DNA of 64,000 nt from contig JAHBVO010000002.1 of the NCBI GenBank assembly GCA_019637435.1, forward strand, positions 907,519-971,518. The letters are read 5' to 3'. Of the stretch, positions 1 to 64,000 are shown piece by piece. Under the pieces are notes generated by a model. That model was not told where the DNA came from. It did no database searches and saw nothing but the letters and a program-made list of their open reading frames with translations. The stretch is from Candidatus Obscuribacterales bacterium. Lineage in GTDB: Bacteria; Cyanobacteriota; Vampirovibrionia; Obscuribacterales; Obscuribacteraceae. Each line of letters starts with the position of its first letter. Positions within the stretch are counted from its first letter, which is position 1. A program made the translations under genes and the position numbers.

Positions 1-539
1 TTTCCGCTGAAAGATGTGAGATTAAACCGATGGTTCGTATGATTCTGACATCGAAAGAATTCTCCGAAAATCGCGGAAACAAGTTTAAAAGACCGTTCCG
101 ATTTATCGTCTCTTCGCTTCGACTTCTTGGTGCCGATACATTTGCAAAGAGCGGTTTAACCGAGTACCTATCCCGGATGGGACACGGTCCCTTTCAATAC
201 CCTACACCGGATGGTTACCCCGAGGAGATGAGCCCCTGGCTGGGAACGCTACTATGGCGCTGGAACTTTGCTCTGGCACTCTCATTCAATGAGCTTGATT
301 CAGTCACGCTTCATCTTGATGCTCTGCGCAAGGCGTTGACATCGGATAGAGAGCCGAAAGTTACCGCCGATTTGTTGATTCGATATCTCTGCGGTCGCAC
401 GTCCAGGGCTTCTGAGGTTGCTGCTCTGAAAGCTTTTCAACAGCCCGATAAGAGCGACCCGAATACTGCCGGGACAGAGACACACTTGAACGAGCTGCTT
501 GGACTGGTAATCGCTTCTCCCGCGTTTCAGAGGTTTTAA
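1..539 (+). CDS. DUF1800 family protein, C-terminal part (5' end lies outside the window)
   Basis: The reading frame is open to the window edge (codons from base 3). The residues before the first ATG at 30 already read as DUF1800 sequence (IKPMVRMILTSKEF), so this is the end of a longer gene, not a 169-aa protein. The segment GHGPFQYPTPDGYP followed by a Trp-rich stretch, and the final ASPAFQRF, are typical of the end of DUF1800 proteins, which usually run to about 450-600 aa. The family's biochemical role is not established. Its genes commonly sit directly before a DUF1501 gene, as here with a 3-base gap, which implies co-transcription and a joint function, probably in the envelope. Confidence 0.85.
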   Translation, partial: SAERCEIKPMVRMILTSKEFSENRGNKFKRPFRFIVSSLRLLGADTFAKSGLTEYLSRMGHGPFQYPTPDGYPEEMSPWLGTLLWRWNFALALSFNELDSVTLHLDALRKALTSDREPKVTADLLIRYLCGRTSRASEVAALKAFQQPDKSDPNTAGTETHLNELLGLVIASPAFQRF

Positions 540-542
540 CTG

Positions 543-1754
543 TTGAGCTCACTTTCAAGACGAGCATTTTTGAAACGTCTGGCATTTGCCACTGACACCG
601 CCCGTGGCGGCAGAACGCCGCACACTCTCGTCTGCATATTTCTGCGCGGTGGCGCTGATACGTTAAATATGGTGATACCGTATGCCAACGATGCATACTA
701 TGAAGTTCGTCCCACGCTTGCTATAGCCAAACCAGGAAGCGAGGGGCGAAAGGCGTCTCTGAAGCTGAACGATTTTTACGCGTTTCATCCGGTAATGAAG
801 GCATTGGTTCCGTTCTTTCACGATGGTGAACTGGCAGTTGTACAAGGTGTTGGGTCGGACAACACCTCCGGTTCTCATTTTGAGGCGCAGGACCAGGTCG
901 AGCACGGTGAATCATTTGGTAAAAAACTTGGTGGTGGCTGGCTCGGTCGCCACCTTCGCACGAGACAAGGCGGAATGACGCCACTGTCAGCGGTGGCGAT
1001 TGGTAAGTCTTTGCCTGAGGTGCTAAGAGGTGCTCCTTCCGCGAGCGCACTCACATCTGTCGAAGAGGTCAAGCTTACGTTGCCTCGTGGTAAATCCGAT
1101 TCGGTGACCGAGGCTCTGTCGAAGCTTTATTCGACCGATATCGACGTTCTCGGTAATGCCGGAAAGGTCACGATCGATCTGCTTTCTAAAATCGAAAAGG
1201 TGAAGAGGGCCAGCCCGAGAAACGCCGGAAATGTGACCTATCCGGAAACTACTTTTGGTAACGCTTTGCGTGAAGTTTCAAAACTGATTAAAGCCGAGGT
1301 CGGACTTGAAGTCGCTTGTGTCGACCATGACGGCTGGGATACGCATTTTTTTCAAGGCGCTGCAGACGGTCAGCAAGCGTCGAATATCGAGGATTTGTCG
1401 AACGGTTTGAGCGCTTTGTACAAAGATATTCAAAAGTATAAGGAACGGGTCTCAATCGTTGTTCTCACCGAGTTCGGTCGGAGAATTTATGAAAACAGTT
1501 CTATGGGAACCGACCACGGTCGCGGATTTGCCTTATTCGCCCTGGGCGGTCGAGTGAATGGTGGACGCATTTTTGGTTCTCTGCCTGAACTCAAGGAGCA
1601 AACCAATTTTTTCCTGGGACCAAGCGGCTTAGCCGTTGAACTCGATTATCGCTCCGTTCTTTCTGAAGTGGTACGCGACTTGCTCGGAAATAATGACATT
1701 GCCGGTGTGTTTCCAAATTTTAAACCGCAAAAGATAGGTATCTTCCACGCGTAA
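543..1754 (+). CDS. DUF1501 family protein, probable exported alkaline-phosphatase-fold protein
   Basis: The 403-aa product starts at TTG 543, with AGAGG nine bases upstream inside the preceding gene's end. The N-terminus has SRRAFLKR, a twin-arginine-like motif but with little hydrophobic stretch after it, so Tat export is possible rather than clear. Family marks: FLRGGADTLNMVIPYAND near residue 32, VDHDGWDTHF around residue 260, VVLTEFGRR and TDHGRGFALFALGG toward the C-terminus. DUF1501 belongs to the alkaline phosphatase/sulfatase fold. The Asp/His residues in DGWDTH and TDHG are the likely metal ligands by family analogy. It pairs with the upstream DUF1800 gene. The substrate is unknown. 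Confidence 0.88.
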   Translation: MSSLSRRAFLKRLAFATDTARGGRTPHTLVCIFLRGGADTLNMVIPYANDAYYEVRPTLAIAKPGSEGRKASLKLNDFYAFHPVMKALVPFFHDGELAVVQGVGSDNTSGSHFEAQDQVEHGESFGKKLGGGWLGRHLRTRQGGMTPLSAVAIGKSLPEVLRGAPSASALTSVEEVKLTLPRGKSDSVTEALSKLYSTDIDVLGNAGKVTIDLLSKIEKVKRASPRNAGNVTYPETTFGNALREVSKLIKAEVGLEVACVDHDGWDTHFFQGAADGQQASNIEDLSNGLSALYKDIQKYKERVSIVVLTEFGRRIYENSSMGTDHGRGFALFALGGRVNGGRIFGSLPELKEQTNFFLGPSGLAVELDYRSVLSEVVRDLLGNNDIAGVFPNFKPQKIGIFHA

Positions 1755-1782
1755 GCACTAAAAGGGAACTTCGAATCGCAGC

Positions 1783-3036
1783 ATGAGCAATGATTTGATA
1801 ACCGAAAAACCTGAAGAGGAAAGCAGTTCAGACCACTTCTTTCATCACGGACTGTATCGTCAAATCAAATTTGTAGAGGAAGCAATTCTTATAGTAAGTG
1901 GTGTCTCTCACTTGCTGATGCTTCGCTTGATACCACCAGAAAATATGTGGATAAATCGATGGACGGAGACAGCAGTTTGTCTAGTGATTTACTATCTCAT
2001 CTGTCGCATTGATCTAAGCGAGAAACCTTTGAAAGTGCGCATCGTCGTACTGTCACTGGCAACATTATTCGCGTGTGTCGCCTACGTGCTCGGACAATCA
2101 GTGACGCTGAATCCGCTCTTTGCCGTTCTCGTTGCGCGTGTTGCTCTATTTATTGACGAGCGTCGAGCCTGGTGGCTGTTTGCCGGGGTATATCTTGCGT
2201 TATTCGTGTCTTCATTCATTCGTTACTGGCTCTGGGCTTGGAATGGCGAGCCGCTTGAACTTGGATCCGCTGTTGTTTTTCTATTGCCTACATTTTTCTA
2301 TGGTACCCTCTGGCAGGGTGTGGTCATGGCGATGGTGGCGCTATTGGTGCAGTCTCTCGTGTCCAGCAAGAAACAGATGCTTGCTATGGAGCGGCTCAAC
2401 CGCGAAGTCTCCAGCATGGCTGCCGATTTGGAGCGCTCTCGTATCGCGCGTGATATACATGACGGAGTTGGACATTCTCTTACTTCGCTTGCCGTTCAAC
2501 TCGAAGTAGCAAGGAAACTTTTGACTCGCGACCGAGAGAAGTCTGAGGAAGCCCTCGGCGAGGCGGAGCGCATGGCGAAGCGCTGTCTGCGTGATGTTCG
2601 CAACTCGATTGCCCTGATGCGTGTCGACGAATTCGATTTTCAGGAAGCAATGGAGACGCTGCTCGATGGTATCGCAAGCGGTGGCTCGATTGCAGTTGCG
2701 AAGAATATAGATATGCCGAGCTTGTCACCTGTTACTTCCTACCAGGTTTTTCGCATCATTCAGGAGTCATGCACCAACTGCATAAGGCACAGCGGGGCGG
2801 ATAGACTGGAAGTCCTGATTGCACCGAAGGATGGAGACACTCTAAATATTGTCGTCAAGGATAATGGCAAGGGGTTTAACGCCGAGGGAGAGTTTGCCAG
2901 TTTCGGTTTAACAGGAATCAAGGAGCGTGTGGCTGACCTGCGTGGCGATGTCGATATAACATCAGGCGAGGGCGCGGGCACGACTGTCAGCGTTCAAATC
3001 CCGATAAACAACCCCGTTCAATCCGGCGCGGTATAA
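1783..3036 (+). CDS. NarL-type sensor histidine kinase (HisKA_3/HATPase_c)
   Basis: 417 aa. Residues about 30-200 form five to six hydrophobic membrane segments with no large periplasmic domain, so sensing is probably within the membrane. A linker follows, then a HisKA_3 dimerisation helix with the phospho-acceptor His in ARDIHDGVGHSL (about residue 226). The ATP-binding domain has the N box QESCTNCIRHS, the G1 box VKDNGKGF and the G2-like GLTGIKERV near the C-terminus. The response regulator gene follows after 2 bases, so the two form one unit. The signal is unknown; this membrane-only layout resembles DesK-type kinases, but that is only an analogy. Confidence 0.92.
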   Translation: MSNDLITEKPEEESSSDHFFHHGLYRQIKFVEEAILIVSGVSHLLMLRLIPPENMWINRWTETAVCLVIYYLICRIDLSEKPLKVRIVVLSLATLFACVAYVLGQSVTLNPLFAVLVARVALFIDERRAWWLFAGVYLALFVSSFIRYWLWAWNGEPLELGSAVVFLLPTFFYGTLWQGVVMAMVALLVQSLVSSKKQMLAMERLNREVSSMAADLERSRIARDIHDGVGHSLTSLAVQLEVARKLLTRDREKSEEALGEAERMAKRCLRDVRNSIALMRVDEFDFQEAMETLLDGIASGGSIAVAKNIDMPSLSPVTSYQVFRIIQESCTNCIRHSGADRLEVLIAPKDGDTLNIVVKDNGKGFNAEGEFASFGLTGIKERVADLRGDVDITSGEGAGTTVSVQIPINNPVQSGAV

Positions 3037-3038
3037 TT

Positions 3039-3680
3039 GTGCGCGTGAAAATTAAGGTTTTAATCGTTGATGACCAGACGCTTGTCCGCCAGGGACTCGC
3101 GACTTTGCTTGCCCTTGAAGAAGATCTCGAGATCGTCGGGCAAGCCGGCGATGGAGAGGAAGCCATATCGCAGGTCGGATTTCTTCAACCGGATGTGGTG
3201 CTCATGGACATGCGCATGCCGAAGAAGACAGGCGTCGAAGCCACTCAGGAAATCTGCAAGCGCTACCCTTCCGTAAAAGTTCTCGTACTTACAACATACG
3301 ACGAGGATGACCTGATCGTTGGCGCTCTGAAAGCCGGTGCCTGCGGGTATCTTCTCAAGGATAGCCCTTCCGAGAAATTGGCGATCGCCATCCGAGCGGT
3401 CAAAGAAGGCTATACACAACTCAGTCCTGCGGTGACACCGAAGGTGGTATCGCTAATGCACGGCTCCGAGAAAAGCAAGAAAGCGGACTTGTTGAAGTCA
3501 TTTAGCGAACGCGAAGTGGAAATTATTGAGTTGATAGCGAAGGGATTGAGCAATAAGGAAATTGCGGAAACGCTGTACATTACCCAGGGAACAGTAAAGA
3601 ACTACGTTACTAAAATCCTCGGTCAATTGAATCTTCGCGACCGAACTCAACTTGCCGTTTGGGTGAAGGATAATATGTAG
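3039..3680 (+). CDS. NarL/FixJ-family response regulator
   Basis: 213 aa from GTG 3039, two bases after the kinase stop. The receiver domain has the acidic pair DD in LIVDDQTLVRQG, the phospho-acceptor Asp in VVLMDMRMPKKTGVE (about residue 57), the conserved Thr in VLTTYDED and Lys in YLLKDSPSE. The C-terminal LuxR-type helix-turn-helix contains LSNKEIAETLYITQGTVKNYVT (residues about 168-190). It is the cognate partner of the adjacent histidine kinase and should act as a DNA-binding transcription factor on phosphorylation. Its targets cannot be told from the window. An intrinsic terminator overlaps its stop codon. Confidence 0.94.
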   Translation: MRVKIKVLIVDDQTLVRQGLATLLALEEDLEIVGQAGDGEEAISQVGFLQPDVVLMDMRMPKKTGVEATQEICKRYPSVKVLVLTTYDEDDLIVGALKAGACGYLLKDSPSEKLAIAIRAVKEGYTQLSPAVTPKVVSLMHGSEKSKKADLLKSFSEREVEIIELIAKGLSNKEIAETLYITQGTVKNYVTKILGQLNLRDRTQLAVWVKDNM

Positions 3681-3700
3681 CCGTTTTAGGGCTACTTTTT
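3677..3700 (+). terminator. Intrinsic terminator of the two-component operon
   Basis: GTAGCC (3677-3682) pairs with GGCTAC (3690-3695) around a 7-base loop and is followed directly by TTTTT. The 5' arm includes the TAG stop of the response regulator. It separates this operon from the convergent gene that ends at 3733. Confidence 0.75.
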
Positions 3701-3732
3701 CCAATTGCGTCGATCAAGTGTTCCGATCTAAA

Positions 3733-4452
3733 CTAAAGCTCTTCTTCGATTCTATCGTATTCCGGCGAACCGATTACCCAGAGGAAGGTTTGCAGATCGT
3801 GGTAATCGCTTGGCTTTAGATCAGCGATTCCCTCGCCGACTAAATCGGCCAGACGCACTAAATCGGCATAACAATTCCAATTGGGCTTCGACGAATATTC
3901 TAAATCGTATCCAAGTTCTTTCGCGGCAAATCGCATTGCATTCGGTTTCATTATCATATATTTCGAAGGCTGTGCGAGATAGGGAAAGAGTGTAAGAACC
4001 GGCCACGATAGAACCCGAGACTTCTTGCGCGGGAGCTCTGCCACCGCCATGATCCATTGGATGAAACGTTCCCTTGCCGGTCCTTTTCCGTATAGTAATT
4101 CATAAATTCCCTCGGCGAAAATACTGGCACCATCTGCGGTGTTGACAGCATCGCGAAGGGCCATCTTTTCAAATGAGAAGAGGAAGGTCGTTCGGGATTC
4201 GACTTGCAAAGCTTTCTTTGCAATGTCAATGTATTCGCGTTTGCGAAGCAGGATTTTAAAGTCCTTTTCGTTTAAATTTTCGTTCCAAAGCTCGTGAGCG
4301 CCCCATTTGTAATCGCGCTCCCACTCCATATATCTCTGGTCTTTGAAGCCCTTTGGAAAAAATTTCAGAAAGCGCTTTCGGTGTTTTGCCAGCGCTTTGG
4401 GATTGATTGTTTTGACCAGAGGGCGCTCCGGCTTTTCAGTTTTCTTACTCAT
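3733..4452 (-). CDS. Conserved-looking hypothetical protein, no family recognised
   Basis: About 239 aa if started at ATG 4452 (MSKKTEKPERP), which has GGAAA just upstream; a TTG at 4470 would add six residues. The protein is soluble-looking: a very basic N-terminus (KALAKHRKRFLKFFPKGF), then aromatic-rich helical sequence (RYMEWERDYKWGAHELW), a middle part with FAEGIYELLYGKGPARERF, and an acidic C-terminus. There is no signal peptide or membrane segment. The stop lies 52 bases from the convergent response regulator, and the gene starts about 40 bases downstream of the end of the threonine aldolase gene on the same strand, so the two may be co-transcribed. Function not assigned. Confidence 0.7.
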   Translation of the reverse strand: MSKKTEKPERPLVKTINPKALAKHRKRFLKFFPKGFKDQRYMEWERDYKWGAHELWNENLNEKDFKILLRKREYIDIAKKALQVESRTTFLFSFEKMALRDAVNTADGASIFAEGIYELLYGKGPARERFIQWIMAVAELPRKKSRVLSWPVLTLFPYLAQPSKYMIMKPNAMRFAAKELGYDLEYSSKPNWNCYADLVRLADLVGEGIADLKPSDYHDLQTFLWVIGSPEYDRIEEEL

Positions 4453-4491
4453 GTTTCCAGTTTTCAACACAATTTCCGTGTTGTTGCATCG

Positions 4492-5565
4492 CTATTTTGT
4501 GGTCTGAAGGCTTTTGGTGCTCGTTGCTGGTTTTAACGTCTTCAGAACGTTGTTTACTATTTGAGCTGCCAATTCCACGTCATCCTTTGTTATACCGTAA
4601 TGCGTTACTGCGCGAATAACTTTGGGACCGCAATCGAGCACTTTCAATCCTTCTTTGTCGAGGGCCTGAGTGAATTCTAGAGCCGACACTCCTTCAAGCT
4701 CTACGTTAAACCAAACCATATTCGACTTCTGCAAATCCCAGTTAATCGATATACCTTCGCATTGCGACAGTTTCTCCGCCAGTACTTTAGCGGTTTCGTG
4801 ATCCTCGGCAAGACGGTCGACCATATTGTCGAGTGCGTAAATGCAAGCTGCCGCAAGGACACCGACTTGACGCATGCCGCCACCCAGAGCCTTTCTCCAG
4901 AGACGAGCTTGATTGATAAACTCCTTGCTGGCAGCGATCATCGAGCCGGCCGGCGCCGACAATCCTTTGGAGAAGCAGAACTGTACGGAATCCATACCTT
5001 CTGCCAGTTCTTGCACGCCGCAATTGTTGGCGATGGCCGAGTTGAAGATTCGCGCGCCATCAAGGTGGGTCGAGAGATTGTGTTTCTTCGCAAGCGCTAC
5101 AAATTGTTTTGTGTATTCAGGGCTTAAGACGCTACCATTGAAAGCATTCTCAAGGCAAACAAGTCTGGTCTTTGCCATGTGATCGTCGACCGGTGAGATC
5201 GCAAGCTCTATGTCTTCCAGTTTCAACGTCCCATCCGGCTGATTCGGAATTGGCTTGAGGAAAACACTGCCGAGAGTGGCTGCGTTACCGCGCTCGTGCA
5301 CGAAGATGTGCGACTCCCAGCCAAGCAGCGCTTCTTCGCCACGCCCGACGTGAGTGATCACAGAGATCAAATTGCCCATGGTGCCCGTAGGTACGAATAG
5401 AGCAGCTTCTTTCCCGAGGCGCTCCGCTGCGACTTCCTGCAAACGGTTTACCGTCGGATCTTCTCCATATACGTCATCACCGAGCTCAGCTTCATGCATC
5501 GCTTTGCGCATCTCGGCTGGCGGCAGCGTAACTGTGTCGCTTCTCAAATCTATCGCGTTATTCAT
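4492..5565 (-). CDS. ltaE: Low-specificity L-threonine aldolase
   Basis: 357 aa, PLP-dependent fold type I enzyme that cleaves L-threonine/L-allo-threonine to glycine and acetaldehyde. Marks: the N-terminal IDLRSDTVTLP and DDVYGEDPTVN signature, the PLP-stacking region FVPTGTMGNLISV, HLDGARIFN with the PLP-binding Asp and Arg, and the Schiff-base Lys in FCFSKGLSAPAGS (about residue 200). ATG 5565 is preceded by AAAGG at good spacing. Length fits the family (330-360 aa). The C-terminal tail (LKPATSTKSLQTTK) is unstructured. It is the first gene of a possible two-gene unit with the unknown protein downstream. Confidence 0.93.
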   Translation of the reverse strand: MNNAIDLRSDTVTLPPAEMRKAMHEAELGDDVYGEDPTVNRLQEVAAERLGKEAALFVPTGTMGNLISVITHVGRGEEALLGWESHIFVHERGNAATLGSVFLKPIPNQPDGTLKLEDIELAISPVDDHMAKTRLVCLENAFNGSVLSPEYTKQFVALAKKHNLSTHLDGARIFNSAIANNCGVQELAEGMDSVQFCFSKGLSAPAGSMIAASKEFINQARLWRKALGGGMRQVGVLAAACIYALDNMVDRLAEDHETAKVLAEKLSQCEGISINWDLQKSNMVWFNVELEGVSALEFTQALDKEGLKVLDCGPKVIRAVTHYGITKDDVELAAQIVNNVLKTLKPATSTKSLQTTK

Positions 5566-5626
5566 TAGAATACCTTTGAAATCGAAACCTATCTCGATTC
5601 CATATATTTTGCCATGTTTGAAACTG

Positions 5627-6265
5627 TTACAGATCCGCCGGTCGAATCACGATTGTGTCGCTGTAGGTCGCCGCGACAAAGCGCTTACCTTCATAGAAGA
5701 ACACTTCTGTGACTGGTTCTCCCTTCCCGACCTTGAGGTCCGAGAAAGTGCTGCTCGCCATGAGTTGGTCTTCGTGGTTGTAGAGACCGGTGTCAAAGTC
5801 ATCTGACAGGAAAGCATCATTGTTTCCAAACATAGAGTCGCTGCCGTCACCGAGTCTAAATCGCGAAAAGTCGCTGCTGTTTGGAGTCAACGGGCTGCAG
5901 TAAGGGCACTGGTCTTCTTCCTGGCCGCTGCAGAGAGAGCAAATGTATAACTCATTTCCGCAATCAGTAGAACCGCATAGCGAGCAGGGGGCGGCGTCAC
6001 AAATCGAGCATCCGCCGTCAGTCTTGCGTATGGTGTGGTCATAGAATCGAGGAATTGACGCCGGGTCTTGAAAAAAGGGAGTGTCGAACCGCTTGTTGAA
6101 CCGCGCCGATACAGGAGTCGGCGAGATCAGGTCTGCCCGTGGTCTAACCCGAATCGGGTAAAAGACCAGCATTGCCGAGATAATGATCGCAATCAACAGC
6201 AGTTCCATAAAATGTTTATGCCCAGTATTTATCTGATCATGCGCGAACTTTTGAGGTCGAAACAT
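5627..6265 (-). CDS. Membrane-anchored protein with zinc-ribbon-like cysteine cluster
   Basis: 212 aa from ATG 6265; an internal ATG at 6208 would start right at the membrane helix (MELLLIAIIISAMLVFYP, residues 20-37). Residues 86-123 hold nine cysteines arranged as four CxxC pairs (CSIC, CSLC, CSLC, CPYC) plus one single Cys, which suggests two zinc ribbons or another metal/redox site. The C-terminal half is acidic and then beta-rich (VTEVFFYEGKRFVAATYSD). No family was recognised. It is divergent from the membrane protein gene at 6292, with only 26 bases between the two starts, so they share a promoter region. Confidence 0.6.
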   Translation of the reverse strand: MFRPQKFAHDQINTGHKHFMELLLIAIIISAMLVFYPIRVRPRADLISPTPVSARFNKRFDTPFFQDPASIPRFYDHTIRKTDGGCSICDAAPCSLCGSTDCGNELYICSLCSGQEEDQCPYCSPLTPNSSDFSRFRLGDGSDSMFGNNDAFLSDDFDTGLYNHEDQLMASSTFSDLKVGKGEPVTEVFFYEGKRFVAATYSDTIVIRPADL

Positions 6266-6291
6266 TTTTCTTTTGTTGTACGATTGGCATT

Positions 6292-7188
6292 ATGTGCGAA
6301 AAACACAAAACGCCTGCCAATCATATTCTCCGACTTGTGATCGGATTGCTTATCGCACTTCTGATTTGCGTCTGGCAATATGTGCCCCTGTCCGCGCAAG
6401 AACTGGCTCCTGGCGAAATTCATGACCCTGTCATGGAGGCGATGGCGAAAGGCGACCTGGCTGCAGCTGAGACTAGTGCTCGACGCGAAATGGCGCAATT
6501 TGCCGATTCCAGTGACCCTCGTATGGCTGAGCCGGAGCTGAAGCCCGACCTGGCTTTTCGAAAGAGGCGCGCCCAGACTGCCCTTGCAACCGTCCTTGCC
6601 GCGAAAGCCTGGCAGGAAGAGCAACGTAACCAAGCCGGCAGTATCACCGGCAACGACATTGTTTTCCTGATTGTGATTATGTTGCTGGCGGCTGGGCTAG
6701 TGTTGTTCTTGATGAGATACGGTCCACAGCGACCCAAAGTTGTGGAGCAGACTATTCAATGGGTAGGAAAGAAGAAGTATGAAAACCAGGATGACGGCGT
6801 CAGGCAGGCTGGCGCCGCGCTGTTCAGTCTCTTGTTTCTTGGACTGTTCGGTCTTGTATTATTTGGCGGAGTCTGGGGCGTGATGCATGTCGTCGCCGAT
6901 GTGGACCGGCGGGCCGCGGAAGCTTCGAGAGCTCGTGTGTTCTATGACGAGGCTAAAAAGCTGATGACCGCCGCCCGCGATAAGAACGCCCAGTCTCAAC
7001 CTGGGTTCGAAGATTACGATGTTCTGGGGCTCTACTCTAATTTCCTCCATAAAACGGGCGACAAGAAGTTGTCTAATGCCGTCGCACTTCGCGCTCGCAC
7101 GCTTAAAAACCGTGAATGTCGCGTCAATCTAAAACAGCGACCGGCTGTTAAGACCACCGCGGAAACTGCAGCCAAATCTCAAAAATAA
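6292..7188 (+). CDS. Hypothetical membrane protein
   Basis: 298 aa. An N-terminal signal or anchor helix (residues 14-35, LVIGLLIALLICVW) ends in SAQE, which may be a cleavage site. Residues about 36-115 are Ala/Glu-rich helix with repeat-like spacing (MAKGDLAAAETSARREMAQF), reminiscent of a single TPR. Two strong membrane segments follow (residues about 122-142 and 170-195), then a charged helical tail ending in Lys/Thr-rich sequence. The start ATG has no clear ribosome-binding site. No family was recognised; the layout suggests an inner-membrane protein with a periplasmic loop. Confidence 0.65.
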   Translation: MCEKHKTPANHILRLVIGLLIALLICVWQYVPLSAQELAPGEIHDPVMEAMAKGDLAAAETSARREMAQFADSSDPRMAEPELKPDLAFRKRRAQTALATVLAAKAWQEEQRNQAGSITGNDIVFLIVIMLLAAGLVLFLMRYGPQRPKVVEQTIQWVGKKKYENQDDGVRQAGAALFSLLFLGLFGLVLFGGVWGVMHVVADVDRRAAEASRARVFYDEAKKLMTAARDKNAQSQPGFEDYDVLGLYSNFLHKTGDKKLSNAVALRARTLKNRECRVNLKQRPAVKTTAETAAKSQK

Positions 7189-7317
7189 AGATGTGCGAAT
7201 TTTTCGCCGAAGCGGTATATAGTAGTTACTCATTTCTCGCCTTGATGTTCGCTTGCGTTCACCGAGCAGCGCTCGTCGTTCACGGCTGTTTCACTTTCAA
7301 CTGGAAACTTAACGGAC

Positions 7318-9243
7318 TTGATACCCACTGCCGACAATAAGTTCGATTCGGATGTTTTCACGCATCTGAGCGAGCGATACAAAAATTTCGTTCGAATCGG
7401 CGAGGGCGGCACCGCCGTGGTCTACAAAGCAGAAGATTCAAATCTGCTCAGAAATGTTGCGATTAAAACAATGTCTGTTTCTCGCATGACACCGGATATG
7501 GTGCTGCGATTCCAGCACGAGGCGCGAGCCGCTAGTAAGCTTCAACATCCTAACTTGATTACGGTGCTTGATTTCGGTTTGGCCGGAAACAGCAGACCTT
7601 ATCTTGTGATGGACTTTGTCGAGGGGCAGTCTCTGGAAGAGTTGCTGCAGGAGCGTGATTGTTTGTCGATTGAACAAACGATTAAGATTATTCTCGAGGT
7701 TTGCCGAGGCATGGCGTTCGCACATCAGAACGGCGTGATCCATCGGGATTTGAAGCCAAGCAACATTCTTCTGCTCGAGCACCCGGAGGCTGATGCGCGC
7801 GTTAAAGTTGTAGATTTTGGTATCGCGAAGCTAAGCAGTAATGATGATGTCGGTGAGCGTCCGACCGCATCGCGCACGAATCTTGCAGCAATGCCACCAC
7901 GAGTAGCTTTGGAACGCAAAAGGCAGGGCGACAGTAAAGGGCGTACGGGAGAGCTCATGGGTAGCCCGTTTTACATGAGTCCTGAACAGATTCGAGGCGA
8001 CAACGTCGACCAACGCACGGATATTTATTCGCTTGGGTGTATCCTGTTTCGGATGCTTAGCGGCATGGCTCCCTTCGAAGGTGAGACGCATCTAGAGACT
8101 TACAGTCAGCATTTGAACGACTTGCCTCCCTTGATTGTCGATCCTGTTTTGCCACCGGAGCTGCACGCACTGATAGATAAGTGTCTGGCTAAAGACCCTT
8201 TGGAACGGCCTTCTTCAATGACCGAGGTCGCCGACGTCTTGCGGCAAGTTTTAAAACGAAAAGCAGAACCGTCGTTAAAATCTGGAGGAAATGAACGAAA
8301 ATCCGGGGAGTCTGCTCGCAAGAGTATAATCGGCAGACGTACCGTTGCAGTAATTGCAACGATAGCGATTGTCGGGGTCTTGCTCGCTGGCTTGATGTTC
8401 TGGGTGAACTTGAAGAAGCCGGCTGATACTAAAACAAGTGCTACTGCCATGCCTATTGCTGCCAGCAAAAGCTATGACGGGAAGTGGACCATCGAGCCGA
8501 GCGCGGACAAACATTTGCAATGGCGAGCTACTCCGGATGCCACCGATGATGATATCGACCTGATTCTTTCGGAAGATGTGCCTGATGTTTCCATGCGTTC
8601 AACGGCGGTGACCAATGTCGGTCTGGAAAAACTGGCGCAACTCCCGCTCACCGAGCTGGATGTTTCGAGAACGAAACTGGACGATTCGGCGGCGCCAATT
8701 CTGGCGAAAATGAAAAAATTGACAACGCTAAAATTGGAGAGTACTCACATTACAGATAAGGGGTTACGCGACCTCGCGCCACTGAAAGATCTTGTGTACC
8801 TGGACCTCGATCAGATGACTCAAATTACGGACGAGGGCGTTGCAACAATTCTGCGACAGTGGCCGAACATCCGCCATCTTAATTTAGGGCGTACATCAAT
8901 TTCGGATCGATCAGTTATTCAGTTGACCAGGGCTAAGAATTTACTAGATCTGGAACTAGCGGAACTCGATTTGAATGATAGGGCGATGGATGCTTTGATT
9001 GGCTCTAAGCTCAGGCTATTGAACTTGAATCATTGCGTCTTCGATCGCAAGTATGTGAGCGAGCTGCCGAAAATGAGGAAACTGAAACACCTGGTTGTTT
9101 CCGAGATATCTACACTCAAACAGTCAGACTACGAGGAGCTACGGAAAAACTTAAGCTCGCGAGGATGCGAGCTTCAATGCCTCAGTACGTTAAACACCAA
9201 GATGAATGATGTTTCGCCGATAATAGAAATGATGGGCAACTAA
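7318..9243 (+). CDS. Ser/Thr protein kinase with transmembrane segment and C-terminal leucine-rich repeats (copy 1)
   Basis: 641 aa from TTG 7318. The Hanks-type kinase domain (residues about 20-290) is intact: Gly loop RIGEGGTAVVYKAED, ATP-anchoring Lys in NVAIKTM, catalytic HRDLKPSN (residue 142 on), DFGIAK (166 on) and activation-segment end GSPFYMSPEQIRG. A basic linker leads to one membrane helix at residues about 342-362, then a leucine-rich repeat region from about 420 to 630 of the RNI/cysteine-containing type (LTTLKLESTHITDKGLRDLA, LVYLDLDQ). So the kinase would be cytoplasmic and the repeats periplasmic. The stop overlaps the convergent lipoprotein gene by 4 bases. Two more copies of this architecture lie in the window. 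Confidence 0.9.
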   Translation: MIPTADNKFDSDVFTHLSERYKNFVRIGEGGTAVVYKAEDSNLLRNVAIKTMSVSRMTPDMVLRFQHEARAASKLQHPNLITVLDFGLAGNSRPYLVMDFVEGQSLEELLQERDCLSIEQTIKIILEVCRGMAFAHQNGVIHRDLKPSNILLLEHPEADARVKVVDFGIAKLSSNDDVGERPTASRTNLAAMPPRVALERKRQGDSKGRTGELMGSPFYMSPEQIRGDNVDQRTDIYSLGCILFRMLSGMAPFEGETHLETYSQHLNDLPPLIVDPVLPPELHALIDKCLAKDPLERPSSMTEVADVLRQVLKRKAEPSLKSGGNERKSGESARKSIIGRRTVAVIATIAIVGVLLAGLMFWVNLKKPADTKTSATAMPIAASKSYDGKWTIEPSADKHLQWRATPDATDDDIDLILSEDVPDVSMRSTAVTNVGLEKLAQLPLTELDVSRTKLDDSAAPILAKMKKLTTLKLESTHITDKGLRDLAPLKDLVYLDLDQMTQITDEGVATILRQWPNIRHLNLGRTSISDRSVIQLTRAKNLLDLELAELDLNDRAMDALIGSKLRLLNLNHCVFDRKYVSELPKMRKLKHLVVSEISTLKQSDYEELRKNLSSRGCELQCLSTLNTKMNDVSPIIEMMGN

Positions 9244-10046
9244 AACTGTTTCGTAATTCCCATTTGAGTAATCAACCACTGCTTGACTCTGGGAAAATAC
9301 TTGTACAAATTCTCAGTATTCTCGTTGCGCCCACCCATCATTGAGCCGAACAGTTCTGCGCACGTTTCACGCGGCCCCCAATCGTCGAGTTTCATAAAGT
9401 TAGCGACTTTCGGTTGCGCATCTTTGGGAATGTTTTTCTTATCCTCTTCCCACTCCTTTCTCAGCTCCGGATCCTTTGAGATCTTCATTGCGCCGTCCAT
9501 GTCATCCAGTACCTGAAAACACATATCGCCGACGTGAAGTTGCAGAAACACCGGCGCCCGCGCATCGCCTAGATCCGTGGTGCCACGTTTTTTCGGTCTC
9601 TCATAGAGACACATATCTTGGCCATAGATTCGCCCGGGCTGCTCGGCCAGCGTGGGTGCCGGATCACTTTCCGGCAAGTCTTTTACCGAATCGGGCCAGC
9701 GATCGATCATGTTTGGAGCAATGATCAGCCTGGCGTTACTCTCGTCGAGCTTCTTTCTGAGAGGTTCAGGAAGATTGTTGATAGCGTTTTTCGCTGCAAT
9801 TATTGTTGCTTCACTGACTGCCGGGTGGTTGAACGCCGGTGGATTGATCACAATTCTGCTCAACAGAGTTGTCTGTTTGTCTGCGTCTTGTGCGTTTTGA
9901 GTTTGTGAGCTTTCCGGCGTTTTTGTCGCCGGCGTTTTTGTCGTCGCGTTTTCATCTGCAGGAGTGCAACCGGAGACGCATGCAAGAAGGCTCAATGTAA
10001 TCGCGCACTTTGCAAAACTAACCGTCCATGATTTTGTCGCCAACAT
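9240..10046 (-). CDS. Lipoprotein resembling an anthrax-lethal-factor-like metallopeptidase domain with lost active site
   Basis: 268 aa with a lipoprotein signal: hydrophobic segment then lipobox LLACVSGC, followed by a Thr/Pro-rich linker. ATG 10046 has GGAGG close upstream. The mature part runs ALF-like: INNLPEPLRKKLDESNARLIIAPNM, a Trp/Pro segment, GRIYGQDMCLYERP, LQLHVGDMCFQVLDDMDG, and RETCAELFGSMMGG near the C-terminus. In ATLF-type peptidases the fourth block carries HExGH and the last block the third zinc ligand Glu. Here HExxH would read HVGDM, so the catalytic Glu and second His are gone while Glu in AELF remains. The family link is inferred from segment order only. A non-catalytic binding role is the likely consequence if correct. 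Confidence 0.6.
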   Translation of the reverse strand: MLATKSWTVSFAKCAITLSLLACVSGCTPADENATTKTPATKTPESSQTQNAQDADKQTTLLSRIVINPPAFNHPAVSEATIIAAKNAINNLPEPLRKKLDESNARLIIAPNMIDRWPDSVKDLPESDPAPTLAEQPGRIYGQDMCLYERPKKRGTTDLGDARAPVFLQLHVGDMCFQVLDDMDGAMKISKDPELRKEWEEDKKNIPKDAQPKVANFMKLDDWGPRETCAELFGSMMGGRNENTENLYKYFPRVKQWLITQMGITKQF

Positions 10047-10139
10047 ACAGCCTCCGGAAATGTCGCGACAATAATACAGCGTTAATGGTCAAATCGCCAG
10101 CGAAAAGTTCTGCCTAACATGGTGTCGCATTCGGTGCAA

Positions 10140-11036
10140 TTAGTTTCCGACCTTCGCGCCACCCACGCTCGCGCCTCCCACTCCTCTGAAGCCACCGAGA
10201 CCGCCAAAGCCGCCGAGACCGCCAACGCCGCCGAGACCGCCATAACCGAACGGTGTCATCATTCCGTATGGATTAACGCTGTTGATACCGCCCAGACCGC
10301 TGTAGCCGGTGTATGGATTCACGTTGAACGGACTGTAAGGATTGCTGGGGCTGCCGTAAGGAGCGGCGCCGCCGACCAGTCCTCCATATGGATTACCGTA
10401 GATTCCACCGTATGGATTTCCATAAATTCCGCCGTATGGGTTACCTAATACGCCGCCGTATGGTGAACCGTATGGGTTGTATCCAAATCCACCAAAAGGA
10501 TTTACTGATCCGTATGGGCTTCCGTATCCGAGACCGTACGGATTGTATCCTCCATAATAAGGACCACGCCGCATGTTCATGTACGCGCTGGCGCCCATGC
10601 CTGCGACGGCTCCGGCGCTTTGCCATAGACCTGGGTTGTCCAGCGCGTCCTCTGTTCCATTAATAAGATTCTTGGGAGTGTTAATAATTGATTTGCCAAG
10701 CGATTTCGCCTTTCCGAAGAAACCCTTTTCCTGCGGCTGCGGGGGCGGACTCTGGGGAGCGCCATTTTGCTGAGGCATGCGGGAAAATTGGGGATTGCTA
10801 AAACTGCCTGATTGACCAGGCATTTGATATTGCGAATCCCCGTCCCCTGGTGACATGTCGCCAGGCTGCATGTCCTGTGGCTGAGTTTCATAATCGTCAG
10901 GTGTTCTAATTATTCCTTTCTTGTAGAAGCCGGAGACGTGGTCGTCTTCTACCCAATCGTCGCCCGCTGCTGCCACTGGTGCCGCTTGAGTCGCGATGAG
11001 AAATATAAGTGAAAGGGCAAGAGTTGCTTTTTTCAT
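10140..11036 (-). CDS. Exported Gly/Tyr/Pro-rich low-complexity protein
   Basis: About 298 aa from ATG 11036 (MKKATLALSLIFLIATQ), chosen because it opens a clear signal peptide ending near PVAAAGDD; a TTG start at 11063 is less likely. Residues about 50-110 are Gln/Pro-rich. A short amphipathic part (EKGFFGKAKSLGKSIINTPKNL) follows, then from about residue 155 to the end a Gly/Tyr/Asn/Pro repeat built on NPYGGIYG and later GGLGGxGG. Such sequence is expected to be disordered or to form an extended matrix or coat layer. No homologous family is claimed. It precedes nothing obviously functional; the ABC exporter genes lie upstream on the same strand. Confidence 0.75.
   Translation of the reverse strand: MKKATLALSLIFLIATQAAPVAAAGDDWVEDDHVSGFYKKGIIRTPDDYETQPQDMQPGDMSPGDGDSQYQMPGQSGSFSNPQFSRMPQQNGAPQSPPPQPQEKGFFGKAKSLGKSIINTPKNLINGTEDALDNPGLWQSAGAVAGMGASAYMNMRRGPYYGGYNPYGLGYGSPYGSVNPFGGFGYNPYGSPYGGVLGNPYGGIYGNPYGGIYGNPYGGLVGGAAPYGSPSNPYSPFNVNPYTGYSGLGGINSVNPYGMMTPFGYGGLGGVGGLGGFGGLGGFRGVGGASVGGAKVGN
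10370..10500 (-). repeat. Short tandem repeats coding NPYGGIYG units
   Basis: Imperfect units of about 24 bases encode successive NPYGGxYG/NPYGGxLG octapeptides inside the Gly/Tyr-rich exported protein. At least three units are near-identical at DNA level (around 10388-10450). They are prone to copy-number change and are coding repeats, not a CRISPR. Confidence 0.7.
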
Positions 11037-11130
11037 AGCCTTCGCCTGAACCCGACAATCCAATTATGCCAGAGTCCGGGCAAATCTTCCCCACCGCCTG
11101 CCATTGTCCGGGTGCGTTTTAAATGTTTCC

Positions 11131-11166
11131 GCCGGGCATCAAAAAAGTTTGTATTCGATGCCCGGC
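11131..11166. other. Perfect 10-bp inverted repeat between the ABC permease and the Gly-rich gene
   Basis: GCCGGGCATC (11131-11140) and GATGCCCGGC (11157-11166) form a perfect GC-rich stem with a 16-base loop. No T-run follows on either strand. It lies 50 bases after the ABC permease stop and about 95 bases before the Gly-rich start, so it may be an mRNA 3'-end stabiliser or weak terminator on the minus strand. Confidence 0.45.
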
Positions 11167-11216
11167 TGGAAACGACGCGGAGCATTAGCCCTTCCGGCTT
11201 TTCGCCTTTTCTTGCT

Positions 11217-12011
11217 CTATGCGCAATACTTGGCGAGCAAACCTTTTTCGCGTGCCTGTTCAAACATAAATTTGAACAGCAAGCCTGCTCCGGCCAGGTA
11301 GAGGACGTTTAGTGCGAAGGCGGTGATCACATAATTTGCAACCAGGTCGTGCGAGCCTGCCAGGGACGCACGCATGCCTTCAAACACATATGACGCCGGT
11401 ACGCATCGAGCAAGAGGCTGAAGCCATGCCGGTAGAACGCTTATCGGGTAGAACACCGCACATAGTGGCTGCACCAGGAATGGTATCGCCCACGCCAGCA
11501 CTTCCGCTTGCGGTCCGTAACGAATGATCAGCGATGTTGCGACCAAACCCATTGCCCAGCCCATTAGCATAAGGTTGGCAAAGAGCATGCCCAAATCGAG
11601 GCCCATCGTCATGATGTTGAAGTTGTACATGAAAATTGCCATTACTGACAGTATCAAGACAACTATTAAAGCCTGTGCTAGACCCAATATGTAAGACGCC
11701 GTGATGAACTCGCTGACTTTCACCGGGGAGGTGAAAATATTCAACAAATTTCGCGACCACAGGTCCTCCATGAAGGACAAGCATACGACCTGCTGCGCGC
11801 GGTAGAACACGTTCCACAGGATGACCGCGCCGACCAGAAATGTAATCATAGCCGGCACTGCACCACTGACTTTGAGCAAATAAAGAGTCACAAATCCCCA
11901 GACCAAAAGATCAACTACCGGCCAGAAACAGACGTCCATTGCTCGGAAAGCATTACGCGAACAGATATACGCGTACTTCAAAACGAGCGCGTTGATTCTA
12001 TTCCACTTCAT
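11217..12011 (-). CDS. ABC-2 type transporter permease
   Basis: 264 aa with six predicted membrane segments in the ABC-2 pattern: an N-terminal helix (VCFWPVVDLLVWGFVTLYLL), a long second helix, the conserved cytoplasmic stretch FMEDLWSRNLLNIFTSPVKVSEF, and a last part with FYPISVLPAWLQPLARCVPASYVFEGMR in two pieces, the usual ABC-2 signature before the final helix. It pairs with the ATPase upstream, with a 4-base overlap between them (12008-12011). Exports an unknown substrate; the sequence resembles polysaccharide/antibiotic-type ABC-2 exporters. Confidence 0.9.
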   Translation of the reverse strand: MKWNRINALVLKYAYICSRNAFRAMDVCFWPVVDLLVWGFVTLYLLKVSGAVPAMITFLVGAVILWNVFYRAQQVVCLSFMEDLWSRNLLNIFTSPVKVSEFITASYILGLAQALIVVLILSVMAIFMYNFNIMTMGLDLGMLFANLMLMGWAMGLVATSLIIRYGPQAEVLAWAIPFLVQPLCAVFYPISVLPAWLQPLARCVPASYVFEGMRASLAGSHDLVANYVITAFALNVLYLAGAGLLFKFMFEQAREKGLLAKYCA

Positions 12012-12760
12012 GATACACCCACCTTTTCGAGAGTTTTGTTGCGTGCGATTGCGATAAACACATCTTCCAGTGAGTCGCTTTCGTACTTCCGGAGAATGTC
12101 CTGGGAAGAGCCTTCCTCAACGACTTCACCGCTTCGCATAAATACAATTCGGTTGCACAATTCGCCGACATCGAGCATGTTGTGCGACGTCGTTATCAAC
12201 GTGCATCCGGTCTCGTTGTTGTAGCGCTGGAGAACCTTTCTCACCTTGTCGGCGAGGTCCGGATCGAGGCTTGCCGTGGGCTCGTCTAGGACCAGGACTT
12301 CCGGGTCGTTCAACAGAGCTTTGCAGAGGTTGAGTCGAGTTTGCTCACCGGACGACAATCTTCCCGAAGTCGAATTTCTCAAGTGAGCTATCTCGAAGTC
12401 CTCCAACAACCGGTCGATCTTCGGTTTCGGATTGCGGACGCCGTATATTTTGGCGAACACAGTCAGGTTTTCGGAGACCTTGAGGTTGTACGGCAAGTGC
12501 ACATAAGACGACGCGAAGTTGACTCGTTGCAGAATCTCCGTTCTGTGCGTCTCGATGTTTTGTCCGAACACGCGGACGGTTCCCGCTGTTGGTTTTGTCA
12601 GACCAAGCAACATGTGAATCGTTGTGGTTTTTCCGGCGCCGTTGGCACCGAGCAATCCGACGATTTCGCCTCTGTCGGCATGGAACGTGACGTTTTTAAC
12701 GGCCTCGGACGGGCCGAATTGTTTTCTTAATCCTGTGACTTCAACGATTCTGTTGAACAT
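12008..12760 (-). CDS. ABC transporter ATP-binding protein
   Basis: About 250 aa. ATG 12760 (MFNRIVEVTGLRKQFG) is chosen because AGAGGTG lies six bases upstream; a longer frame up to 12811 lacks this. Walker A GLLGANGAGKTTTIHMLL, Q-loop region around NFASSYVHLP, signature LSSGEQTRLNLCKALL, Walker B VLVLDEPTASLDPD and switch His in TTSHNM are all present. Length and C-terminal end (IFMRSGEVVEEGSSQDIL) fit DrrA/NodI-like exporters. Together with the overlapping permease it forms a two-gene exporter, probably expressed from a promoter beyond the structured leader at 12810-12960. Confidence 0.94.
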   Translation of the reverse strand: MFNRIVEVTGLRKQFGPSEAVKNVTFHADRGEIVGLLGANGAGKTTTIHMLLGLTKPTAGTVRVFGQNIETHRTEILQRVNFASSYVHLPYNLKVSENLTVFAKIYGVRNPKPKIDRLLEDFEIAHLRNSTSGRLSSGEQTRLNLCKALLNDPEVLVLDEPTASLDPDLADKVRKVLQRYNNETGCTLITTSHNMLDVGELCNRIVFMRSGEVVEEGSSQDILRKYESDSLEDVFIAIARNKTLEKVGVS

Positions 12761-12809
12761 GAGAAACACCTCTAGCTTCTGTTCGTGTGTAATGGCATGC
12801 CTGGACGGC

Positions 12810-12960
12810 AAAAAGAGTAAGAGCCTGAATTTAGGGAGGGACCGACGGACATCCGCCTCGGAACTGCCTCCAGGTGCTCTTACTCTTCGCTAATACAACG
12901 AAAACTGCAAGAAGTGAGAACTCGCTTATCTCACCTGTTAGTTCTAACCTGTGGAGGCAG
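12810..12960 (-). promoter_or_regulatory. Structured leader of the ABC exporter: crossing stems and a hairpin ending in a U-run
   Basis: Read on the minus strand: CTGCCTCC plus AGGT (12960-12947) can pair with ACCTGGAGGCAG (12875-12864), 12 bp with a two-base bulge. Inside its loop a small hairpin GTGAGA/TCTCAC occurs (12934-12914). AAGAGTAAGAGC (12887-12876), also inside that loop, is perfectly complementary over 12 bases to GCTCTTACTCTT (12824-12813), which is followed by TTT; the minus-strand T-run is five bases including the arm end. The two long stems cross, so they form a pseudoknot or are alternatives. The U-run ends 50 bases before the ABC ATPase start. This looks like a regulatory leader, riboswitch or attenuator; no known class was recognised. 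Confidence 0.5.
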
Positions 12961-13492
12961 AATCAATGTTGGTCTGAGCGTGGCTTATCGTTCAATCTCA
13001 TCTGTGTGTACTCCAATTCTGGGTGGTATCTTGACCGGTATTAATTACCGGCGATCCACGATTTGTCTTTCGTCGTTTCTCAAACATCTCATCGGATGCG
13101 TTGCAAAAAAAACGCCGACTCGTTAGCAACTATATACCACGCTCAGAGATGTGACAAGCCCCCGTTTCCAATTGTGAAAACGGCGCCGCTATGCGGTGTT
13201 TCAAATTACATATTAGATCAGATAGATAAGCGCGAAGTAGTATGTCAGCTTGTAATGGTTTTAATCTGGTATCAAAAGTGGTGTCATGATTGATGCTGTT
13301 TTTAGTACTCGGTACTTAATGTGATACTGAATTTGGTGTCAAAAAGTTTGCGGGCATTTTTTATTCATTCGGAAAAGTTTGCTTCACTTTCGAAGAGCTT
13401 TTTCGCAGACCGGGTTGTCATAGGTTCGGCGCGTGAATATTTAGGCCTGATCTGCCTTGCAGACGCTGGAGCCGAGGATTAAGTTATATAAA
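12961..13492. other. Non-coding stretch between the ABC leader and the repeat-protein gene
   Basis: No credible gene. It is more AT-rich than its surroundings. It holds a small palindrome CCGGTA-ttaat-TACCGG (about 13037-13053), one copy of the element AAAACGGCGCCGCT that recurs near 46240 and in part at 47073, and a loosely repeated phrase around GTATCAAAAGTGGTGTCA and GGTGTCAAAAAG (13268-13348). The stretch must contain the promoters for both divergent units, but no convincing -35/-10 pair was found. Confidence 0.5.
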
Positions 13493-14821
13493 ATGGAGGT
13501 AGATCACATTCAATACGGCAAAAACGGATTCTGTTTGCGCATGGGCGAGCTGTTCAAGAGGCGAATCGAGACTCAACTCGATCCCGCAAATATCAGGATA
13601 GGCGAGTTTCTCGGGCTCCTCGAGGTGCTTTCGCCCGAAGTTTTAGACGAAACCTTGCAAGTCGCTCAGGAACTCGAAGTTCCTGTCGGGCGGGCTACCG
13701 TGCTGCGAGGGCTGATAACAAACGGCGAACTTTCCAACCTTGTTCAGCTTCATTGCCTGGTCCGAAGCAAAATAATTCAATTGGAGGACGCTAAAGAGGC
13801 TTTCTTCATTGCTCGCCGTGAAAATTGGAATGTTCGAGAGGCTCTGGTCGCGCTAGGCTGCGCCATTGATGATGGCACAATCGTCCGTATCGGTGAACTT
13901 CTGCTTGAGTCAGACCGAATTAGTGAAAACGATCTGGACACATCGCTCATGCTTCAAGGGTTATGCGGGCTGCCTATCGGTCGAATTCTCACAATTGATG
14001 CGCGAATTCCGGAAGTAGTCGTCTCAGAAGCGTTGAATTTGCAGACTGAAATTCGAGAGCGTCGCAGTACGTTTGGTGATGCGGTCACTCGTTTAAAGCG
14101 ACTGCGTGTATCCAAAGAAGATTTCCTTCCTCGAAATCGATTGCTTTTAAACAGACACACTGCGGAAGCAGAAGTCGATGAAGAATTTCAATTGCGCGAC
14201 TTGCTGCTGACATCAAATATGGTGTCAGAACAGGATTTGAAACCGGCAGAACGTTTTGCCGAATCGAACAATTTTTTGCTAGAAGATGTCTTGCGCGGAT
14301 TTGATTTCATTCAGCAACCGGTTTTATCCGCCGCAAATGGACTGACTGGTTTTGTGCGAGATGGATATCTGACCGGCGCCGAAGCGGTCGACATACTCAA
14401 GGCTTTGAGAGCCAAGCAAGAGAAGATGGATTACGTGTCATCGTTATTGAACAAGCAGTCAAAGGACCTTACGCTCTACCAGTTTCTAGTTACGAGCGGT
14501 TTCCTGACACCCGATGGATTGCGTTCTATCATTCGCACTCTTATGGTCGAGCCGCATCTTTTTGAGGAAGTTCTTGGTGTGCCGCGCCGGTCGTTTAGCG
14601 ACAAAGCATCGGTGAAACGCGCAATTATCAAGTCAATTCTGGACAGCAATAATCTGGAAAAATCACTGGCTGGAATCCAGCAGGAAGATCGTCGAGTCGT
14701 TTCATACGCGCGCGATCTGCTTGCGCTTATATCTTACGGAGTCGTTTCGGTAGATCAGGCGATACTGAGCTTCACTCGTCTACGTGTTGAGATGGGCGAG
14801 CGTCCTTTGAAGCAGCTTTAG
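13493..14821 (+). CDS. Protein of tandem GspE-N/MshEN-like helical repeats
   Basis: About 442 aa from ATG 13493; an in-frame TTG at 13457 would add 12 residues, and neither start has a strong ribosome-binding site. The whole protein is alpha-helical with a repeating pattern: IGEFLGLLEVLSPEVLDETL..., then IGELLLESDRISENDLDTSL...GLPIGRILT, later LRDLLLTSNMVSEQDLKPA and LYQFLVTSGFLTPDGLRSI. Each unit matches the style of the GspE/PilB N-terminal domain (G-x-L-L...G-x-I-s-x-x-x-L-x-x-A-L...Q...lG-x-x-L). No ATPase domain follows, so it is not a secretion ATPase. A scaffold or second-messenger-binding role is possible by analogy to MshEN, but the residues were not verified. Confidence 0.65.
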   Translation: MEVDHIQYGKNGFCLRMGELFKRRIETQLDPANIRIGEFLGLLEVLSPEVLDETLQVAQELEVPVGRATVLRGLITNGELSNLVQLHCLVRSKIIQLEDAKEAFFIARRENWNVREALVALGCAIDDGTIVRIGELLLESDRISENDLDTSLMLQGLCGLPIGRILTIDARIPEVVVSEALNLQTEIRERRSTFGDAVTRLKRLRVSKEDFLPRNRLLLNRHTAEAEVDEEFQLRDLLLTSNMVSEQDLKPAERFAESNNFLLEDVLRGFDFIQQPVLSAANGLTGFVRDGYLTGAEAVDILKALRAKQEKMDYVSSLLNKQSKDLTLYQFLVTSGFLTPDGLRSIIRTLMVEPHLFEEVLGVPRRSFSDKASVKRAIIKSILDSNNLEKSLAGIQQEDRRVVSYARDLLALISYGVVSVDQAILSFTRLRVEMGERPLKQL

Positions 14822-14983
14822 TTCCTCTCTGCTAACCTTTATCTTCGCTTAATTAGTCATGCTCCTAAATTCACGCTGTTCAGCGTCTTTGTTACGGAGT
14901 TCGCTGCGGACCGCTAGACCGAGCGACCTGTTATATTGGTCCGGAGATCCAAATTAGAATCGCAAACTGAAAAGGGAATCGAG

Positions 14984-16387
14984 ATGAAAGTTGCTACTAA
15001 AAGTGGTGTCAAGGCTGCTGTCCTCGCTGCGTTTTCCGTCCTCCTACTGACCGCTTGTGAAGACCCCAGGCGGGTTTCCTGGTCATCCGACGGTTCGGCT
15101 GCTGCGGTGCTTGCTGGTGATGGTTTGCGAATTGCAGATAGCGAGGGAAACATCGGCGAGGCTAAACCTGGAGTGGAGCTGGTTGACTGGTTCGCCGGCG
15201 GGAGCGATCGTTTGCTTGCGGTTGAGTACGAGAAGGTTACGACCTGGGATCAGGTACGCGCGCTGGAGTCCGCCAATGATCTGAAAAAGGTAATGAATAC
15301 TGCCAACACCATGCTTGCCGCCGCGAGGCAGAACAAAGGCGATTGGAAGAGTTTTGAAAAGGTAGTCGGAGATCTATCTTTTAATCGCGAAGCTGTAATT
15401 TATTTGCGCGAAAATAAAGACAAGGAAATGGCAGCGACCGGGGAGAATTGGAATGCGGTTAAAACCACAGTTGATGTAGGGGGTCATCGGTTTTGTACGT
15501 ATGATGTGGCAGAAAAGTCTTTATCGAATCGCAAAGAGATCTTTCGCACTCTTCGCGACGTCAAGGAGGTTCGTATCAGTCCAACCGGCTCTGCGTTTCT
15601 CCTTGTGACCCGCCCCGAAAGTTCTTTCGATACCGCTTACACTCTTTCGCTTGTGACGATGGATGGAACATCCTCCGTAGTTTCAACCGCGTGTTCGACG
15701 TTTCCCGATTGGAGTGCTGATGGCAACGAGTTTTATTACATCGATGCCGATTTGCCCACCCTCATTCCTGATGCCGACTTGAAGCAGACCTCCTTGATTG
15801 GCTCGTTAACGGCAGCGAAGTATGAGGTAAATGAGGGTGTTGTTCAAATAAGTGAGAAACGTAAATTTGCGTCTGTTTATTTCAATAAAAACAGCCGCGT
15901 GCGTCGCCTTGCAGATCAAAGCCTGGTTTTCTCGTCTGCTCCAGTTGAATTGCCTGGTACTGGCCCGCAGATTGTGCGCAGACCCACACTCTTTCAATTT
16001 CGCCCCGGCAAGAGCGCGATGGTATCGCGGATGATACCGGTAGACGAGCCGGAAGTTGGCGGCGACTTGATGGAATTCTTCGAGTTCAATCCATCTGGAA
16101 ATCTTGTTTCCATTCCTAGCACGAAGGAGGGAACGACGGTTTATGATGTGCAAACCGGTTCCTCGCGACGCGTGGACGGTGGCGGATTTCACTGGTCTAA
16201 GCGTCTGACGTTCATTCCAACCTGGAGAGGAGAATCTGAGTTGTGTCTGGGCATGAAGCCGGAAAAGGCTTCTGCCGAATCAGAACTCAATGAAATTACT
16301 CTCTGGAACTCATCGGACGAGCATATCCGCCCGATTTCTGAAAAGTGGCCGGCAAGCGCAAGAAAGAAATTTCTTGATCCAAACTAA
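14984..16387 (+). CDS. Lipoprotein with beta-propeller-like repeats
   Basis: 467 aa from ATG 14984, chosen because GGGAATCGAG precedes it and because it opens a lipoprotein signal (MKVATKSG...SVLLLTAC, lipobox LTAC). The mature part begins RRVSWSSDGSAAAVLAGDGLRIADSEG, a PD40/WD-type propeller strand pattern that returns later (VRISPTGSAFLLVTRP, TFPDWSADGNEFYYID, MEFFEFNPSGNLVSIPS, VYDVQTGSSRRV). This suggests a TolB-like propeller anchored in a membrane and facing the periplasm. No enzyme motif is seen. The stop overlaps the convergent gene by four bases. Confidence 0.75.
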   Translation: MKVATKSGVKAAVLAAFSVLLLTACEDPRRVSWSSDGSAAAVLAGDGLRIADSEGNIGEAKPGVELVDWFAGGSDRLLAVEYEKVTTWDQVRALESANDLKKVMNTANTMLAAARQNKGDWKSFEKVVGDLSFNREAVIYLRENKDKEMAATGENWNAVKTTVDVGGHRFCTYDVAEKSLSNRKEIFRTLRDVKEVRISPTGSAFLLVTRPESSFDTAYTLSLVTMDGTSSVVSTACSTFPDWSADGNEFYYIDADLPTLIPDADLKQTSLIGSLTAAKYEVNEGVVQISEKRKFASVYFNKNSRVRRLADQSLVFSSAPVELPGTGPQIVRRPTLFQFRPGKSAMVSRMIPVDEPEVGGDLMEFFEFNPSGNLVSIPSTKEGTTVYDVQTGSSRRVDGGGFHWSKRLTFIPTWRGESELCLGMKPEKASAESELNEITLWNSSDEHIRPISEKWPASARKKFLDPN

Positions 16388-17148
16388 TTTTTCTTGCGAT
16401 CCAGTTCTTCTGTCTCTTTAGTGTCAGCAGAAGCTTTCAGCAGATGGAAGGCTTCTTGCCTGCCCTTTTCGATGGTGTCTGCAAGCTCGAAGATTTTGAT
16501 AGCTTCTTTTGCGACTTTGACGTTGTTGTCGGATTCGTGAATTTCTTCGTAAATGTTTGAGAGATGCTCGTTCATAGAATTAACAGCGGTTTCGTAATCG
16601 TCGAAGAGCTTTTCGAATTTGTCTTTGGTGCCTTTGGGAACGATTACTTTCTCCATGCCGGTCTCCACATCTTTAACATCTTCCTTGAAGAGGTGAATAA
16701 TTGGCTCCATTGTGCCGATATAGAAAGTTAGCCATTCTGGACGTGCTTCCAGGTATTTTGCATCAGTGGCAAGACCGTGCACCGATATGTGACTGGGATC
16801 GTCCAATGTGGCGACACAGGTGATGTCTACCGGCTTTCGTGTTGCTTCAAGATAGATGTTAATCGCCTGCTGCTTAATTTGCATTACGCACAGACCGACG
16901 TCGCGCAGGTCGGTGAGTCCCATGGCTCCGGGACCTGATGCGAAAATCTTCAAGTCGCCGTTCTTCTGGGACTTGTCACCAGACGCTTCGGCGCCGCCGC
17001 TGATGGCAGACTTGTGAGGCGCCGGTGAAGTCGAGCCGTCTGCCGACTTGGATGCGAGTGAAGGGAAACAATCGGCACTCTGCGGTGCCGCCAGAGTAAT
17101 CAGCATGAGCACCGCTAGTGGTGTCAGACTATATCGCTTGAGATTCAT
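16384..17148 (-). CDS. Hypothetical exported protein
   Basis: About 254 aa from ATG 17148 (MNLKRYSLTPLAVLMLITLA), chosen because it gives a normal signal peptide ending near SADCFPS; an ATG at 17208 would place 20 odd residues before it. After a Ser/Ala/Lys-rich linker the core is helical and acidic (LTDLRDVGLCVMQIKQQAINIYLEATRKP..., YIGTMEPIIHLFKEDVKDVE, FEKLFDDYETAVNSMNEHL) and ends with basic residues. No family recognised. The start has no clear ribosome-binding site. The LolA-like gene lies upstream on the same strand with about 75 bases between them, so joint expression in the periplasm is plausible. Confidence 0.6.
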   Translation of the reverse strand: MNLKRYSLTPLAVLMLITLAAPQSADCFPSLASKSADGSTSPAPHKSAISGGAEASGDKSQKNGDLKIFASGPGAMGLTDLRDVGLCVMQIKQQAINIYLEATRKPVDITCVATLDDPSHISVHGLATDAKYLEARPEWLTFYIGTMEPIIHLFKEDVKDVETGMEKVIVPKGTKDKFEKLFDDYETAVNSMNEHLSNIYEEIHESDNNVKVAKEAIKIFELADTIEKGRQEAFHLLKASADTKETEELDRKKN

Positions 17149-17223
17149 GTTTTGAATTTGCACGTGGATTGAACTCCAATTGTTTCTCTGGTTGCAGGCG
17201 GTTTCCATTGCGAACGATTTAAG

Positions 17224-17994
17224 CTAAAGGTCGAACAGGCTGTCGTCGAGACCGACGTTCTCCTTCAAATTGTCGAAGAAAGTGACTGAAATCAGTGAGC
17301 CGTCTTTGAAAACATCCCATTCGACAGGCAAGTTGTTTCTTGGATTCAGGAAAATTCGGTCGGTAACTTGATCGAAATCGCCTTCGACAATTTCGACGAC
17401 TTTGACCGCCCCTTTCCATCGGTTGCTCGTTAAGCTCTCGCTACCCAGTCGCGCCTTCGCACTTCCTTTGCGCAAGCGGGCTTTGACACTTGCGAATAAA
17501 CTGGGAATGTCACTTGCGACTACACTGTTTCCATTAGGCAGTTGCAACATGCGGGAGTCCGGCTGCAGCGACATTTTCATGAACTTCAGCATGCCGCCAC
17601 CGCGAGCCTCGACGCTGCCATCTTCCTTTCTCACGACCACAGCGCCGTTATTTACCGAGCCTTTGGTGACTTCGACGCGAACCCGCTTGTTTTTCTTGTA
17701 GAAAAATTTGCCGTTACCATCTTTCAACTTGTCGCGCATTTGACCAGTCAAGCGGGTCTCTACGGTGTAATCGTTCAACGAGTTGGCGGTGCTGTGGGCA
17801 TTGTCGATAAAAGCCTGGCCGTTGGTCCACTTCATGTCGGCAACCAGATCTTTGGTTGCGCGGGCATGTTCTTCCAAGACCGGAAATAGCGCGCTTTCGG
17901 CAGGAGCCGCGAGCAGTGACGTCAGGCAAAGAGCGATAAGAAAGGACAACTCGCCGCGCTTTACTTGATATTTAGGCTTCGCGTCAATTTTCAA
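17224..17994 (-). CDS. Exported LolA/LolB-fold-like protein
   Basis: About 256 aa if started at TTG 17994, which places the signal peptide (ELSFLIALCLTSLLAAPAESA) at a normal distance from the start; the frame extends to TTG 18084, but those 30 residues look non-coding. The mature chain is beta-rich with SLNDYTVETRLTGQMRDKL, KKNKRVRVEVTKGS, FMKMSLQPDSRMLQLPNG, VVEIVEGDFDQVTDRIFLNPRNNLPVEWDVF and FFDNLKENVGLDDSLF. The last two are in the style of LolA-like and DUF1571-like outer-membrane-lipoprotein-sorting folds. The call rests on fold pattern, not on a diagnostic motif. Confidence 0.6.
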   Translation of the reverse strand: MKIDAKPKYQVKRGELSFLIALCLTSLLAAPAESALFPVLEEHARATKDLVADMKWTNGQAFIDNAHSTANSLNDYTVETRLTGQMRDKLKDGNGKFFYKKNKRVRVEVTKGSVNNGAVVVRKEDGSVEARGGGMLKFMKMSLQPDSRMLQLPNGNSVVASDIPSLFASVKARLRKGSAKARLGSESLTSNRWKGAVKVVEIVEGDFDQVTDRIFLNPRNNLPVEWDVFKDGSLISVTFFDNLKENVGLDDSLFDL

Positions 17995-18232
17995 CGTTGT
18001 GTTACTCAAATTCACTGGTTTTACGTCCGGGAGGACCGTAAGTGTCGCTGCGTTGTTTTTTTTCAGATATGGAACGCAAGTCAAGATCTTATCTCAACTG
18101 GACCCGCGATGATCGTTAACAGACCTCGTTCTTAATATGGCAAAACGTATAAATAGACGGGATTCAGGCGAGATTTTATGAGTTTAACTTTGCTATGATC
18201 TGAACTTCATATTGGTGTGGAGGACGCTGCTC

Positions 18233-19336
18233 ATGGCGCTCAATCATTACGTATCTCTTGGGAATTCAGGTCTTCGTGTCAGTCCCTTCTGCTTGGGAAC
18301 AATGACGTTCGGGGAAGATTGGGGCTGGGGGTCCAGCGAAAAGGAATCGTTTCAGATTTTGCATCGTTATGTTGAGCAGGGCGGAAATTTCATCGATACC
18401 GCCAACTTTTACACTAAAGGTCACTCTGAGAAGATTATCGGTGATTACCTGGATGAAACGCGCAGGCGCGATCAGATTGTTCTCGCTACCAAGTTTTTCA
18501 GCAACATGTATACAGGCGATCCTAACGGCGGCGGAGCAAGTCGCAAGTCGATCATGTCGGCTTGTGAGAATTCGCTCAAGCGCTTAAGAACCGATTACAT
18601 CGATCTCTATTGGCTTCACTGCTGGGATCGCTTCACTCCGATCGAGGAGACGATGAGCGCTTTAAACGATCTGGTCACGCAAGGCAAAGTCCGTTACATC
18701 GGATTCTCCGACACTCCTGCATGGAAAACCGCACAGGCTCAAACGCTCGCAAAGATGCGCGGTTGGGCTCCATTGATCGCTCTTCAGGTTGAATACAGTT
18801 TGCTTGAAAGGACGGTCGAGGGTGAGCTCATCCCGATGGCTCTGGAGATGGGATTGGGTGTGACGCCGTGGTCTCCACTCAAGCAGGGCATTTTGACAGG
18901 GAAGTATAAACGCGAAGACGCCGGCAAGGAAGCGCCCGGCAGAGGTGACTGGGTGACCAATTTCCTCAATGAGAAAACTTACGATCTAGTCGATGAGCTT
19001 AACGCCATCGCCAAACAACTTGATTCAACCGCCGCTCGGGTTGCGCTGGCTTGGCTTCAGTCGAAAGCTGGTGTTACATCCAGTATCATCGGCGCGCGTA
19101 CGATTAAGCAGCTTGATGAGAACATCGCAGCTCTTGAATTGAAACTCGCGGCTGAACATATTGCGAAGTTGGATGAGCTTTCGAAGCCGAAACTTAATTT
19201 CCCGTACGACTTTATCGCGAACGCCGGACCGTTCGGTTACGGTGGTGCCACCATCAATGGTGAATCCTTCGCTCCCAATCCGCTTGCTCCGAAAGGCGAT
19301 GCGAAGCGCTACGAGGAGTTGCTCGCAACGGTGTAA
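18233..19336 (+). CDS. Aldo/keto reductase
   Basis: 367 aa from ATG 18233, with GGAGGA nine bases upstream; an in-frame GTG at 18212 lies before that site. It is an NADPH-type TIM-barrel oxidoreductase. The catalytic tetrad is present: Asp in FIDTANFYTKG, Tyr in the same block, Lys in VLATKFF and His in LYWLHCWD. The cofactor-binding end SSIIGARTIKQLDENI is typical. The start GNSGLRVSPFCLGTMTFG and the overall length place it with the larger AKRs acting on aldehydes and sugars. Substrate not predictable. A glycosyltransferase-like membrane gene follows after 20 bases. Confidence 0.93.
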   Translation: MALNHYVSLGNSGLRVSPFCLGTMTFGEDWGWGSSEKESFQILHRYVEQGGNFIDTANFYTKGHSEKIIGDYLDETRRRDQIVLATKFFSNMYTGDPNGGGASRKSIMSACENSLKRLRTDYIDLYWLHCWDRFTPIEETMSALNDLVTQGKVRYIGFSDTPAWKTAQAQTLAKMRGWAPLIALQVEYSLLERTVEGELIPMALEMGLGVTPWSPLKQGILTGKYKREDAGKEAPGRGDWVTNFLNEKTYDLVDELNAIAKQLDSTAARVALAWLQSKAGVTSSIIGARTIKQLDENIAALELKLAAEHIAKLDELSKPKLNFPYDFIANAGPFGYGGATINGESFAPNPLAPKGDAKRYEELLATV

Positions 19337-19356
19337 ACCCTGCGAGTCGCTCGGAC

Positions 19357-21768
19357 ATGCTACCAAACTCGCAAGAAGATACACGACAGTATCCTGAAGA
19401 GTTTCATCAAACATTTTTGGTGACTGGGATTCAGTTGCTACTTCTTGCGCTGTTGTCGGTGCTGGCCTATTACTCGACGCTGAACAACTACTTTCTCAAT
19501 ACGGATTTTGCTCACATTCAATACGCCAGTTCGGCTCTTCAAAAGCCGGAGCTGTTTCCACATGAATTTGCGTCATCTTGGCTTGGTGCATCGGATTACG
19601 AATTGTTCTATCGGCCCCTTCCCCTGTTTCTGCTTGCCTTTAACTTCTTAACGTTTGGGGTTTCTCCATTCGGATATCACATCACCAGTCTTGCCTTGCA
19701 CGTGGGGACGATTTGGTGCGTGTATTTTTTTTCGAGAGAACTTTTTCAATGGATGAGAAGCGGATTTCGTCGCGACGACGTCTCCGGTGCGAAAACGCAA
19801 TTACAGTTTTGCCGGGCCAGTGACGTTTACACGGCGTTCCTCTGCGCTGCATTGTTCTCGGTCTTTCCAGTCGGAGCCGAAGCCATAGTCTGGTTGGGCG
19901 GCCGACCGGATTGCGCCGCTGGTTTGTTTTTCGTCCTTACTCTTCTGCTCTGGATGCGCGAACATAGAGTCGACGGGTGGCAAACTGGGCTTGCGTCAAT
20001 GGTAGCGTATGCGGTGGCGCTGCTGTTCAAAGAAGTTGCCGTTTCGCTAATTCTCTTACTGCCTGCTTTATGCATGTTGAAACCCGCATCTTGGAAGGAA
20101 AAACTTTCCTCGGTTTTACCATCATGTTGGAAACTGTTCGCAGTTTTTCTTGTTTACCTGCTGGTTCGCTGGTTGGCACTAGGCACCATATGGGGCGGCT
20201 ATAAGGGCGCGTTCTGGCAGATCTTTAGTCTGGATGTTTCACTCAGGCAATGGGCGAGTATCGAACGCCTGAGAATGCTTTTTGTCCCGCTTAATCCGGA
20301 TCTGAATTTCGTCTTTCCAATGCCTTTAATTTTCGCAATGCTTTATGGCGCGTTAGCAGTCTCACTGCTCAGCCGTTTCAAACAACTGCGTGCAATGACT
20401 GGACTTATTTGCTTTTGCTTGTTTTGGTTTGTCGTGAGTTTGCTGCCTGAATTGAAAACGGCGGCGCTGACTCACAGCTTCGCCAGCAGTCGAAGTTTTT
20501 ACATCCCAAGTGTTCCATTCTGTCTGCTCATCGCATTGCTGGTAACGCAGCCTGCGATAAAACCAGTTCCCGGTCGTAGTTGGAGAGCGGCAGCGTCGGC
20601 TATCTGCGGAGCTGGTTTCATCATCTGTTTCTTTGTCTGCGATCTTGCGAATAATCAAGCCTGGAATGCGGCTTCTCAAGCAACTCGGTCTCTGCAATTA
20701 CAACTCGCCAGGATGATCGCTGATACACCGGAAGAGCTGAAGGTGGCGGTGTTGAACCCGCCCCTAAATATTAATGGACCTTATGGTTTAAACCAGGCTT
20801 TGCTACCGGTTACGCAGAACGAGCCGTTCATGCCCAATTCTAACTACCATCGAGTGCAAATTCTGGATCGCGAGCACTTTACGGAGCGCGATGCCAATCT
20901 GATTAATGCGACGGCACTTCGGCAGTATTTGCTTTCCTTTTGCGTCGTTACGAAGTGGGAGCCGGAGACTCTCAAATTGTCGCGCGTTCAGCTGATACCG
21001 GATGCGATGCCATTGAGTTCGCACAATTTGATTGTGAGTCAGCTTGACGATAGTTCCACACCTTCCTCCTACGAGATCTTGATTGATCCTTCGTTGATAC
21101 CTCTGTCTTGTGAAGCGATAGAGATCCGCTTCTCCTGCGAGGGAACCAGGGAAGGCGGCTATGCTACCCTCTCATGGGGCGAGAATTGGAAACGGACCGC
21201 AAGTGATGTTTACGAAACGTCGGCATACTCAGATGTGATTGGCGATGCGAAACTCCACACGTACCGTTTCGCCCTGGCAGAGCAGGTTGGCTGGTATTTA
21301 CGGCCTTCAGTTGATAAATTGCATCTTCAAATACGAAACGTCAAAGCCATCAAAGATCTGACTGTGCGGCTTGCCAGTGACGCCGACTACGTGCCGCGTT
21401 TGCGCCCCGATAATCGCTATTTGAGCCAATCTCCTACGGGTCTTATTGCGCGTGGAGACGAGGCTGTTTTTATCTGTGATACCGAGGTTGATGGCGCGGA
21501 AGGTTTGGTAATCGAGTTGTCAAAACCGAATGAATGCTTTGAGACTTATAGGAGAACGTATCGGGAGACGGAAGTTTCGTCGCGTGCTTTGAAGAGGTGG
21601 ACCGCGGGCGAGACCAGTTCGACTTTCCGAATTCCAACCGCCGACCTAATGCCGGGGACTTATTCAGTCCGCGCTGCGTCTTTGGATGGAAAGCGGTTGA
21701 TTGTGGGAGCGTTCAGCGACCCGGTGGTATTCCGTGTGGGTGGGAACGAGCCGATGGGGTCACGCTAG
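19357..21768 (+). CDS. Multi-spanning GT-C type glycosyltransferase-like membrane protein
   Basis: 803 aa. Residues about 20-440 contain about ten hydrophobic helices, with the first large loop reading NYFLNTDFAHIQYASSALQKP and ELFYRPLPLFLLAFNFLTFG, the arrangement of GT-C (PMT/ArnT-like) enzymes in which an acidic residue in the first loop is catalytic. Further helices carry FPVGAEAIVWLGGRPDCAAG. From about residue 450 the protein becomes soluble and beta-rich, ending in an Ig-like stretch (MPGTYSVRAASLDGKRLIVGAF). A lipid-linked sugar donor would be expected by analogy. The acceptor is unknown. Confidence is moderate because no short signature is diagnostic. Confidence 0.65.
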   Translation: MLPNSQEDTRQYPEEFHQTFLVTGIQLLLLALLSVLAYYSTLNNYFLNTDFAHIQYASSALQKPELFPHEFASSWLGASDYELFYRPLPLFLLAFNFLTFGVSPFGYHITSLALHVGTIWCVYFFSRELFQWMRSGFRRDDVSGAKTQLQFCRASDVYTAFLCAALFSVFPVGAEAIVWLGGRPDCAAGLFFVLTLLLWMREHRVDGWQTGLASMVAYAVALLFKEVAVSLILLLPALCMLKPASWKEKLSSVLPSCWKLFAVFLVYLLVRWLALGTIWGGYKGAFWQIFSLDVSLRQWASIERLRMLFVPLNPDLNFVFPMPLIFAMLYGALAVSLLSRFKQLRAMTGLICFCLFWFVVSLLPELKTAALTHSFASSRSFYIPSVPFCLLIALLVTQPAIKPVPGRSWRAAASAICGAGFIICFFVCDLANNQAWNAASQATRSLQLQLARMIADTPEELKVAVLNPPLNINGPYGLNQALLPVTQNEPFMPNSNYHRVQILDREHFTERDANLINATALRQYLLSFCVVTKWEPETLKLSRVQLIPDAMPLSSHNLIVSQLDDSSTPSSYEILIDPSLIPLSCEAIEIRFSCEGTREGGYATLSWGENWKRTASDVYETSAYSDVIGDAKLHTYRFALAEQVGWYLRPSVDKLHLQIRNVKAIKDLTVRLASDADYVPRLRPDNRYLSQSPTGLIARGDEAVFICDTEVDGAEGLVIELSKPNECFETYRRTYRETEVSSRALKRWTAGETSSTFRIPTADLMPGTYSVRAASLDGKRLIVGAFSDPVVFRVGGNEPMGSR

Positions 21769-21919
21769 TTCCTGTGGATACGGGTGTCATTAGCCTCTGT
21801 GTAGGGACGCTTTAGAACTGCTTGCCTACCCCATAATATAAGCGGGAATGAAACTGAAAACGGTTTCCAGTTCTATAAAATAGGACGTTTTGTGTTTGGA
21901 ACCACAATTAATGTACACA

Positions 21920-21939
21920 ATTACACGATCTGGTGTAAT
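21920..21939. promoter_or_regulatory. Candidate ArsR/SmtB operator
   Basis: Perfect inverted repeat ATTACAC-gatctg-GTGTAAT, 33 to 52 bases upstream of the metal-sensor start. Size and AT-rich dyad style fit ArsR/SmtB-family operators. Likely site of autorepression of the sensor and the downstream cysteine-rich gene. Confidence 0.55.
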
Positions 21940-21971
21940 AATGAAATTGGTGACTCAATTGCCCGAAATAA

Positions 21972-22397
21972 ATGGAGTATCAGGTGACCAGTTCGAGCGT
22001 AGACAAGAGTGAGGTTCGGCAACAATGTTGTCCAACTGAATTTGTCTTTCCGGACGAAGCTCCCCTCTCTGACAGAGACGCTTCGGAATTGGAAGACTTG
22101 TTCAAAATCCTCGCCAATGACACTCGGCTGAAACTTCTGCACACACTGGCGCTCGCGAAAGAAATGTGCGTTTGCGACCTTGCCGTATCTCTCGGCATGA
22201 AACCGCAGGCCGTATCAAATCAATTGCAACGCCTTTCGGACCGCGGAATTGTTTCAACCCGTCGCGTTGGCACGAATGTCTACTACAGAGTGATAGACAC
22301 CTGCATCATCGACCTGTTGCATAAAGCAGTGTGCCTGCTTCGTGACAGTGAGGGTAGTCGAGACGGAATAGTCAGCATGGTTCCTCCAGGTGAGTGA
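21972..22397 (+). CDS. ArsR/SmtB-family metal-sensing repressor
   Basis: 141 aa from ATG 21972; GTG 21984 has GGAG at better spacing and is an equal candidate. Winged helix-turn-helix: LFKILANDTRLKLLHTLA, the metal-site helix KEMCVCDLA (C66, C68), recognition helix LGMKPQAVSNQLQRLSDRGIV and wing TRRVGTNVYYRV. Two further cysteines (C19, C20) lie in the N-terminal arm; an N-terminal Cys pair plus CxC is the arrangement of CadC-type alpha3N sites for soft metals such as Cd, Pb, Bi. DTC...H...C (D109, C111, H117, C121) could form the second, alpha5-type site. Apo-protein should bind the dyad upstream and release on metal. The next gene encodes a metallothionein-like protein 31 bases downstream. 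Confidence 0.9.
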   Translation: MEYQVTSSSVDKSEVRQQCCPTEFVFPDEAPLSDRDASELEDLFKILANDTRLKLLHTLALAKEMCVCDLAVSLGMKPQAVSNQLQRLSDRGIVSTRRVGTNVYYRVIDTCIIDLLHKAVCLLRDSEGSRDGIVSMVPPGE

Positions 22398-22428
22398 CCG
22401 GCTTTGTTTACTGCAAGTGAGGTTTAAA

Positions 22429-22584
22429 ATGAGCGATAAGAACGAGTGCTGTAAGAAGGAAGATTGTTGTAAGAACTCTGATTGCGCAAAATGCAGCGAC
22501 AAAAGTTGCGGTAAGTGCGCGAATTGCGACTGCTGCTGCGAATGCTGCTCGTGTGAAAACGGCTGCAAAGAGTGTGCGGCCTAA
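22429..22584 (+). CDS. Metallothionein-like cysteine-rich small protein
   Basis: 51 aa from ATG 22429, with GAGG six bases upstream; the frame opens earlier (22390) but only this start has a ribosome-binding site. Seventeen of 51 residues are Cys (C7, 8, 13, 14, 19, 22, 27, 30, 33, 35, 36, 37, 39, 40, 42, 46, 49), mixed with Lys, Asp, Glu, Asn, Ser and Ala, with no aromatic residue and no His. Motifs CC, CxxC, CxC and CCC abound. That is the composition of metallothioneins, small cytosolic proteins that bind Zn/Cd/Cu clusters. It lacks the aromatic and His residues of cyanobacterial SmtA. It sits directly behind an ArsR/SmtB gene, the smtB-smtA logic, and before a good terminator. Sequence family not recognised. 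Confidence 0.85.
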   Translation: MSDKNECCKKEDCCKNSDCAKCSDKSCGKCANCDCCCECCSCENGCKECAA

Positions 22585-22613
22585 ACGTTCGACAACAAAA
22601 GTCTAATTTTAAG

Positions 22614-22656
22614 AAGCCTGGATTCGCGCCTGCGTGCTGAATTCAGGCTTTTCTTT
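22614..22656 (+). terminator. Intrinsic terminator after the metallothionein-like gene
   Basis: AAGCCTGGATTC (22614-22625) pairs with GAATTCAGGCTT (22639-22650), 11 of 12 matched, loop of 13 bases, followed by TTCTTTCT. It closes the sensor/metallothionein unit. Confidence 0.8.
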
Positions 22657-22747
22657 CTGAATCTCAAAAGTTTTTCGCAGATATAAGTCTATATATCTTT
22701 CTGGCGGGTAAATCTAGATCGAACTCTGGAGATCCAAGGAAGAGCTA

Positions 22748-23728
22748 ATGGCGTTACCGCCGGACGAATTGCCCACCGGACTATCGGCTCGTGAATATCG
22801 ACGTTTGGGAATCAAGTACCTGCTCATGGGAAAGAATGACCAGGCGACGGAGGCTTTCACGCTTGGCTATGAGGAGCCGGAGGAGACACCGAACGGCGAC
22901 AAGCTTGACGAGGAGACTCGGCGGGGCTATCAGCAAGGTGCGAGGATTGGGGCGAACCTAACGAATGCGGTGATGAAACTGCTTCAACAGCAGGCAAGCA
23001 ACGACCACGACGATGCCGATGGAGCAGGCGACTCCAACTCGAAGCAATATCTGGATGACATCCGGGAGCAGCTCACGGCGCTCGGGGTTCCCGAGGATAA
23101 AGTAAGCAAATTTATCGAAGAGTTGGTCGAGGTCGTGTCCGTGGCCGGAGCAGAGGAGCCGCCACCGCGCGTGGTGCCGACTGATTTAACTCCTCGCGAG
23201 TTCTACGAACTTGGAGTTCACTATAAGGAGCTTGGCTGGACAGAACAGGCTCGCGATGCGCTCACATACGCGATCGAAGGAGATGGTGCCGGCGACTGGG
23301 GCGTGAAAGCTAAGAATTTCTTGCAAGCCAGATTGCCCAGATTTCCGGTGCCGCTCATGGCAGAGCAACGAAACATCTCCGGTTACAATCTGATGATGGC
23401 TGGTGACATCGACGGTGCCAAGGAAGTTTTCGAGGCGCTGATCGAAGAATATCCCGACTTTGAATGGCCGCATGGCAATCTTGGTTTTCTCTATCTGGGG
23501 GAAGGAAATATTCTGAAGTCCCAGAAGATTTTGGAAAAGGCACTGTCGCTCAACCCGAATTACTTGAACGGATGGCTGCACCTGGCTCGAGTGCGTGCCC
23601 TGAGTGAGGATTTCTCCGGAGCTTACGACTGTCTGGAGAAGGCTGCTGGGATTCTTCCCGACAATGCTGATGCCGAGAAGCTCTGCGAGTTTATAAAAGA
23701 ACTCGAGTCGGGAGAACGCGGCGCTTAG
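22748..23728 (+). CDS. TPR-containing protein
   Basis: 326 aa from ATG 22748, preceded by AAGGAAGAG. Soluble, acidic. The N-terminal part LSAREYRRLGIKYLLMGKNDQATEAF is TPR-like and is echoed later by LTPREFYELGVHYKELGWTEQARDAL, so the protein looks internally duplicated. The last 120 residues hold three canonical TPRs (NLMMAGDIDGAKEVFEALIEEYP, PHGNLGFLYLGEGNILKSQKILEKALSLNP in register, LARVRALSEDFSGAYDCLEKA). Between them is an acidic spacer. No enzymatic motif; a protein-protein scaffold. It converges on eutA with 10 bases between stops, without functional link. Confidence 0.85.
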   Translation: MALPPDELPTGLSAREYRRLGIKYLLMGKNDQATEAFTLGYEEPEETPNGDKLDEETRRGYQQGARIGANLTNAVMKLLQQQASNDHDDADGAGDSNSKQYLDDIREQLTALGVPEDKVSKFIEELVEVVSVAGAEEPPPRVVPTDLTPREFYELGVHYKELGWTEQARDALTYAIEGDGAGDWGVKAKNFLQARLPRFPVPLMAEQRNISGYNLMMAGDIDGAKEVFEALIEEYPDFEWPHGNLGFLYLGEGNILKSQKILEKALSLNPNYLNGWLHLARVRALSEDFSGAYDCLEKAAGILPDNADAEKLCEFIKELESGERGA

Positions 23729-23738
23729 TTATAGATTT

Positions 23739-25205
23739 CTAGAATTGCTCGTTGGCGAAAATCAAGCTCTTCACCGTGACAGGAATGGATGTGCTACCAG
23801 CCAGCGGTTTCCCGATGTCCAGATAGTCTCCACTCGTGAAGTCGATTCCATCAAGCACTACGAAGTCGCTGTCAGGCAGCCGACCTTTGAGGAGTTGACC
23901 AAGCGCCATGGCTGTGTCACTTTCGACGAGAAATACATATGGAGTTGCTAGCTGAGTGGAAACCAGCGCAGCGGACAGTGCGTCTGCTAGAGCTTTCAGT
24001 GTGGCATAATCTGGAGCGCCTTTAAGTTCTAAAACAATTGCAACCGGTTTGCCACTCGCGCACGATTCCATGATTGAGCTGCCCACTCTTATGGCGGCGG
24101 AAACCGTTTCACGGCTCTCGAGATCGCTTGCCGGCATGGATTGAAATGGCCGCGTTATCGGAATTCCTTTGAGTGGCAGTTTGTCTGTGTTAATACAAAC
24201 GGTGTTACCTGACAGTTGAACCGAGTAACTCCCTGCACCGAGTACGGTGGCACGAACGGGATTTGCCGCGACTCGATAATTCACTTTTCTCGCGTCGAGA
24301 ATTTGTCTTAAACCTTGAGCGAGGAACCAACCGAAGTCCTCGAAAATATACGGATCCTGGTTTCCTGATAAGACGAGTTCCGCTACGCCGCCGCTGAGCC
24401 TGTATTCATCAGCTTCTCTCAAGAATTTTAAGGGAGGAGTCATTAGAAATTTTTCGATGTTGTTTGTTTCACCAGCTTCGCCGAGGGCGGTTCTATTAGT
24501 CACAAAGTCAATAATGAGCTCTGCAGCAAACAATCCAAGTTGTTCAAAGTCATCGTTGACCGACAAGCTTTCGATCAGTTCACGTCCGCTCTGGGAAGCG
24601 CCTGTGAACAAGCCCTGTCTGTTGAAACGGAAACAGCGCCCGCCTATTCGCAAACAGGCTGTTTCCAGCAATACTCCATTGTGAAAAACAGCTATGTTGG
24701 TCGTGCCGCCTCCGACGTCGATGTTGCAGATCGTGTTTCGACTCTTCAGCGAGTGTTGCATCGCCCCGGAGCCTCGTCCGGCAAGCGCGCTTTCCAAGTT
24801 CGGACCGGCGCTGGCAGCTACAAAATCGCCTGCCAGGGATGAGATTTCGTGCAGCACCTGTTCCGCGTTTCGCAGTAGTGCTGTTTCGCCCGTAATGATG
24901 ACCGCACCGCAATTGATATCTTCAGGGCTGAAGCCTGACTTCCTGTACTCTTCTCGAAGCAACTCGGCGACTCCAGCACCGTCTATGGTGCCATCTTCCA
25001 GTAGAGGCGTTAAAAAGATCGGGCTTTCGTATAGTACTTTTCGTTCTCGAATAGCAAGGCGCGGAATCTGTGTGGCGCCCGCCTGATTCTCTAGCAGAAG
25101 TTTGCTGAAAACGAGATGGGTCGATGTGGTGCCAATGTCGATACCTACGCTCGTAAGGCTATTGAGTGAATTCTCCGAATCAGAGCAGTTTCTGAAGTTT
25201 GACAC
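23739..25205 (-). CDS. eutA: Ethanolamine ammonia-lyase reactivating factor EutA
   Basis: 488 aa from GTG 25205, chosen because AGAAGG lies six bases upstream; the longer frame to 25265 would overlap eutC by 86 bases instead of 26. ASKHA-fold chaperone that exchanges damaged adenosylcobalamin on EutBC for intact cofactor using ATP. Seen: phosphate-1 motif VGIDIGTTSTHLVFS, GAVIITGETALLRNAEQ, phosphate-2 motif CNIDVGGGTTNIAVFHNG, and the adenosine-region VRATVLGAGSYSVQLSGNT. Length fits EutA (about 470-490 aa). It is co-transcribed with eutC and divergent from eutB. Confidence 0.93.
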   Translation of the reverse strand: MSNFRNCSDSENSLNSLTSVGIDIGTTSTHLVFSKLLLENQAGATQIPRLAIRERKVLYESPIFLTPLLEDGTIDGAGVAELLREEYRKSGFSPEDINCGAVIITGETALLRNAEQVLHEISSLAGDFVAASAGPNLESALAGRGSGAMQHSLKSRNTICNIDVGGGTTNIAVFHNGVLLETACLRIGGRCFRFNRQGLFTGASQSGRELIESLSVNDDFEQLGLFAAELIIDFVTNRTALGEAGETNNIEKFLMTPPLKFLREADEYRLSGGVAELVLSGNQDPYIFEDFGWFLAQGLRQILDARKVNYRVAANPVRATVLGAGSYSVQLSGNTVCINTDKLPLKGIPITRPFQSMPASDLESRETVSAAIRVGSSIMESCASGKPVAIVLELKGAPDYATLKALADALSAALVSTQLATPYVFLVESDTAMALGQLLKGRLPDSDFVVLDGIDFTSGDYLDIGKPLAGSTSIPVTVKSLIFANEQF

Positions 25206-25917
25206 CGGATACCTTCTTTTCAAGAATGGTCTTTGCCAGATGTACGATATAAGCACCGGCTTCAACCGGTGGCGTGCCGCGACTGTGAATGTTCGAAACG
25301 ACGGTCCGATCAGAGCTTATCGTTTCCGGACCAGGGTTGAGGGTGAGGTATGCACTCATCCCTGCGCCTGACGACAGACCGGGGCGTTCTCCGATCAAAT
25401 TAATCGCGAGCCTCGCGCCCAGAGCGTGGCTTATTTGATCCGCGATCGCGACGCGACCGTATCGCACGATAACCGGTGTTCCGACCGAGATACCCTCAAT
25501 TCTCAAACCGTCTTCAATCATCGGTAACAGGTCTTTGATGTTGGTCTCGACCGCCATCGCCGACAAACCATCGCAAATTACGATTTGAACGTCGTTGTTA
25601 GATGGGCATGAAGAGCGAAGAGTCGACAGCGTTTGCTCGTCAGTTTTCTTTCCCATCGGAGGATTGAGAACAAATTCGTGTCTACTTCCGACCAGCGACT
25701 GAATTACAGGAAAAGAGTTTGGATTGGCGAAATTTTCAATGAACAAGTCGCTCAACTCGCTATGTACAGCATCTCTGGCCGTTGCATGGTCGTGTCTGAA
25801 ACTTATCCACGTCGATGTTTTGGGGCGTTCGCCTGATCGTCCAACGGCAATTCGAGCGGGCGTTGACTGTTTCATCGCCGCCAATTCCAATTCCGCTTTT
25901 TCGTTGCTTTGCGTCAT
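25180..25917 (-). CDS. eutC: Ethanolamine ammonia-lyase small subunit EutC
   Basis: 245 aa. The small subunit forms the cobalamin-binding interface of EutBC, which converts ethanolamine to acetaldehyde and ammonia. Marks: TPARIAVGRSGERPKTSTW, FRHDHATARDAVHSEL, VQIVICDGLSAMAV, YGRVAIADQISHALGARLAINLIGERPG in pieces, the GERPGLSS loop and MSAYLTLNPG. Length is slightly under that of enteric EutC (about 295 aa) because the N-terminal extension is short. It overlaps eutA by 26 bases. Its start is 103 bases from the divergent eutB start, so a shared regulatory region is likely. Confidence 0.95.
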   Translation of the reverse strand: MTQSNEKAELELAAMKQSTPARIAVGRSGERPKTSTWISFRHDHATARDAVHSELSDLFIENFANPNSFPVIQSLVGSRHEFVLNPPMGKKTDEQTLSTLRSSCPSNNDVQIVICDGLSAMAVETNIKDLLPMIEDGLRIEGISVGTPVIVRYGRVAIADQISHALGARLAINLIGERPGLSSGAGMSAYLTLNPGPETISSDRTVVSNIHSRGTPPVEAGAYIVHLAKTILEKKVSGVKLQKLL

Positions 25918-26020
25918 CTTTAGTGCTTTCCGCGGTGAAACGCCCTGCGCTTCGAAAAGAACAGACCATAGGGTACACTATAGAACGCGTTTTTGATCGC
26001 CCCGCGCGAAGGACTGTGGA

Positions 26021-27394
26021 ATGTCATACGCCAAGACTGTCGCTGGCCAGAAGTTTGATTTTAGAGACATCAAAGATGTTTTAGCGCGTGCCAATGAGGA
26101 GAAGTCCGGTGATGCGCTGGCTGGCATATCAGCGATGTCTGAACGTGAGCGAGTGGCGGCGAAGGAGGTGCTTGCCGAAATAACGATGGAAGCGCTTCGA
26201 AGAGAGCCGGTCGTGCCACATGACGAAGATGAAGTCACGAAGTTCATCGACGACAACTTAGACGAGGTGCAGTTCGAAAAAATTCGGAGCTGGACTGTTG
26301 CCGAGTTGCGAGATTTTATTCTTGCCGACTCGCCTGATGGAGCCGGTGTTGCAGGCATTCGTTTAGGTTTGACCGGTGAAATGGCATCGGCGGTTTGCAA
26401 ACTTATGTCGAATCTGGACCTTGTTTCTGCTTCGAAAAAAATGCGAGTGGTTGCGACGGCTAACACCACTCTGGGGCTCGAGAGCGTGCTTGGTGCTCGT
26501 TTGCAGCCTAATCATCCGGCTGACGCGGTCGACGGAATATTAGCTTCTTTGTACGAAGGGTTGTCGTTTGGCGTCGGTGACGCGGTCATCGGTATCAACC
26601 CTGCATACGACACGCCGGACATTGTCGCTCGCCTTCTGGAGGCGACTAACAAAGTAATCGACTCTCTAGGTTTGCCTGCGCAGAACTGCATTTTAAGCCA
26701 CGTTACGACTCAAGTGAAAGCGGTCGAGATGGGGGCTCCAGCCGGATTGATTTTTCAGAGTATCGCGGGCTGCCAAAAAGGCAATACCGCATTCGGTATC
26801 GATTTGGAAACTCTCGAGAGAGCGAAGGCTCTCGGTGAGAAGAAATGCTTGAACAAAGGCAAGACCGTGATGTACTTCGAAACCGGTCAGGGGTCGGAAC
26901 TTTCTTCGCGCTCTCATAACGGAGCGGATCAGCTGACATTGGAAGCACGCTGCTATGCGTTGGCAAGACATTTCAATCCTTTTCTCGTCAACGACGTCGT
27001 TGGCTTCATCGGACCGGAATATCTTGCGGACGGCCGACAAATGATTCGAGCCGGTCTGGAAGATCACTTTATGGGTAAGCTGCTTGGAGTGCCGATGGGA
27101 ATAGACGCGTGCTACACGAACCACATGGACGCTGATCAGAACGACCTGGAGAACCTGGCGATCTTGCTCACCGCAGGTGGTGTCAACTATTTTATGGGCG
27201 TGCCGATGGGAGATGATGTGATGTTGTCGTACCAGACGACAAGTTTTCACGACATAGCCGCTCTGCGGCAGTTGCTGCGGTTGAAACCAGCCCCCGAATT
27301 CGAGACGTGGATGGTCGACGTCGGATTGATGCGCGACGGTCGGTTGACCGACAAAGCTGGAGATCCGCTATTTATCAAATCTTTGATCGTGTAG
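26021..27394 (+). CDS. eutB: Ethanolamine ammonia-lyase large subunit EutB
   Basis: 457 aa, TIM-barrel catalytic subunit of the adenosylcobalamin-dependent lyase. Marks: ANEEKSGDALAGISA, LGARLQPNHPADAVDGILAS in register, YEGLSFGVGDAVIGINPAYD, the metal-free substrate pocket region FQSIAGCQKGNTAFGID, YFETGQGSELSSRSHNGADQ and NDVVGFIGPEYLADGRQM, ending NYFMGVPMGDDVMLSYQT. ATG 26021 has AAGGA upstream. Length matches family (about 453 aa). The unusual point is its orientation, divergent from eutC-eutA. No shell-protein, eutD/E/G or transport gene is next to it, so the acetaldehyde may be handled in the cytosol by enzymes encoded elsewhere. Confidence 0.96.
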   Translation: MSYAKTVAGQKFDFRDIKDVLARANEEKSGDALAGISAMSERERVAAKEVLAEITMEALRREPVVPHDEDEVTKFIDDNLDEVQFEKIRSWTVAELRDFILADSPDGAGVAGIRLGLTGEMASAVCKLMSNLDLVSASKKMRVVATANTTLGLESVLGARLQPNHPADAVDGILASLYEGLSFGVGDAVIGINPAYDTPDIVARLLEATNKVIDSLGLPAQNCILSHVTTQVKAVEMGAPAGLIFQSIAGCQKGNTAFGIDLETLERAKALGEKKCLNKGKTVMYFETGQGSELSSRSHNGADQLTLEARCYALARHFNPFLVNDVVGFIGPEYLADGRQMIRAGLEDHFMGKLLGVPMGIDACYTNHMDADQNDLENLAILLTAGGVNYFMGVPMGDDVMLSYQTTSFHDIAALRQLLRLKPAPEFETWMVDVGLMRDGRLTDKAGDPLFIKSLIV

Positions 27395-27406
27395 GTATAA
27401 GACTTG

Positions 27407-29584
27407 TTAGTCTTTCAACAAAAACTCGGAGAGCGCGTTTGCAGTATCCTTGCCTTCGTTGACCGAATCAACCTTTACTTTCCTCGCCGTCAACTTCTGA
27501 ATACCGGCTTTGGTTAAACCTGGGCATTGATGCGCCTCTATTAATCGTAAGCGGGGAAGCTCGTTCAGCCGTTCAAGCGTTTTATCCGTGATGTTTGTCG
27601 TCATCAAGTGAATGGATTCTAAATTCTTCATTTTAGAAACCGCCTCAATGTCGCTATCTTTAAAATCAATCGCATTGAGAGTCAGGCTTATCAGGTTTCT
27701 AAACGTTCCCAGGTGCTTACTCAGTCCTGCTGCTGTGACGCTGGTCTCACCGACGTTCAACAGCTCCAAATCCGGCCATTGCTCGGCGATGACCTTTAAG
27801 CAGTCATCATCGATGGCATCGTCGCCTTCCAGAAATAGATCCTCGAGCTCGGTTCCCTTCAGCGCCTTCAAACCATTGATGCCTACAGATGTGTGCATCA
27901 ACACGAGATAGTTCAAATGCGGCAGTTTTGCCAGGTGTTTCAAACCATCGTCGGTAATGCCCGTGCAGCTCGACAGATCTAATTTCTTTAGTTTACGGAA
28001 ATTTTCTCCTATAACTTTCAACGCGTTATCATCAATGTTCGTTTTAGTAAGCGACAGTACTTTCAGATTCTTGAGCGGCGCGAGCATCGCCACTCCTTCA
28101 GTCGTGATAGGAGTATTTCGCAGCCATACGGAATCGAGAGTCGGTATCCTGCTGATCACTCGCATGGTTTTATCGGTAATTGAAGCTTTGCTGAGGTCCA
28201 GCGCTTTAAGGTTGTTGCACTTTTCAAAATTCTTGACGTCATCGTCATTTAGTATCGCATATGGTACCGAGATGTCTTGCAGTTGCATTTTGCCGATCGA
28301 TTCCCAGCCGGCAGAAGTAATGGAATCTTCTCGTGTTGTCTGAAGGTCTTCGTAGCTGCCTATCTGCAATGCTCTGAGATTTCCCCGCTCCCTATACAGC
28401 AAATCCTCGAGGTCCTGGTCGTATACTGCACTAACGGCAATTGCCTTCATTGAGTTGCGATCTATCATGAAAGCACCTGAGGCGTCTCGGCCTCTTTTGT
28501 TTCTCGCATTTATCACGCCGTCCATCAAATGAGTGCGAGTGATTTTTGTTTTTTTGCTTCCCTTCACATTGACTCTGCTCCACTCCTGGTAGGAGAGGAA
28601 ACCGACTATAGCAACCCCGACCGCTAAACAAGCGGTTAAGATGAGAGAGCTCTTCGAGGGGCGTTTCCGCTTTGCGACAACTTCGCGCGGTCCGGTTTGA
28701 CTGGCAGGAATTTGAACGTTGCTCTTTTCGAGAGCTAAAAAGAGTGCATCTCTGAATTCGCTCATAGTCGAGTAGCGATCATCCGGGTCGATTTCAAGGC
28801 ATTTCGCTACAACGTCCTCGACATGCTCGGGGATATCGACGTCCACGCTCACGTCTGCCATGCGAGGTGCTATAGTCTCGCGCTTTTCCTGCAATATCTG
28901 AAGCATGGTATCGCCTTCGAATGGCAGGCAATTAGTCAACATCCGAAACAACATGCATCCAGCTGCATAGATATCGGTTCTGCGGTCTACGCTGTCTCCG
29001 GAGAATTGCTCGGGGCTCATGTAATACGGCGTGCCAAGTATCGTCCCTGTTCTCGTGACACTGCCGTTGGTGTCGTCAAGTTTAGCGATGCCAAAGTCTA
29101 AAACTTTGATTTTTGCATTGACGAGGTCTTCATCGCAAACAATCACGTTACTCGGTTTCAAGTCTCGGTGTATGACGCCGTTGTTGTGTGCGTGCTCCAT
29201 CCCATCACAGATCTGTGCCATGATGTTGACCGCTGCCGGCAAACTCATCGCTCCGCGTTTGTCGATATACCACGAGAGGCTTTTGCCTTCGCAGTTTTCC
29301 ATGATGATATACGGCTCACCCTTTTCGGAAATTCCGAAGTCCATAAGAGTGACTAGATTAGGATGCTTGAGCTTGCTCGCCACCTTCGCCTCCTGCTGAA
29401 AGCGTATGGCGACTTCCGGTTCAATCTGTCGCTGTTTCAGCAACTTGATAGCAACGTCTTTATCAAGATTGGCGTCGTGCGCCTGAAAAACCGCACCCAT
29501 CGCACCCGAGCCAAGCACACGAAAATCCGAGTACCGCCTCTGCAGTTCCTCCGGTATCGTTAGTTTGTTGGCTTTGCTCTCCAT
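27407..29584 (-). CDS. Ser/Thr protein kinase with transmembrane segment and leucine-rich repeats (copy 2)
   Basis: 725 aa. Hanks-type kinase (residues about 15-290): LGSGAMGAVFQAHD glycine loop, Lys in KDVAIKLL, HRDLKPSNVIV, DFGIAKLDD, and GTPYYMSPEQFSGDSVD at the activation-segment end, with all catalytic residues retained. A basic linker leads to a membrane helix (LILTACLAVGVAIVGFL, about residues 316-332). The remaining 390 residues hold a long run of leucine-rich repeats of about 24 residues (LKVLSLTKTNIDDNALKVIG, LKKLDLSSCTGITDDGLKHLA in register). It has the longest repeat region of the three related genes here. It converges on eutB with 12 bases between stops. Confidence 0.91.
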   Translation of the reverse strand: MESKANKLTIPEELQRRYSDFRVLGSGAMGAVFQAHDANLDKDVAIKLLKQRQIEPEVAIRFQQEAKVASKLKHPNLVTLMDFGISEKGEPYIIMENCEGKSLSWYIDKRGAMSLPAAVNIMAQICDGMEHAHNNGVIHRDLKPSNVIVCDEDLVNAKIKVLDFGIAKLDDTNGSVTRTGTILGTPYYMSPEQFSGDSVDRRTDIYAAGCMLFRMLTNCLPFEGDTMLQILQEKRETIAPRMADVSVDVDIPEHVEDVVAKCLEIDPDDRYSTMSEFRDALFLALEKSNVQIPASQTGPREVVAKRKRPSKSSLILTACLAVGVAIVGFLSYQEWSRVNVKGSKKTKITRTHLMDGVINARNKRGRDASGAFMIDRNSMKAIAVSAVYDQDLEDLLYRERGNLRALQIGSYEDLQTTREDSITSAGWESIGKMQLQDISVPYAILNDDDVKNFEKCNNLKALDLSKASITDKTMRVISRIPTLDSVWLRNTPITTEGVAMLAPLKNLKVLSLTKTNIDDNALKVIGENFRKLKKLDLSSCTGITDDGLKHLAKLPHLNYLVLMHTSVGINGLKALKGTELEDLFLEGDDAIDDDCLKVIAEQWPDLELLNVGETSVTAAGLSKHLGTFRNLISLTLNAIDFKDSDIEAVSKMKNLESIHLMTTNITDKTLERLNELPRLRLIEAHQCPGLTKAGIQKLTARKVKVDSVNEGKDTANALSEFLLKD

Positions 29585-29655
29585 CCTGCCCGTGCGAGTT
29601 CGTGTAACTCAATCTACCCTCAGGGCGAGGCTATCGAAACCTTATATAAATTAAG

Positions 29656-30819
29656 CTAGCTCATCCATTTCAGGAATGAGTCCTTCACCGGATTAACAAA
29701 CGGTCTGCCGGTTCGCGCTGCTTCGTTCCACGCCTTTTTCAATTCAAAATACCAGCGCCCGGGAGTTCCAGCATCTCGAATCGTCATCACCAGCTTGGGG
29801 TTATGGGCCAGGCACTTCTGTTGCATTTCAGCCATGTCTTTATCCTGGCTCAAGAATGTTCTAACGAAGTACTGAACAATTGGTACCACTAGTGGTGCGA
29901 TGCCTGGAACTGTTTTGATCCAGTATGTGGTGTGATTCAGCTCCGTGGTTTTGTCATCGATCGGTGTCAGGCAGGTCATCCCTGAAATCATCGTTCGACC
30001 GCCGTACATAATTCGCTCAATACGGCAAGCCGGAAGTCGAAATCCGATTTCGTCCTCGATCATGTCTCCGATCGCTTTGTAAACCATCGAGTGTTTCGAC
30101 GGTTTGTGCTTCACAATCGTCCAGCCCGTCTGGTCCGGCACATAATGCTTGAGTTTCTCGCGCATGTTCTTGCTACTGCGCCACCACCAGGATTTATGTA
30201 CAAATGGCACATGGGCTGTATCGATCAAGGCGACCGCGTTATAGTCGATGTGGTTTGGCAGGACTAGCGTCGTGGTTGTTTTTTCAAAACGACTGAGGTC
30301 TTCGATATCATACGCGCGGGGGACATCCGGGGGACTATCCGGTTGATTTCCGAAGTAAACCCAGATGTTTCCCTGGACTTCGCGACACGGATAGGTCTTG
30401 GTTTTTATCCCGCAGACCTTCATGCACTGACCGCTAACCAGGGATGGAATTGCCGTGCAAGAACCTTCGGAGTTGAAACGCCAACCGTGGAAAGTGCATT
30501 CCACTTCATTTCCGTCGAACCGACCTGCCGAAAGTGGAACTGCCTGGTGGGGGCAAATGTCTTCCATCGCAAAGACTTGACCGTCATTGCGACGTCCCAC
30601 GAGAACCATTTTTCCGAGCATCGTCTTGCCGACCATGGCGCCGCGCTTTAGCTTGGCTCCAGCCACAGCGAAATACCACATGTGGTCGCAAAAAATACTT
30701 CCGACTCCTGTTCCATGAGGAAGGTTAGCAGGAGAATCCGACTGACTCTGCGCTTCAGTATTTTCTGAAACGGCGTGAGCGGGTGCTAAGTCTGGCGTCG
30801 TCAACAAGGGTCTCTCCAC
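29656..30819 (-). CDS. Rieske-type ring-hydroxylating oxygenase, catalytic subunit
   Basis: 387 aa from GTG 30819; TTG 30804 has GGAGAG at good spacing and may be the true start. The Rieske 2Fe-2S ligands are present as CPH in MEDICPHQAVPLSAGRF and CxxH in VECTFHGWRFN. The mononuclear iron facial triad is suggested by ALIDTAHVPFVHKSWW (D-x-x-H-x4-H). The arrangement (Rieske domain at residues about 45-150, catalytic domain after) and single-subunit form resemble the VanA/PaO/cholesterol-desaturase-like oxygenases. No reductase gene lies nearby, so electrons must come from a housekeeping ferredoxin. Substrate unknown. No membrane segment except a weak hydrophobic stretch near VPGIAPLVVPIVQYFV. 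Confidence 0.88.
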   Translation of the reverse strand: MERPLLTTPDLAPAHAVSENTEAQSQSDSPANLPHGTGVGSIFCDHMWYFAVAGAKLKRGAMVGKTMLGKMVLVGRRNDGQVFAMEDICPHQAVPLSAGRFDGNEVECTFHGWRFNSEGSCTAIPSLVSGQCMKVCGIKTKTYPCREVQGNIWVYFGNQPDSPPDVPRAYDIEDLSRFEKTTTTLVLPNHIDYNAVALIDTAHVPFVHKSWWWRSSKNMREKLKHYVPDQTGWTIVKHKPSKHSMVYKAIGDMIEDEIGFRLPACRIERIMYGGRTMISGMTCLTPIDDKTTELNHTTYWIKTVPGIAPLVVPIVQYFVRTFLSQDKDMAEMQQKCLAHNPKLVMTIRDAGTPGRWYFELKKAWNEAARTGRPFVNPVKDSFLKWMS

Positions 30820-31022
30820 TTACTTATTAATAGGTGATTCTTTCGGCTACCTTACCAAATTTCTGGTCGCCGATTGGCTAAGTTTTTTTCAACGAAGTCA
30901 AGACTGTAAGTCGGCGTCTGTGAGCCAAAAGTGGAGTCCTGTGAAAGGAAGAAGTTGCGGAAAACTTTTTACTCCAGGCGGGGAGAAATTAACTGTGGTT
31001 TATTTGCGCTTGCCGTTCTCTG

Positions 31023-32228
31023 CTAACCCCTGGAGTTGCCATTTCCAAATTGAATCTCTGGCGCTTTCAGCTCAACTACATCGGCATACGAAGAGGTTTG
31101 TTCCATCCATTCGTCCACGCCTTGCTGCAATTCGTCGCGTTTCGTCGAGGGGGACACTCGCAATGTCCTGAAGCCTTTATCGGTATGTTCGAAGACCACC
31201 GCGAACGGTCCAGCTTGCCAGAGTTCGTACCAGTATGTGCCCGAGCCGTCCTTGTATGATGCTCGCGCGCCCCGTAAAAACTCCTTTGGATTAATGAATG
31301 TGAAAACCGCTTCCGCCAACGATTCCTTGCCAAAGTCCAGCATCCATTTACTGAAGTCGGTTTCGTGCGTCACCAGAAACGACATTATGTCGTCTGCCGA
31401 ACTCGCCTTCAGGTGAGGTCCAGCAACGATTACCGGTAGTGTAATTGAATCTGATTCGATGTTCTGATAGGTGATCCAAGAGGAACGACTCAGATCTACG
31501 CCGAGCCCGCAGCGTTGGATAATGTTCGCCCAGGTGACTTGCATCGCCAGATTCGAGACCTTGTCGAACGAAATAAACAGTCCTCTGGTTGGTTCTAAAT
31601 ACGGTACCAGATTGGTAAGCTGAATCATTTCCTTCAATTTGGGTTTGGTCGTCAAAAGGTCATATGCAGAAACGTCAGAGTCCGCTTCCGAGGCGGAGGG
31701 ACCCAGGGAGGCAACGCTTAAAATCAGATCAGCGCTTCCCTTTTCAATCGGAAGACTAAGATCGAACGAATCGCCAACGACGAATTCGGCGTTGCTTACT
31801 CCTAGTAGTTTCGACAGTTCCTTTGCGCAAGCAACTCCATTTTCCGATATATCAAACCCGAGTACCTTTGCGTTTGGAAACCGCTTTGCATAGAAACAAG
31901 TGAGGATGCCATTTCCACAACCGACGTCCACGATCTGTTTGGGTTCATCAAATGTGTTCGTGATGGAAGTAAACCAGCTCAAATAGCTGCGATACAGATC
32001 CCAGCGCAGCGATGAGAAGTCGGTGCTGATGGCGGGGCTTTGAAAAATGTCCTGGTAAAAGCCGTTTTCATCGCCCTGCTCGAGTTTCACATAAGAGCTT
32101 TCCAACTCGCTGACTTGCGATTTTGAGTAGCGCGTGTCCAGATACGACCAGAACTGATTTGTGTTGCGGTGAGGCTTGAGCCCGGCTTCCGTCAGATATG
32201 ATTCTATGTCGGTGATTCTACCTGGCAT
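31023..32228 (-). CDS. Class I SAM-dependent methyltransferase
   Basis: 401 aa from ATG 32228, with GAGGAAGG upstream. Rossmann methyltransferase core: motif I IVDVGCGNGILTCFYA (about residue 97), acidic end of strand 2 in KVLGFDISENGVA, motif II FVVGDSFDLSLP and post-motif ADLILSVASLG. The N-terminal 95 residues are helical (FWSYLDTRYSKSQVSELESSYVKLEQ), and the C-terminal 150 residues are an additional domain with WYELWQAGPFAVVFEHTD. Substrate not predictable; it could act on a small molecule or protein. The Rieske oxygenase follows downstream on the same strand after 203 bases. Confidence 0.88.
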   Translation of the reverse strand: MPGRITDIESYLTEAGLKPHRNTNQFWSYLDTRYSKSQVSELESSYVKLEQGDENGFYQDIFQSPAISTDFSSLRWDLYRSYLSWFTSITNTFDEPKQIVDVGCGNGILTCFYAKRFPNAKVLGFDISENGVACAKELSKLLGVSNAEFVVGDSFDLSLPIEKGSADLILSVASLGPSASEADSDVSAYDLLTTKPKLKEMIQLTNLVPYLEPTRGLFISFDKVSNLAMQVTWANIIQRCGLGVDLSRSSWITYQNIESDSITLPVIVAGPHLKASSADDIMSFLVTHETDFSKWMLDFGKESLAEAVFTFINPKEFLRGARASYKDGSGTYWYELWQAGPFAVVFEHTDKGFRTLRVSPSTKRDELQQGVDEWMEQTSSYADVVELKAPEIQFGNGNSRG

Positions 32229-32348
32229 TTGCCTTCCTCAATTGACCGCAGAGAAATTCTAAAGGATTGTGTGGACTGATGCCAGTCTGGGAAAGATTAC
32301 TGTGACGGCTTCTTGCCGACACTAAATTCCTCGAAAAGCGGCGCGCCA

Positions 32349-34298
32349 ATGCAATCCCAAAATGACGATCAGCTGCGTCTTTCCAAGTATTTAGGCGATC
32401 GCTATCACGAACTGTTCAAAGTTGGTGAGGGGGGCATGGGCGTGGTTTATCGCGCATATGACCGTAACCTCGACCGTCTGGTGGCGATCAAGGTCTTGCG
32501 GCCGGCAGGCTCGGCCGAACTGGTGCGCAGATTTCAGCAAGAGGCGCGAGCAGCAGCAAAGCTGAAGCACGACAACGCGATTCGCGAACTCGACTGCGGT
32601 GTGCTGCCGGACAATGGACTTTATATCGTGATGGAATTTCTCGACGGCATCAGTCTTGAGAAGCTGGTGTTGGCGCGCGGAAAACTTTCGACGAAACAGG
32701 CGTTGCCAATTTTTATGCAGATCGTGGCCGGTATGGAGCATGCCCACGGCATCGGCCTGCTACATCGCGACCTGAAGCCGAGCAACATCATATTAATCGA
32801 GATGCCTCCAGCTCCTCCGGTAGCGAAAATAGTAGACTTTGGATTGGCGATTGCGACCGATAGTATTGACGATACGACAAGCAACACGTTCAGCGGTTCG
32901 CCACTATATATGGCACCAGAGGCGAGCGAGTCGCGGCTGGTGGGAGAGCGGTCGGATATTTATTCGCTCGGCTGTTTGATGATGTATTGCCTGACTGCGG
33001 CGCCTCCATTCAATCGCAAGTCAATTCTGGAAATAATCCTTGACCATCGTGAAACGCCGCCTCCCACGCTCAGTGAGCGCCTGCCATCGGGTGCAGTGAA
33101 CGCAGACTTGGATCGGATAATTGCAAAATGTTTGAACAAGAATCCGGATGACCGATATCAGTCCATGCATGAGCTCTACACTGCTCTCTCGGCTGTTAAG
33201 ATTGAATCTCCTGCCGAAGCAGAGACCGAGTTGTTTGAAAAACTCGTGGTTTCGACTCCGGAATCGCCCGCGCCCAGGGGCCGTAGAGGTCTGATATGGA
33301 CTGCCTTGATACTTTTGATTCTCTGCGCGGGTGGTTATGCGGCTGTATGTAACATCAACGATGCCGCCAAGATTGATTCCACGCCTGAATTGTCTAAAGA
33401 GGTGAGTGCAAAAAAGGAGAGGGCAATTCATGATTCGCTGGTCAACGACCTCTTCGAGCATAAATTTGCTGAGCGCCTCTTCAACGGAGGTAAGTGGATT
33501 TATAACCAACCGCCCATCGAAGAGTCCGATTTCAAGGAGCTTGCTGAACGGAAGGATATAGACAGGCTCTGGATTCACGAAAGTGATGTGAACGGAACCG
33601 GTCTCAAATATCTTGCGAAAAACAGAATCGGTTCGCTTGCGTTTGTCGATTGTGCCATTGATGCCGCCGGCATTGAAGAAATCGCCAAGTTCAAAACGAT
33701 TGTCATTCTTCGATTGATTCGAGCGCCTTTTTTAACTGATGCCTCTCTATTGCCGCTTCCAGCGGCGCTTAACTTGCATACCTTTTACTTGAGTGAGTGT
33801 TCTCAGTTGACCCCTGATTCAGTGAGGACGGTCGCGCGATTTAGAGGTCTTCGAAAATTATCTCTAAAGGACATGAAACAGTACGATTCAACTGCGCTTG
33901 AGCAGCTTGCGGCATTGCGAAATCTGGAAATTCTGTGTATAAGTGGCACCGCTATTGATACCAGCGGGTTTCACTTCCTGCGTAAGCTGAAACATTTGAA
34001 TGCGCTCGATGTTGGCAGAACCAGCCTGACAGATGCGAACATAGATGATATCGCTCTACCAGCCATGGAAGCACTGAGCGTTCGGGAAACGGATGTCACT
34101 CTTGCCGGTTTAACGAAGTTGAAACGGTGCAAAAAACTTCGATTGCTGGATGTGAGAGACTGCAAAAACATAGGTGCCAATGAGGTTTATAAGCTTCAAT
34201 CGGAATTACCTGACGTCGCTATCGTTAACAGGTACAGAACTACGCTGTCATTCCCTTCCTATGAAGACGACCTTCTTATGTGGGTCTCTCCACACTAG
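32349..34298 (+). CDS. Ser/Thr protein kinase with transmembrane segment and leucine-rich repeats (copy 3)
   Basis: 649 aa from ATG 32349; TTG 32313 would add 12 residues and neither start has a strong ribosome-binding site. Kinase domain intact: KVGEGGMGVVYRAYDRN, Lys in LVAIKVLRP, HRDLKPSNIIL, DFGLAIATD, and GSPLYMAPEASESRLVGERSD. Membrane helix at about residues 315-335 (LIWTALILLILCAGGYAAV). The rest carries leucine-rich repeats, fewer and more divergent than in copies 1 and 2 (LKHLNALDVGRTSLTDANID, LEILCISGTAIDTSGFHFL). The gene is divergent from the methyltransferase. Confidence 0.9.
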   Translation: MQSQNDDQLRLSKYLGDRYHELFKVGEGGMGVVYRAYDRNLDRLVAIKVLRPAGSAELVRRFQQEARAAAKLKHDNAIRELDCGVLPDNGLYIVMEFLDGISLEKLVLARGKLSTKQALPIFMQIVAGMEHAHGIGLLHRDLKPSNIILIEMPPAPPVAKIVDFGLAIATDSIDDTTSNTFSGSPLYMAPEASESRLVGERSDIYSLGCLMMYCLTAAPPFNRKSILEIILDHRETPPPTLSERLPSGAVNADLDRIIAKCLNKNPDDRYQSMHELYTALSAVKIESPAEAETELFEKLVVSTPESPAPRGRRGLIWTALILLILCAGGYAAVCNINDAAKIDSTPELSKEVSAKKERAIHDSLVNDLFEHKFAERLFNGGKWIYNQPPIEESDFKELAERKDIDRLWIHESDVNGTGLKYLAKNRIGSLAFVDCAIDAAGIEEIAKFKTIVILRLIRAPFLTDASLLPLPAALNLHTFYLSECSQLTPDSVRTVARFRGLRKLSLKDMKQYDSTALEQLAALRNLEILCISGTAIDTSGFHFLRKLKHLNALDVGRTSLTDANIDDIALPAMEALSVRETDVTLAGLTKLKRCKKLRLLDVRDCKNIGANEVYKLQSELPDVAIVNRYRTTLSFPSYEDDLLMWVSPH

Positions 34299-34327
34299 AT
34301 GGCAGGCTGTGATCCAAGTCGCGATGA

Positions 34328-35083
34328 TTAGTGTTTGTCGCTAGTAATTTTCTTTTTGCCGCGCAGCTCATCATAATTTTCCATAATCAGCTCTTGAACG
34401 TGCTTACGCATCAAGCCGGAACTGCGGTCGAACTCGTCAGGGTGAACAGGCTTCAAAACACGCACAACAATGTCAGATTTGAAGTTCAAAGCTTTTGAAT
34501 CTTTCGGGAAAATCTCGTACGTTCCTTTTACGATAATCGGTACAACAGGCACATTGCAGTCGACCGCGAGCCTGAACGCACCATCTCGAAAGTGGTGTAT
34601 CTCACCGTCTTCGCTACGTGTACCTTCTGGAAAGAGCATGATCGATGCGCCGCGGTTCAGCCACATCTTGCAGGTCGTCATCATCTCTTTAATGCTCTTC
34701 AAGTCACCGCGCTTGATCTCGACATATTGGTTGAGTCGCATGTTCAAGCCGACGAACGGGACGTTAAATATGGTTTCCTTCGATACCCATTTGAACGGTT
34801 TGTACAAGCCGTACAAGACCCAGATGTCCCAGAAGGAGGTGTGGTTTGCTACCAGCACATATGTTTTACTCGGATCGATATTTTCCCGCCCTTCGTAGCG
34901 AATGCGCCACCATGGGTTCGAGTAAATGTAAATCATCGCCCAGAAGGACGCGTAGTAGTGGAGGATTCGTCGATTAGGATCGAATGGAGCAGTGAAGAAA
35001 CAGACTAGCGCTGCAATGCTGACCATAAACAGGCTGGTGCTGAAAAAGTAGATGCCGAAGATGATTGTGTTGAGCCGACCCAA
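34328..35083 (-). CDS. plsC: 1-acyl-sn-glycerol-3-phosphate acyltransferase
   Basis: 251 aa from TTG 35083. Lysophosphatidic acid acyltransferase that makes phosphatidic acid in membrane phospholipid synthesis. Motif I HX4D is in VANHTSFWDIWVL (about residue 78), motif II region FKWVSKETIFNVPFVGLNM, motif III with LFPEGTRSEDGE, and motif IV VPVVPIIVKGTYEI. An N-terminal hydrophobic segment (TIIFGIYFFSTSLFMVSIAALV) gives membrane attachment. Length is typical. The stop lies 29 bases from the convergent kinase gene. Confidence 0.93.
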   Translation of the reverse strand: MGRLNTIIFGIYFFSTSLFMVSIAALVCFFTAPFDPNRRILHYYASFWAMIYIYSNPWWRIRYEGRENIDPSKTYVLVANHTSFWDIWVLYGLYKPFKWVSKETIFNVPFVGLNMRLNQYVEIKRGDLKSIKEMMTTCKMWLNRGASIMLFPEGTRSEDGEIHHFRDGAFRLAVDCNVPVVPIIVKGTYEIFPKDSKALNFKSDIVVRVLKPVHPDEFDRSSGLMRKHVQELIMENYDELRGKKKITSDKH

Positions 35084-35386
35084 TGTTGTTTACAACTCCG
35101 ATGCTGCCAATAATATAATAGCAAGCTCGAATCTGGGTCTCCTGCCGTTTCTCTAAGGAAACAGAAATCGCTCTGACTTGCGACTATTGCGCCTTCTGAA
35201 CAATTCGCAACGATCCGAATTCTCTGGCGCGTTTCGCCTTTTGTCGAAACGTTCCTAACTGAAGCTAAGTATTTTCCGGGCCTGTTTCTGACTGTCGGCA
35301 AAATAACTCCTGCGAAGATAGTCCTTCTGGACAAACGCCCCGTCCGTGATACCATGAGGTGATATCAGGGGTGGTGTCTGATAAAG
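35084..35386. other. Intergenic region between plsC and an exported-protein gene (divergent starts)
   Basis: No gene seen. It contains a perfect 7-bp inverted repeat CGTTTCG/CGAAACG (35230-35251, 8-base loop) without a T-run, and an AT-rich stretch (TAATATAAT near 35110) that could carry a -10 element. No confident -35 match. Confidence 0.4.
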
Positions 35387-36337
35387 GTGCCAGAGAAACG
35401 ATTAATTCATTCGCTTCCAGTTTCCTATTGCCTGTGTGGCGCATTAGGGCTTGTTCTTGCGCTTTGTCCCTTCTCGAGCGCGAAAGCGAATCATTCTGAG
35501 CATTCACTCCGCGGTCCGATTTCAATGAGTCCGGGCTCGATGAAGTTAATACCGGAGCTTGGGCGTGGTGTTTCTGTTTTGAAGGCAGGGTCAGTGTTCC
35601 CGGTCACGCTCGTTACGCCGCTTTCAAGTCGGACGATCAAAGTTGGTCAGCCGATCACGGGAATGCTGATCGAAGACATCACTTTGTCAGGGAAAAATAT
35701 TGCGCCGAAGGGGAGCCGAATCGTAGGCTGGGTGTCAAATGTTCAGAATCCGCGTAATGTGCTGAAGTCAAAATTTACCTCCAAGAATTGGTTAAACGCC
35801 AATGGTGCAATCGAGATTCACTTCAACGCGCTGGAGCCGTCAAACGGCTCGCCGAGACTGCCAATCGATGCCCGGCCCGCTCCTGGAACACCTGTCCGTG
35901 GTCCACAGGACGAACACGAATTGTGTGTTCACAAAGATGGGGCAATAAGTGTGAAGTGGAGTGGTGTTAAATATGGTGCCGAAGGCGTCGCCATTTCGGC
36001 GGTGAGTTGGGCGACAGGACCATTCAAGTTTATAACCGGACCGATTCTTTCCGGGACTGCCGGTGTGATTCAGCCGCAGTATGCGTTCGATAAACCGGTT
36101 CTCAAAGAAGATGCTTTGACGAGGGCCAAGGGGGGTGTGGTCGGCGCGGTGAAGGGGCTTCCAGGTGGCTTTATAGTCACTGGCATAGCCAACAAAGGCG
36201 GCTATATCTCGATTCCATCAGGTGTTCAATTGGAAGTACAGTTGCAGAGTGACCTGGTAATCGCCAATCCACTGGCTCCGGGCGGCCCGTCTAAAGCATC
36301 TACCGCTTTGGCTTCGAAGGCTCGAGGCGTGCAATAA
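35387..36337 (+). CDS. Hypothetical exported protein with TrbI/VirB10-like barrel pattern
   Basis: 316 aa from GTG 35387. A signal peptide (LCGALGLVLALCPFSSAKA) ends near residue 34. The middle reads like the beta-barrel segment of periplasmic TrbI/VirB10-type and related proteins: KAGSVFPVTLVTPLSSRTIKVG, ITGMLIEDITLSGKNIAPKG, SRIVGWVSNVQ. The C-terminal part is Gly/Val-rich (AKGGVVGAVKGLPGGFIVTG) and ends ISIPSGVQLEVQLQSDL, again the same barrel style. No secretion-system genes are nearby, so this is not a claim of type IV secretion. The last 38 bases overlap the opposite-strand gene at 36300. Confidence 0.65.
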   Translation: MPEKRLIHSLPVSYCLCGALGLVLALCPFSSAKANHSEHSLRGPISMSPGSMKLIPELGRGVSVLKAGSVFPVTLVTPLSSRTIKVGQPITGMLIEDITLSGKNIAPKGSRIVGWVSNVQNPRNVLKSKFTSKNWLNANGAIEIHFNALEPSNGSPRLPIDARPAPGTPVRGPQDEHELCVHKDGAISVKWSGVKYGAEGVAISAVSWATGPFKFITGPILSGTAGVIQPQYAFDKPVLKEDALTRAKGGVVGAVKGLPGGFIVTGIANKGGYISIPSGVQLEVQLQSDLVIANPLAPGGPSKASTALASKARGVQ

Positions 36338-36866
36338 CTGCTTTCAAGTTATTCGAAGCGACAAGCATTTGCTCATCATTGTATGACCAGCGTTCAAGGA
36401 AAGCGCCATAGGTGCCTGCGTTGCCGCCCGTCGTAGTTGAATGTTTCAATCTGTCCTCCACGGCGGTCAACAAATCTGCCACTTCCTGCGTCATCTCTGG
36501 CTCGTTCAACGCGACAATCAGAGCACTACTTCTGTCTATGACTCGCTGAGAACCCTTCTCAAGCTCCGGTTCTCCTGATTTCCTGTGACTGACAGCAGTG
36601 GCACTCGACATCACCAGGTTTTTGGCAAGAAGGTTGAAGGCATGCTCAGGATTTGCTCTTATGGTATCGACGACGACATCAGGAATCCGGCAATCGAAGC
36701 TCCAGTCGCCTGTCAGAAGGGCGACAAAGAATCCTCGGGCGGTTGCGAGCTCCGCAAGAAGGTCGGCGATCCGGTTTGACGCTGCATCCTGTTCCACTAT
36801 ACCGACGTCCAGCTGGTTCAGTAGTTCGCTGCTTTGCTCGATTGATTGTTGAAAGGGCTGCTGCAT
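36300..36866 (-). CDS. Hypothetical soluble protein
   Basis: 188 aa from ATG 36866, with AGGA upstream. Acidic, helical, no signal peptide. Recognisable local features are LLNQLDVGIVEQDAASNRIAD, ARGFFVALLTGDWSFDCRIPD and TTTGGNAGTYGAFLERWSYND. No family was identified. Its stop lies inside the 3' end of the convergent exported-protein gene (38-base overlap). Support comes from the ribosome-binding site, length and coding-like composition. Confidence 0.6.
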   Translation of the reverse strand: MQQPFQQSIEQSSELLNQLDVGIVEQDAASNRIADLLAELATARGFFVALLTGDWSFDCRIPDVVVDTIRANPEHAFNLLAKNLVMSSATAVSHRKSGEPELEKGSQRVIDRSSALIVALNEPEMTQEVADLLTAVEDRLKHSTTTGGNAGTYGAFLERWSYNDEQMLVASNNLKAVIARLEPSKPKR

Positions 36867-37247
36867 AGGTCCTGGCTCCTGGGCTGATTTACCTATCGTA
36901 TCGCGTTGTATGTGCTATCTGGTAATGTGCCGTTTAAACCATCCGGGCTTTCAAGAAGCACCGGCTATCCAGGCGACACCGTGCACTTACTCGCGGGGAT
37001 AGCCGGAGGGGGTCACGGGCACGGCGTTTCCTTATACCGGTTTCATTGAGTCCGCGCTTACATCTGACTGTAAACCGCTTTCGCCGCATCCAGTGGGCTC
37101 CAGTAGCCCAGTAACTGCTGACAGTCCCATGTTCACAATATTTTCAACAGTCAAAACCTTGTTACAAAGGGCATGTATTTATACATTCCATAGGCGTTTT
37201 GTGTTCTCATATTGATAGAGGCTTTATTCTCAGCAGGCACAGGCACT
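36867..37247. other. Non-coding stretch with several perfect hairpins
   Basis: CCGGCTATCC (36961-36970) and GGATAGCCGG (36997-37006) form a perfect 10-bp stem. TGGGCT/AGCCCA (37094-37110) and ACTG/CAGT (37114-37125) add two tight hairpins. This GC-rich block could be a small structured RNA on either strand; no class such as SRP, 6S, RNase P or tmRNA was recognised. A weak plus-strand promoter TTGTTA-15-TATACA (37159-37185) lies before the next gene. Confidence 0.4.
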
Positions 37248-37619
37248 ATGTCACAATCACGGTATCTGAACATTTACGTTCACGGCGACAAGAAAAAACT
37301 TCCGCATTTGCTCACAGCGATTTCAAAGTCACTTCGCGATGGTTGGCAAGTTGCCGACGACGGTCGCCGCCGCACCGGAGACGAAGTGCAGGAGTATCGT
37401 TTTACTGCCAATTCGACTACCGGTTTCTTGCGCTTCTTTTGCAGCGCTGATAGACCCTACGTGTTCTATTTGAGAGATTCTGGTCTTATCGGTTCCGAGT
37501 CGCCGATTACGTTGCAGGATAACGACTATCTCGTGCGTCATTTCGTTTCATCCATTCTGAAACCGATCTGCACAGATCTCGATTTTAAACTGCAAGTAAC
37601 TCGCTCGATGATGCACTAA
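37248..37619 (+). CDS. Hypothetical small soluble protein
   Basis: About 123 aa from ATG 37248 (MSQSRYLNIYVHGDKKKL); an in-frame start at 37212 would add 12 residues. The sequence alternates beta and helix: SRYLNIYVHGD, LPHLLTAISKSLRDGWQVADD, EVQEYRFTANSTTGFLRFFC, YVFYLRDSGLIG. It looks like a compact alpha/beta domain. No family was recognised and no membrane segment is present. It stands alone between non-coding stretches. Confidence 0.6.
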   Translation: MSQSRYLNIYVHGDKKKLPHLLTAISKSLRDGWQVADDGRRRTGDEVQEYRFTANSTTGFLRFFCSADRPYVFYLRDSGLIGSESPITLQDNDYLVRHFVSSILKPICTDLDFKLQVTRSMMH

Positions 37620-37749
37620 TTACTGCGTAAGTGCTGGCCCCATATATGGTGGCAGTTAGCGCAGTTTTTAAAGCAGCAGCAGCCGTTGTAGTCTGAACTA
37701 GAGACGGCACTCCGTCGTACTGTTCACCACATATGGTGCATCAGCTTTT

Positions 37750-38349
37750 CTATGCTTTGAGCAGATTGTCGACCATTAAATCGATGAAAACTTCCATCGG
37801 CTCGATCTGTTTAACCGTCTTTGCACGCATGACCGCACCGCTCCAACCGGAGAGGAACAGTTCAGCCAGTGAGTCAGGGGAAATACCAGGACGTATCTCA
37901 CCTGTCTGCTGACCTTCGTCGATACACGCCGCAAACAGATCTCTCCACTTGCGCATGACGATGGAAAGCTCTGTTCTAAGAACCTCGCTCTGATCCGACA
38001 TCTCCTGACTGAGATTACCGATCAGGCATCCTTTGCGGCATTCCTGGGCAACCATCATCGATTTCCCAGTCAGGCAATACTCTCTCAGTCTCTGAAGTGG
38101 CGTATTGTCTTGATTTCTGAGAATGGTCTGCAATGTGCTCGAATATGTTTCATCAAAGTGGCGAATGATTTCGACGGCATAATTCTCTTTGCTGTCGAAA
38201 TAGTGATAGAAAGAGCCTTTTGGCACCTGGAGCGCAGTCAGGATTTCCTGAATACCCGTGTTTGTGTAACCCTTTTCGAGCATTATGTCCATGCCGACTT
38301 CTAAAAGCGCCTGGCGCGTTTCTTGTTTGGCTGCGACTTTGGGGCTCAT
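37750..38349 (-). CDS. TetR/AcrR-family repressor of the RND pump (NemR/AcuR-like)
   Basis: 199 aa from ATG 38349, AAGGA upstream. N-terminal TetR helix-turn-helix: RQALLEVGMDIMLEKGYTNTG, IQEILTALQVPKGSFYHYFDSKENY in register. The ligand domain has QECRKGCLIGNLSQEMSDQSE, the Cys-containing stretch seen in AcuR/NemR-type regulators that react with electrophiles. It lies 83 bases downstream of the adaptor gene on the same strand. The two upstream promoters each contain TAGACCGGTCGGTCTA, matching the NemR-type consensus TAGACC-N4-GGTCTA, so autoregulation and repression of both pump genes is the natural reading. Confidence 0.9.
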   Translation of the reverse strand: MSPKVAAKQETRQALLEVGMDIMLEKGYTNTGIQEILTALQVPKGSFYHYFDSKENYAVEIIRHFDETYSSTLQTILRNQDNTPLQRLREYCLTGKSMMVAQECRKGCLIGNLSQEMSDQSEVLRTELSIVMRKWRDLFAACIDEGQQTGEIRPGISPDSLAELFLSGWSGAVMRAKTVKQIEPMEVFIDLMVDNLLKA

Positions 38350-38432
38350 AAAAATATCCTTGCTGACGACATCTAAAGCCTAAAACGGCTCATCGATCTT
38401 GTCAACGAATTAAGAAAGTGGCTTCGCCTTGC

Positions 38433-39968
38433 TCATTTGTTGACCTTTACGGTCGCTCCCTCTGTGAGCGTGTCCATTGGATTCACGACCACCAGCGAGT
38501 CTTTTGGAAGACCAGCTATCACCTCAATTTGTTTGCCGAGGTCCTCTCCGAGCTGCACGGGGCGATAGTGCACGCGGTTGTTTTTTGTTAATGTGATGAC
38601 CTGTGGTCCCTCTCCGCGCATGATGAGCGCGTTGGACGGGACAAGCGCAACTTCGCTGGAGCGAGGAACCGAGAAGGTCACGTCTGCGTACATGCCGGGC
38701 ACAAGCAGCAAGTCGCGGTTCGCTATGTGTATCTCGGTTCTCAGCGTGCGAGCGGTGGCGTCGAGAGCAACCGACGTGCGGGCAACGGTTCCGGTGAAAG
38801 TTTTTCCAGGAAATTCCTTGAGAAAAACCTTCACCGGTTGCCCAACTCGGATGCCCTTAGCCGAGTACTGTGGCACATCGACGTACACCTTCGCGGTGTC
38901 GATGCGCGCCAATTTATAGAGCGGTTGACGAGAACTGTCGCTTCCCGACGTGACGAGCGCGCCCTGGTCGATATTGCGCTCGGTTATTACACCGGCGAAA
39001 GGACTGGTGACGTTTTGAAATCCTTTCTCAGAGGCAGAGCGATTTGCTCGTGCTTGCGCTGCAACTATGTTGGCTGCGCTTACATCCACATTGGCTTGTT
39101 CGGCTTTCAGTCGGGCTTTTGCGGCTACGACTTCCTGTTCGGCTCCGCTTACTCGATCGATTCCAGCCTGCTTGGATGCGCGAGCAGTTTTCAATCGCGT
39201 TTCCTTTTCGTCAACGTCTTGCAGCGAAACTGCTCCGTCAGCGCCGAGTTTCTGCCACCGGGCGAATGTCGTTCGTGCGAATTTCTCATCAGCTTCCAGC
39301 TGCACCAAGTTTGCTTTTGATTGCGACAAGTCCGCGATTGCTTTGGCAAGATCTGCCCTGGCTCTATCTCGATTGGCTTCGCTCTGTGCCTTTCCAGCGA
39401 TGTTCGTCAATACTTGCGCTTCTGATTCCTTTTGACTTTCATCGACCTCTGGCGTTTCGATGGCCGCCAAAAGCTGTCCTGTTTTTACTCTATCGCCTAT
39501 GTCCGCATAACGTTGTTTGACGTAACCATTCGTGCGAGCGTAAATGGGCGTCTCGACGATCGCTTCGATTGCGCCCGGCAAGCTCAAATTTAATTGTGTC
39601 GACGCCAATTCTGTCTTTGAAACAGAAACAACCGGCGTTTGCACCTCCGCTTCAGCTCTGGCATGAGCCTTGTCAATTTCCTGATTTTGAAAAACTCGAG
39701 GTACGATGCCGATTGGAAGTGCCATCGCCATGACCAGGCTGGACGCGCCAATCAGCTTCGCAAATGCATTCGATTTCTTTTTTACCAGGTTCGCTGTCGC
39801 CAGTTTCGCGGTCGGCTTTGTATCCAGACGTGTTGCGTGAAAACTGTCCTGAGGCGCGCTAGAATCGATTCTCAGCGGCTTGAATGACGTCGGCGACGAA
39901 CAAACGCCTTCGCAAGCTTGGTCTCTGTTAGCTAGCTGTGACTCTTTTGTAGTTTGTTCCGTCATCAT
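38433..39968 (-). CDS. RND efflux pump periplasmic adaptor (membrane fusion protein)
   Basis: 511 aa from ATG 39968, with AGAGGT eight bases upstream. An unusually long N-terminal cytoplasmic tail (about 85 residues) precedes one membrane helix (FAKLIGASSLVMAMALPIGIVP). Then the adaptor pattern: beta-barrel/lipoyl start VKQRYADIGDRVKTGQLLAAIE, an alpha-hairpin with long coiled coil (AKAIADLSQSKANLVQLEAD; KLGADGAVSLQDVDEKETRL), lipoyl return FAGVITERNIDQGALV, barrel VKVFLKEFPGKTFTGTVART and membrane-proximal domain. It links the RND permease to an outer-membrane channel; no channel gene is next to it. Transcribed from its own promoter at 40088-40116. Confidence 0.93.
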   Translation of the reverse strand: MMTEQTTKESQLANRDQACEGVCSSPTSFKPLRIDSSAPQDSFHATRLDTKPTAKLATANLVKKKSNAFAKLIGASSLVMAMALPIGIVPRVFQNQEIDKAHARAEAEVQTPVVSVSKTELASTQLNLSLPGAIEAIVETPIYARTNGYVKQRYADIGDRVKTGQLLAAIETPEVDESQKESEAQVLTNIAGKAQSEANRDRARADLAKAIADLSQSKANLVQLEADEKFARTTFARWQKLGADGAVSLQDVDEKETRLKTARASKQAGIDRVSGAEQEVVAAKARLKAEQANVDVSAANIVAAQARANRSASEKGFQNVTSPFAGVITERNIDQGALVTSGSDSSRQPLYKLARIDTAKVYVDVPQYSAKGIRVGQPVKVFLKEFPGKTFTGTVARTSVALDATARTLRTEIHIANRDLLLVPGMYADVTFSVPRSSEVALVPSNALIMRGEGPQVITLTKNNRVHYRPVQLGEDLGKQIEVIAGLPKDSLVVVNPMDTLTEGATVKVNK

Positions 39969-40087
39969 GGATGGATACCTCTAAATTCAGCAGACAACCG
40001 CCTGCCACCGTGGGTGGTGCAAGCAAAGATATGGGCTGAAGCACAACAAGTGCCTCGGGCGGGGTCTGTTTTTCCGTCGATACTAAT

Positions 40088-40116
40088 AGAATAGACCGGT
40101 CGGTCTAATGCGTCAA
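40088..40116 (-). promoter_or_regulatory. Promoter of the adaptor gene with TetR operator in the spacer
   Basis: On the minus strand: TTGACG (40116-40111), 17-base spacer, TATTCT (40093-40088). The spacer and -10 contain the dyad TAGACC-ggtc-GGTCTA (40092-40107). The 5' UTR to the start at 39968 is about 110 bases. The same arrangement occurs before the permease gene. Confidence 0.75.
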
Positions 40117-40242
40117 GGCCCTTTTGCCTAATTTAAACTCAATTTCTCAGTACCACTAGATTTGAGGGCAGACCGCAAGGTGTTGGACAGATCAAGTCGA
40201 TCTCTCTGCGTAATCCGCAGATTTAGATGCCTCAAGCAAGAT

Positions 40243-43200
40243 TCAAACCGGAGTTCGTTCGGGTGCGGTTAGCAATGGTTGTGCGCTAGACGTTTGCTTG
40301 TGGTTGCGGACCATGTAGAACACCACCGGGACGAAGAATAGAGTGAACAGTGTCGCCAGTGAGAGTCCACCGATGACGGCGCGCCCAAGCGGAGCATTCT
40401 GTTCGCCGCCTTCACCGAGACCGAGAGACATCGGAATCATGCCGACTATCATCGCGAGCGCCGTCATCAAGACTGGCCGCAATCTTGTTTTGCCTGCTTC
40501 AAGAGCGGCGGTCCGTACATCCAGCCCTTCGTCTAACTGCTCGTTTGCGAAGGTGATCAGGAGAATACTGTTTGCTGTAGCGACACCGATACTCATGATG
40601 GCGCCCATCAGAGAGGGAACGTTGAATGTTGTGGTTGTGAGAAATAACATCCAGACGATTCCTGCAAACGCTCCGGGCAACGCCATGATGATAATCATTG
40701 GATCGCGCCAACTCTGGAAGTTCACAACCATAAGCAGATAGACGAACACAATTGCGCCGATGAAACCGATACCAAGTTTGAAGAACGCGCTGTCCATGCT
40801 TTCTACCAGACCGCGCACGATGATTTGATTGCCGGGCTTCATCCTCGGTCTGTATTCATCTACGATTTTCTGAATGTCCTGAGAAACACCGCCGAGATCT
40901 CTGGATTGCACGTTAGCGTAGATGTCGAATACAGGCTGGATGTTGAAATGATTTACGACTCCGAAGCCTTTCGCGCGCTCAATGGTGGCAATGTTGCCGA
41001 GCAGTTCCGCTTTGTCGGTGAGACCTTTAGTCGATAGCGGCGTTCTCAAAATCGAATCTATGGAATCGACCTTGTACTGCGGCGTCTGTATGCCTACTAG
41101 GTATTGAACCCCTGTAGCTGGATCGATCCAGTAATTTGGTGTCACTTGCGTATTTGAAGAGAGCGAAACGAGCACGTCATTGCTGACGTCTCTTTGCGAC
41201 AAGCCGAACCGAGCTGCTCGTGAGCGGTCCACGTTGAGCTTAAGTTGCGGGGCGTCGACTTCTTGATGGAGATGAACGTCAGCGGCTCCACGCACCTTCT
41301 TAACTCGCTCGATGATCTCGTGCGCAATTGCGAGATTCTCCTTCTTGTTGTAGCCTGCTACGCGAATGTCTATGGGAGCGGGCAAGCCGAAGCTAAGTAT
41401 CTGATTGACAATGTCGGCTGGCTGATAGTAGAAAGTAAGCTCTGGAAATTTTTCATTCAGCGCATTCCGCACTAACTTCATATACTCTGGTGTTGAATGC
41501 TTGCGATGGTGTTTGAGTGACACCAGGATCTCACCATCGGCGGTGCCAATGGTCGCGCTGTCGCCGAACGCCATATTGAATGCTTCTGCAGGCACACCGA
41601 TGTTATCGATCAAGAGTTCGATTTCCTCCGGCGGTATTACCTTTCTAATTTCGGCTTCCACCGCGCTGAATGCCTGTTCGGTTTTCTCGACTCTCGTTCC
41701 ACTTGGAGCTTTGACGTGCAGCCTGAACTGACCTGCATCAACGAGTGGGAAGAAGTCGCGTCCAACGAACGGAAGCAGGCATAAACTGGAAATCAGTACA
41801 AACGAAGCAAGTCCTACAATTGCCCACGGTGCGTCTAGGGAAAAACGCAATCCGTTTAAGTAAAACGCTCGGAAGCGTTCGAAGCCTTCGTTGAAGCCGT
41901 CATGGATTCGCGCGAATAGGTTTTTCGCATGATTGCCGTGCGAATTTAATTCTCCGGCAAGGATGTATTTCACCATAACTGGTACCAGCGTTCTCGACAA
42001 TATGTACGAGGAAAACACGGCAAAGACCACAGCCAGTGCGAATGGAACGAAGAGAAAACGCGCTGGTCCGTCTAGCAGGACTACGGGAATAAACACGATA
42101 CAAATGGCCGAGGTTGCCACAAAAGTTGGCACAGCGATCTGCTGAGCTCCGTCGAGGATTGCCGTTTGCAGATCTTTTCCCAGTCCGATATTTCGGTGGA
42201 TGTTTTCAATTTCGACTGTGGCGTCGTCGACCAGAATACCGATTGCGAGAGCCAATCCGCCGAGTGTCATGATGTTCAATGACATACCGAGCGCACTCAG
42301 CGCCATGATCGACGACAAGATCGCCAATGGAATCGAGATGAGCACAATCAGAGTGCTGCGCCAGCTGCCTAGAAATAGCAATATCATTGCGCCGGTCAAA
42401 CATGCTGCAATAATGCCCTCATGCACGACGTTGTCGACCGCCGCCTTGACGAACAGTGATTGGTCGAAAAGCTGTTCGATGTGCATTCCGGGTGGTGCTG
42501 CCGCTTGTAAAGTCGGCACCATGCTTTTAATCTGATTGACAATGTCCAAAGTGGACGTCTTGCCGTTTTTCAATAAAGTAACGAGAACTGATCGCACACC
42601 TTCGGAGCGCACAATGTTTTGTTGAACTGCGTAGCCGTCTCGAACGTGCGCGACATCGCGCACAAAGACTAGCTTTCCGTTCACCTGTTTAATAGGAATA
42701 TCGGCTATGGCTGTCGCGACTTCCGGAGTGTTGTTTAACAGTACGCGATAATCTGTATCGCCGATTTTTGCCTTACCTGAGGGAGATGCAAGGTTTTGCG
42801 CGTTGATTGCGTCGTTGATATCGCGCGGCGAGAGCCCTTTTGACTGCAGTGCCATTGGATCTATATCGACCATAATTTGACGGACCTTGCCGCCGTATGG
42901 AGCTGGTAGAGTGGTGCCCTGCACCACAGCTAGTGCCTGCCTTATACGAAATATTCCATAGTCGTATAGTTCGGATTCGCTAAGGGTGTTACTGCGTAAA
43001 GATAGCTGGATGATGGGAACGGATGCTGCTGTGTAGCGCAGAATAATCGGCGGTTGAACACCGGGCGGCATGCGGCGAAGAATCGCTTGGGAAACAGCCG
43101 TCGCCTGCGACATGGCTGACTCCACGTTCGCGCCAGGGTGGAAATACAGGCGAATTACTCCGACTCCATCCAGAGTTTGAGACTCCATCGACTTTACGTC

Positions 43201-43428
43201 TTTAACGTTCGCGGAAAGAGCGTATTCGCTGTACATCGTCAGGCGTCGCTCGAATTCTTCGGCCGGAAGTCCTGTGTAAGTCCAGATGACGCTAATGACT
43301 GGGATATCTATGTCCGGGAATACGTCCACCGGCATATTCCTGATTGAATATACGCCCATGATCAAGATCATAATCGCCATAACAACGAAAGTGTAAGGGC
43401 GCCTGAGGGCTAACTGAACGATCCACAT
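40243..43428 (-). CDS. RND-family efflux permease (AcrB/MdtB-like)
   Basis: 1061 aa from ATG 43428, with GAGGT nine bases upstream; the frame extends six codons to a TTG. Twelve membrane helices with two large periplasmic loops. TM1 is followed by NMPVDVFPDIDIPVISVIWT. TM4 carries the proton-relay pair in AIGILVDDATVEIENIHRN. TM10-11 include ANSILLITFANEQLDEG and RLRPVLMTALAMIVGMIPM. The adjoining LGEGGEQNAPLGRAVIGGL is typical of the drug-type HAE family. Substrates are likely hydrophobic or electrophilic drugs rather than metals, consistent with the NemR-type operators. It is first in the pump gene group, with its own promoter at 43577-43605. Confidence 0.95.
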   Translation of the reverse strand: MWIVQLALRRPYTFVVMAIMILIMGVYSIRNMPVDVFPDIDIPVISVIWTYTGLPAEEFERRLTMYSEYALSANVKDVKSMESQTLDGVGVIRLYFHPGANVESAMSQATAVSQAILRRMPPGVQPPIILRYTAASVPIIQLSLRSNTLSESELYDYGIFRIRQALAVVQGTTLPAPYGGKVRQIMVDIDPMALQSKGLSPRDINDAINAQNLASPSGKAKIGDTDYRVLLNNTPEVATAIADIPIKQVNGKLVFVRDVAHVRDGYAVQQNIVRSEGVRSVLVTLLKNGKTSTLDIVNQIKSMVPTLQAAAPPGMHIEQLFDQSLFVKAAVDNVVHEGIIAACLTGAMILLFLGSWRSTLIVLISIPLAILSSIMALSALGMSLNIMTLGGLALAIGILVDDATVEIENIHRNIGLGKDLQTAILDGAQQIAVPTFVATSAICIVFIPVVLLDGPARFLFVPFALAVVFAVFSSYILSRTLVPVMVKYILAGELNSHGNHAKNLFARIHDGFNEGFERFRAFYLNGLRFSLDAPWAIVGLASFVLISSLCLLPFVGRDFFPLVDAGQFRLHVKAPSGTRVEKTEQAFSAVEAEIRKVIPPEEIELLIDNIGVPAEAFNMAFGDSATIGTADGEILVSLKHHRKHSTPEYMKLVRNALNEKFPELTFYYQPADIVNQILSFGLPAPIDIRVAGYNKKENLAIAHEIIERVKKVRGAADVHLHQEVDAPQLKLNVDRSRAARFGLSQRDVSNDVLVSLSSNTQVTPNYWIDPATGVQYLVGIQTPQYKVDSIDSILRTPLSTKGLTDKAELLGNIATIERAKGFGVVNHFNIQPVFDIYANVQSRDLGGVSQDIQKIVDEYRPRMKPGNQIIVRGLVESMDSAFFKLGIGFIGAIVFVYLLMVVNFQSWRDPMIIIMALPGAFAGIVWMLFLTTTTFNVPSLMGAIMSIGVATANSILLITFANEQLDEGLDVRTAALEAGKTRLRPVLMTALAMIVGMIPMSLGLGEGGEQNAPLGRAVIGGLSLATLFTLFFVPVVFYMVRNHKQTSSAQPLLTAPERTPV

Positions 43429-43576
43429 TTCCACATACCTCTGCAACCAGATGTGGTGCTCGGAGTTATCCGTTATGAAACGTCAACGAGTGCAGGAATT
43501 TGCACGCAACCAGTCGCTGTTCGGAAGGGCGTTCCGAACCCGAAGTGATGTTGATTATTTCCGGTCCACTGTTAAC

Positions 43577-43605
43577 AGAATAGACCGGTCGGTCTAGTGC
43601 GTCAA
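43577..43605 (-). promoter_or_regulatory. Promoter of the RND permease gene with TetR operator in the spacer
   Basis: On the minus strand: TTGACG (43605-43600), 17-base spacer, TATTCT (43582-43577), overlapping the dyad TAGACCGGTCGGTCTA at 43581-43596. It is identical to the adaptor promoter at both hexamers, spacing and dyad. About 150 bases separate it from the permease start. Confidence 0.78.
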
Positions 43606-43728
43606 CTGGTCCGTAAATATTTAGTCGTTGACGCTATTAAGTTTGAAGAGCGCAGGCTTTCGAGGTTTTCAGCATTGCGGGATAGCCGTACGTGAGCGCT
43701 ACAAAGTGTCAAAGTCTGCTCGATATTT

Positions 43729-43773
43729 ATCACCTATGGGTGATATGCAATGTTTCGAAGTTCATCATATAAT
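43729..43773 (+). promoter_or_regulatory. Palindrome and -10 element upstream of a TPR gene
   Basis: ATCACC-tatg-GGTGAT (43729-43744) lies 23 bases before a perfect TATAAT (43768-43773). No good -35 hexamer is seen, and the palindrome reaches down to the -35 zone, the usual place for an activator site. Transcription would start near 43780, before the AGGAGG at 43794. Confidence 0.45.
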
Positions 43774-43808
43774 CGCCGTATCGGAGTGAGCGCAGGAGGT
43801 TGTCTTTG

Positions 43809-44606
43809 ATGCTGTCGCAAGCCTTTCGGCGGTTTTCGCCAACAAAATTTTGTTGCCTGTTGGCGATAGTGGTTTTGACACCATTCGCTGCTATGCAGCG
43901 TGCTGATGCTGGTGAGGACTACTACAAGCAGGCTTGTGAAAAGTATGAAAAGGGAGACTATGAGGGTGCGCGCCATCTGTTTATGCACATAAACAAATAC
44001 GCTCCTACGTACGCACCTGCCCATTATCAGCTGGGAAACACGCTTTTGAAGCTTAATCGCCTGGCTGAAGCAAAAGCATCTTACGAGTTATGCATGCAGC
44101 ATACGAAAGATCCCGCTCTGATCAAAAACTGCCAGACCGCTGTGCAGCATATTTTGACTGAGGGACCGAAACGCGCCCAAGCTGCAAGCGTTGTCGGCAA
44201 GGCGGCCGCTCTGCTTGATGCTAAGGCGTCGAGAGATCGCGCTCGTTTTGAACGATATCAGGCTGCAGTCGCAGAAGTTGAGAAACAGCGTAACTCGATT
44301 TTGAACGAAGCACGCGAGCGTGTTCGAAAAATTAAAGAAGAAGAGGAGCGTCATGTCAAAGAGGCCGAAGGTAGCACTAATCAACGTCTCCGAAATTTGG
44401 TAACAGGGGAGCGCCGTGTCGGTCTTTCTGATGATCAAGAAGCTGAGATTCGGGCTCCCTATCAGCAAGAGGCTCAAAAGATCATGCGCATCGCTGAAGA
44501 CCGCGCGCGCGTAATAAGAATGCCTTCCGTGCCCACGTATGAAGGTACGCCACCCACGGCGGAAGATAGGAAACCAGGCAAAGAAGATGATGACGATGAA
44601 GACTAG
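43809..44606 (+). CDS. Exported TPR protein with charged coiled-coil
   Basis: 265 aa from ATG 43809; AGGAGG nine bases upstream decides against the TTG at 43800. Signal peptide residues 10-33 (FCCLLAIVVLTPFAAMQRADAG). Then two TPR units (YYKQACEKYEKGDYEGARHLF, PAHYQLGNTLLKLNRLAEAKASYELC in register), a long charged helix rich in Arg/Glu (residues about 125-200: VEKQRNSILNEARERVRKIK) and an acidic tail ending DDDDED. Probably a periplasmic scaffold. A terminator overlaps its stop codon. Confidence 0.8.
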   Translation: MLSQAFRRFSPTKFCCLLAIVVLTPFAAMQRADAGEDYYKQACEKYEKGDYEGARHLFMHINKYAPTYAPAHYQLGNTLLKLNRLAEAKASYELCMQHTKDPALIKNCQTAVQHILTEGPKRAQAASVVGKAAALLDAKASRDRARFERYQAAVAEVEKQRNSILNEARERVRKIKEEEERHVKEAEGSTNQRLRNLVTGERRVGLSDDQEAEIRAPYQQEAQKIMRIAEDRARVIRMPSVPTYEGTPPTAEDRKPGKEDDDDED

Positions 44607-44630
44607 TTTCGTTCAAAACTAGAAATTTTT
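44603..44630 (+). terminator. Probable intrinsic terminator of the exported TPR gene
   Basis: CTAGTTT (44603-44609) pairs with AAACTAG (44616-44622) and is followed by AAATTTTTG. The stop codon TAG lies in the 5' arm. The stem is AT-rich, so strength is uncertain. Confidence 0.5.
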
Positions 44631-44697
44631 GTTGCGTTCGTTTTAAAGCACAAAAGTTTGTTACTCTCAAAACATAAATTTGAGAGGTTACCCAACC

Positions 44698-45696
44698 ATG
44701 TTGTTAGAAGATACGCACTGGGACAGCGATACAAGAGATGTCCCGACTGATGATGTGTCGGATGATGAGTTGCTAGATGCATACTCGAACGCTGTAGTTG
44801 GCGCGTCGGAGCGTGTTGCCGAGTCTGTTGTAAACGTCGAGATCGAGCGACAGCGCAAGCGTCGTGGCGAAGACGTAGAGCGTGGAGGCGGTAGTGGCTT
44901 CATCTTCACGCCCGACGGATACATCTTTACGAATAGCCACGTGGTAAATGGCGCTACTTCTATATATGTAACTATGGCAGACGGTCAGCGTTCCGAAGCC
45001 AGGCTTATCGGCGAAGATCCGCATACAGACCTTGCCGTTATCCAAATATGGGCACCGCATTTAGTGGCTGCTAAACTCGGTGATTCTCAAAAACTGAAAG
45101 TGGGACAAGTTGTAATCGCGATTGGTAATCCATTTGGATTCCAATCGACTGTCACTGCCGGCGTTGTCAGTGCGCTTGGGCGCTCGATGCGCGCTCAGTC
45201 GGGGCGTCTGATCGACAACGTAATTCAAACGGATGCCGCTCTTAATCCTGGAAACTCCGGCGGACCATTGATCGATTCGAAGGGAAAAGTTGTCGGTGTT
45301 AATACTGCGATTATCTTACCTGCACAAGGAATCTGTCTTGCGGTGCCGGTCAACACCGCGACCTCAGTTGCCGTTTCCTTACTGAAAGACGGTCACGTCA
45401 GTCGCGGCTGGCTTGGAATCGCTGCACAGAATCTGCCTCTAAACAGAAGACAATCTCGTTTTCATAACCTGACAAACACCGGAGCAGTTCTCGTGATCGG
45501 TTTCGATTCCGATAGTCCGGCAAAACGCTCTGGCTTGCGGGAGGGCGATGCCATTGTCGCTTTAGACGATCGGATTATCAACGACGTTGACGATCTCCAT
45601 AGAGCGTTACTGGATAAGCGCGCAGACCGAGTTGAGCTAAAGGTAGTTCGTCACTCCGAGTTGATCGGTATTTCATCCAAGATCGTCTTGAAGTAA
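44698..45696 (+). CDS. HtrA/DegP-family serine protease (S1C) with PDZ domain, no signal peptide
   Basis: 332 aa from ATG 44698, with GAGAGGT upstream. Trypsin-like domain: His in FTNSHVVNG, Asp in DPHTDLAVIQ, Ser in NPGNSGGPLIDSKG; so the triad is intact. One PDZ domain follows (SRGWLGIAAQNLP, LVIGFDSDSPAKRSGLREGD in register). Unlike DegP/DegQ it begins directly with acidic sequence (LLEDTHWDSDTRDVPTDD) and has no signal or membrane helix, so a cytoplasmic location is likely unless it is exported by another route. Such cytosolic-looking HtrA proteins are known in several phyla. Role: protein quality control or regulated cleavage. Confidence 0.9.
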   Translation: MLLEDTHWDSDTRDVPTDDVSDDELLDAYSNAVVGASERVAESVVNVEIERQRKRRGEDVERGGGSGFIFTPDGYIFTNSHVVNGATSIYVTMADGQRSEARLIGEDPHTDLAVIQIWAPHLVAAKLGDSQKLKVGQVVIAIGNPFGFQSTVTAGVVSALGRSMRAQSGRLIDNVIQTDAALNPGNSGGPLIDSKGKVVGVNTAIILPAQGICLAVPVNTATSVAVSLLKDGHVSRGWLGIAAQNLPLNRRQSRFHNLTNTGAVLVIGFDSDSPAKRSGLREGDAIVALDDRIINDVDDLHRALLDKRADRVELKVVRHSELIGISSKIVLK

Positions 45697-45722
45697 TAGC
45701 ACCTGATTGGAAAAGCTGATCC

Positions 45723-46142
45723 TCAGCCGTTTTTGTGTCCACGGAGCCACGGTTTTGTGTCGCGCGGCGTTTTGTCGGGACCTTTGGTGCAGGCATCCGG
45801 ATCTTTTACTTGCGGATTCTTGATCTGAGGGTCTTTTATGTTTGGCACCTTTGTTGGAGGTTCGTGTACTTGTGGTTTTTTACCTGAATCATCGCGGCAA
45901 AGGATCTTGAAACCTTCTGCTTGAAGTGCTTCGCAGCTACCCGTTGCATCGGGTCTGCTCGCCTCACTTTTCGAGGTTGTTCCTTCGATTGACATTTGAG
46001 GCAGGTTTTTCTCGCTTGTGTTGTTCGATGACATGCGCAAATTATTCATGTCGAAGCCTTCAAGGAGGTCTCGGAAGTTCAGGTTAGATGAGTTGTTGAA
46101 CGTCGCGTCGGGTTTAGTTTGTTCGAATTGTTCTGCTGGCAT
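45723..46142 (-). CDS. Hypothetical disordered protein with Pro/Lys repeats
   Basis: 139 aa from ATG 46142, with AGAGGA eight bases upstream. No signal peptide or membrane helix. The N-terminal half is Asn/Ser/Glu-rich (FNNSSNLNFRDLLEGFDMNN). The C-terminal half has a short repeat, IKDPQIKNPQVKDP, then TKGPDKTPRDTKPW. Expected to be disordered. It has two Cys (SCEAL, ILCRDD). No family recognised. It is one of three small same-strand genes (with those at 46396 and 47163) and converges on the htrA gene with 26 bases between stops. Confidence 0.6.
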   Translation of the reverse strand: MPAEQFEQTKPDATFNNSSNLNFRDLLEGFDMNNLRMSSNNTSEKNLPQMSIEGTTSKSEASRPDATGSCEALQAEGFKILCRDDSGKKPQVHEPPTKVPNIKDPQIKNPQVKDPDACTKGPDKTPRDTKPWLRGHKNG

Positions 46143-46395
46143 AAAAACATCCTCTCGACATCGGTCGGGGCTCGTGGACTTGATTCTGAGGAAGTTATTC
46201 TTCGACCGTGACTTTGCTGTGACGCAGAACTCAATGACAAAACGGCGCCGCTGATAGTGGTGGTATCGTTCTGAGTCCCTCAGAGAGACTTCCGAAACTT
46301 GAACGTTCGCATTAGGACGGACGCTCGCGCTCCCTGCTATTGGGGCGCTGGCACAATGTTACTTAGGAACGCCTCGTAGTCGCACCGTCTACTTT

Positions 46396-47061
46396 TCAAT
46401 TTTTTTTGAATGGTACTCGTATTTCAATTGGCTGCCGGATTGGATCTTTTCGTTGAAACGTGATCCTGGCATTCTGTAGGACTAAAACTTCGTCAGTCAA
46501 AGTTTTTATTGTCTCGTACATTGAATCAGCATCTGCTCCTCCGAAATAGATCAATGTTTCACGGGGCCACTGGCAAACACTACGAAGCTTTCCAGCGTTT
46601 GACTTTTCAAGACGCCCGTTCAGTTTCGCCAGCAGGTCATCAAAACCGATTGCTTCAAAAAATGATCTGTCTAAGGTGTTATCTATAAAGACGTTCAATA
46701 GCTCTAAGTTCCCGAGGCTCTCAACTTGTTGATCGCCATCCTCGTAAGCAAGCATTGAGCCGACGGGGGCTCCTAGGTCCACGAGTTTTGCTCGTAATGC
46801 TGTAAGCGCCTCATCCAAGTCGCTGAGCTGAACGTCCAAATTGACGAATTCTATCCCCATCTCTCCGGGAAACATCCGCGGTGTCAACAGGGTGCCGCCA
46901 CCAGTTACGGTGCCGAAGCTATTTGATTCCAAAAACTCCCGTAGCGGTTTTTCGTAGAACTCTGCTCTGTTCTCGGGCGTTAACTGTTCTGCAAGTTTGG
47001 CCTCTACGAAGTGTGGATAACTTTTGTTCAAGAGAAGTGCTTTATTCAAGTCCTGTCCCAA
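46396..47061 (-). CDS. Hypothetical protein, ferredoxin-like fold or immunity-type pattern
   Basis: About 221 aa from TTG 47061; AGAAAGG lies directly before this codon, so the true start may be a few codons later (TTG 47049). The phrase FGTVTGGGTLLT... followed by GIEFVNLDVQLSDLDEALTAL and LVDLGAPVGSMLAYED is a pattern I associate with small accessory or immunity-like proteins of bacteria, but I cannot name the family with confidence. The C-terminal half has WPRETLIYFGGADADSMYETI. Soluble, acidic; no catalytic motif. Neighbour of a YD-repeat-like protein. Confidence 0.6.
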   Translation of the reverse strand: MGQDLNKALLLNKSYPHFVEAKLAEQLTPENRAEFYEKPLREFLESNSFGTVTGGGTLLTPRMFPGEMGIEFVNLDVQLSDLDEALTALRAKLVDLGAPVGSMLAYEDGDQQVESLGNLELLNVFIDNTLDRSFFEAIGFDDLLAKLNGRLEKSNAGKLRSVCQWPRETLIYFGGADADSMYETIKTLTDEVLVLQNARITFQRKDPIRQPIEIRVPFKKN

Positions 47062-47072
47062 CCTTTCTAATT

Positions 47073-47135
47073 AAACGGCGCCGACTTTCTGATTCCCAGG
47101 AGGAGGCTCTGGGGAACCGTCGAGCGGCGCCGTTT
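47073..47135 (-). other. Long two-part hairpin with GGCGCC core
   Basis: AAACGGCGCCG (47073-47083) and CGGCGCCGTTT (47125-47135) are perfect 11-bp arms. Inside them TTCCCAG (47093-47099) pairs with CTGGGGAA with one bulged base. It lies 28 bases after the YD-like gene's stop on the minus strand, and TTTAATT follows the outer stem on that strand, so a terminator is possible; the element also precedes the next gene's start. Confidence 0.45.
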
Positions 47136-47162
47136 CAACTGTGCGTTATCTAGGTACGTCGT

Positions 47163-47591
47163 TTAAACTCGTTCTGGCAGTCCCATCAGGTCCGCATTAG
47201 CTCCGGTAGCTCTGACGCCGGCATCGTCAATTTCAACATTTCCACAATCGTCGCTGTCTACTTTCCAGCTTTCCCAGTAGTTGCGAACTACCCATCCGCG
47301 GAATGCACTGGTTTCGACTCTTCTCCAAACCCAGCCATCTGAGCGGTTTATTGAGTTCACCTGTCCTTCTCTATCATATTCAAAGGAATAAACCGTTCCA
47401 TGCTCGTTGTAGCGAAATGCCGTTATTCTTCCGTTCAAATCTTTGAAAACCGTGTCGCCGTAAGAGTTGTTCGTTCCATTGTCGTGGCGGCGACGAGTGT
47501 TGGTAGATCTTCGTCGTCGTCGTTCGGTAGACGTTGTGTCGTAATCCGGATAACTTTCTTGTTCCATCCAGTTGCTGGTTTGATCAAACAT
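47163..47591 (-). CDS. Small YD/RHS-repeat-like protein
   Basis: 142 aa from ATG 47591, with GAGGAGG seven bases upstream, a strong site. After an Arg-rich disordered N-terminus (STERRRRRSTNTRRRHDNG) it reads DLNGRITAFRYNEHGTVYSF, EYDREGQVNSINRSDG, then WRRVETSAFRGWVVRNYW, the pattern of YD/RHS beta repeats (GRITxFxYxxxG...YDxxGxV). It has only about two units, far too short for an RHS toxin cage, so it may be a fragment or a stand-alone repeat protein. No signal peptide. Confidence 0.65.
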   Translation of the reverse strand: MFDQTSNWMEQESYPDYDTTSTERRRRRSTNTRRRHDNGTNNSYGDTVFKDLNGRITAFRYNEHGTVYSFEYDREGQVNSINRSDGWVWRRVETSAFRGWVVRNYWESWKVDSDDCGNVEIDDAGVRATGANADLMGLPERV

Positions 47592-47705
47592 ATGGGTGCC
47601 TCCTCTGGCTTCTATTCAGGATTTGAACGATTCGATTGTGTTGCTAGGACATTGTGAAATTTTTGATGTTTGTTATTTGAACGTTACCGTTCGAATTCGA
47701 TACCT

Positions 47706-48854
47706 CTATTTGGCAGCAACGGCTTCTTTCTTCTTGACGCTTGCCGTCAGCTTTTCCAGTTCCACCAGAATTGCATTCGTCATCTCAACCGTACCAACCA
47801 GTTTCTCCTCGTCTTTTGATTTGGTATCGCTGGTAGTGCGCTTGATGTCGGATGTTCTGTAACCGGCTTTCAATGCAGCCTCGACTGCATCTTCGATTGC
47901 TCTGGCTTCTTGCTCCAGACCGAAAGAATAGCGAAGCAACAGCGCGGCTGAAAGAATCTGCGCAATTGGATTGGCAATTCCCTTTCCTGCAATGTCTTGC
48001 GCGCTGCCACCAGGCGGCTCGTAGAGTCCGAAACCGCTATCATTCATGCTCGCAGATGCGCACAGTCCGAGTGAACCCGGCAGTGCCGCCGCGGCATCCG
48101 AAAGAATGTCGCCAAACATATTTGATGTGACTATCACATCAAATTGACCCGGATCTCTGATGAGTTGCATTGCGCAGTTGTCGACCAGCATGTCTTCAAG
48201 CTGCACGTCCGGGTATTCTGAGGAAACTTCTTTTACAACTTCTCTCCAGAGTCTCGAAGCAGTAAGCACATTCGCCTTGTCGACGGAAGTCAATCTTTTT
48301 CCGCGTAGTCTGGCGGCTTTGAAACCTGCATGAGCCGCGGTTCTCACTTGATCTTCCGTGTACTCTGATTCGTCCTGAGCGAATCGAATTCCGTTGCGCT
48401 CGCCGCGTTCATGACGACCGAAATATGCATCGCCGAGAAGTTCGCGAACGATGAGCATGTCGACGCCCTTCTCGAGCACTTCTGCTTTCAATGGACAGAT
48501 GCCTTCCATGCCTTTATAAACTTTAGCGGGGCGCAGATTGACCGCGAAGTTGAAAGTCTTGCGGAGTGTCAGAATCGAATTCCTTTCGCAATCCACCCAC
48601 TTTGGCAAATGCATTTCGTTGATCGGTCCACCTACGGAGCCAAACAGAATCGCGTCACTCGCCTTGCAAACATCCAGCGTTTCTTGCGGCAAGTGCGCTC
48701 CATATTTTTCGTAGGCGGCACCGCCGGCGACACCTTCATTGATGCGAAATTCGTGACCAAATTTATCAGCGACGACTTCGAGCACTCTAAGTGCTTCCTT
48801 CATCACCTCTGGTCCGATTCCGTCGCCCGGAAGAACTGCTATAGTCCGTTGCAT
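47706..48854 (-). CDS. leuB: 3-isopropylmalate dehydrogenase
   Basis: 382 aa. Oxidises and decarboxylates 3-isopropylmalate to 2-ketoisocaproate with NAD; in an organism with CimA it would also act on the methylmalate intermediate of isoleucine synthesis. Marks: IAVLPGDGIGPEVMKEAL, LRKTFNFAVNLRPAKVY, IVRELLGDAYFG, VDNCAMQLIRDPGQFDVIVT and MFGDILSDAAAALPGSLGLC in order. The last 30 residues (EKLTASVKKKEAVAAK) are a charged extension. Last gene of the ilvD...leuB unit; 8 bases follow leuD. Confidence 0.96.
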   Translation of the reverse strand: MQRTIAVLPGDGIGPEVMKEALRVLEVVADKFGHEFRINEGVAGGAAYEKYGAHLPQETLDVCKASDAILFGSVGGPINEMHLPKWVDCERNSILTLRKTFNFAVNLRPAKVYKGMEGICPLKAEVLEKGVDMLIVRELLGDAYFGRHERGERNGIRFAQDESEYTEDQVRTAAHAGFKAARLRGKRLTSVDKANVLTASRLWREVVKEVSSEYPDVQLEDMLVDNCAMQLIRDPGQFDVIVTSNMFGDILSDAAAALPGSLGLCASASMNDSGFGLYEPPGGSAQDIAGKGIANPIAQILSAALLLRYSFGLEQEARAIEDAVEAALKAGYRTSDIKRTTSDTKSKDEEKLVGTVEMTNAILVELEKLTASVKKKEAVAAK

Positions 48855-48862
48855 TTTAACCT

Positions 48863-49507
48863 CTAGTTTTTTGTACCCGCTAATGCCAAATTCTCTTCAT
48901 TAGAATTAGAAGGTGAAACCGTCCAACTCTTAGCGTTTCGAGTCCGAAACTCGTCTATTTCCGACTGGTGGGACAGAATATAGTTAATGTCGTCGAGTCC
49001 GTTGAGCAAACAATGTTTTCTGAAGGGGTCGTACTCGAAAGAATGTTTTTCGGTCGTTAGACCCTCTTTTACCAGCACTACCTGATTCTCCAGGTCCACG
49101 GTGACGAATAAATCATCTTTCTCCGCTCGCTTGAGCAATCTTTCAATCACCGCTTTCGGTAGTGAAACCAATAACAATCCGTTCTTGGCGCTGTTATTCG
49201 AGAAGATGTCTGCGAAACTTTCGGCGATCACAACTTTGAAATTCGCACCAGCGATCGCCCAGACTGCGTGCTCGCGTGACGAGCCGCATCCGAAGTTGTA
49301 GCCGGTCAGCAATATTTCCGCATCCTTGTACCGGTCCTGATTGAGTGGAAAATCCGGTTCTGTGTCTCGCAGTCTGCGAAAGAGGTTTTGACCATAGCCG
49401 TCCCTTGAGGTGCTGGTCAGATATTGGGCCGGAATTATTTGATCCGTGTCTACATCATTCTTGGGCAACGGAACTACTTTCGATGTCAGTGTCTCGTATT
49501 TTTTCAT
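48863..49507 (-). CDS. leuD: 3-isopropylmalate dehydratase small subunit
   Basis: 214 aa. Partner of LeuC in the isomerisation of 2- to 3-isopropylmalate and probably of citramalate to 3-methylmalate. Marks: VVPLPKNDVDTDQIIPAQYL, ILLTGYNFGCGSSREHAVWA, VVIAESFADIFSNNSAKNGLL and the Leu/Asn-rich C-terminal FRKHCLLNGLDDINYIL. Length and motif order are typical of the bacterial LeuD. 15 bases from leuC. Confidence 0.95.
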   Translation of the reverse strand: MKKYETLTSKVVPLPKNDVDTDQIIPAQYLTSTSRDGYGQNLFRRLRDTEPDFPLNQDRYKDAEILLTGYNFGCGSSREHAVWAIAGANFKVVIAESFADIFSNNSAKNGLLLVSLPKAVIERLLKRAEKDDLFVTVDLENQVVLVKEGLTTEKHSFEYDPFRKHCLLNGLDDINYILSHQSEIDEFRTRNAKSWTVSPSNSNEENLALAGTKN

Positions 49508-49522
49508 TTCTGATTGCCTGCC

Positions 49523-51004
49523 TTATAGATATTTCGCTGCTGATGAGATACGACCTGCGATAGCACTGGCTGCCACCGTAGCTGGTGACGCCAGGTGTGT
49601 GATGCTGTCTGGACCTTGTCTGCCCATGAAGTTTCGGTTGGAGCTGGAAACGCAACGCTCGCCAGGCGGAACGCGGTCATCATTCATGCTCAGACACATC
49701 GAGCAGCCCGGCATTCTGAATTGAGCACCTGCTTCTTCGAATACTTTATCCAGTCCCTCTTTCATCGCTTGTTCGCGAACTGATTCAGAACCAGGGACGA
49801 CATACATGGTCACGCCGCTGGCAACTTTGTTGCCCTTGAGTATGCTTGCAGCAATTCGCAGATCCTCGATTCGTCCGTTCGTGCAAGAACCGACAAATGC
49901 CCATTGGAATGGCAAGCCTTCGATCGATTTGCCAGCGTCGACCTTTGTGTAAGCGAGCGCGGCCTCGAGGTCTTTGCGTTCGAGTTCCGGAAGTGATTTC
50001 GGACTTGGGACCGGCTGTCCGAGTTCGCAACCCTGGCTTGGGTTTGTCCCCCAGGTCACCATCGGGTCAAGCTGATCGAGGTCAATTACGACTTCCTTGT
50101 CGTAGGCGGCATCTTTATCAGTCTTCAAAGAGTTCCAATACTCGACAGCTTTCAAGAATTGGCTGTCCGGTGGCGCTAAGCGGCGACCGCGAAGGTAATC
50201 ATAAGTCACCCTATCCGGTGCGATAAGACCGGCGCGAGCACCACATTCGATGCTCATGTTGCAGATGGTCATGCGTTCTTCCATCGACATTTTAGAGATT
50301 GCTTCTCCGGTGTATTCGATGACGTGACCGTTTGCACCGCCGACTCCGATGATCGAAATCAGTTTCAAAATCGCATCTTTCGAATAGACGCCTTTCTTCA
50401 ACTTACCTTTGAACTCGACTTTCATTGACTTTGGTGCTTCCTGCAGTAGACAGCCGGTCGCCATGACGTGCGCGACCTCGGACGTGCCGACGCCAAATGC
50501 GAGTGCTCCGAAGGCACCATGGGTGGAGGTATGCGAGTCACCACATACGATGGTCATGCCTGGTTGAGTGACACCAAGCTCCGGTCCGATAACGTGGACG
50601 ATGCCCTGGTTGCCACTGTCGAAATCCATGAATGGGACGCCGTGACGTTTGCAGTTGGCACGCAGGGTTTCGACTTGCGAACGAGCCGCTTCGTCATAGA
50701 TCTCGTATCTATTCTGTCTGGTCGGAATGCTGTGATCGATTGTGGCGAGCAATCTCTCTGGATTGGCGATTTTCAATCCGCGCGACTCGATTGTTTGAAA
50801 TGCCTGTGCCGAAGTAACTTCGTGCAAAAGCATCAAGTCGATAGCAAAGATGGCGGGATGCCCTTCTTGCTGGCTGACGACGTGACTGTCCCAAATCTTC
50901 TGGACAATGTTTCTCGGCTGTTTTGCCATTGCGTTCGGCGTCTGGACTTCAGACTCACCGGTTTTATGTTTCTTAGGCTTAGACGTAGACTTGACCTGCG
51001 ACAT
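49523..51004 (-). CDS. leuC: 3-isopropylmalate dehydratase large subunit
   Basis: 493 aa from ATG 51004, whose A is the last base of the cimA stop (TAATG), with AGGAGG ten bases upstream. Aconitase-family [4Fe-4S] enzyme; the cluster cysteines are in FVGSCTNGRIEDLR and PGCSMCLSMN. Other marks: HVIGPELGVTQPGMTIVCGD in register with SHTSTHGAFGALAFGVGTSE, and MSIECGARAGLIAPD. A Lys-rich N-terminal tail (STSKPKKHKTGE) is unusual. The one-base overlap with cimA implies translational coupling. Confidence 0.95.
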   Translation of the reverse strand: MSQVKSTSKPKKHKTGESEVQTPNAMAKQPRNIVQKIWDSHVVSQQEGHPAIFAIDLMLLHEVTSAQAFQTIESRGLKIANPERLLATIDHSIPTRQNRYEIYDEAARSQVETLRANCKRHGVPFMDFDSGNQGIVHVIGPELGVTQPGMTIVCGDSHTSTHGAFGALAFGVGTSEVAHVMATGCLLQEAPKSMKVEFKGKLKKGVYSKDAILKLISIIGVGGANGHVIEYTGEAISKMSMEERMTICNMSIECGARAGLIAPDRVTYDYLRGRRLAPPDSQFLKAVEYWNSLKTDKDAAYDKEVVIDLDQLDPMVTWGTNPSQGCELGQPVPSPKSLPELERKDLEAALAYTKVDAGKSIEGLPFQWAFVGSCTNGRIEDLRIAASILKGNKVASGVTMYVVPGSESVREQAMKEGLDKVFEEAGAQFRMPGCSMCLSMNDDRVPPGERCVSSSNRNFMGRQGPDSITHLASPATVAASAIAGRISSAAKYL

Positions 51005-52617
51005 TACGCAACAACCTCCTGGGTTTCTTGGACTTGTACTGAAGATGAACATCTGGCTAGATAAAGTTCGAGACTGTCGACCAACGCCTGGCAGCTTGCT
51101 TCAATGATGTTGTCGGAAACTCCGACTGTCGACCAGCGCTCTTCATCGTTTGCTGCTTCGATCACAACGCGAGTTGTCGCTTCTGTTGCTTGATCAGGGT
51201 CGAGAATTCTGACTTTATAGTCGACCAGTCTGACGTTCTCGATTTGTGGATAAACCGGTGCGAGCGCTTTGCGGAATGCATTGTCGAGTGCATGCACCGG
51301 ACCCCGTCCTACGGAGACGGTGTGGTGAACAGTGTCTCCGACTTTGACTTTGACCACGGCTTCGGCGGAGCTACCCTGACCGATGCGATCGTTGACCACC
51401 ACCATGATCTCGATCAGCTCGAATGGTGTCACATACTGAGGATCGTCGCGTCTGATCATCAATTCGACGCTGCCCTGCGCATCTTCGAATTTGTAGCCCT
51501 TCTGCTCCAGTTCTTTTATCCGGTCGAGAACTTCCTGTTCCGCGAACGGCATTTTTCCTGAAATTTGCGACGCCAACAGTCTCACGTTTCCTCTTCCGGA
51601 CAATTCTGATATCAGAATCTCTCGTGTATTGCCGACGAGTTCCGGCTGCATATGCTCGTAACTGGCTGCGAACTTTTCGACAGCAGCAGCGTGTAATCCG
51701 GCTTTGTGAGCAAATGCGGCTGACCCCACATATGGTGCATAGGGATCCGGGCTCAAATTTGCGATTTCGCTGACGGTTCTGGAAAGCTCGGTCAATCTGA
51801 CCAGGCTCTTTTGAGGAACGCATTGGTAGCCCATCTTGAGCTGAAGTGTTGGCGCCAACGAGATGAGATTTGCGTTTCCGCAGCGCTCGCCGTAACCGTT
51901 TATAGTCCCTTGAATCTGTTTAGCACCGGCTTCGACCGCAGCAATCGAATTGGCCACGGCAAGTTCACCGTCGTTGTGAGCATGAATTCCGAGCGGAACA
52001 CTCACAACCGCATTGGTTTGCGCAACTATTTCTCTGATTCTGCTTGGGATGTGTCGACCGTTGGTGTCGCATAGCACGAGCCAATCGGCACCGGCTTCCT
52101 GAGCTGCCAGAAGCGCCTTCAACGAATACTCCTGATCTTCTTCGAATCCATCGAAATAGTGCTCAGCATCGAAAATTACTTCCTTGCCATGGCTCTTCAA
52201 ATAGCTGATGCTATCTTTGATCATCTCGAGATTCTCTTCGAGAGTGGTGCGGAGAACTTTGAGCACGTGTTTGGAAGATGATTTACCGACAAGGGCTACG
52301 CAATCGGTTCCGGCTTCAAGAAGTCTTGCGGTGTTCTGATCTTCGGCAGCAGTTACTCCCGCCTTTCTGGTGCTTCCAAAAGCCACAACGCGAGCGTGTT
52401 TCAATCGCATTGATTTGACGCGCTGGAAATACTCGAAATCCTTCGGGTTGGAACCTGGCCAGCCGCCTTCGATGTAACTCACACCGAAATCGTCCAGCAA
52501 CTTGGTAATTTTAAGTTTGTCTTCGAGAGAAAAACTGATTCCTTTTCTCTGGGCGCCATCACGCAAGGTTGTGTCATACAGCACGACTTGATTGTGTTGG
52601 GTATTGCTCAGTTTCAT
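51004..52617 (-). CDS. cimA: (R)-citramalate synthase
   Basis: 537 aa. Condenses pyruvate and acetyl-CoA to (R)-citramalate, the first step of the threonine-independent isoleucine route. Marks: DTTLRDGAQRKGISFSLEDK, the CimA-type YIEGGWPGSNPKDFEYF, metal-binding HAHND, NGYGERCGNANL, and a C-terminal LeuA-type regulatory domain (VVVNDRIGQGSSAEAVVKVK, ARVYPQIENVRLVDYKVRI-like end). The GGWPGSNPKD segment and length separate it from LeuA (58159) in the same window. Its place between ilvN and leuC supports isoleucine synthesis via LeuCD and LeuB. Confidence 0.94.
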   Translation of the reverse strand: MKLSNTQHNQVVLYDTTLRDGAQRKGISFSLEDKLKITKLLDDFGVSYIEGGWPGSNPKDFEYFQRVKSMRLKHARVVAFGSTRKAGVTAAEDQNTARLLEAGTDCVALVGKSSSKHVLKVLRTTLEENLEMIKDSISYLKSHGKEVIFDAEHYFDGFEEDQEYSLKALLAAQEAGADWLVLCDTNGRHIPSRIREIVAQTNAVVSVPLGIHAHNDGELAVANSIAAVEAGAKQIQGTINGYGERCGNANLISLAPTLQLKMGYQCVPQKSLVRLTELSRTVSEIANLSPDPYAPYVGSAAFAHKAGLHAAAVEKFAASYEHMQPELVGNTREILISELSGRGNVRLLASQISGKMPFAEQEVLDRIKELEQKGYKFEDAQGSVELMIRRDDPQYVTPFELIEIMVVVNDRIGQGSSAEAVVKVKVGDTVHHTVSVGRGPVHALDNAFRKALAPVYPQIENVRLVDYKVRILDPDQATEATTRVVIEAANDEERWSTVGVSDNIIEASCQALVDSLELYLARCSSSVQVQETQEVVA

Positions 52618-52712
52618 TTCTTTCTGTCTCGCTTATTTGTGTCATTTGATTAGGTTGATAGATCTAAAAACGTTCTCGGAACCAGCGAGTTCCGGAGTCA
52701 TGAAATTCGCTA

Positions 52713-53081
52713 TTAGAGCCCAATCTGGCTGGTCGTTAGTTCGAATGATTGAAACGATGGATGTGGTTCGAACGACGTGACGTGTTTTCTTTCCGGGTGA
52801 TGTTGAACGTGGGGACGAGCCTGCTGGTGGTGCGCCGGATGGTGCTCTTCTGCCGCCCGTATTTCTACTCCAGCAACGTCGATCAGTTTATTCAACTGCT
52901 TGATCGCCAGCTCAATTGCTTTTGTGCTTTCGACTGTGACTTTTACGTCCATACGGGCGAAGTTTGCACTAGTGTTGGCGTTTAAACCGCACACCGTGAA
53001 GTTGCGCTGGCGCAGTCTGCCGAGAAGGCGTTCTAATGCTCCCTCGGTGTTTGCCATCGTGACGTCTAGTGTGAATCTCAT
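52713..53081 (-). CDS. ilvN: Acetolactate synthase small (regulatory) subunit, ACT domain, His-rich tail
   Basis: 122 aa from ATG 53081, which overlaps the ilvB stop as ATGA and has GGAGGA nine bases upstream; a longer frame to 53138 is not needed. A single ACT domain ([40 protein letters not shown]) as in short IlvM/IlvN subunits, which confer feedback inhibition by valine. Residues 80-107 form an extension with nine His ([16 protein letters not shown]). That tail is not part of the family and might bind metal or simply be a linker. No second ACT-like domain. Confidence 0.85.
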
Positions 53082-54736
53082 ACAGTTGCTTCCTCCAACA
53101 TTTCTGAATTGTTTTTGCCTGGTGGCACCAATGGCCACACATTGGCGGCGGTGTCGATAATTACGTGTACGAAGAGAGGACCTTCCTCCGTCAATATTCT
53201 GGTGATTGCGTCTGAAACTTCCGAGCGTTTCTCTACGCGGAAAGATGGTATGCCGAAAGCGTCGGCGACCTTGGCGAAGTCCGGGTTGTCGGAGAGGTCG
53301 ACTTCGCTGTAGCGCTTTTCAAAGAAAAGTTCCTGCCACTGACGCACCATCCCCAGTGCCGAGTTGTCGAATAAAACGATTTTGATCGGCAAGTTATAAC
53401 GTTTGATCGTTGCCAATTCCTGCACATTCATCATGAAGGAACCGTCTCCGGATACGCAGACTACGCGCGATTCCGGGCTTGCAAGCTGGGCGCCGATTGC
53501 TGCTGGAAGTCCGAAGCCCATCGTGCCCAAACCGCCACTGGTCAGGTGATTATTCGGCATGTCGAATGACACATGCTGAGCTACCCACATCTGGTGTTGA
53601 CCGACATCGCAGGAGACAATGGTGTTTTCTTCTCCTTTCGAGCGGTCGCTCAACTCTTTGAGAAAACTTGGAGCGTAGACGAGTTCGCCTGGCGCATCGT
53701 ATTTAAACTGGAATTGCTCTTTGCGTTGCATGCAGGTTGAAACCCATTCATCAATTTCAAGCTCAGCGTGCAAGAAGTTTAATGAAACCTTGATATCGCC
53801 GACGATACCGCAATCAGCTGCTCGCATTTTTGATACTTCGCACGGATCTCCGTCCATGTGAACTACACGTGCATGAGGTGCGAACTCGGCGAGTTTGCCG
53901 GTGACGCGGTCGTCGAATCGAGCGCCGACTGCGATGAGCAGGTCGCATTCTTGTACCGCCATATTTGCGGCACGTGTCCCATGCATTCCGAGCATGCCGA
54001 GACAAAGTTCGTGATCTCCTTGAATAGAGCCGATTCCATGCAGAGTCGTCACGCACGGCATGCCGCATGCTTCGACGAAAGCGCGAAGTTCCTCTGTTGC
54101 GCCAGCGATGCGAACACCGCCGCCTGCGTATACCAGCGGTTTCTTCGCTTCTTGAATCATGGCTCTGGCCGTCGCAAGCTGTTTTGCTTCACCTCTGCTC
54201 AACAATTCGACCTGGTTGCCGTTGAATTGGGGATTAGGTAAGTCCGCTACGGTGATATTCTTCGGAAGGTCGATGAGTACCGGTCCGGGACGACCCGAGC
54301 GTGCAATTTTGAACGCTTTCGCTACCGTGTCGGCAAGGTCTTCAATGCGACGCACCAGGAAGCTATGTTTCACAACCGGCATCGAGATGCCGAAAATATC
54401 CACTTCCTGGAATGCGTCGGTGCCGATGTAAGCGGCTGGAACTTGTCCGGTGATTGCCACCATTGGGACTGAGTCGAGAAAAGCGTTGGCGATTCCCGTG
54501 ATCAAATTGGTCGCTCCTGGACCGGAAGTTGCAAGGCACACGCCCACCTTACCGGTGACACGAGCATAAGCATCGGCGGCAAGCGCTGCTGCCTGCTCGT
54601 GTCTAACCAGTATGTGTTTGAGTTGCGAATCATACAGAGCGTCGTAGACCGGCATGATTGCTCCGCCCGGGTAACCGAAGATGGTGTCGACACCTTCGGC
54701 TTCTAACGCTTTGATGAGTATTTCGCTGCCTTTCAT
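53078..54736 (-). CDS. ilvB: Acetolactate synthase large (catalytic) subunit
   Basis: 552 aa. ThDP-dependent synthesis of 2-acetolactate (valine/leucine) and 2-aceto-2-hydroxybutyrate (isoleucine). Marks: [17 protein letters not shown], catalytic Glu in [19 protein letters not shown]/substrate region [20 protein letters not shown], and the ThDP motif [19 protein letters not shown] with Mg ligands around [13 protein letters not shown]. Length is usual. It overlaps ilvN by four bases. Confidence 0.96.
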
Positions 54737-54772
54737 TATCCGTCCAGTTCTCTTGCTAGTTTCGTTGCTTGC

Positions 54773-54824
54773 TTCCGTTTAAAACTCACTCAGTCGCTGC
54801 GGTTGCCGCTGGTTTTAAACGGAA
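54773..54824 (-). other. 13-bp perfect inverted repeat between ilvC and ilvB
   Basis: TTCCGTTTAAAAC (54773-54785) and GTTTTAAACGGAA (54812-54824) flank a 26-base loop holding GCGG-ttg-CCGC. It fills most of the 111-base gap between ilvC and ilvB in the mRNA. No T-run follows, so it is more likely an RNA-processing or stability element than a terminator. A similar phrase (CGGTTTAAAACTG) lies before ilvC at about 55949. Confidence 0.6.
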
Positions 54825-54847
54825 ACGCTGAAATTTCCTTGGAAAAA

Positions 54848-55918
54848 TCAGCGTGCCGCAACTGGTTCTTTTTCTTTCTGTGCCTGCTCAGACTGGCACG
54901 ATTGCTTTGCAGCATTATCCGCGCAAGACTGATTGAGCCAGGACATATTTGCACGGAGTTCCTTACCAACCTTTTCGATCGGGTGGGCGAGGTCTTTTGC
55001 GAGCAATTCATTGTATTTCGGCTTGCCTGCTTTGTTTTCTGCGATCCACTCGCGAGCGAATGTGCCGTTTCTGACTTCTTCGAGAACTTCCTTGATGTTC
55101 TTGCGGGCGTGAGCGTCGATGACGCGCGGTCCACGGCTGAGGTCGCCGTACTTGGCAGTTTCGGAAACGAATTCGTGCATGCGAGCGAAGCCGCCTTCAT
55201 AGATAAGATCGACGATCAACTTCAATTCGTGCAAGCACTCGAAGTATGCAACTTCCGGCTGATAGCCTGCTTCTACGAGCGTTTCATAACCAGCCGCGAC
55301 CAGTTCCGTCACTCCACCGCAGAGAACTGCTTGTTCTCCGAAGAGGTCTGTTTCGGTTTCTTCCGCAAAGGTGGTTTCAAGAACCGAAGCTCTGGTGCCG
55401 CCCAATCCATGAGCGTATGCAAGTGCTTTTTTGAACGCGTTGCCGGTAGCGTCTTGTTGCACTGCCACCAGGCATGGTACTCCGCGACCTTCCTGATATT
55501 GCGAGCGCACCAGACGTCCGGGCGATTTGGGTGCGATCAAAACGACGTCTACATCTGCTTGCGGCTTGATTTCGCCATAGTGGACGTTGAAGCCGTGGGC
55601 GAAGAGAACCGTCGCGCCTTTCTTCAAGTTCGGCTCGACTTCTTTCGTGTAAAGCTCGGGCTGGGATGTATCGGGCGTGAGAATAGCGACTAGGTCAGCG
55701 TCCTTGACGGCTTCTGCGACGGTCGCAACTTTCAAACCGTCTTCTTTGGCTTGCTTCCAGGTCTTTCCACCTTCTCTCAAACCAACTACGACGTTCAATC
55801 CGCTATCGTGCAAGTTCATCGCTTGTGCGCGACCCTGGCTTCCGTAGCCGACTACGGCAACTTTCTTGCCTTGCAGTGCTGATGTATCAACGTCTTTCTC
55901 TGTGTAAACCTTTGCCAT
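54848..55918 (-). CDS. ilvC: Ketol-acid reductoisomerase
   Basis: 356 aa, class I enzyme. NADPH- and Mg-dependent isomerisation/reduction of acetolactate and acetohydroxybutyrate. Rossmann motif [21 protein letters not shown], cofactor-specificity loop [35 protein letters not shown], metal ligands in the helical domain ([34 protein letters not shown]). A 20-residue Gln/Lys/Glu tail is extra. Second gene of the attenuated unit. Confidence 0.96.
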
Positions 55919-55976
55919 TATTTGCTCCTTATTTGCTTTCCAACTTTCCGGTTTAAAACTGTTTTCGCTTACCGCG

Positions 55977-57656
55977 TCATCCGACGCCCGTCGGCACCTT
56001 CTTCTTTTGCGGAAGCCAGGTGACCGCGCCGTCCGATGCGGATGAAACTAATTGCGCGTATTTTGCAAACACGCCTGATTTGTATTTGGGCTCCTTCTCC
56101 TGCCAGCCACTGACGCGGGCAGCGAGGTCGCCGTCGACGTTCATAACTCTGTTCTCAACATCGATTGTCACAACGTCGCCGTCACGGATGAAAGCGATCG
56201 GTCCGCCACGAGCCGCTTCCGGCGAGACGTGTCCAACCATGAATCCGTGCGTTGCTCCTGAAAATCTTCCATCGGTTACGAGCGCGACTTGACCGCCGAG
56301 ACCAGCTCCGATCAAGGCACCTGTCACAGCGAGCATTTCTGGCATGCCAGGGGCGCCTTTCGGTCCGACGTTTCTGATCACAACGACATCACCGGCGGTG
56401 ATAAGCCCTTGTTGAACTGCGATGAACGCTTGATCTTCCTCGTCGAAAACGCGAGCTGGTCCTTTGAAAGTGAGGCTGGCGTTGCCGGCTACTTTGACTA
56501 CGCAACCTTCCGGTGCAAGCGAACCATGGAGAATCGCGAAACCGCCGCGCGGAGCGAGTGCGTTTTCGACTGAGCGGACAACCTTCTGACCTTCGGTCGC
56601 CTTTGCTTCGGCAGCTTCTTCGAAGAGAGTCTTCCCTGAAACGGTTTTCTCATCAGCGATTAGATTTGCTGCCCGAAGCTCTTTAGCGATTAAACGCATG
56701 CCACCGGCTTCGTACAGATCGTTCGCGACGTATCTGCCCCACGGTTTGAAGTCGACGATGATTGGCGTAGCGCCGGAGATGCGGTCGAAATCCGAAAGTT
56801 CGAGATCGACGCCGAGCTCTCTGGCGATTGCCATTATGTGAAGAACTGCGTTTGTCGAGCCGCCTGTAGCCGCGACTGACGCGATTGCGTTTTCCAAAGC
56901 TCTCTTGGTCATGACCGAACTGACGCGAACATTTTTCTCGAGCAGCTCCATCACCAGCTCGCCGCAACGCTCTGCTTGAGCTAGTTTTGACGGATGTGTT
57001 GCTGGCACCTCATTTACACCAAACGGCGAGATCCCCATAAAGGTCGCCGCCGTTGACATGGTGTTTGCAGTGAATTGCCCGCCGCATGCGCCTGCGCCAG
57101 GACATGCTTTATTCTCCAAATCATTCAAGTCTTCCGGCGTCATAAGACCGGCTGCGCAAGCTCCGACTGCCTCGAAAACTTCCTGGATGGTGACGTCTTT
57201 GCCCTGGAATTGTCCGGGCATGATCGAGCCGCCATAAAGAAGAACTGATGGGAGGTCGAGTCTGGCGAGCGCCATGATCGCGCCCGGTATGGTTTTATCG
57301 CATCCAGCTATGGCGACGACAGCGTCGAAGAGGTGACCGCGGACCGCGACTTCTATCGAATCGGCAACCACTTCACGCGAAACCAGCGATGCTTTCATCG
57401 CTTCCGTTCCCATGGAGATGCCGTCGGATACTACGATTGTATTGAATTCGAAAGGCGTGCCACCGGCTTTGCGGATACCGTCTTTGACTTTCTGGGCGAG
57501 GTCTCTGAGATGGAAATTGCAGGGACCGGCTTCTGTCCAGGTGTTCGCTACCGCGACGAGCGGTTTCTCAAGATCGGCGTCTGTGAGACCGGTTGCTTTG
57601 AGCATTGCTCTTGCCGGCGCTCTGTTCAATCCCTTCTTTATTCGGTCGCTTTCCAT
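55977..57656 (-). CDS. ilvD: Dihydroxy-acid dehydratase
   Basis: 559 aa. Fe-S dehydratase making the 2-keto acid precursors of valine and isoleucine. Marks: [21 protein letters not shown] in register, [20 protein letters not shown], cluster Cys in [38 protein letters not shown] and [19 protein letters not shown]. First structural gene of the ilvD-ilvC-ilvB-ilvN-cimA-leuC-leuD-leuB unit. Its mRNA leader carries a terminator and an Ile/Val/Leu-rich leader peptide. Confidence 0.96.
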
Positions 57657-57746
57657 GTGTTCCTTTCCGTCTTCCCGTCTCGGTTTCCGTGTGTCCGTTG
57701 AATTGCGCGCTTCGAATCTGTCGTTTTGACCGTTGGGTCCTTAAGC

Positions 57747-57780
57747 AAAAACCCCGTACCTTTTGCGTTAGGTACGGGGT
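57747..57780 (-). terminator. Attenuator terminator in the ilvD leader
   Basis: On the minus strand ACCCCGUACC (57780-57771) pairs with GGUACGGGGU (57760-57751): 10 perfect base pairs around a 10-base loop, followed by a U-run of five (57751-57747). It lies 22 bases after the leader-peptide stop and about 90 bases before ilvD. Confidence 0.9.
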
Positions 57781-57822
57781 CTGAAGTCTTGAGTATTTCG
57801 CTCTAACTAGGCAGCCCGCACC
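57771..57822 (-). promoter_or_regulatory. Antiterminator of the ilvD leader (alternative pairing)
   Basis: GGUGCGGG (57822-57815), inside the last codons of the leader peptide, can pair with CCCGUACC (57778-57771), the 5' arm of the terminator, as 8 bp with one G-U pair. It imitates the terminator's own 3' arm, so the two structures exclude each other. A third hairpin, CUGGUAC/GUACCAG (57844-57824), lies just upstream within the peptide coding region and may act as a pause structure. Confidence 0.75.
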
Positions 57823-57883
57823 GCTGGTACAGAATCAGTACCAGGCTAATAATTACGATGTTAATAAGAGCAACGCTGAACAT
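57803..57883 (-). CDS. ilvL: ilv leader peptide (Ile/Val/Leu-rich, 26 aa)
   Basis: ATG 57883 to TAG 57803. Residues 4-18 read VALINIVIISLVLIL, 12 of 15 being Ile, Val or Leu, followed by YQRCGLPS. Composition, length and position in front of a terminator match the leader peptides of ribosome-mediated ilv attenuators in enterobacteria. A longer frame starting at ATG 57946 or 57943 (47 aa, with AGGGG upstream) exists, but those ATGs fall in the likely -10 element TATGAT, so the short peptide is favoured. The alternative reading as a small membrane protein cannot be excluded but fails to explain the downstream RNA elements. Confidence 0.82.
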   Translation of the reverse strand: MFSVALINIVIISLVLILYQRCGLPS

Positions 57884-57941
57884 TGGTTTAGCCGTTTCTT
57901 TTATTTCCTGGGCGGGTGCCCTGTGTGTTTGACGTGTGTCC

Positions 57942-57969
57942 ATCATATCTGACCCCTGTAATAGGTCAA
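57942..57969 (-). promoter_or_regulatory. Promoter of the ilvL-ilvD...leuB unit
   Basis: On the minus strand TTGACC (57969-57964), 16-base spacer, TATGAT (57947-57942), each hexamer with one mismatch to consensus. Transcription would begin near 57935, giving a short 5' UTR of about 50 bases before ATG 57883. Confidence 0.65.
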
Positions 57970-58158
57970 TGCGGTTTTCCCGTATGGCGCCTGCTTCGTT
58001 ACACAAAGCAACCTTTCGTTAATGTTTTCTCTTGACTAATTGTTTTTAAATACGTACGGAAACCCAAACAGGCGCCTGAAAACTTTTCCGGTTCGTCGCG
58101 CCCGGGCGCATCCGATTTGAAAAGCAAACCGAAGTTTACAGTGCTCGAGTTTGGATAT

Positions 58159-59814
58159 TTAGGAGGCTTGCGGAATGCGCTGCACTGCCGGTGCCGCGAA
58201 CTCTTCTTGCTTCTTCGCCGCCGCCTTCATCGAGTATTCCCGGTACACGTAGGCCTTGTTAACCGCATCGATCAATGCGCGCATGGCTGAGATTTCAATG
58301 TCGTGGTCGTGTGCCGTTCCCTCGAACTGCGCGCCATCCTCCAACTGCACGATTATCTGCGAGACGCTCTTTGCGTTTTCGCCCTTTGAATCGGAACGGC
58401 TTGAGTGGCTGATGATTTTGTATGGACCAAATCGAGTTTCGATCAATTTTTTCAAAGCCGCCAAAGCCGAGTCCTGTCCGCTGTGGTCGGCGGAGTATTG
58501 ACCCTCGTCTCCGAAGAATTGACCCATGATCGTTACTGAAGACCGGTCTCCCTCGCGACCGTAGTCGACTGTTTCAATAGTCATAGGCTGGCGGTACTCA
58601 TTGTAGATGCGCATCAATTCGCGATCGGCGATTCCTTTTCTGCGCTCTTTGCTCTTATCTTTGATGAACTGAGCGATAGCCGCTTTTTCGTTTTCCTCGC
58701 AAATGTAGCCGTTGCTTTCGATAATCGAGCGGGCGTGGTTGCCACCACTGAGCGGACCGAAAGCAAATGTGATGTTTTTGCCGATGGAGCGTGGATCGAA
58801 TGGCTGGTACGCCATTGGATTTTTGAGAATGGCATTTGTGTGACCGCCGGATGAGTGACGTGCGGCGTTTTCACCGGTGACGGGCGAGTGAGGCTGACGC
58901 GGCAACATATGTTGATCGACGAAGTCCGAGATCTCTTGAATGACGTCGACATTCGAGTCGCAGTGGAAGGGCTGCTTCTGCTGCGCGCCGAACTGGCGAA
59001 TGATCATGATGCACTGCTCGAGAGACGCGTTGCCGGCGCGCTCACCGATTCCATTGACACAACCTTCGATTTGAAGTGCCGGCCCGTTGAAAACACCGTT
59101 GATGCTATTTTGCACAGCCAATCCAAGGTCGTTGTGGCAGTGGACAGACCAGATTACTTCGCGTTCCGGAAACTCGCGCGCGATAATCTCAGCGTGTTGG
59201 TTCATCTTCTCGACGAAGTACTCGGATCCTTCAAGTGAGGACGCACCACCAATGGTATCCGGGCAATTGATTACGCGCGCGCCTGCTGAAACTGCGGCGC
59301 GAATCAAATCGGTTGTGAAATCGAAGTTTTCACGCATTCTGGAATAGCCTTCCGGGCTGAACTGAACTTCAAGACCGGCATCGTAAGCCATTTTTACGAG
59401 GCGATAAACATCATCTACAATCTTGCTCTTATCGGCGGCATGCCCGCCAAGCGAGGCTTCCAGCAATTCCGGATCGACAGGAACGTAGGTGTGAAGCCGT
59501 CCTTTACCGATGGCGATAACCGGTTCCAAGGCCTGAATGGTTTTCACAACCTGCTCTTCTCTCAATTGACAGAGCGCAGCTATCTTCGGCTGAAAGCTCT
59601 GGTTGAGGTTTTCCTTCGCGATCGCGTTCACGATCTCAAAATCAAGATTGCTTGCCGACGGAAAGCCTGCTTCGATTACGTCGACTTGCAGCTGACACGC
59701 GAGACGAAAGTATTCGATGTTCTTATCGAAGCTCATCCCTGCCCCCGGGCACTGTTGCCCGTCTCTTAAGGTTGTGTCGAAAATTTCTACCTTTTGAGAT
59801 TTACGCTGTGTCAT
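58159..59814 (-). CDS. leuA: 2-isopropylmalate synthase
   Basis: 551 aa from ATG 59814, with AAGGA eight bases upstream. First committed step of leucine synthesis: acetyl-CoA plus 2-ketoisovalerate. Marks: IFDTTLRDGQQCPGAGMSFD, VDVIEAGFPSASNLDFE, INCPDTIGGASSLEGSEYF, metal ligands in SVHCHNDLGLAVQNS and NGIGERAGNASLEQCI, and a C-terminal regulatory domain (VSQIIVQLEDGAQFEGTAHD). Distinguished from CimA by the EAGFPSASN segment and by the leucine-coded leader in front. Expressed separately from the ilvD unit, whose promoter lies downstream of its stop. Confidence 0.94.
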   Translation of the reverse strand: MTQRKSQKVEIFDTTLRDGQQCPGAGMSFDKNIEYFRLACQLQVDVIEAGFPSASNLDFEIVNAIAKENLNQSFQPKIAALCQLREEQVVKTIQALEPVIAIGKGRLHTYVPVDPELLEASLGGHAADKSKIVDDVYRLVKMAYDAGLEVQFSPEGYSRMRENFDFTTDLIRAAVSAGARVINCPDTIGGASSLEGSEYFVEKMNQHAEIIAREFPEREVIWSVHCHNDLGLAVQNSINGVFNGPALQIEGCVNGIGERAGNASLEQCIMIIRQFGAQQKQPFHCDSNVDVIQEISDFVDQHMLPRQPHSPVTGENAARHSSGGHTNAILKNPMAYQPFDPRSIGKNITFAFGPLSGGNHARSIIESNGYICEENEKAAIAQFIKDKSKERRKGIADRELMRIYNEYRQPMTIETVDYGREGDRSSVTIMGQFFGDEGQYSADHSGQDSALAALKKLIETRFGPYKIISHSSRSDSKGENAKSVSQIIVQLEDGAQFEGTAHDHDIEISAMRALIDAVNKAYVYREYSMKAAAKKQEEFAAPAVQRIPQAS

Positions 59815-59856
59815 TGCTGAATTCCTTTTCTAGGGTTGTGAATCAAGTCTGAAAAC

Positions 59857-59886
59857 AAAAAAGCCCTGCCTTTGATAAGACAGAGC
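59857..59886 (-). terminator. Attenuator terminator in the leuA leader
   Basis: On the minus strand GCUCUGUC (59886-59879) pairs with GGCAGGGC (59870-59863), 8 bp with two G-U pairs, 8-base loop, followed by UUUUUU (59862-59857). It ends 43 bases before the leuA start. Confidence 0.82.
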
Positions 59887-59914
59887 AGATACGCAACATC
59901 GTCCGGCTCTGTCT
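59878..59914 (-). promoter_or_regulatory. Antiterminator of the leuA leader (alternative pairing)
   Basis: AGACAGAGC (59914-59906), which starts inside the leader-peptide stop codon, pairs perfectly over 9 bases with GCUCUGUCU (59886-59878), the 5' arm of the terminator. This stem and the terminator exclude each other. A ribosome at the stop codon would cover AGACAGAGC and allow termination; one stalled at the leucine codons would leave it free. Confidence 0.8.
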
Positions 59915-59993
59915 AGCAGGTGCTTAGCAGCAGCAGTCCCAGCAGTGATGCGGGGCGATTCGATTGATTCAAAACTGTTTCGTTGATGGACAT
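59913..59993 (-). CDS. leuL: leu leader peptide (26 aa, leucine run)
   Basis: ATG 59993 to TAG 59913, 26 aa: it starts MSINETVLNQSNRPA and ends SLLGLLLLSTC. Six leucine codons (five CTG, one CTA) fall within seven codons near the end, the pattern of leuL peptides of ribosome-mediated attenuation. It lies 98 bases before the terminator's end to leuA and is followed at once by the antiterminator/terminator sequences. Ribosome-binding site is weak (GGAAG at 12 bases); the predicted promoter would even make the message start at the ATG. Confidence 0.85.
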   Translation of the reverse strand: MSINETVLNQSNRPASLLGLLLLSTC

Positions 59994-59999
59994 GACACA

Positions 60000-60028
60000 G
60001 TTGTACTTCCGATTCGAGGTTGAGTCAA
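60000..60028 (-). promoter_or_regulatory. Candidate promoter of leuL-leuA
   Basis: On the minus strand TTGACT (60028-60023), 17-base spacer, TACAAC (60005-60000). If used, transcription starts at or within two bases of the leuL ATG (59993), a nearly leaderless message. A second AT-rich area (60070-60100, TATATAT repeated) could hold another promoter. Confidence 0.5.
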
Positions 60029-60119
60029 TGAATCGTGAATGCGATTGTTACAGCGGCGTTAAGGCCTGGTGGCATATATAGTATCAAAGCTTTTTCTCTA
60101 TATATGTATTTGAATTCGT

Positions 60120-61424
60120 CTAGATTTCGTGGCGCAACATTTGAAAAAGGCGATCCAAAACCCGCTCTCCATCCTGTCTTATTCCGTTGTGATCGTATTC
60201 ATTAGTTACCCACGTCCTGCAATTTCCGATTTTGTGCGCGGCATCCTCGGAATATGAGAGCTCCACATACATATCATCGTAATAAACAGCCGCTGCTACC
60301 GGCACAGTATTTTTGTGCAAAGCCTTGACGTCGTAGAGTGGCTCCCAGTCAGACTTCTGCGCCAGCAGTTCCGCTGCGTTTTTGAGCGGCTGCAGATATT
60401 TGTAATCATCGAACATGCTTGGATATATCATCTCTCCGGTAAACAGAATCGGTCCATCGCTTCGGTCTGGTCTGAATTGTGGAAATTCCGCTTTCATTCT
60501 TTCTGCAGACCAATCGCTCGCGAAATTTTGACAATATATAGATTCGTGCAGAAGCGCGTAGATTGGATTTGTCTCGTAGGCCTGAGAACCTGCAAGAGAA
60601 CGGAGAAACGTGAAGCTCAGATCTTCGATGCCGTGTGCATTCGTGATGAGCGCCTCTTCAAGCAAGTAATGAATCGCTTCGAAGCCTTCGGTCATACCAA
60701 ACGAGATTCCGAGTTGCTGAAAGCGTTCAGGTGTCAAAACTCCGCAGTCCGGTAATTCAACTTTCTTTGAGCGCAGCAATGAAACTATTTTGTGCACGAG
60801 TTCAATATCTGCCGGATAGCGCTCGTAATATTGTCTATTTCGATTTAAGACTCGTTTATAAGTAGCGCGGTAAACATCGTCGACGTTCGCGGTTAGCGGT
60901 GGCAATCCGCCCGTAATCACCACTTCGGCGAGTCCTTCCGGCGCTGCAGAGAGGTAATGAGTTAAACAAAAGCCGCCGTAACTCTGTCCGAATCCTGTCC
61001 ACTTCTCTCCAGGTTTCAACAATTGCGAACGAATCAGTTCTGCGTCTTTAACAATCGAGTCAGCACGAAAGTTGACTAGATAGTCAGCTTGTTCTTTCGC
61101 TGTTCCAAACTTTGCGAGTGTTTGATACGTAACCGGGGTGCTCAAGCCTGTTCCGCGTTGATCGAGCAACAGCACGCGATACTGCTGTAATGCGCGATTT
61201 AACCAACCATGTTTATTGGTCGGCCTCGGTGAGGGAAATCCCGGCCCGCCCTGAAAAAAAATCAGCCAGGGTAATTCATTCGCTCGATAATGGTTCGCAT
61301 TTGACACCACTTCTCTGGCGAAAATTTTGAGAGAGCCGCTGCTTGGATTTTTATAGTTTATCGGGGCCGTGAATTCGTGGTTGGTTAACCGGATTCCGGG
61401 AATCCTGAAAGATGGAGTTTTCAT
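60120..61424 (-). CDS. Proline iminopeptidase-like alpha/beta hydrolase (peptidase S33)
   Basis: 434 aa. Alpha/beta-hydrolase with oxyanion loop WLIFFQGGPGFPSPRP, LLLDQRGTGLSTPVTY, nucleophile elbow Ser in WTGFGQSYGGFCLTHYLS (about residue 147), a helical cap domain, and the catalytic His probably in VTNEYDHNGIRQDGERVLD. GGPG, DQRG-G-S and GQSYGG together point to S33 prolyl aminopeptidases of the larger type (about 430 aa). Cytosolic; releases N-terminal proline or other residues from peptides. The leuA leader promoter region lies directly downstream. Confidence 0.9.
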   Translation of the reverse strand: MKTPSFRIPGIRLTNHEFTAPINYKNPSSGSLKIFAREVVSNANHYRANELPWLIFFQGGPGFPSPRPTNKHGWLNRALQQYRVLLLDQRGTGLSTPVTYQTLAKFGTAKEQADYLVNFRADSIVKDAELIRSQLLKPGEKWTGFGQSYGGFCLTHYLSAAPEGLAEVVITGGLPPLTANVDDVYRATYKRVLNRNRQYYERYPADIELVHKIVSLLRSKKVELPDCGVLTPERFQQLGISFGMTEGFEAIHYLLEEALITNAHGIEDLSFTFLRSLAGSQAYETNPIYALLHESIYCQNFASDWSAERMKAEFPQFRPDRSDGPILFTGEMIYPSMFDDYKYLQPLKNAAELLAQKSDWEPLYDVKALHKNTVPVAAAVYYDDMYVELSYSEDAAHKIGNCRTWVTNEYDHNGIRQDGERVLDRLFQMLRHEI

Positions 61425-61809
61425 CAGTGTTTTCGATTCTGCTACTCATTAGATAGTTTCGAATTATTGGGTTTCCAGGAATAGATTTATCGTATCGCTT
61501 TTAACATCATGCGTCTTGAGGAGTAAATCTTTTTATTGTGATATCACGCTCAAGTTTTTTGATTTTGTTACGCAGTGGATTTCTCCATACTCGAAGCGTT
61601 TGAAACGTTGTTGCTGACTGCGCTTGCAGGCAGATGCTCTTGAGTTTCAACGCATTTTTGTAAACCACTGTCTGCGTTCGTTCGTTCCTGAAACTGCTGT
61701 GATGCTATCGCTTTCAAAAGATTGCCGATTGTGTAAATCGAGTCTTCATGAAGCTTGGCTGCAGTAGTTAGTGTGAATGTCTCGGGGCGTTTAATTTAAC
61801 CGCAGTGCT
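61425..61809. other. Intergenic stretch, no gene seen
   Basis: About 385 bases between the hydrolase start and the desaturase terminator. No ORF with coding character, no tRNA-like cloverleaf, no clear promoter pair. AT-rich near 61480-61570, the probable promoter area of the hydrolase gene. Confidence 0.45.
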
Positions 61810-61842
61810 AAAAACGCCTCGCTAGAAAGACAGCGAGGCGTT
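61810..61842 (-). terminator. Intrinsic terminator after the desaturase gene
   Basis: On the minus strand AACGCCTCGCT (61842-61832) pairs perfectly over 11 bases with AGCGAGGCGTT (61823-61813), 8-base loop, with T-run TTTTT (ending at 61810). It lies about 30 bases after the desaturase stop. Confidence 0.9.
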
Positions 61843-61870
61843 CGTTGTTAGTTGACTGACTGCGGCTAAC

Positions 61871-62710
61871 CTAGTTGGCGAGCGCAACAGTTGATTCTGT
61901 TTCTTCGGGCATCAAGGCTGCTGGATCAAGCAAGTGTTCAGGCTTGAGCTGGAAGTCGTGAGTAAACTTGATCTTGGGTTCATACAGCTTCTTCACGAGA
62001 CCGCATTTCTCCAGGAGTTTCAGCACTAGCCAGGAAAGATCGAATTCGTTTTTCTTCAAACCGAAACGAGCAGAACCAGGGAAGGTGTGGTGATTGTTGT
62101 GCCACGATTCGCCTACGGTAATCAGGCTCAGCCAACCAACGTTGACGCTATCGTCTCTGGTCTCAAAATTCTTGTAGCCGAATCTTTTCGGAAGGTGGCA
62201 AACGGTGTTGATGATCAGCGGGCATTGATGGGCGAGTGCTGCTGCGAGGAAGCTCGCGCCAGCTACTGCAGGGCCTAGAGTGAACAAGAAAATTACGCGA
62301 AGCGCGATGTTGCTCCAAAAGCAGAGTTTCGAAGCATTGCGCAAGTGACCGTCTTGCTCGAGGAAACGGTATAGGGGGTCGCGCAGAACATCTGCGGCTT
62401 GAACTTTCGGATCCAGGTGCGGTGGATAATCGCGCTTACCTAGCCAGCCGTTGTAAGCGAACTTGATGCCTTTTCTCGGGGTGTGCGGATCTAGATCGGT
62501 GTCCGAATAGCGGTGGTGCGCACGATGCATCGTGACCCACCAGACCGGTGATCCTTCGAGGCAAAGGTAACCACCTATGACAAAGAAGTATTCGACAGGT
62601 TTGAAGCACTGCACCGCCTTGTGTGTCAGCAAGCGGTGATAACCGATTGATGTTCCGAGGTTATGCCAGAAGAAGAAAAGTACAAACGCGATTAGGAATG
62701 TTTCCATCAT
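61871..62710 (-). CDS. Acyl desaturase (delta-9 type fatty acid desaturase)
   Basis: 279 aa membrane di-iron enzyme. The three His boxes are HRLLTH (about residue 25), HRAHH (about 62) and HNNHH (about 205), with GYHRLLTHKAVQ and WVTMHRAHHRYSDTDLDPH typical of acyl-CoA/acyl-lipid delta-9 desaturases. Membrane helices lie at the N-terminus (LIAFVLFFFWHNLG), about 40-60 and 130-170. The desaturase introduces a double bond in fatty acyl chains to control membrane fluidity, using ferredoxin or cytochrome electrons. Length is in the DesC-like range. A strong terminator follows. Confidence 0.94.
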   Translation of the reverse strand: MMETFLIAFVLFFFWHNLGTSIGYHRLLTHKAVQCFKPVEYFFVIGGYLCLEGSPVWWVTMHRAHHRYSDTDLDPHTPRKGIKFAYNGWLGKRDYPPHLDPKVQAADVLRDPLYRFLEQDGHLRNASKLCFWSNIALRVIFLFTLGPAVAGASFLAAALAHQCPLIINTVCHLPKRFGYKNFETRDDSVNVGWLSLITVGESWHNNHHTFPGSARFGLKKNEFDLSWLVLKLLEKCGLVKKLYEPKIKFTHDFQLKPEHLLDPAALMPEETESTVALAN

Positions 62711-63000
62711 TTCAACCCTTGGAGAGACTCTATTTTACTCCGGGACCGCGAGCCTTTGACAACGGTAAATCAGCGCTTGTGAAGCGTCTGTTCTGAATGT
62801 TGTCTAATCTAACTCGCGCACGACACAAAAAACACTCTGTCGTCGATTGCTCCGAATGGCTTGTAACCTTGCGTAGCAGAGAAGCAATCAATCCGTTTAC
62901 TTCAAAATTTCAATAGTTGAAGATTCTGCCGATCACTAATATAACAGACAGCTCAATCTATAAAATGATTGAAAGTTTGGAAGCACAGGTTGGGGGCTGA

Positions 63001-63474
63001 ATGAACTACTGGCTGTTTAAATCTGAACCGTCCGTCTACTCGATCGATGACCTCAAGCGTGACAAAAGCACGTCGTGGGAAGGTGTAAGGAATTATCAGG
63101 CGAGAAACTTTCTGCGCGATACGGTGAAAAAGGGCGATTTGGTTCTCTTCTATCACAGCAATGCCGAACCACCTGGCGTAGCGGGCGTTTGCAAGATCGT
63201 CAAAGAAGGTTACATCGATCACACTGCGTTCGATCCCAAAAGCAAATACTTTGACGAGAAAAGCAAAAAGGACAATCCGGCCTGGTATCTGGTTGATGTC
63301 GGCTACGTACAAACCTTCGAAGAGGTAGTTCCATTGCCGAAGTTGAAGGTCACGAATGGGCTGGAGGAAATGATGGTCACCAAGCGTGGTGCACGCCTCT
63401 CCATACAGCCTGTTACGAAAAAAGAATTCGACATCGTTATGAAACTCGCTGGAGCCAAGCTGGTTGCCACATAA
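63001..63474 (+). CDS. EVE-domain protein (thymocyte nuclear protein 1-like)
   Basis: 157 aa from ATG 63001, GGGGG eight bases upstream. The full EVE fold is present: MNYWLFKSEPSVYSIDDL, WEGVRNYQARNFLRDTVKKGD in register, VLFYHSNAEPPGVAGVCKIV, YFDEKSKKDNPAWYLVDV and a basic C-terminal LEEMMVTKRGARLSIQPV. EVE domains are PUA-related and bind modified DNA or RNA bases such as 5-methylcytosine derivatives. No restriction or modification gene is beside it, so a housekeeping role in reading modified nucleic acids is likely. Confidence 0.94.
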   Translation: MNYWLFKSEPSVYSIDDLKRDKSTSWEGVRNYQARNFLRDTVKKGDLVLFYHSNAEPPGVAGVCKIVKEGYIDHTAFDPKSKYFDEKSKKDNPAWYLVDVGYVQTFEEVVPLPKLKVTNGLEEMMVTKRGARLSIQPVTKKEFDIVMKLAGAKLVAT

Positions 63475-63584
63475 CTGAGATCTAAAGTTACCATATGACA
63501 ATTGCGGGGCGAACGGATCTAGAATGTAAGTCGGCAGTTTCCCCGCAGCTATCTTAAAGTTAGCTAATTGAACAACAGGAAATT

Positions 63585-64000
63585 ATGACGGCACAGAAGG
63601 CTCGAACTAGACATATGGCTAAGCGCGGTAAAGACTACAGATTCCAACAACAGCAGCAACAAGTGGTGCAGCAACGCGCTCCCGAGCTTCCTGTCAACGA
63701 TGCGCCAAGCAATTCCAAAGGCGACAATATGTCGCTCGGCTTGTTTTTCGCTTTACTTATTTTGTCCGCTATCACGCTGGGGCTGGGTGTTTACTTCTCG
63801 GCGTCAAAGTTCATGACGGCGGTCAATGCTTCACCGACCGACTGGTCAACGGTTATTGGCATGACCATTTTGTTGACGGCAACTCTCCTTGTTGCGCGGG
63901 CGCTGTTTTGGCTGGCGTTCTTCGGACCTGTAATGTTAGCTTCGCGGATGGGGGCCTGGAGCACTGCGGAGGCGATGTGTCGCCGGGCGATCAAATTGCC
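63585..64000 (+). CDS. Membrane protein with poly-Gln N-terminus, 3' end outside the window
   Basis: Open frame from ATG 63585 (AGGA upstream) to the window edge, at least 138 codons; ATG 63615 is an alternative start. The N-terminus is basic (MTAQKARTRHMAKRGKDYRF), then six Gln in a row and a Pro/Asn-rich linker. Two membrane segments follow (SLGLFFALLILSAITLGLGV and GMTILLTATLLVARALFWLA). The visible end (WSTAEAMCRRAIKL) looks like the start of a TPR, so the missing part may be a repeat domain. Function unknown. Confidence 0.7.
   Translation, partial: MTAQKARTRHMAKRGKDYRFQQQQQQVVQQRAPELPVNDAPSNSKGDNMSLGLFFALLILSAITLGLGVYFSASKFMTAVNASPTDWSTVIGMTILLTATLLVARALFWLAFFGPVMLASRMGAWSTAEAMCRRAIKL

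Follow-up and report, generated by a model that had tools for sequence, protein, structure and literature searches.

A probable ribosome-mediated attenuator before the ilvD-leuB genes of a non-photosynthetic cyanobacterial relative, with sister leaders at other amino-acid loci

The window, a stretch of 64,000 nucleotides, carries on its minus strand a run of branched-chain amino-acid genes, ilvD-ilvC-ilvB-ilvN-cimA-leuC-leuD-leuB, preceded by a short leader region at 57747-57969 (Table 1). Because the intergenic gaps are short (from overlap up to about 110 nt) and no terminator-like site was found on the minus strand from ilvD through leuB, the eight genes are likely co-transcribed; they are exactly the pathway cognate to the leader. 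A leuA-like gene sits upstream of this leader, outside the ilv switch and behind a second leader about 2.1 kb from the first.

Table 1. Positions of the leader elements and genes in the window, and loci of the His and Trp leaders.
Feature	Position or locus	Strand	Remarks
ilv leader promoter TTGACC-16-TATGAT	57942..57969	minus	recurs in relatives
ilv leader peptide ORF, 26 codons, MFSVALINIVIISLVLILYQRCGLPS	57803..57883	minus	ATG at 57883, stop TAG 57805-57803
P1 hairpin CUGGUAC/GUACCAG, within control codons, adjoining segment 2	57824..57844	minus	covariation
Segment 2, antiterminator 5' strand, GGUGCGGG, codons 21-23	57815..57822	minus	pairs with segment 3
Segment 3, terminator 5' arm and antiterminator 3' strand, ACCCCGUACC	57771..57780	minus	covariation
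Segment 4, terminator 3' arm, GGUACGGGGU and U tract	57747..57760	minus	covariation
ilvD, first gene of predicted operon	55977..57656	minus	NCBIfam TIGR00110, above cutoff
ilvC	54848..55918	minus	NCBIfam TIGR00465, above cutoff
ilvB, acetolactate synthase large subunit	53078..54736	minus	NCBIfam TIGR00118, above cutoff
ilvN/ilvM-like small subunit	52713..53138	minus	NF008362, 65.1 bits, just below cutoff 68
cimA, citramalate synthase	51004..52617	minus	NCBIfam TIGR00977, above cutoff
leuC	49523..51052	minus	NCBIfam TIGR00170, above cutoff
leuD	48863..49507	minus	NCBIfam TIGR00171, above cutoff
leuB	47706..48854	minus	NCBIfam TIGR00169, above cutoff
leuA leader promoter TTGACT-17-TACAAC	60000..60028	minus	ATG begins 7 nt past last -10 base
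leuA leader peptide ORF MSINETVLNQSNRPASLLGLLLLSTC, stop TAG, Leu only	59913..59993	minus	conserved in relatives
leuA leader segment 2, ACAGAGCC, directly 3' of stop codon	59905..59912	minus	pairs with segment 3
leuA leader terminator GCUCUGUC/GGCAGGGC and U6	59857..59886	minus	covariation
leuA-like 2-isopropylmalate synthase	58159..59814	minus	best models 2-isopropylmalate synthase, below curated cutoffs
His leaders with terminators	L221 (G000:C5), L219, L220, L222, L225-L229, L231-L233, L236		upstream of hisG, family
Trp leaders (WW, WWxW) with terminators	L297 (G000:C6), L267, L270-L273, L277, L283, L290		upstream of trpE
Trp leaders with terminators, continued	L291, L293, L294, L302-L304		upstream of trpE

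Inspection of the sequence recovers every element that the initial annotation had named for the ilv leader. The promoter (57969-57942, minus strand) is followed by a predicted 5' UTR of roughly 50 nt and a 26-codon frame in which Ile, Val and Leu make up 12 of residues 4-18, against a background of 22% for these residues across ten neighbouring genes. About 20 nt beyond the frame lies the 10-bp terminator, a stem of ACCCCGUACC/GGUACGGGGU (57780-57751) running into a U tract to 57747, with a computed energy of -20.1 kcal/mol; its five U include a first one that is paired. The 8-base segment described as imitating the terminator's 3' arm, GGUGCGGG, indeed pairs with the 5' arm over 8 bp, one of them G-U. 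The leader RNA scores z = -3.9 against dinucleotide shuffles and beats all but one of 200. A strong Shine-Dalgarno site is missing from the window's leader; AAGGA or AGGA occurs in several relatives. An alternative in-frame reading of 47 codons (ATGATG at 57948, with AGGGG before it) was rejected in favour of the 26-codon frame because relatives conserve the -10 box that it overlaps but not the upstream extensions. An Rfam search of the entire window matched no family, T-box and riboswitches included.

The nearest named record to the window's IlvD belongs to Candidatus Obscuribacter sp. MP9P1 (87% identity), of a genus placed in Obscuribacteraceae, Candidatus Melainabacteria. The term family is used here for the group of genomes (f1) that includes the window's own (G000), equated with Obscuribacteraceae by inference from the MP9P1 match. 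A search of named genome records returned mostly distant bacteria, with L061 and L062 as the only relatives. Within the family, ilvD is present in 21/50 genomes, and a covariance model of the ilv leader (R2) finds it in exactly these (21/21, E 1e-17 or better); family genomes without ilvD yield no R2 match above noise. About 29 family genomes, several of them >95% complete, are without ilvD and also without the leader, and the absence of both from over half of the sampled family suggests branched-chain amino-acid auxotrophy.

At ilvD, the leader scan is positive for 17/18 family loci versus 0/30 loci from elsewhere in the phylum, mostly photosynthetic cyanobacteria. Ten ilvD loci from other families of the same class, inspected by eye, have no ilv-type leader. 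Run over 339 genomes of the phylum, the ilv model gave weak matches only; L179, L180, L181, L184 and L186, when opened, had no ILV-rich leader, and a weak match in G072 (L178) proved to be a leader rich in Phe that precedes a DAHP synthase. Each of the 19 leaders examined in full combines a frame of the same kind (24-27 codons, opened by ATG, GTG or TTG, with 9-14 Ile/Val/Leu ahead of segment 2) with a terminator, and a promoter with TTGAC spaced 16 bp from a TATNNT-like -10 lies upstream of nearly all of them. Alignment of ilvD leaders in relatives, the check proposed in the initial annotation, finds the ILV-rich frame, terminator and antiterminator kept together wherever ilvD is held; the pattern it had set against its own reading, a frame without terminator and antiterminator or a hairpin without a frame, is not seen in these relatives.

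Covariation is strongest in the ilv terminator, where 90.6% of cells are paired (35-59% in slid registers) and 6/12 pairs have changed on both sides, in 20 cells, a result reached by 0/500 shuffles with kinship ignored; one position occurs as C-G, G-C, G-U and A-U. Segments 2 and 3 are paired in 87.6% of cells, against 38-59% when slid, and compensatory changes in this antiterminator are limited to two pairs, a modest covariation because both segments are nearly invariant. In one genome (L035), GUGCGG has become GUGUGG and both terminator arms have changed along with it. The 3' end of the ORF pairs with its own terminator arm at a lower energy than the shuffle mean in 19/19 leaders (mean z -2.8, kinship ignored; individual p from 0.003 to 0.15), and the nucleotides of segment 2 are conserved while the residues that they encode change (Arg/Trp/Gly-Cys/Ser-Gly). 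In P1, 9 cells have changed on both sides, matched by 0/500 shuffles, and its stability relative to codon-order shuffles has a mean z of -2.1 (kinship ignored in both cases); P1 is probably a pause hairpin.

The geometry of the leader was explored with a folding model in which a ribosome masking 12 nt past the A-site codon is moved along the ilv leader. The antiterminator probability is about 0.95 to codon 16, 0.65 at codon 17, 0.04 at codon 18 and 0 thereafter, and this modelled switch point coincides with the end of the Ile/Val/Leu run. Segment 2 begins 7 nt from the last ILV codon in 14/19 leaders and 9-10 nt from it in the remainder, a spacing that, together with the masked folding, would fit codon-specific stalling. 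In a full-equilibrium model the terminator wins in every state (P about 1), so the choice would have to be made kinetically, as it is in known attenuators. With no ribosome in the model the antiterminator forms all the same, and P1 coexists with the antiterminator in folding and does not exclude it. In the window the 5' GGGCACCCGC could pair with segment 2 and hide it, but this pairing is not conserved in relatives, and across the leaders compared no conserved 1:2 hairpin was found that would hide segment 2 without translation. The enterobacterial ilv layout invoked by the initial annotation is matched in leader, terminator and antiterminator, but not in a conserved sequestering 1:2 hairpin. 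The sequence elements, their conservation, covariation and geometry, and the predicted folding are all observed or computed features of these leaders.

Taken together, the region is very probably a classical ribosome-mediated transcription attenuator, because the terminator and P1 covary, the distance from control codons to antiterminator is nearly fixed, and predicted folding switches at codons 17-18. RNA polymerase would initiate near 57935, with a ribosome following behind to translate the 26-codon leader. A shortage of charged tRNA for Ile, Val or Leu would stall this ribosome at codons 4-17 and leave segment 2 free to pair with segment 3, preventing the terminator and allowing ilvD-leuB to be transcribed. 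When Ile, Val and Leu are all plentiful, the ribosome would reach the stop codon and cover segment 2, and segments 3 and 4 would form the terminator and stop transcription at about 57747. Leader translation, actual termination and the response to amino acids are what we infer from sequence; the masked folding and the near-fixed spacing agree, computationally, with the original proposal that stalling at Ile/Val/Leu codons frees segment 2.

The initial annotation had further proposed that one switch controls eight genes for all three amino acids. The eight cognate genes do lie downstream, but leuA stands outside and appears from its sequence to have an attenuator of its own, Leu-only, which had been missed. 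A Leu-rich leader of 25-33 aa is present in 17/18 family leuA loci examined and missing in G026, and a covariance model (R3) finds the leuA leader in most ilv-leader genomes, plus G023. The latter genome keeps leuA and its leader, and no ilvD was found in it. In the leuA leader 99% of cells keep segments 2 and 3 paired, and 4 cells show compensatory changes; the terminator of this leader is paired in 95.6%, with 10 cells changed on both sides (0/500 shuffles, kinship ignored). Because the gap between the -10 hexamer and the leader ATG is nearly constant (6 nt in 16/17 leaders), the transcript would start on the start codon, and the leuA leader peptide is probably encoded on a leaderless mRNA.

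Comparable leaders stand before other amino-acid genes. The leader scan finds His leaders at 13/30 hisG loci (MNLAVDAHGHHHHHHVFRRSGLNG in the window's genome), Trp leaders at 14/30 trpE loci (MMTTNTANAQNWWTWCNLVDEPRWRW in the window's genome) and Phe/Tyr leaders at DAHP synthases. Crossed controls are nearly empty: His criteria match 0/60 trp and DAHP loci, Trp criteria match 1/60 his and DAHP loci, and 150 random window pieces give 0-1 matches. Among photosynthetic cyanobacteria, 27 hisG loci gave 1 weak match in the scan. A WWR..PGK pattern is repeated in many of the Trp leaders. A DAHP synthase of the window's genome (L299, G000:C1:656200-657200) is preceded by tandem leaders, MRNFGFFWFSEVHPG and MSNKGFWFFAFRVPGR, with a terminator each; tandem Phe/Tyr-rich leaders before DAHP synthase also occur at L258, L260 and L309. 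Before another DAHP synthase, at L310 and L311 (G001, G002), lies a leader with a run of Tyr (MSARRYYYYYPNEVHPQ; YYYY, YYYYY) and a terminator; a leader-peptide attenuator that senses Tyr would be unusual. In another family of the same class (f7), 3/3 loci of one DAHP synthase type have leaders such as NSYYFFWFYLNHAGGR with terminators, and with them attenuation, as predicted from sequence, reaches beyond the window's family. The f7 leaders (L317, L318, L319), all before DAHP synthase, are rich in Phe, Tyr and Trp. Compared with Rfam, 0/15 leader loci match a leader family, T-box or riboswitch.

It is reasonably likely, if less secure than the reading of the ilv leader itself, that Melainabacteria run an attenuation regulon of their own, comprising ilv, leu, his and trp leaders, separate Phe-sensing and Tyr-sensing leaders at DAHP synthase isoenzymes (a tandem pair in the window's genome) and a family-wide leaderless leu leader, and that it arose independently of proteobacterial attenuators.

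The sister leaders also bear on other explanations of the ilv region. Attenuation might operate with no codon-specific sensing, the leader merely coupling ribosome traffic to read-through; Streptomyces ilvB offers a precedent, as altering its regulatory codons reportedly had no effect and codon sensing there is disputed (PMC1262725), and the ilv leaders do lack a conserved protector hairpin. Yet in these genomes the leaders of five pathways all keep strictly to their cognate codons, and the placing of the ILV run relative to segment 2 fits codon-specific stalling, which leaves this explanation a slim chance. A slimmer one attaches to the proposal that the leader frame is the gene of a stable membrane protein with a single span, the hairpin being either the end of that gene's own transcript or a terminator with no connection to it. 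Its marked hydrophobicity could allow the peptide to cross a membrane, but it was not found apart from ilvD, its start codon varies among ATG, GTG and TTG, and its I, V and L interchange freely while the GGUGCGGG nucleotides persist through residue changes; nor would a membrane protein explain His-, Trp-, Leu- and Phe/Tyr-rich leaders that match their downstream pathways. Least probable is a riboswitch, T-box or protein-binding leader RNA that governs the terminator with the ORF incidental: a terminator and an upstream covarying hairpin are riboswitch parts too, but Rfam gives no match to any such element, nearly all that is conserved between promoter and terminator is the ORF, the P1 within it and segment 2, and the distance from codons to segment 2 is fixed.

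The predicted ilv attenuation is new here in lineage, not in mechanism. Before the survey of Naville and Gautheret, which added Firmicutes, leader peptides were known only from Proteobacteria and Actinobacteria (Naville and Gautheret, 2010; PMC2965389), and a 2016 paper from a group surveying attenuation states that there are no reliable data for cyanobacteria (PMC4833913). A literature search covering few subscription journals did not find Obscuribacter together with an attenuator. The initial annotation had called the finding new outside Proteobacteria and Actinobacteria; this claim is narrowed to the lineage, the non-photosynthetic cyanobacterial relatives, because Listeria already provides a demonstrated case of ilv attenuation (Rli60) and Staphylococcus a reported one, with a leucine-rich attenuator peptide (PMC5794164).

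Codon-cognate attenuators at several amino-acid loci in Melainabacteria would extend ribosome-mediated attenuation to a deep-branching lineage, make amino-acid control predictable in organisms known mostly from metagenome assemblies, and imply transcription-translation coupling there. With leaders nearly absent at ilvD and hisG in photosynthetic cyanobacteria, gain, loss or convergence becomes a question that sequence can answer. The larger regulon, of which the ilv switch is one part, merits study of its own.

The enterobacterial ilvGMEDA and leuABCD leaders combine an ILV-rich or Leu-rich peptide with a terminator and a mutually exclusive antiterminator. The leaders described here likewise pair a cognate-rich peptide with a terminator and a mutually exclusive antiterminator; they differ in having no Rfam leader match and no conserved 1:2 protector hairpin, and in placing the ilv and leu leaders about 2.1 kb apart in one locus. 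The actinobacterial ilvB leaders of Corynebacterium, Mycobacterium and Streptomyces share a short frame with an Ile/Val/Leu run and a terminator before branched-chain genes (PMC1262725, PMC11857589), but in those leaders the frame extends into the terminator hairpins, whereas here it ends about 20 nt before the terminator. The start codon of Sinorhizobium meliloti trpL lies at the transcript 5' end, as predicted for the leuA leader (PMC7298713); that system is a Trp leader of Alphaproteobacteria, and the ilv leader here, unlike it, has roughly 50 nt of 5' UTR. In Listeria monocytogenes, ribosome-mediated attenuation has been demonstrated for Rli60, which precedes ilvD in the ilv-leu operon, and the likeness is one of layout: a leader peptide of branched-chain codons, a 2:3 antiterminator and a 3:4 terminator ahead of ilvD (PMC5864092). 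Rli60 belongs to Firmicutes and is combined with CodY, whereas the switch described here lies in Candidatus Melainabacteria, where leuA is split off under a separate predicted Leu attenuator.
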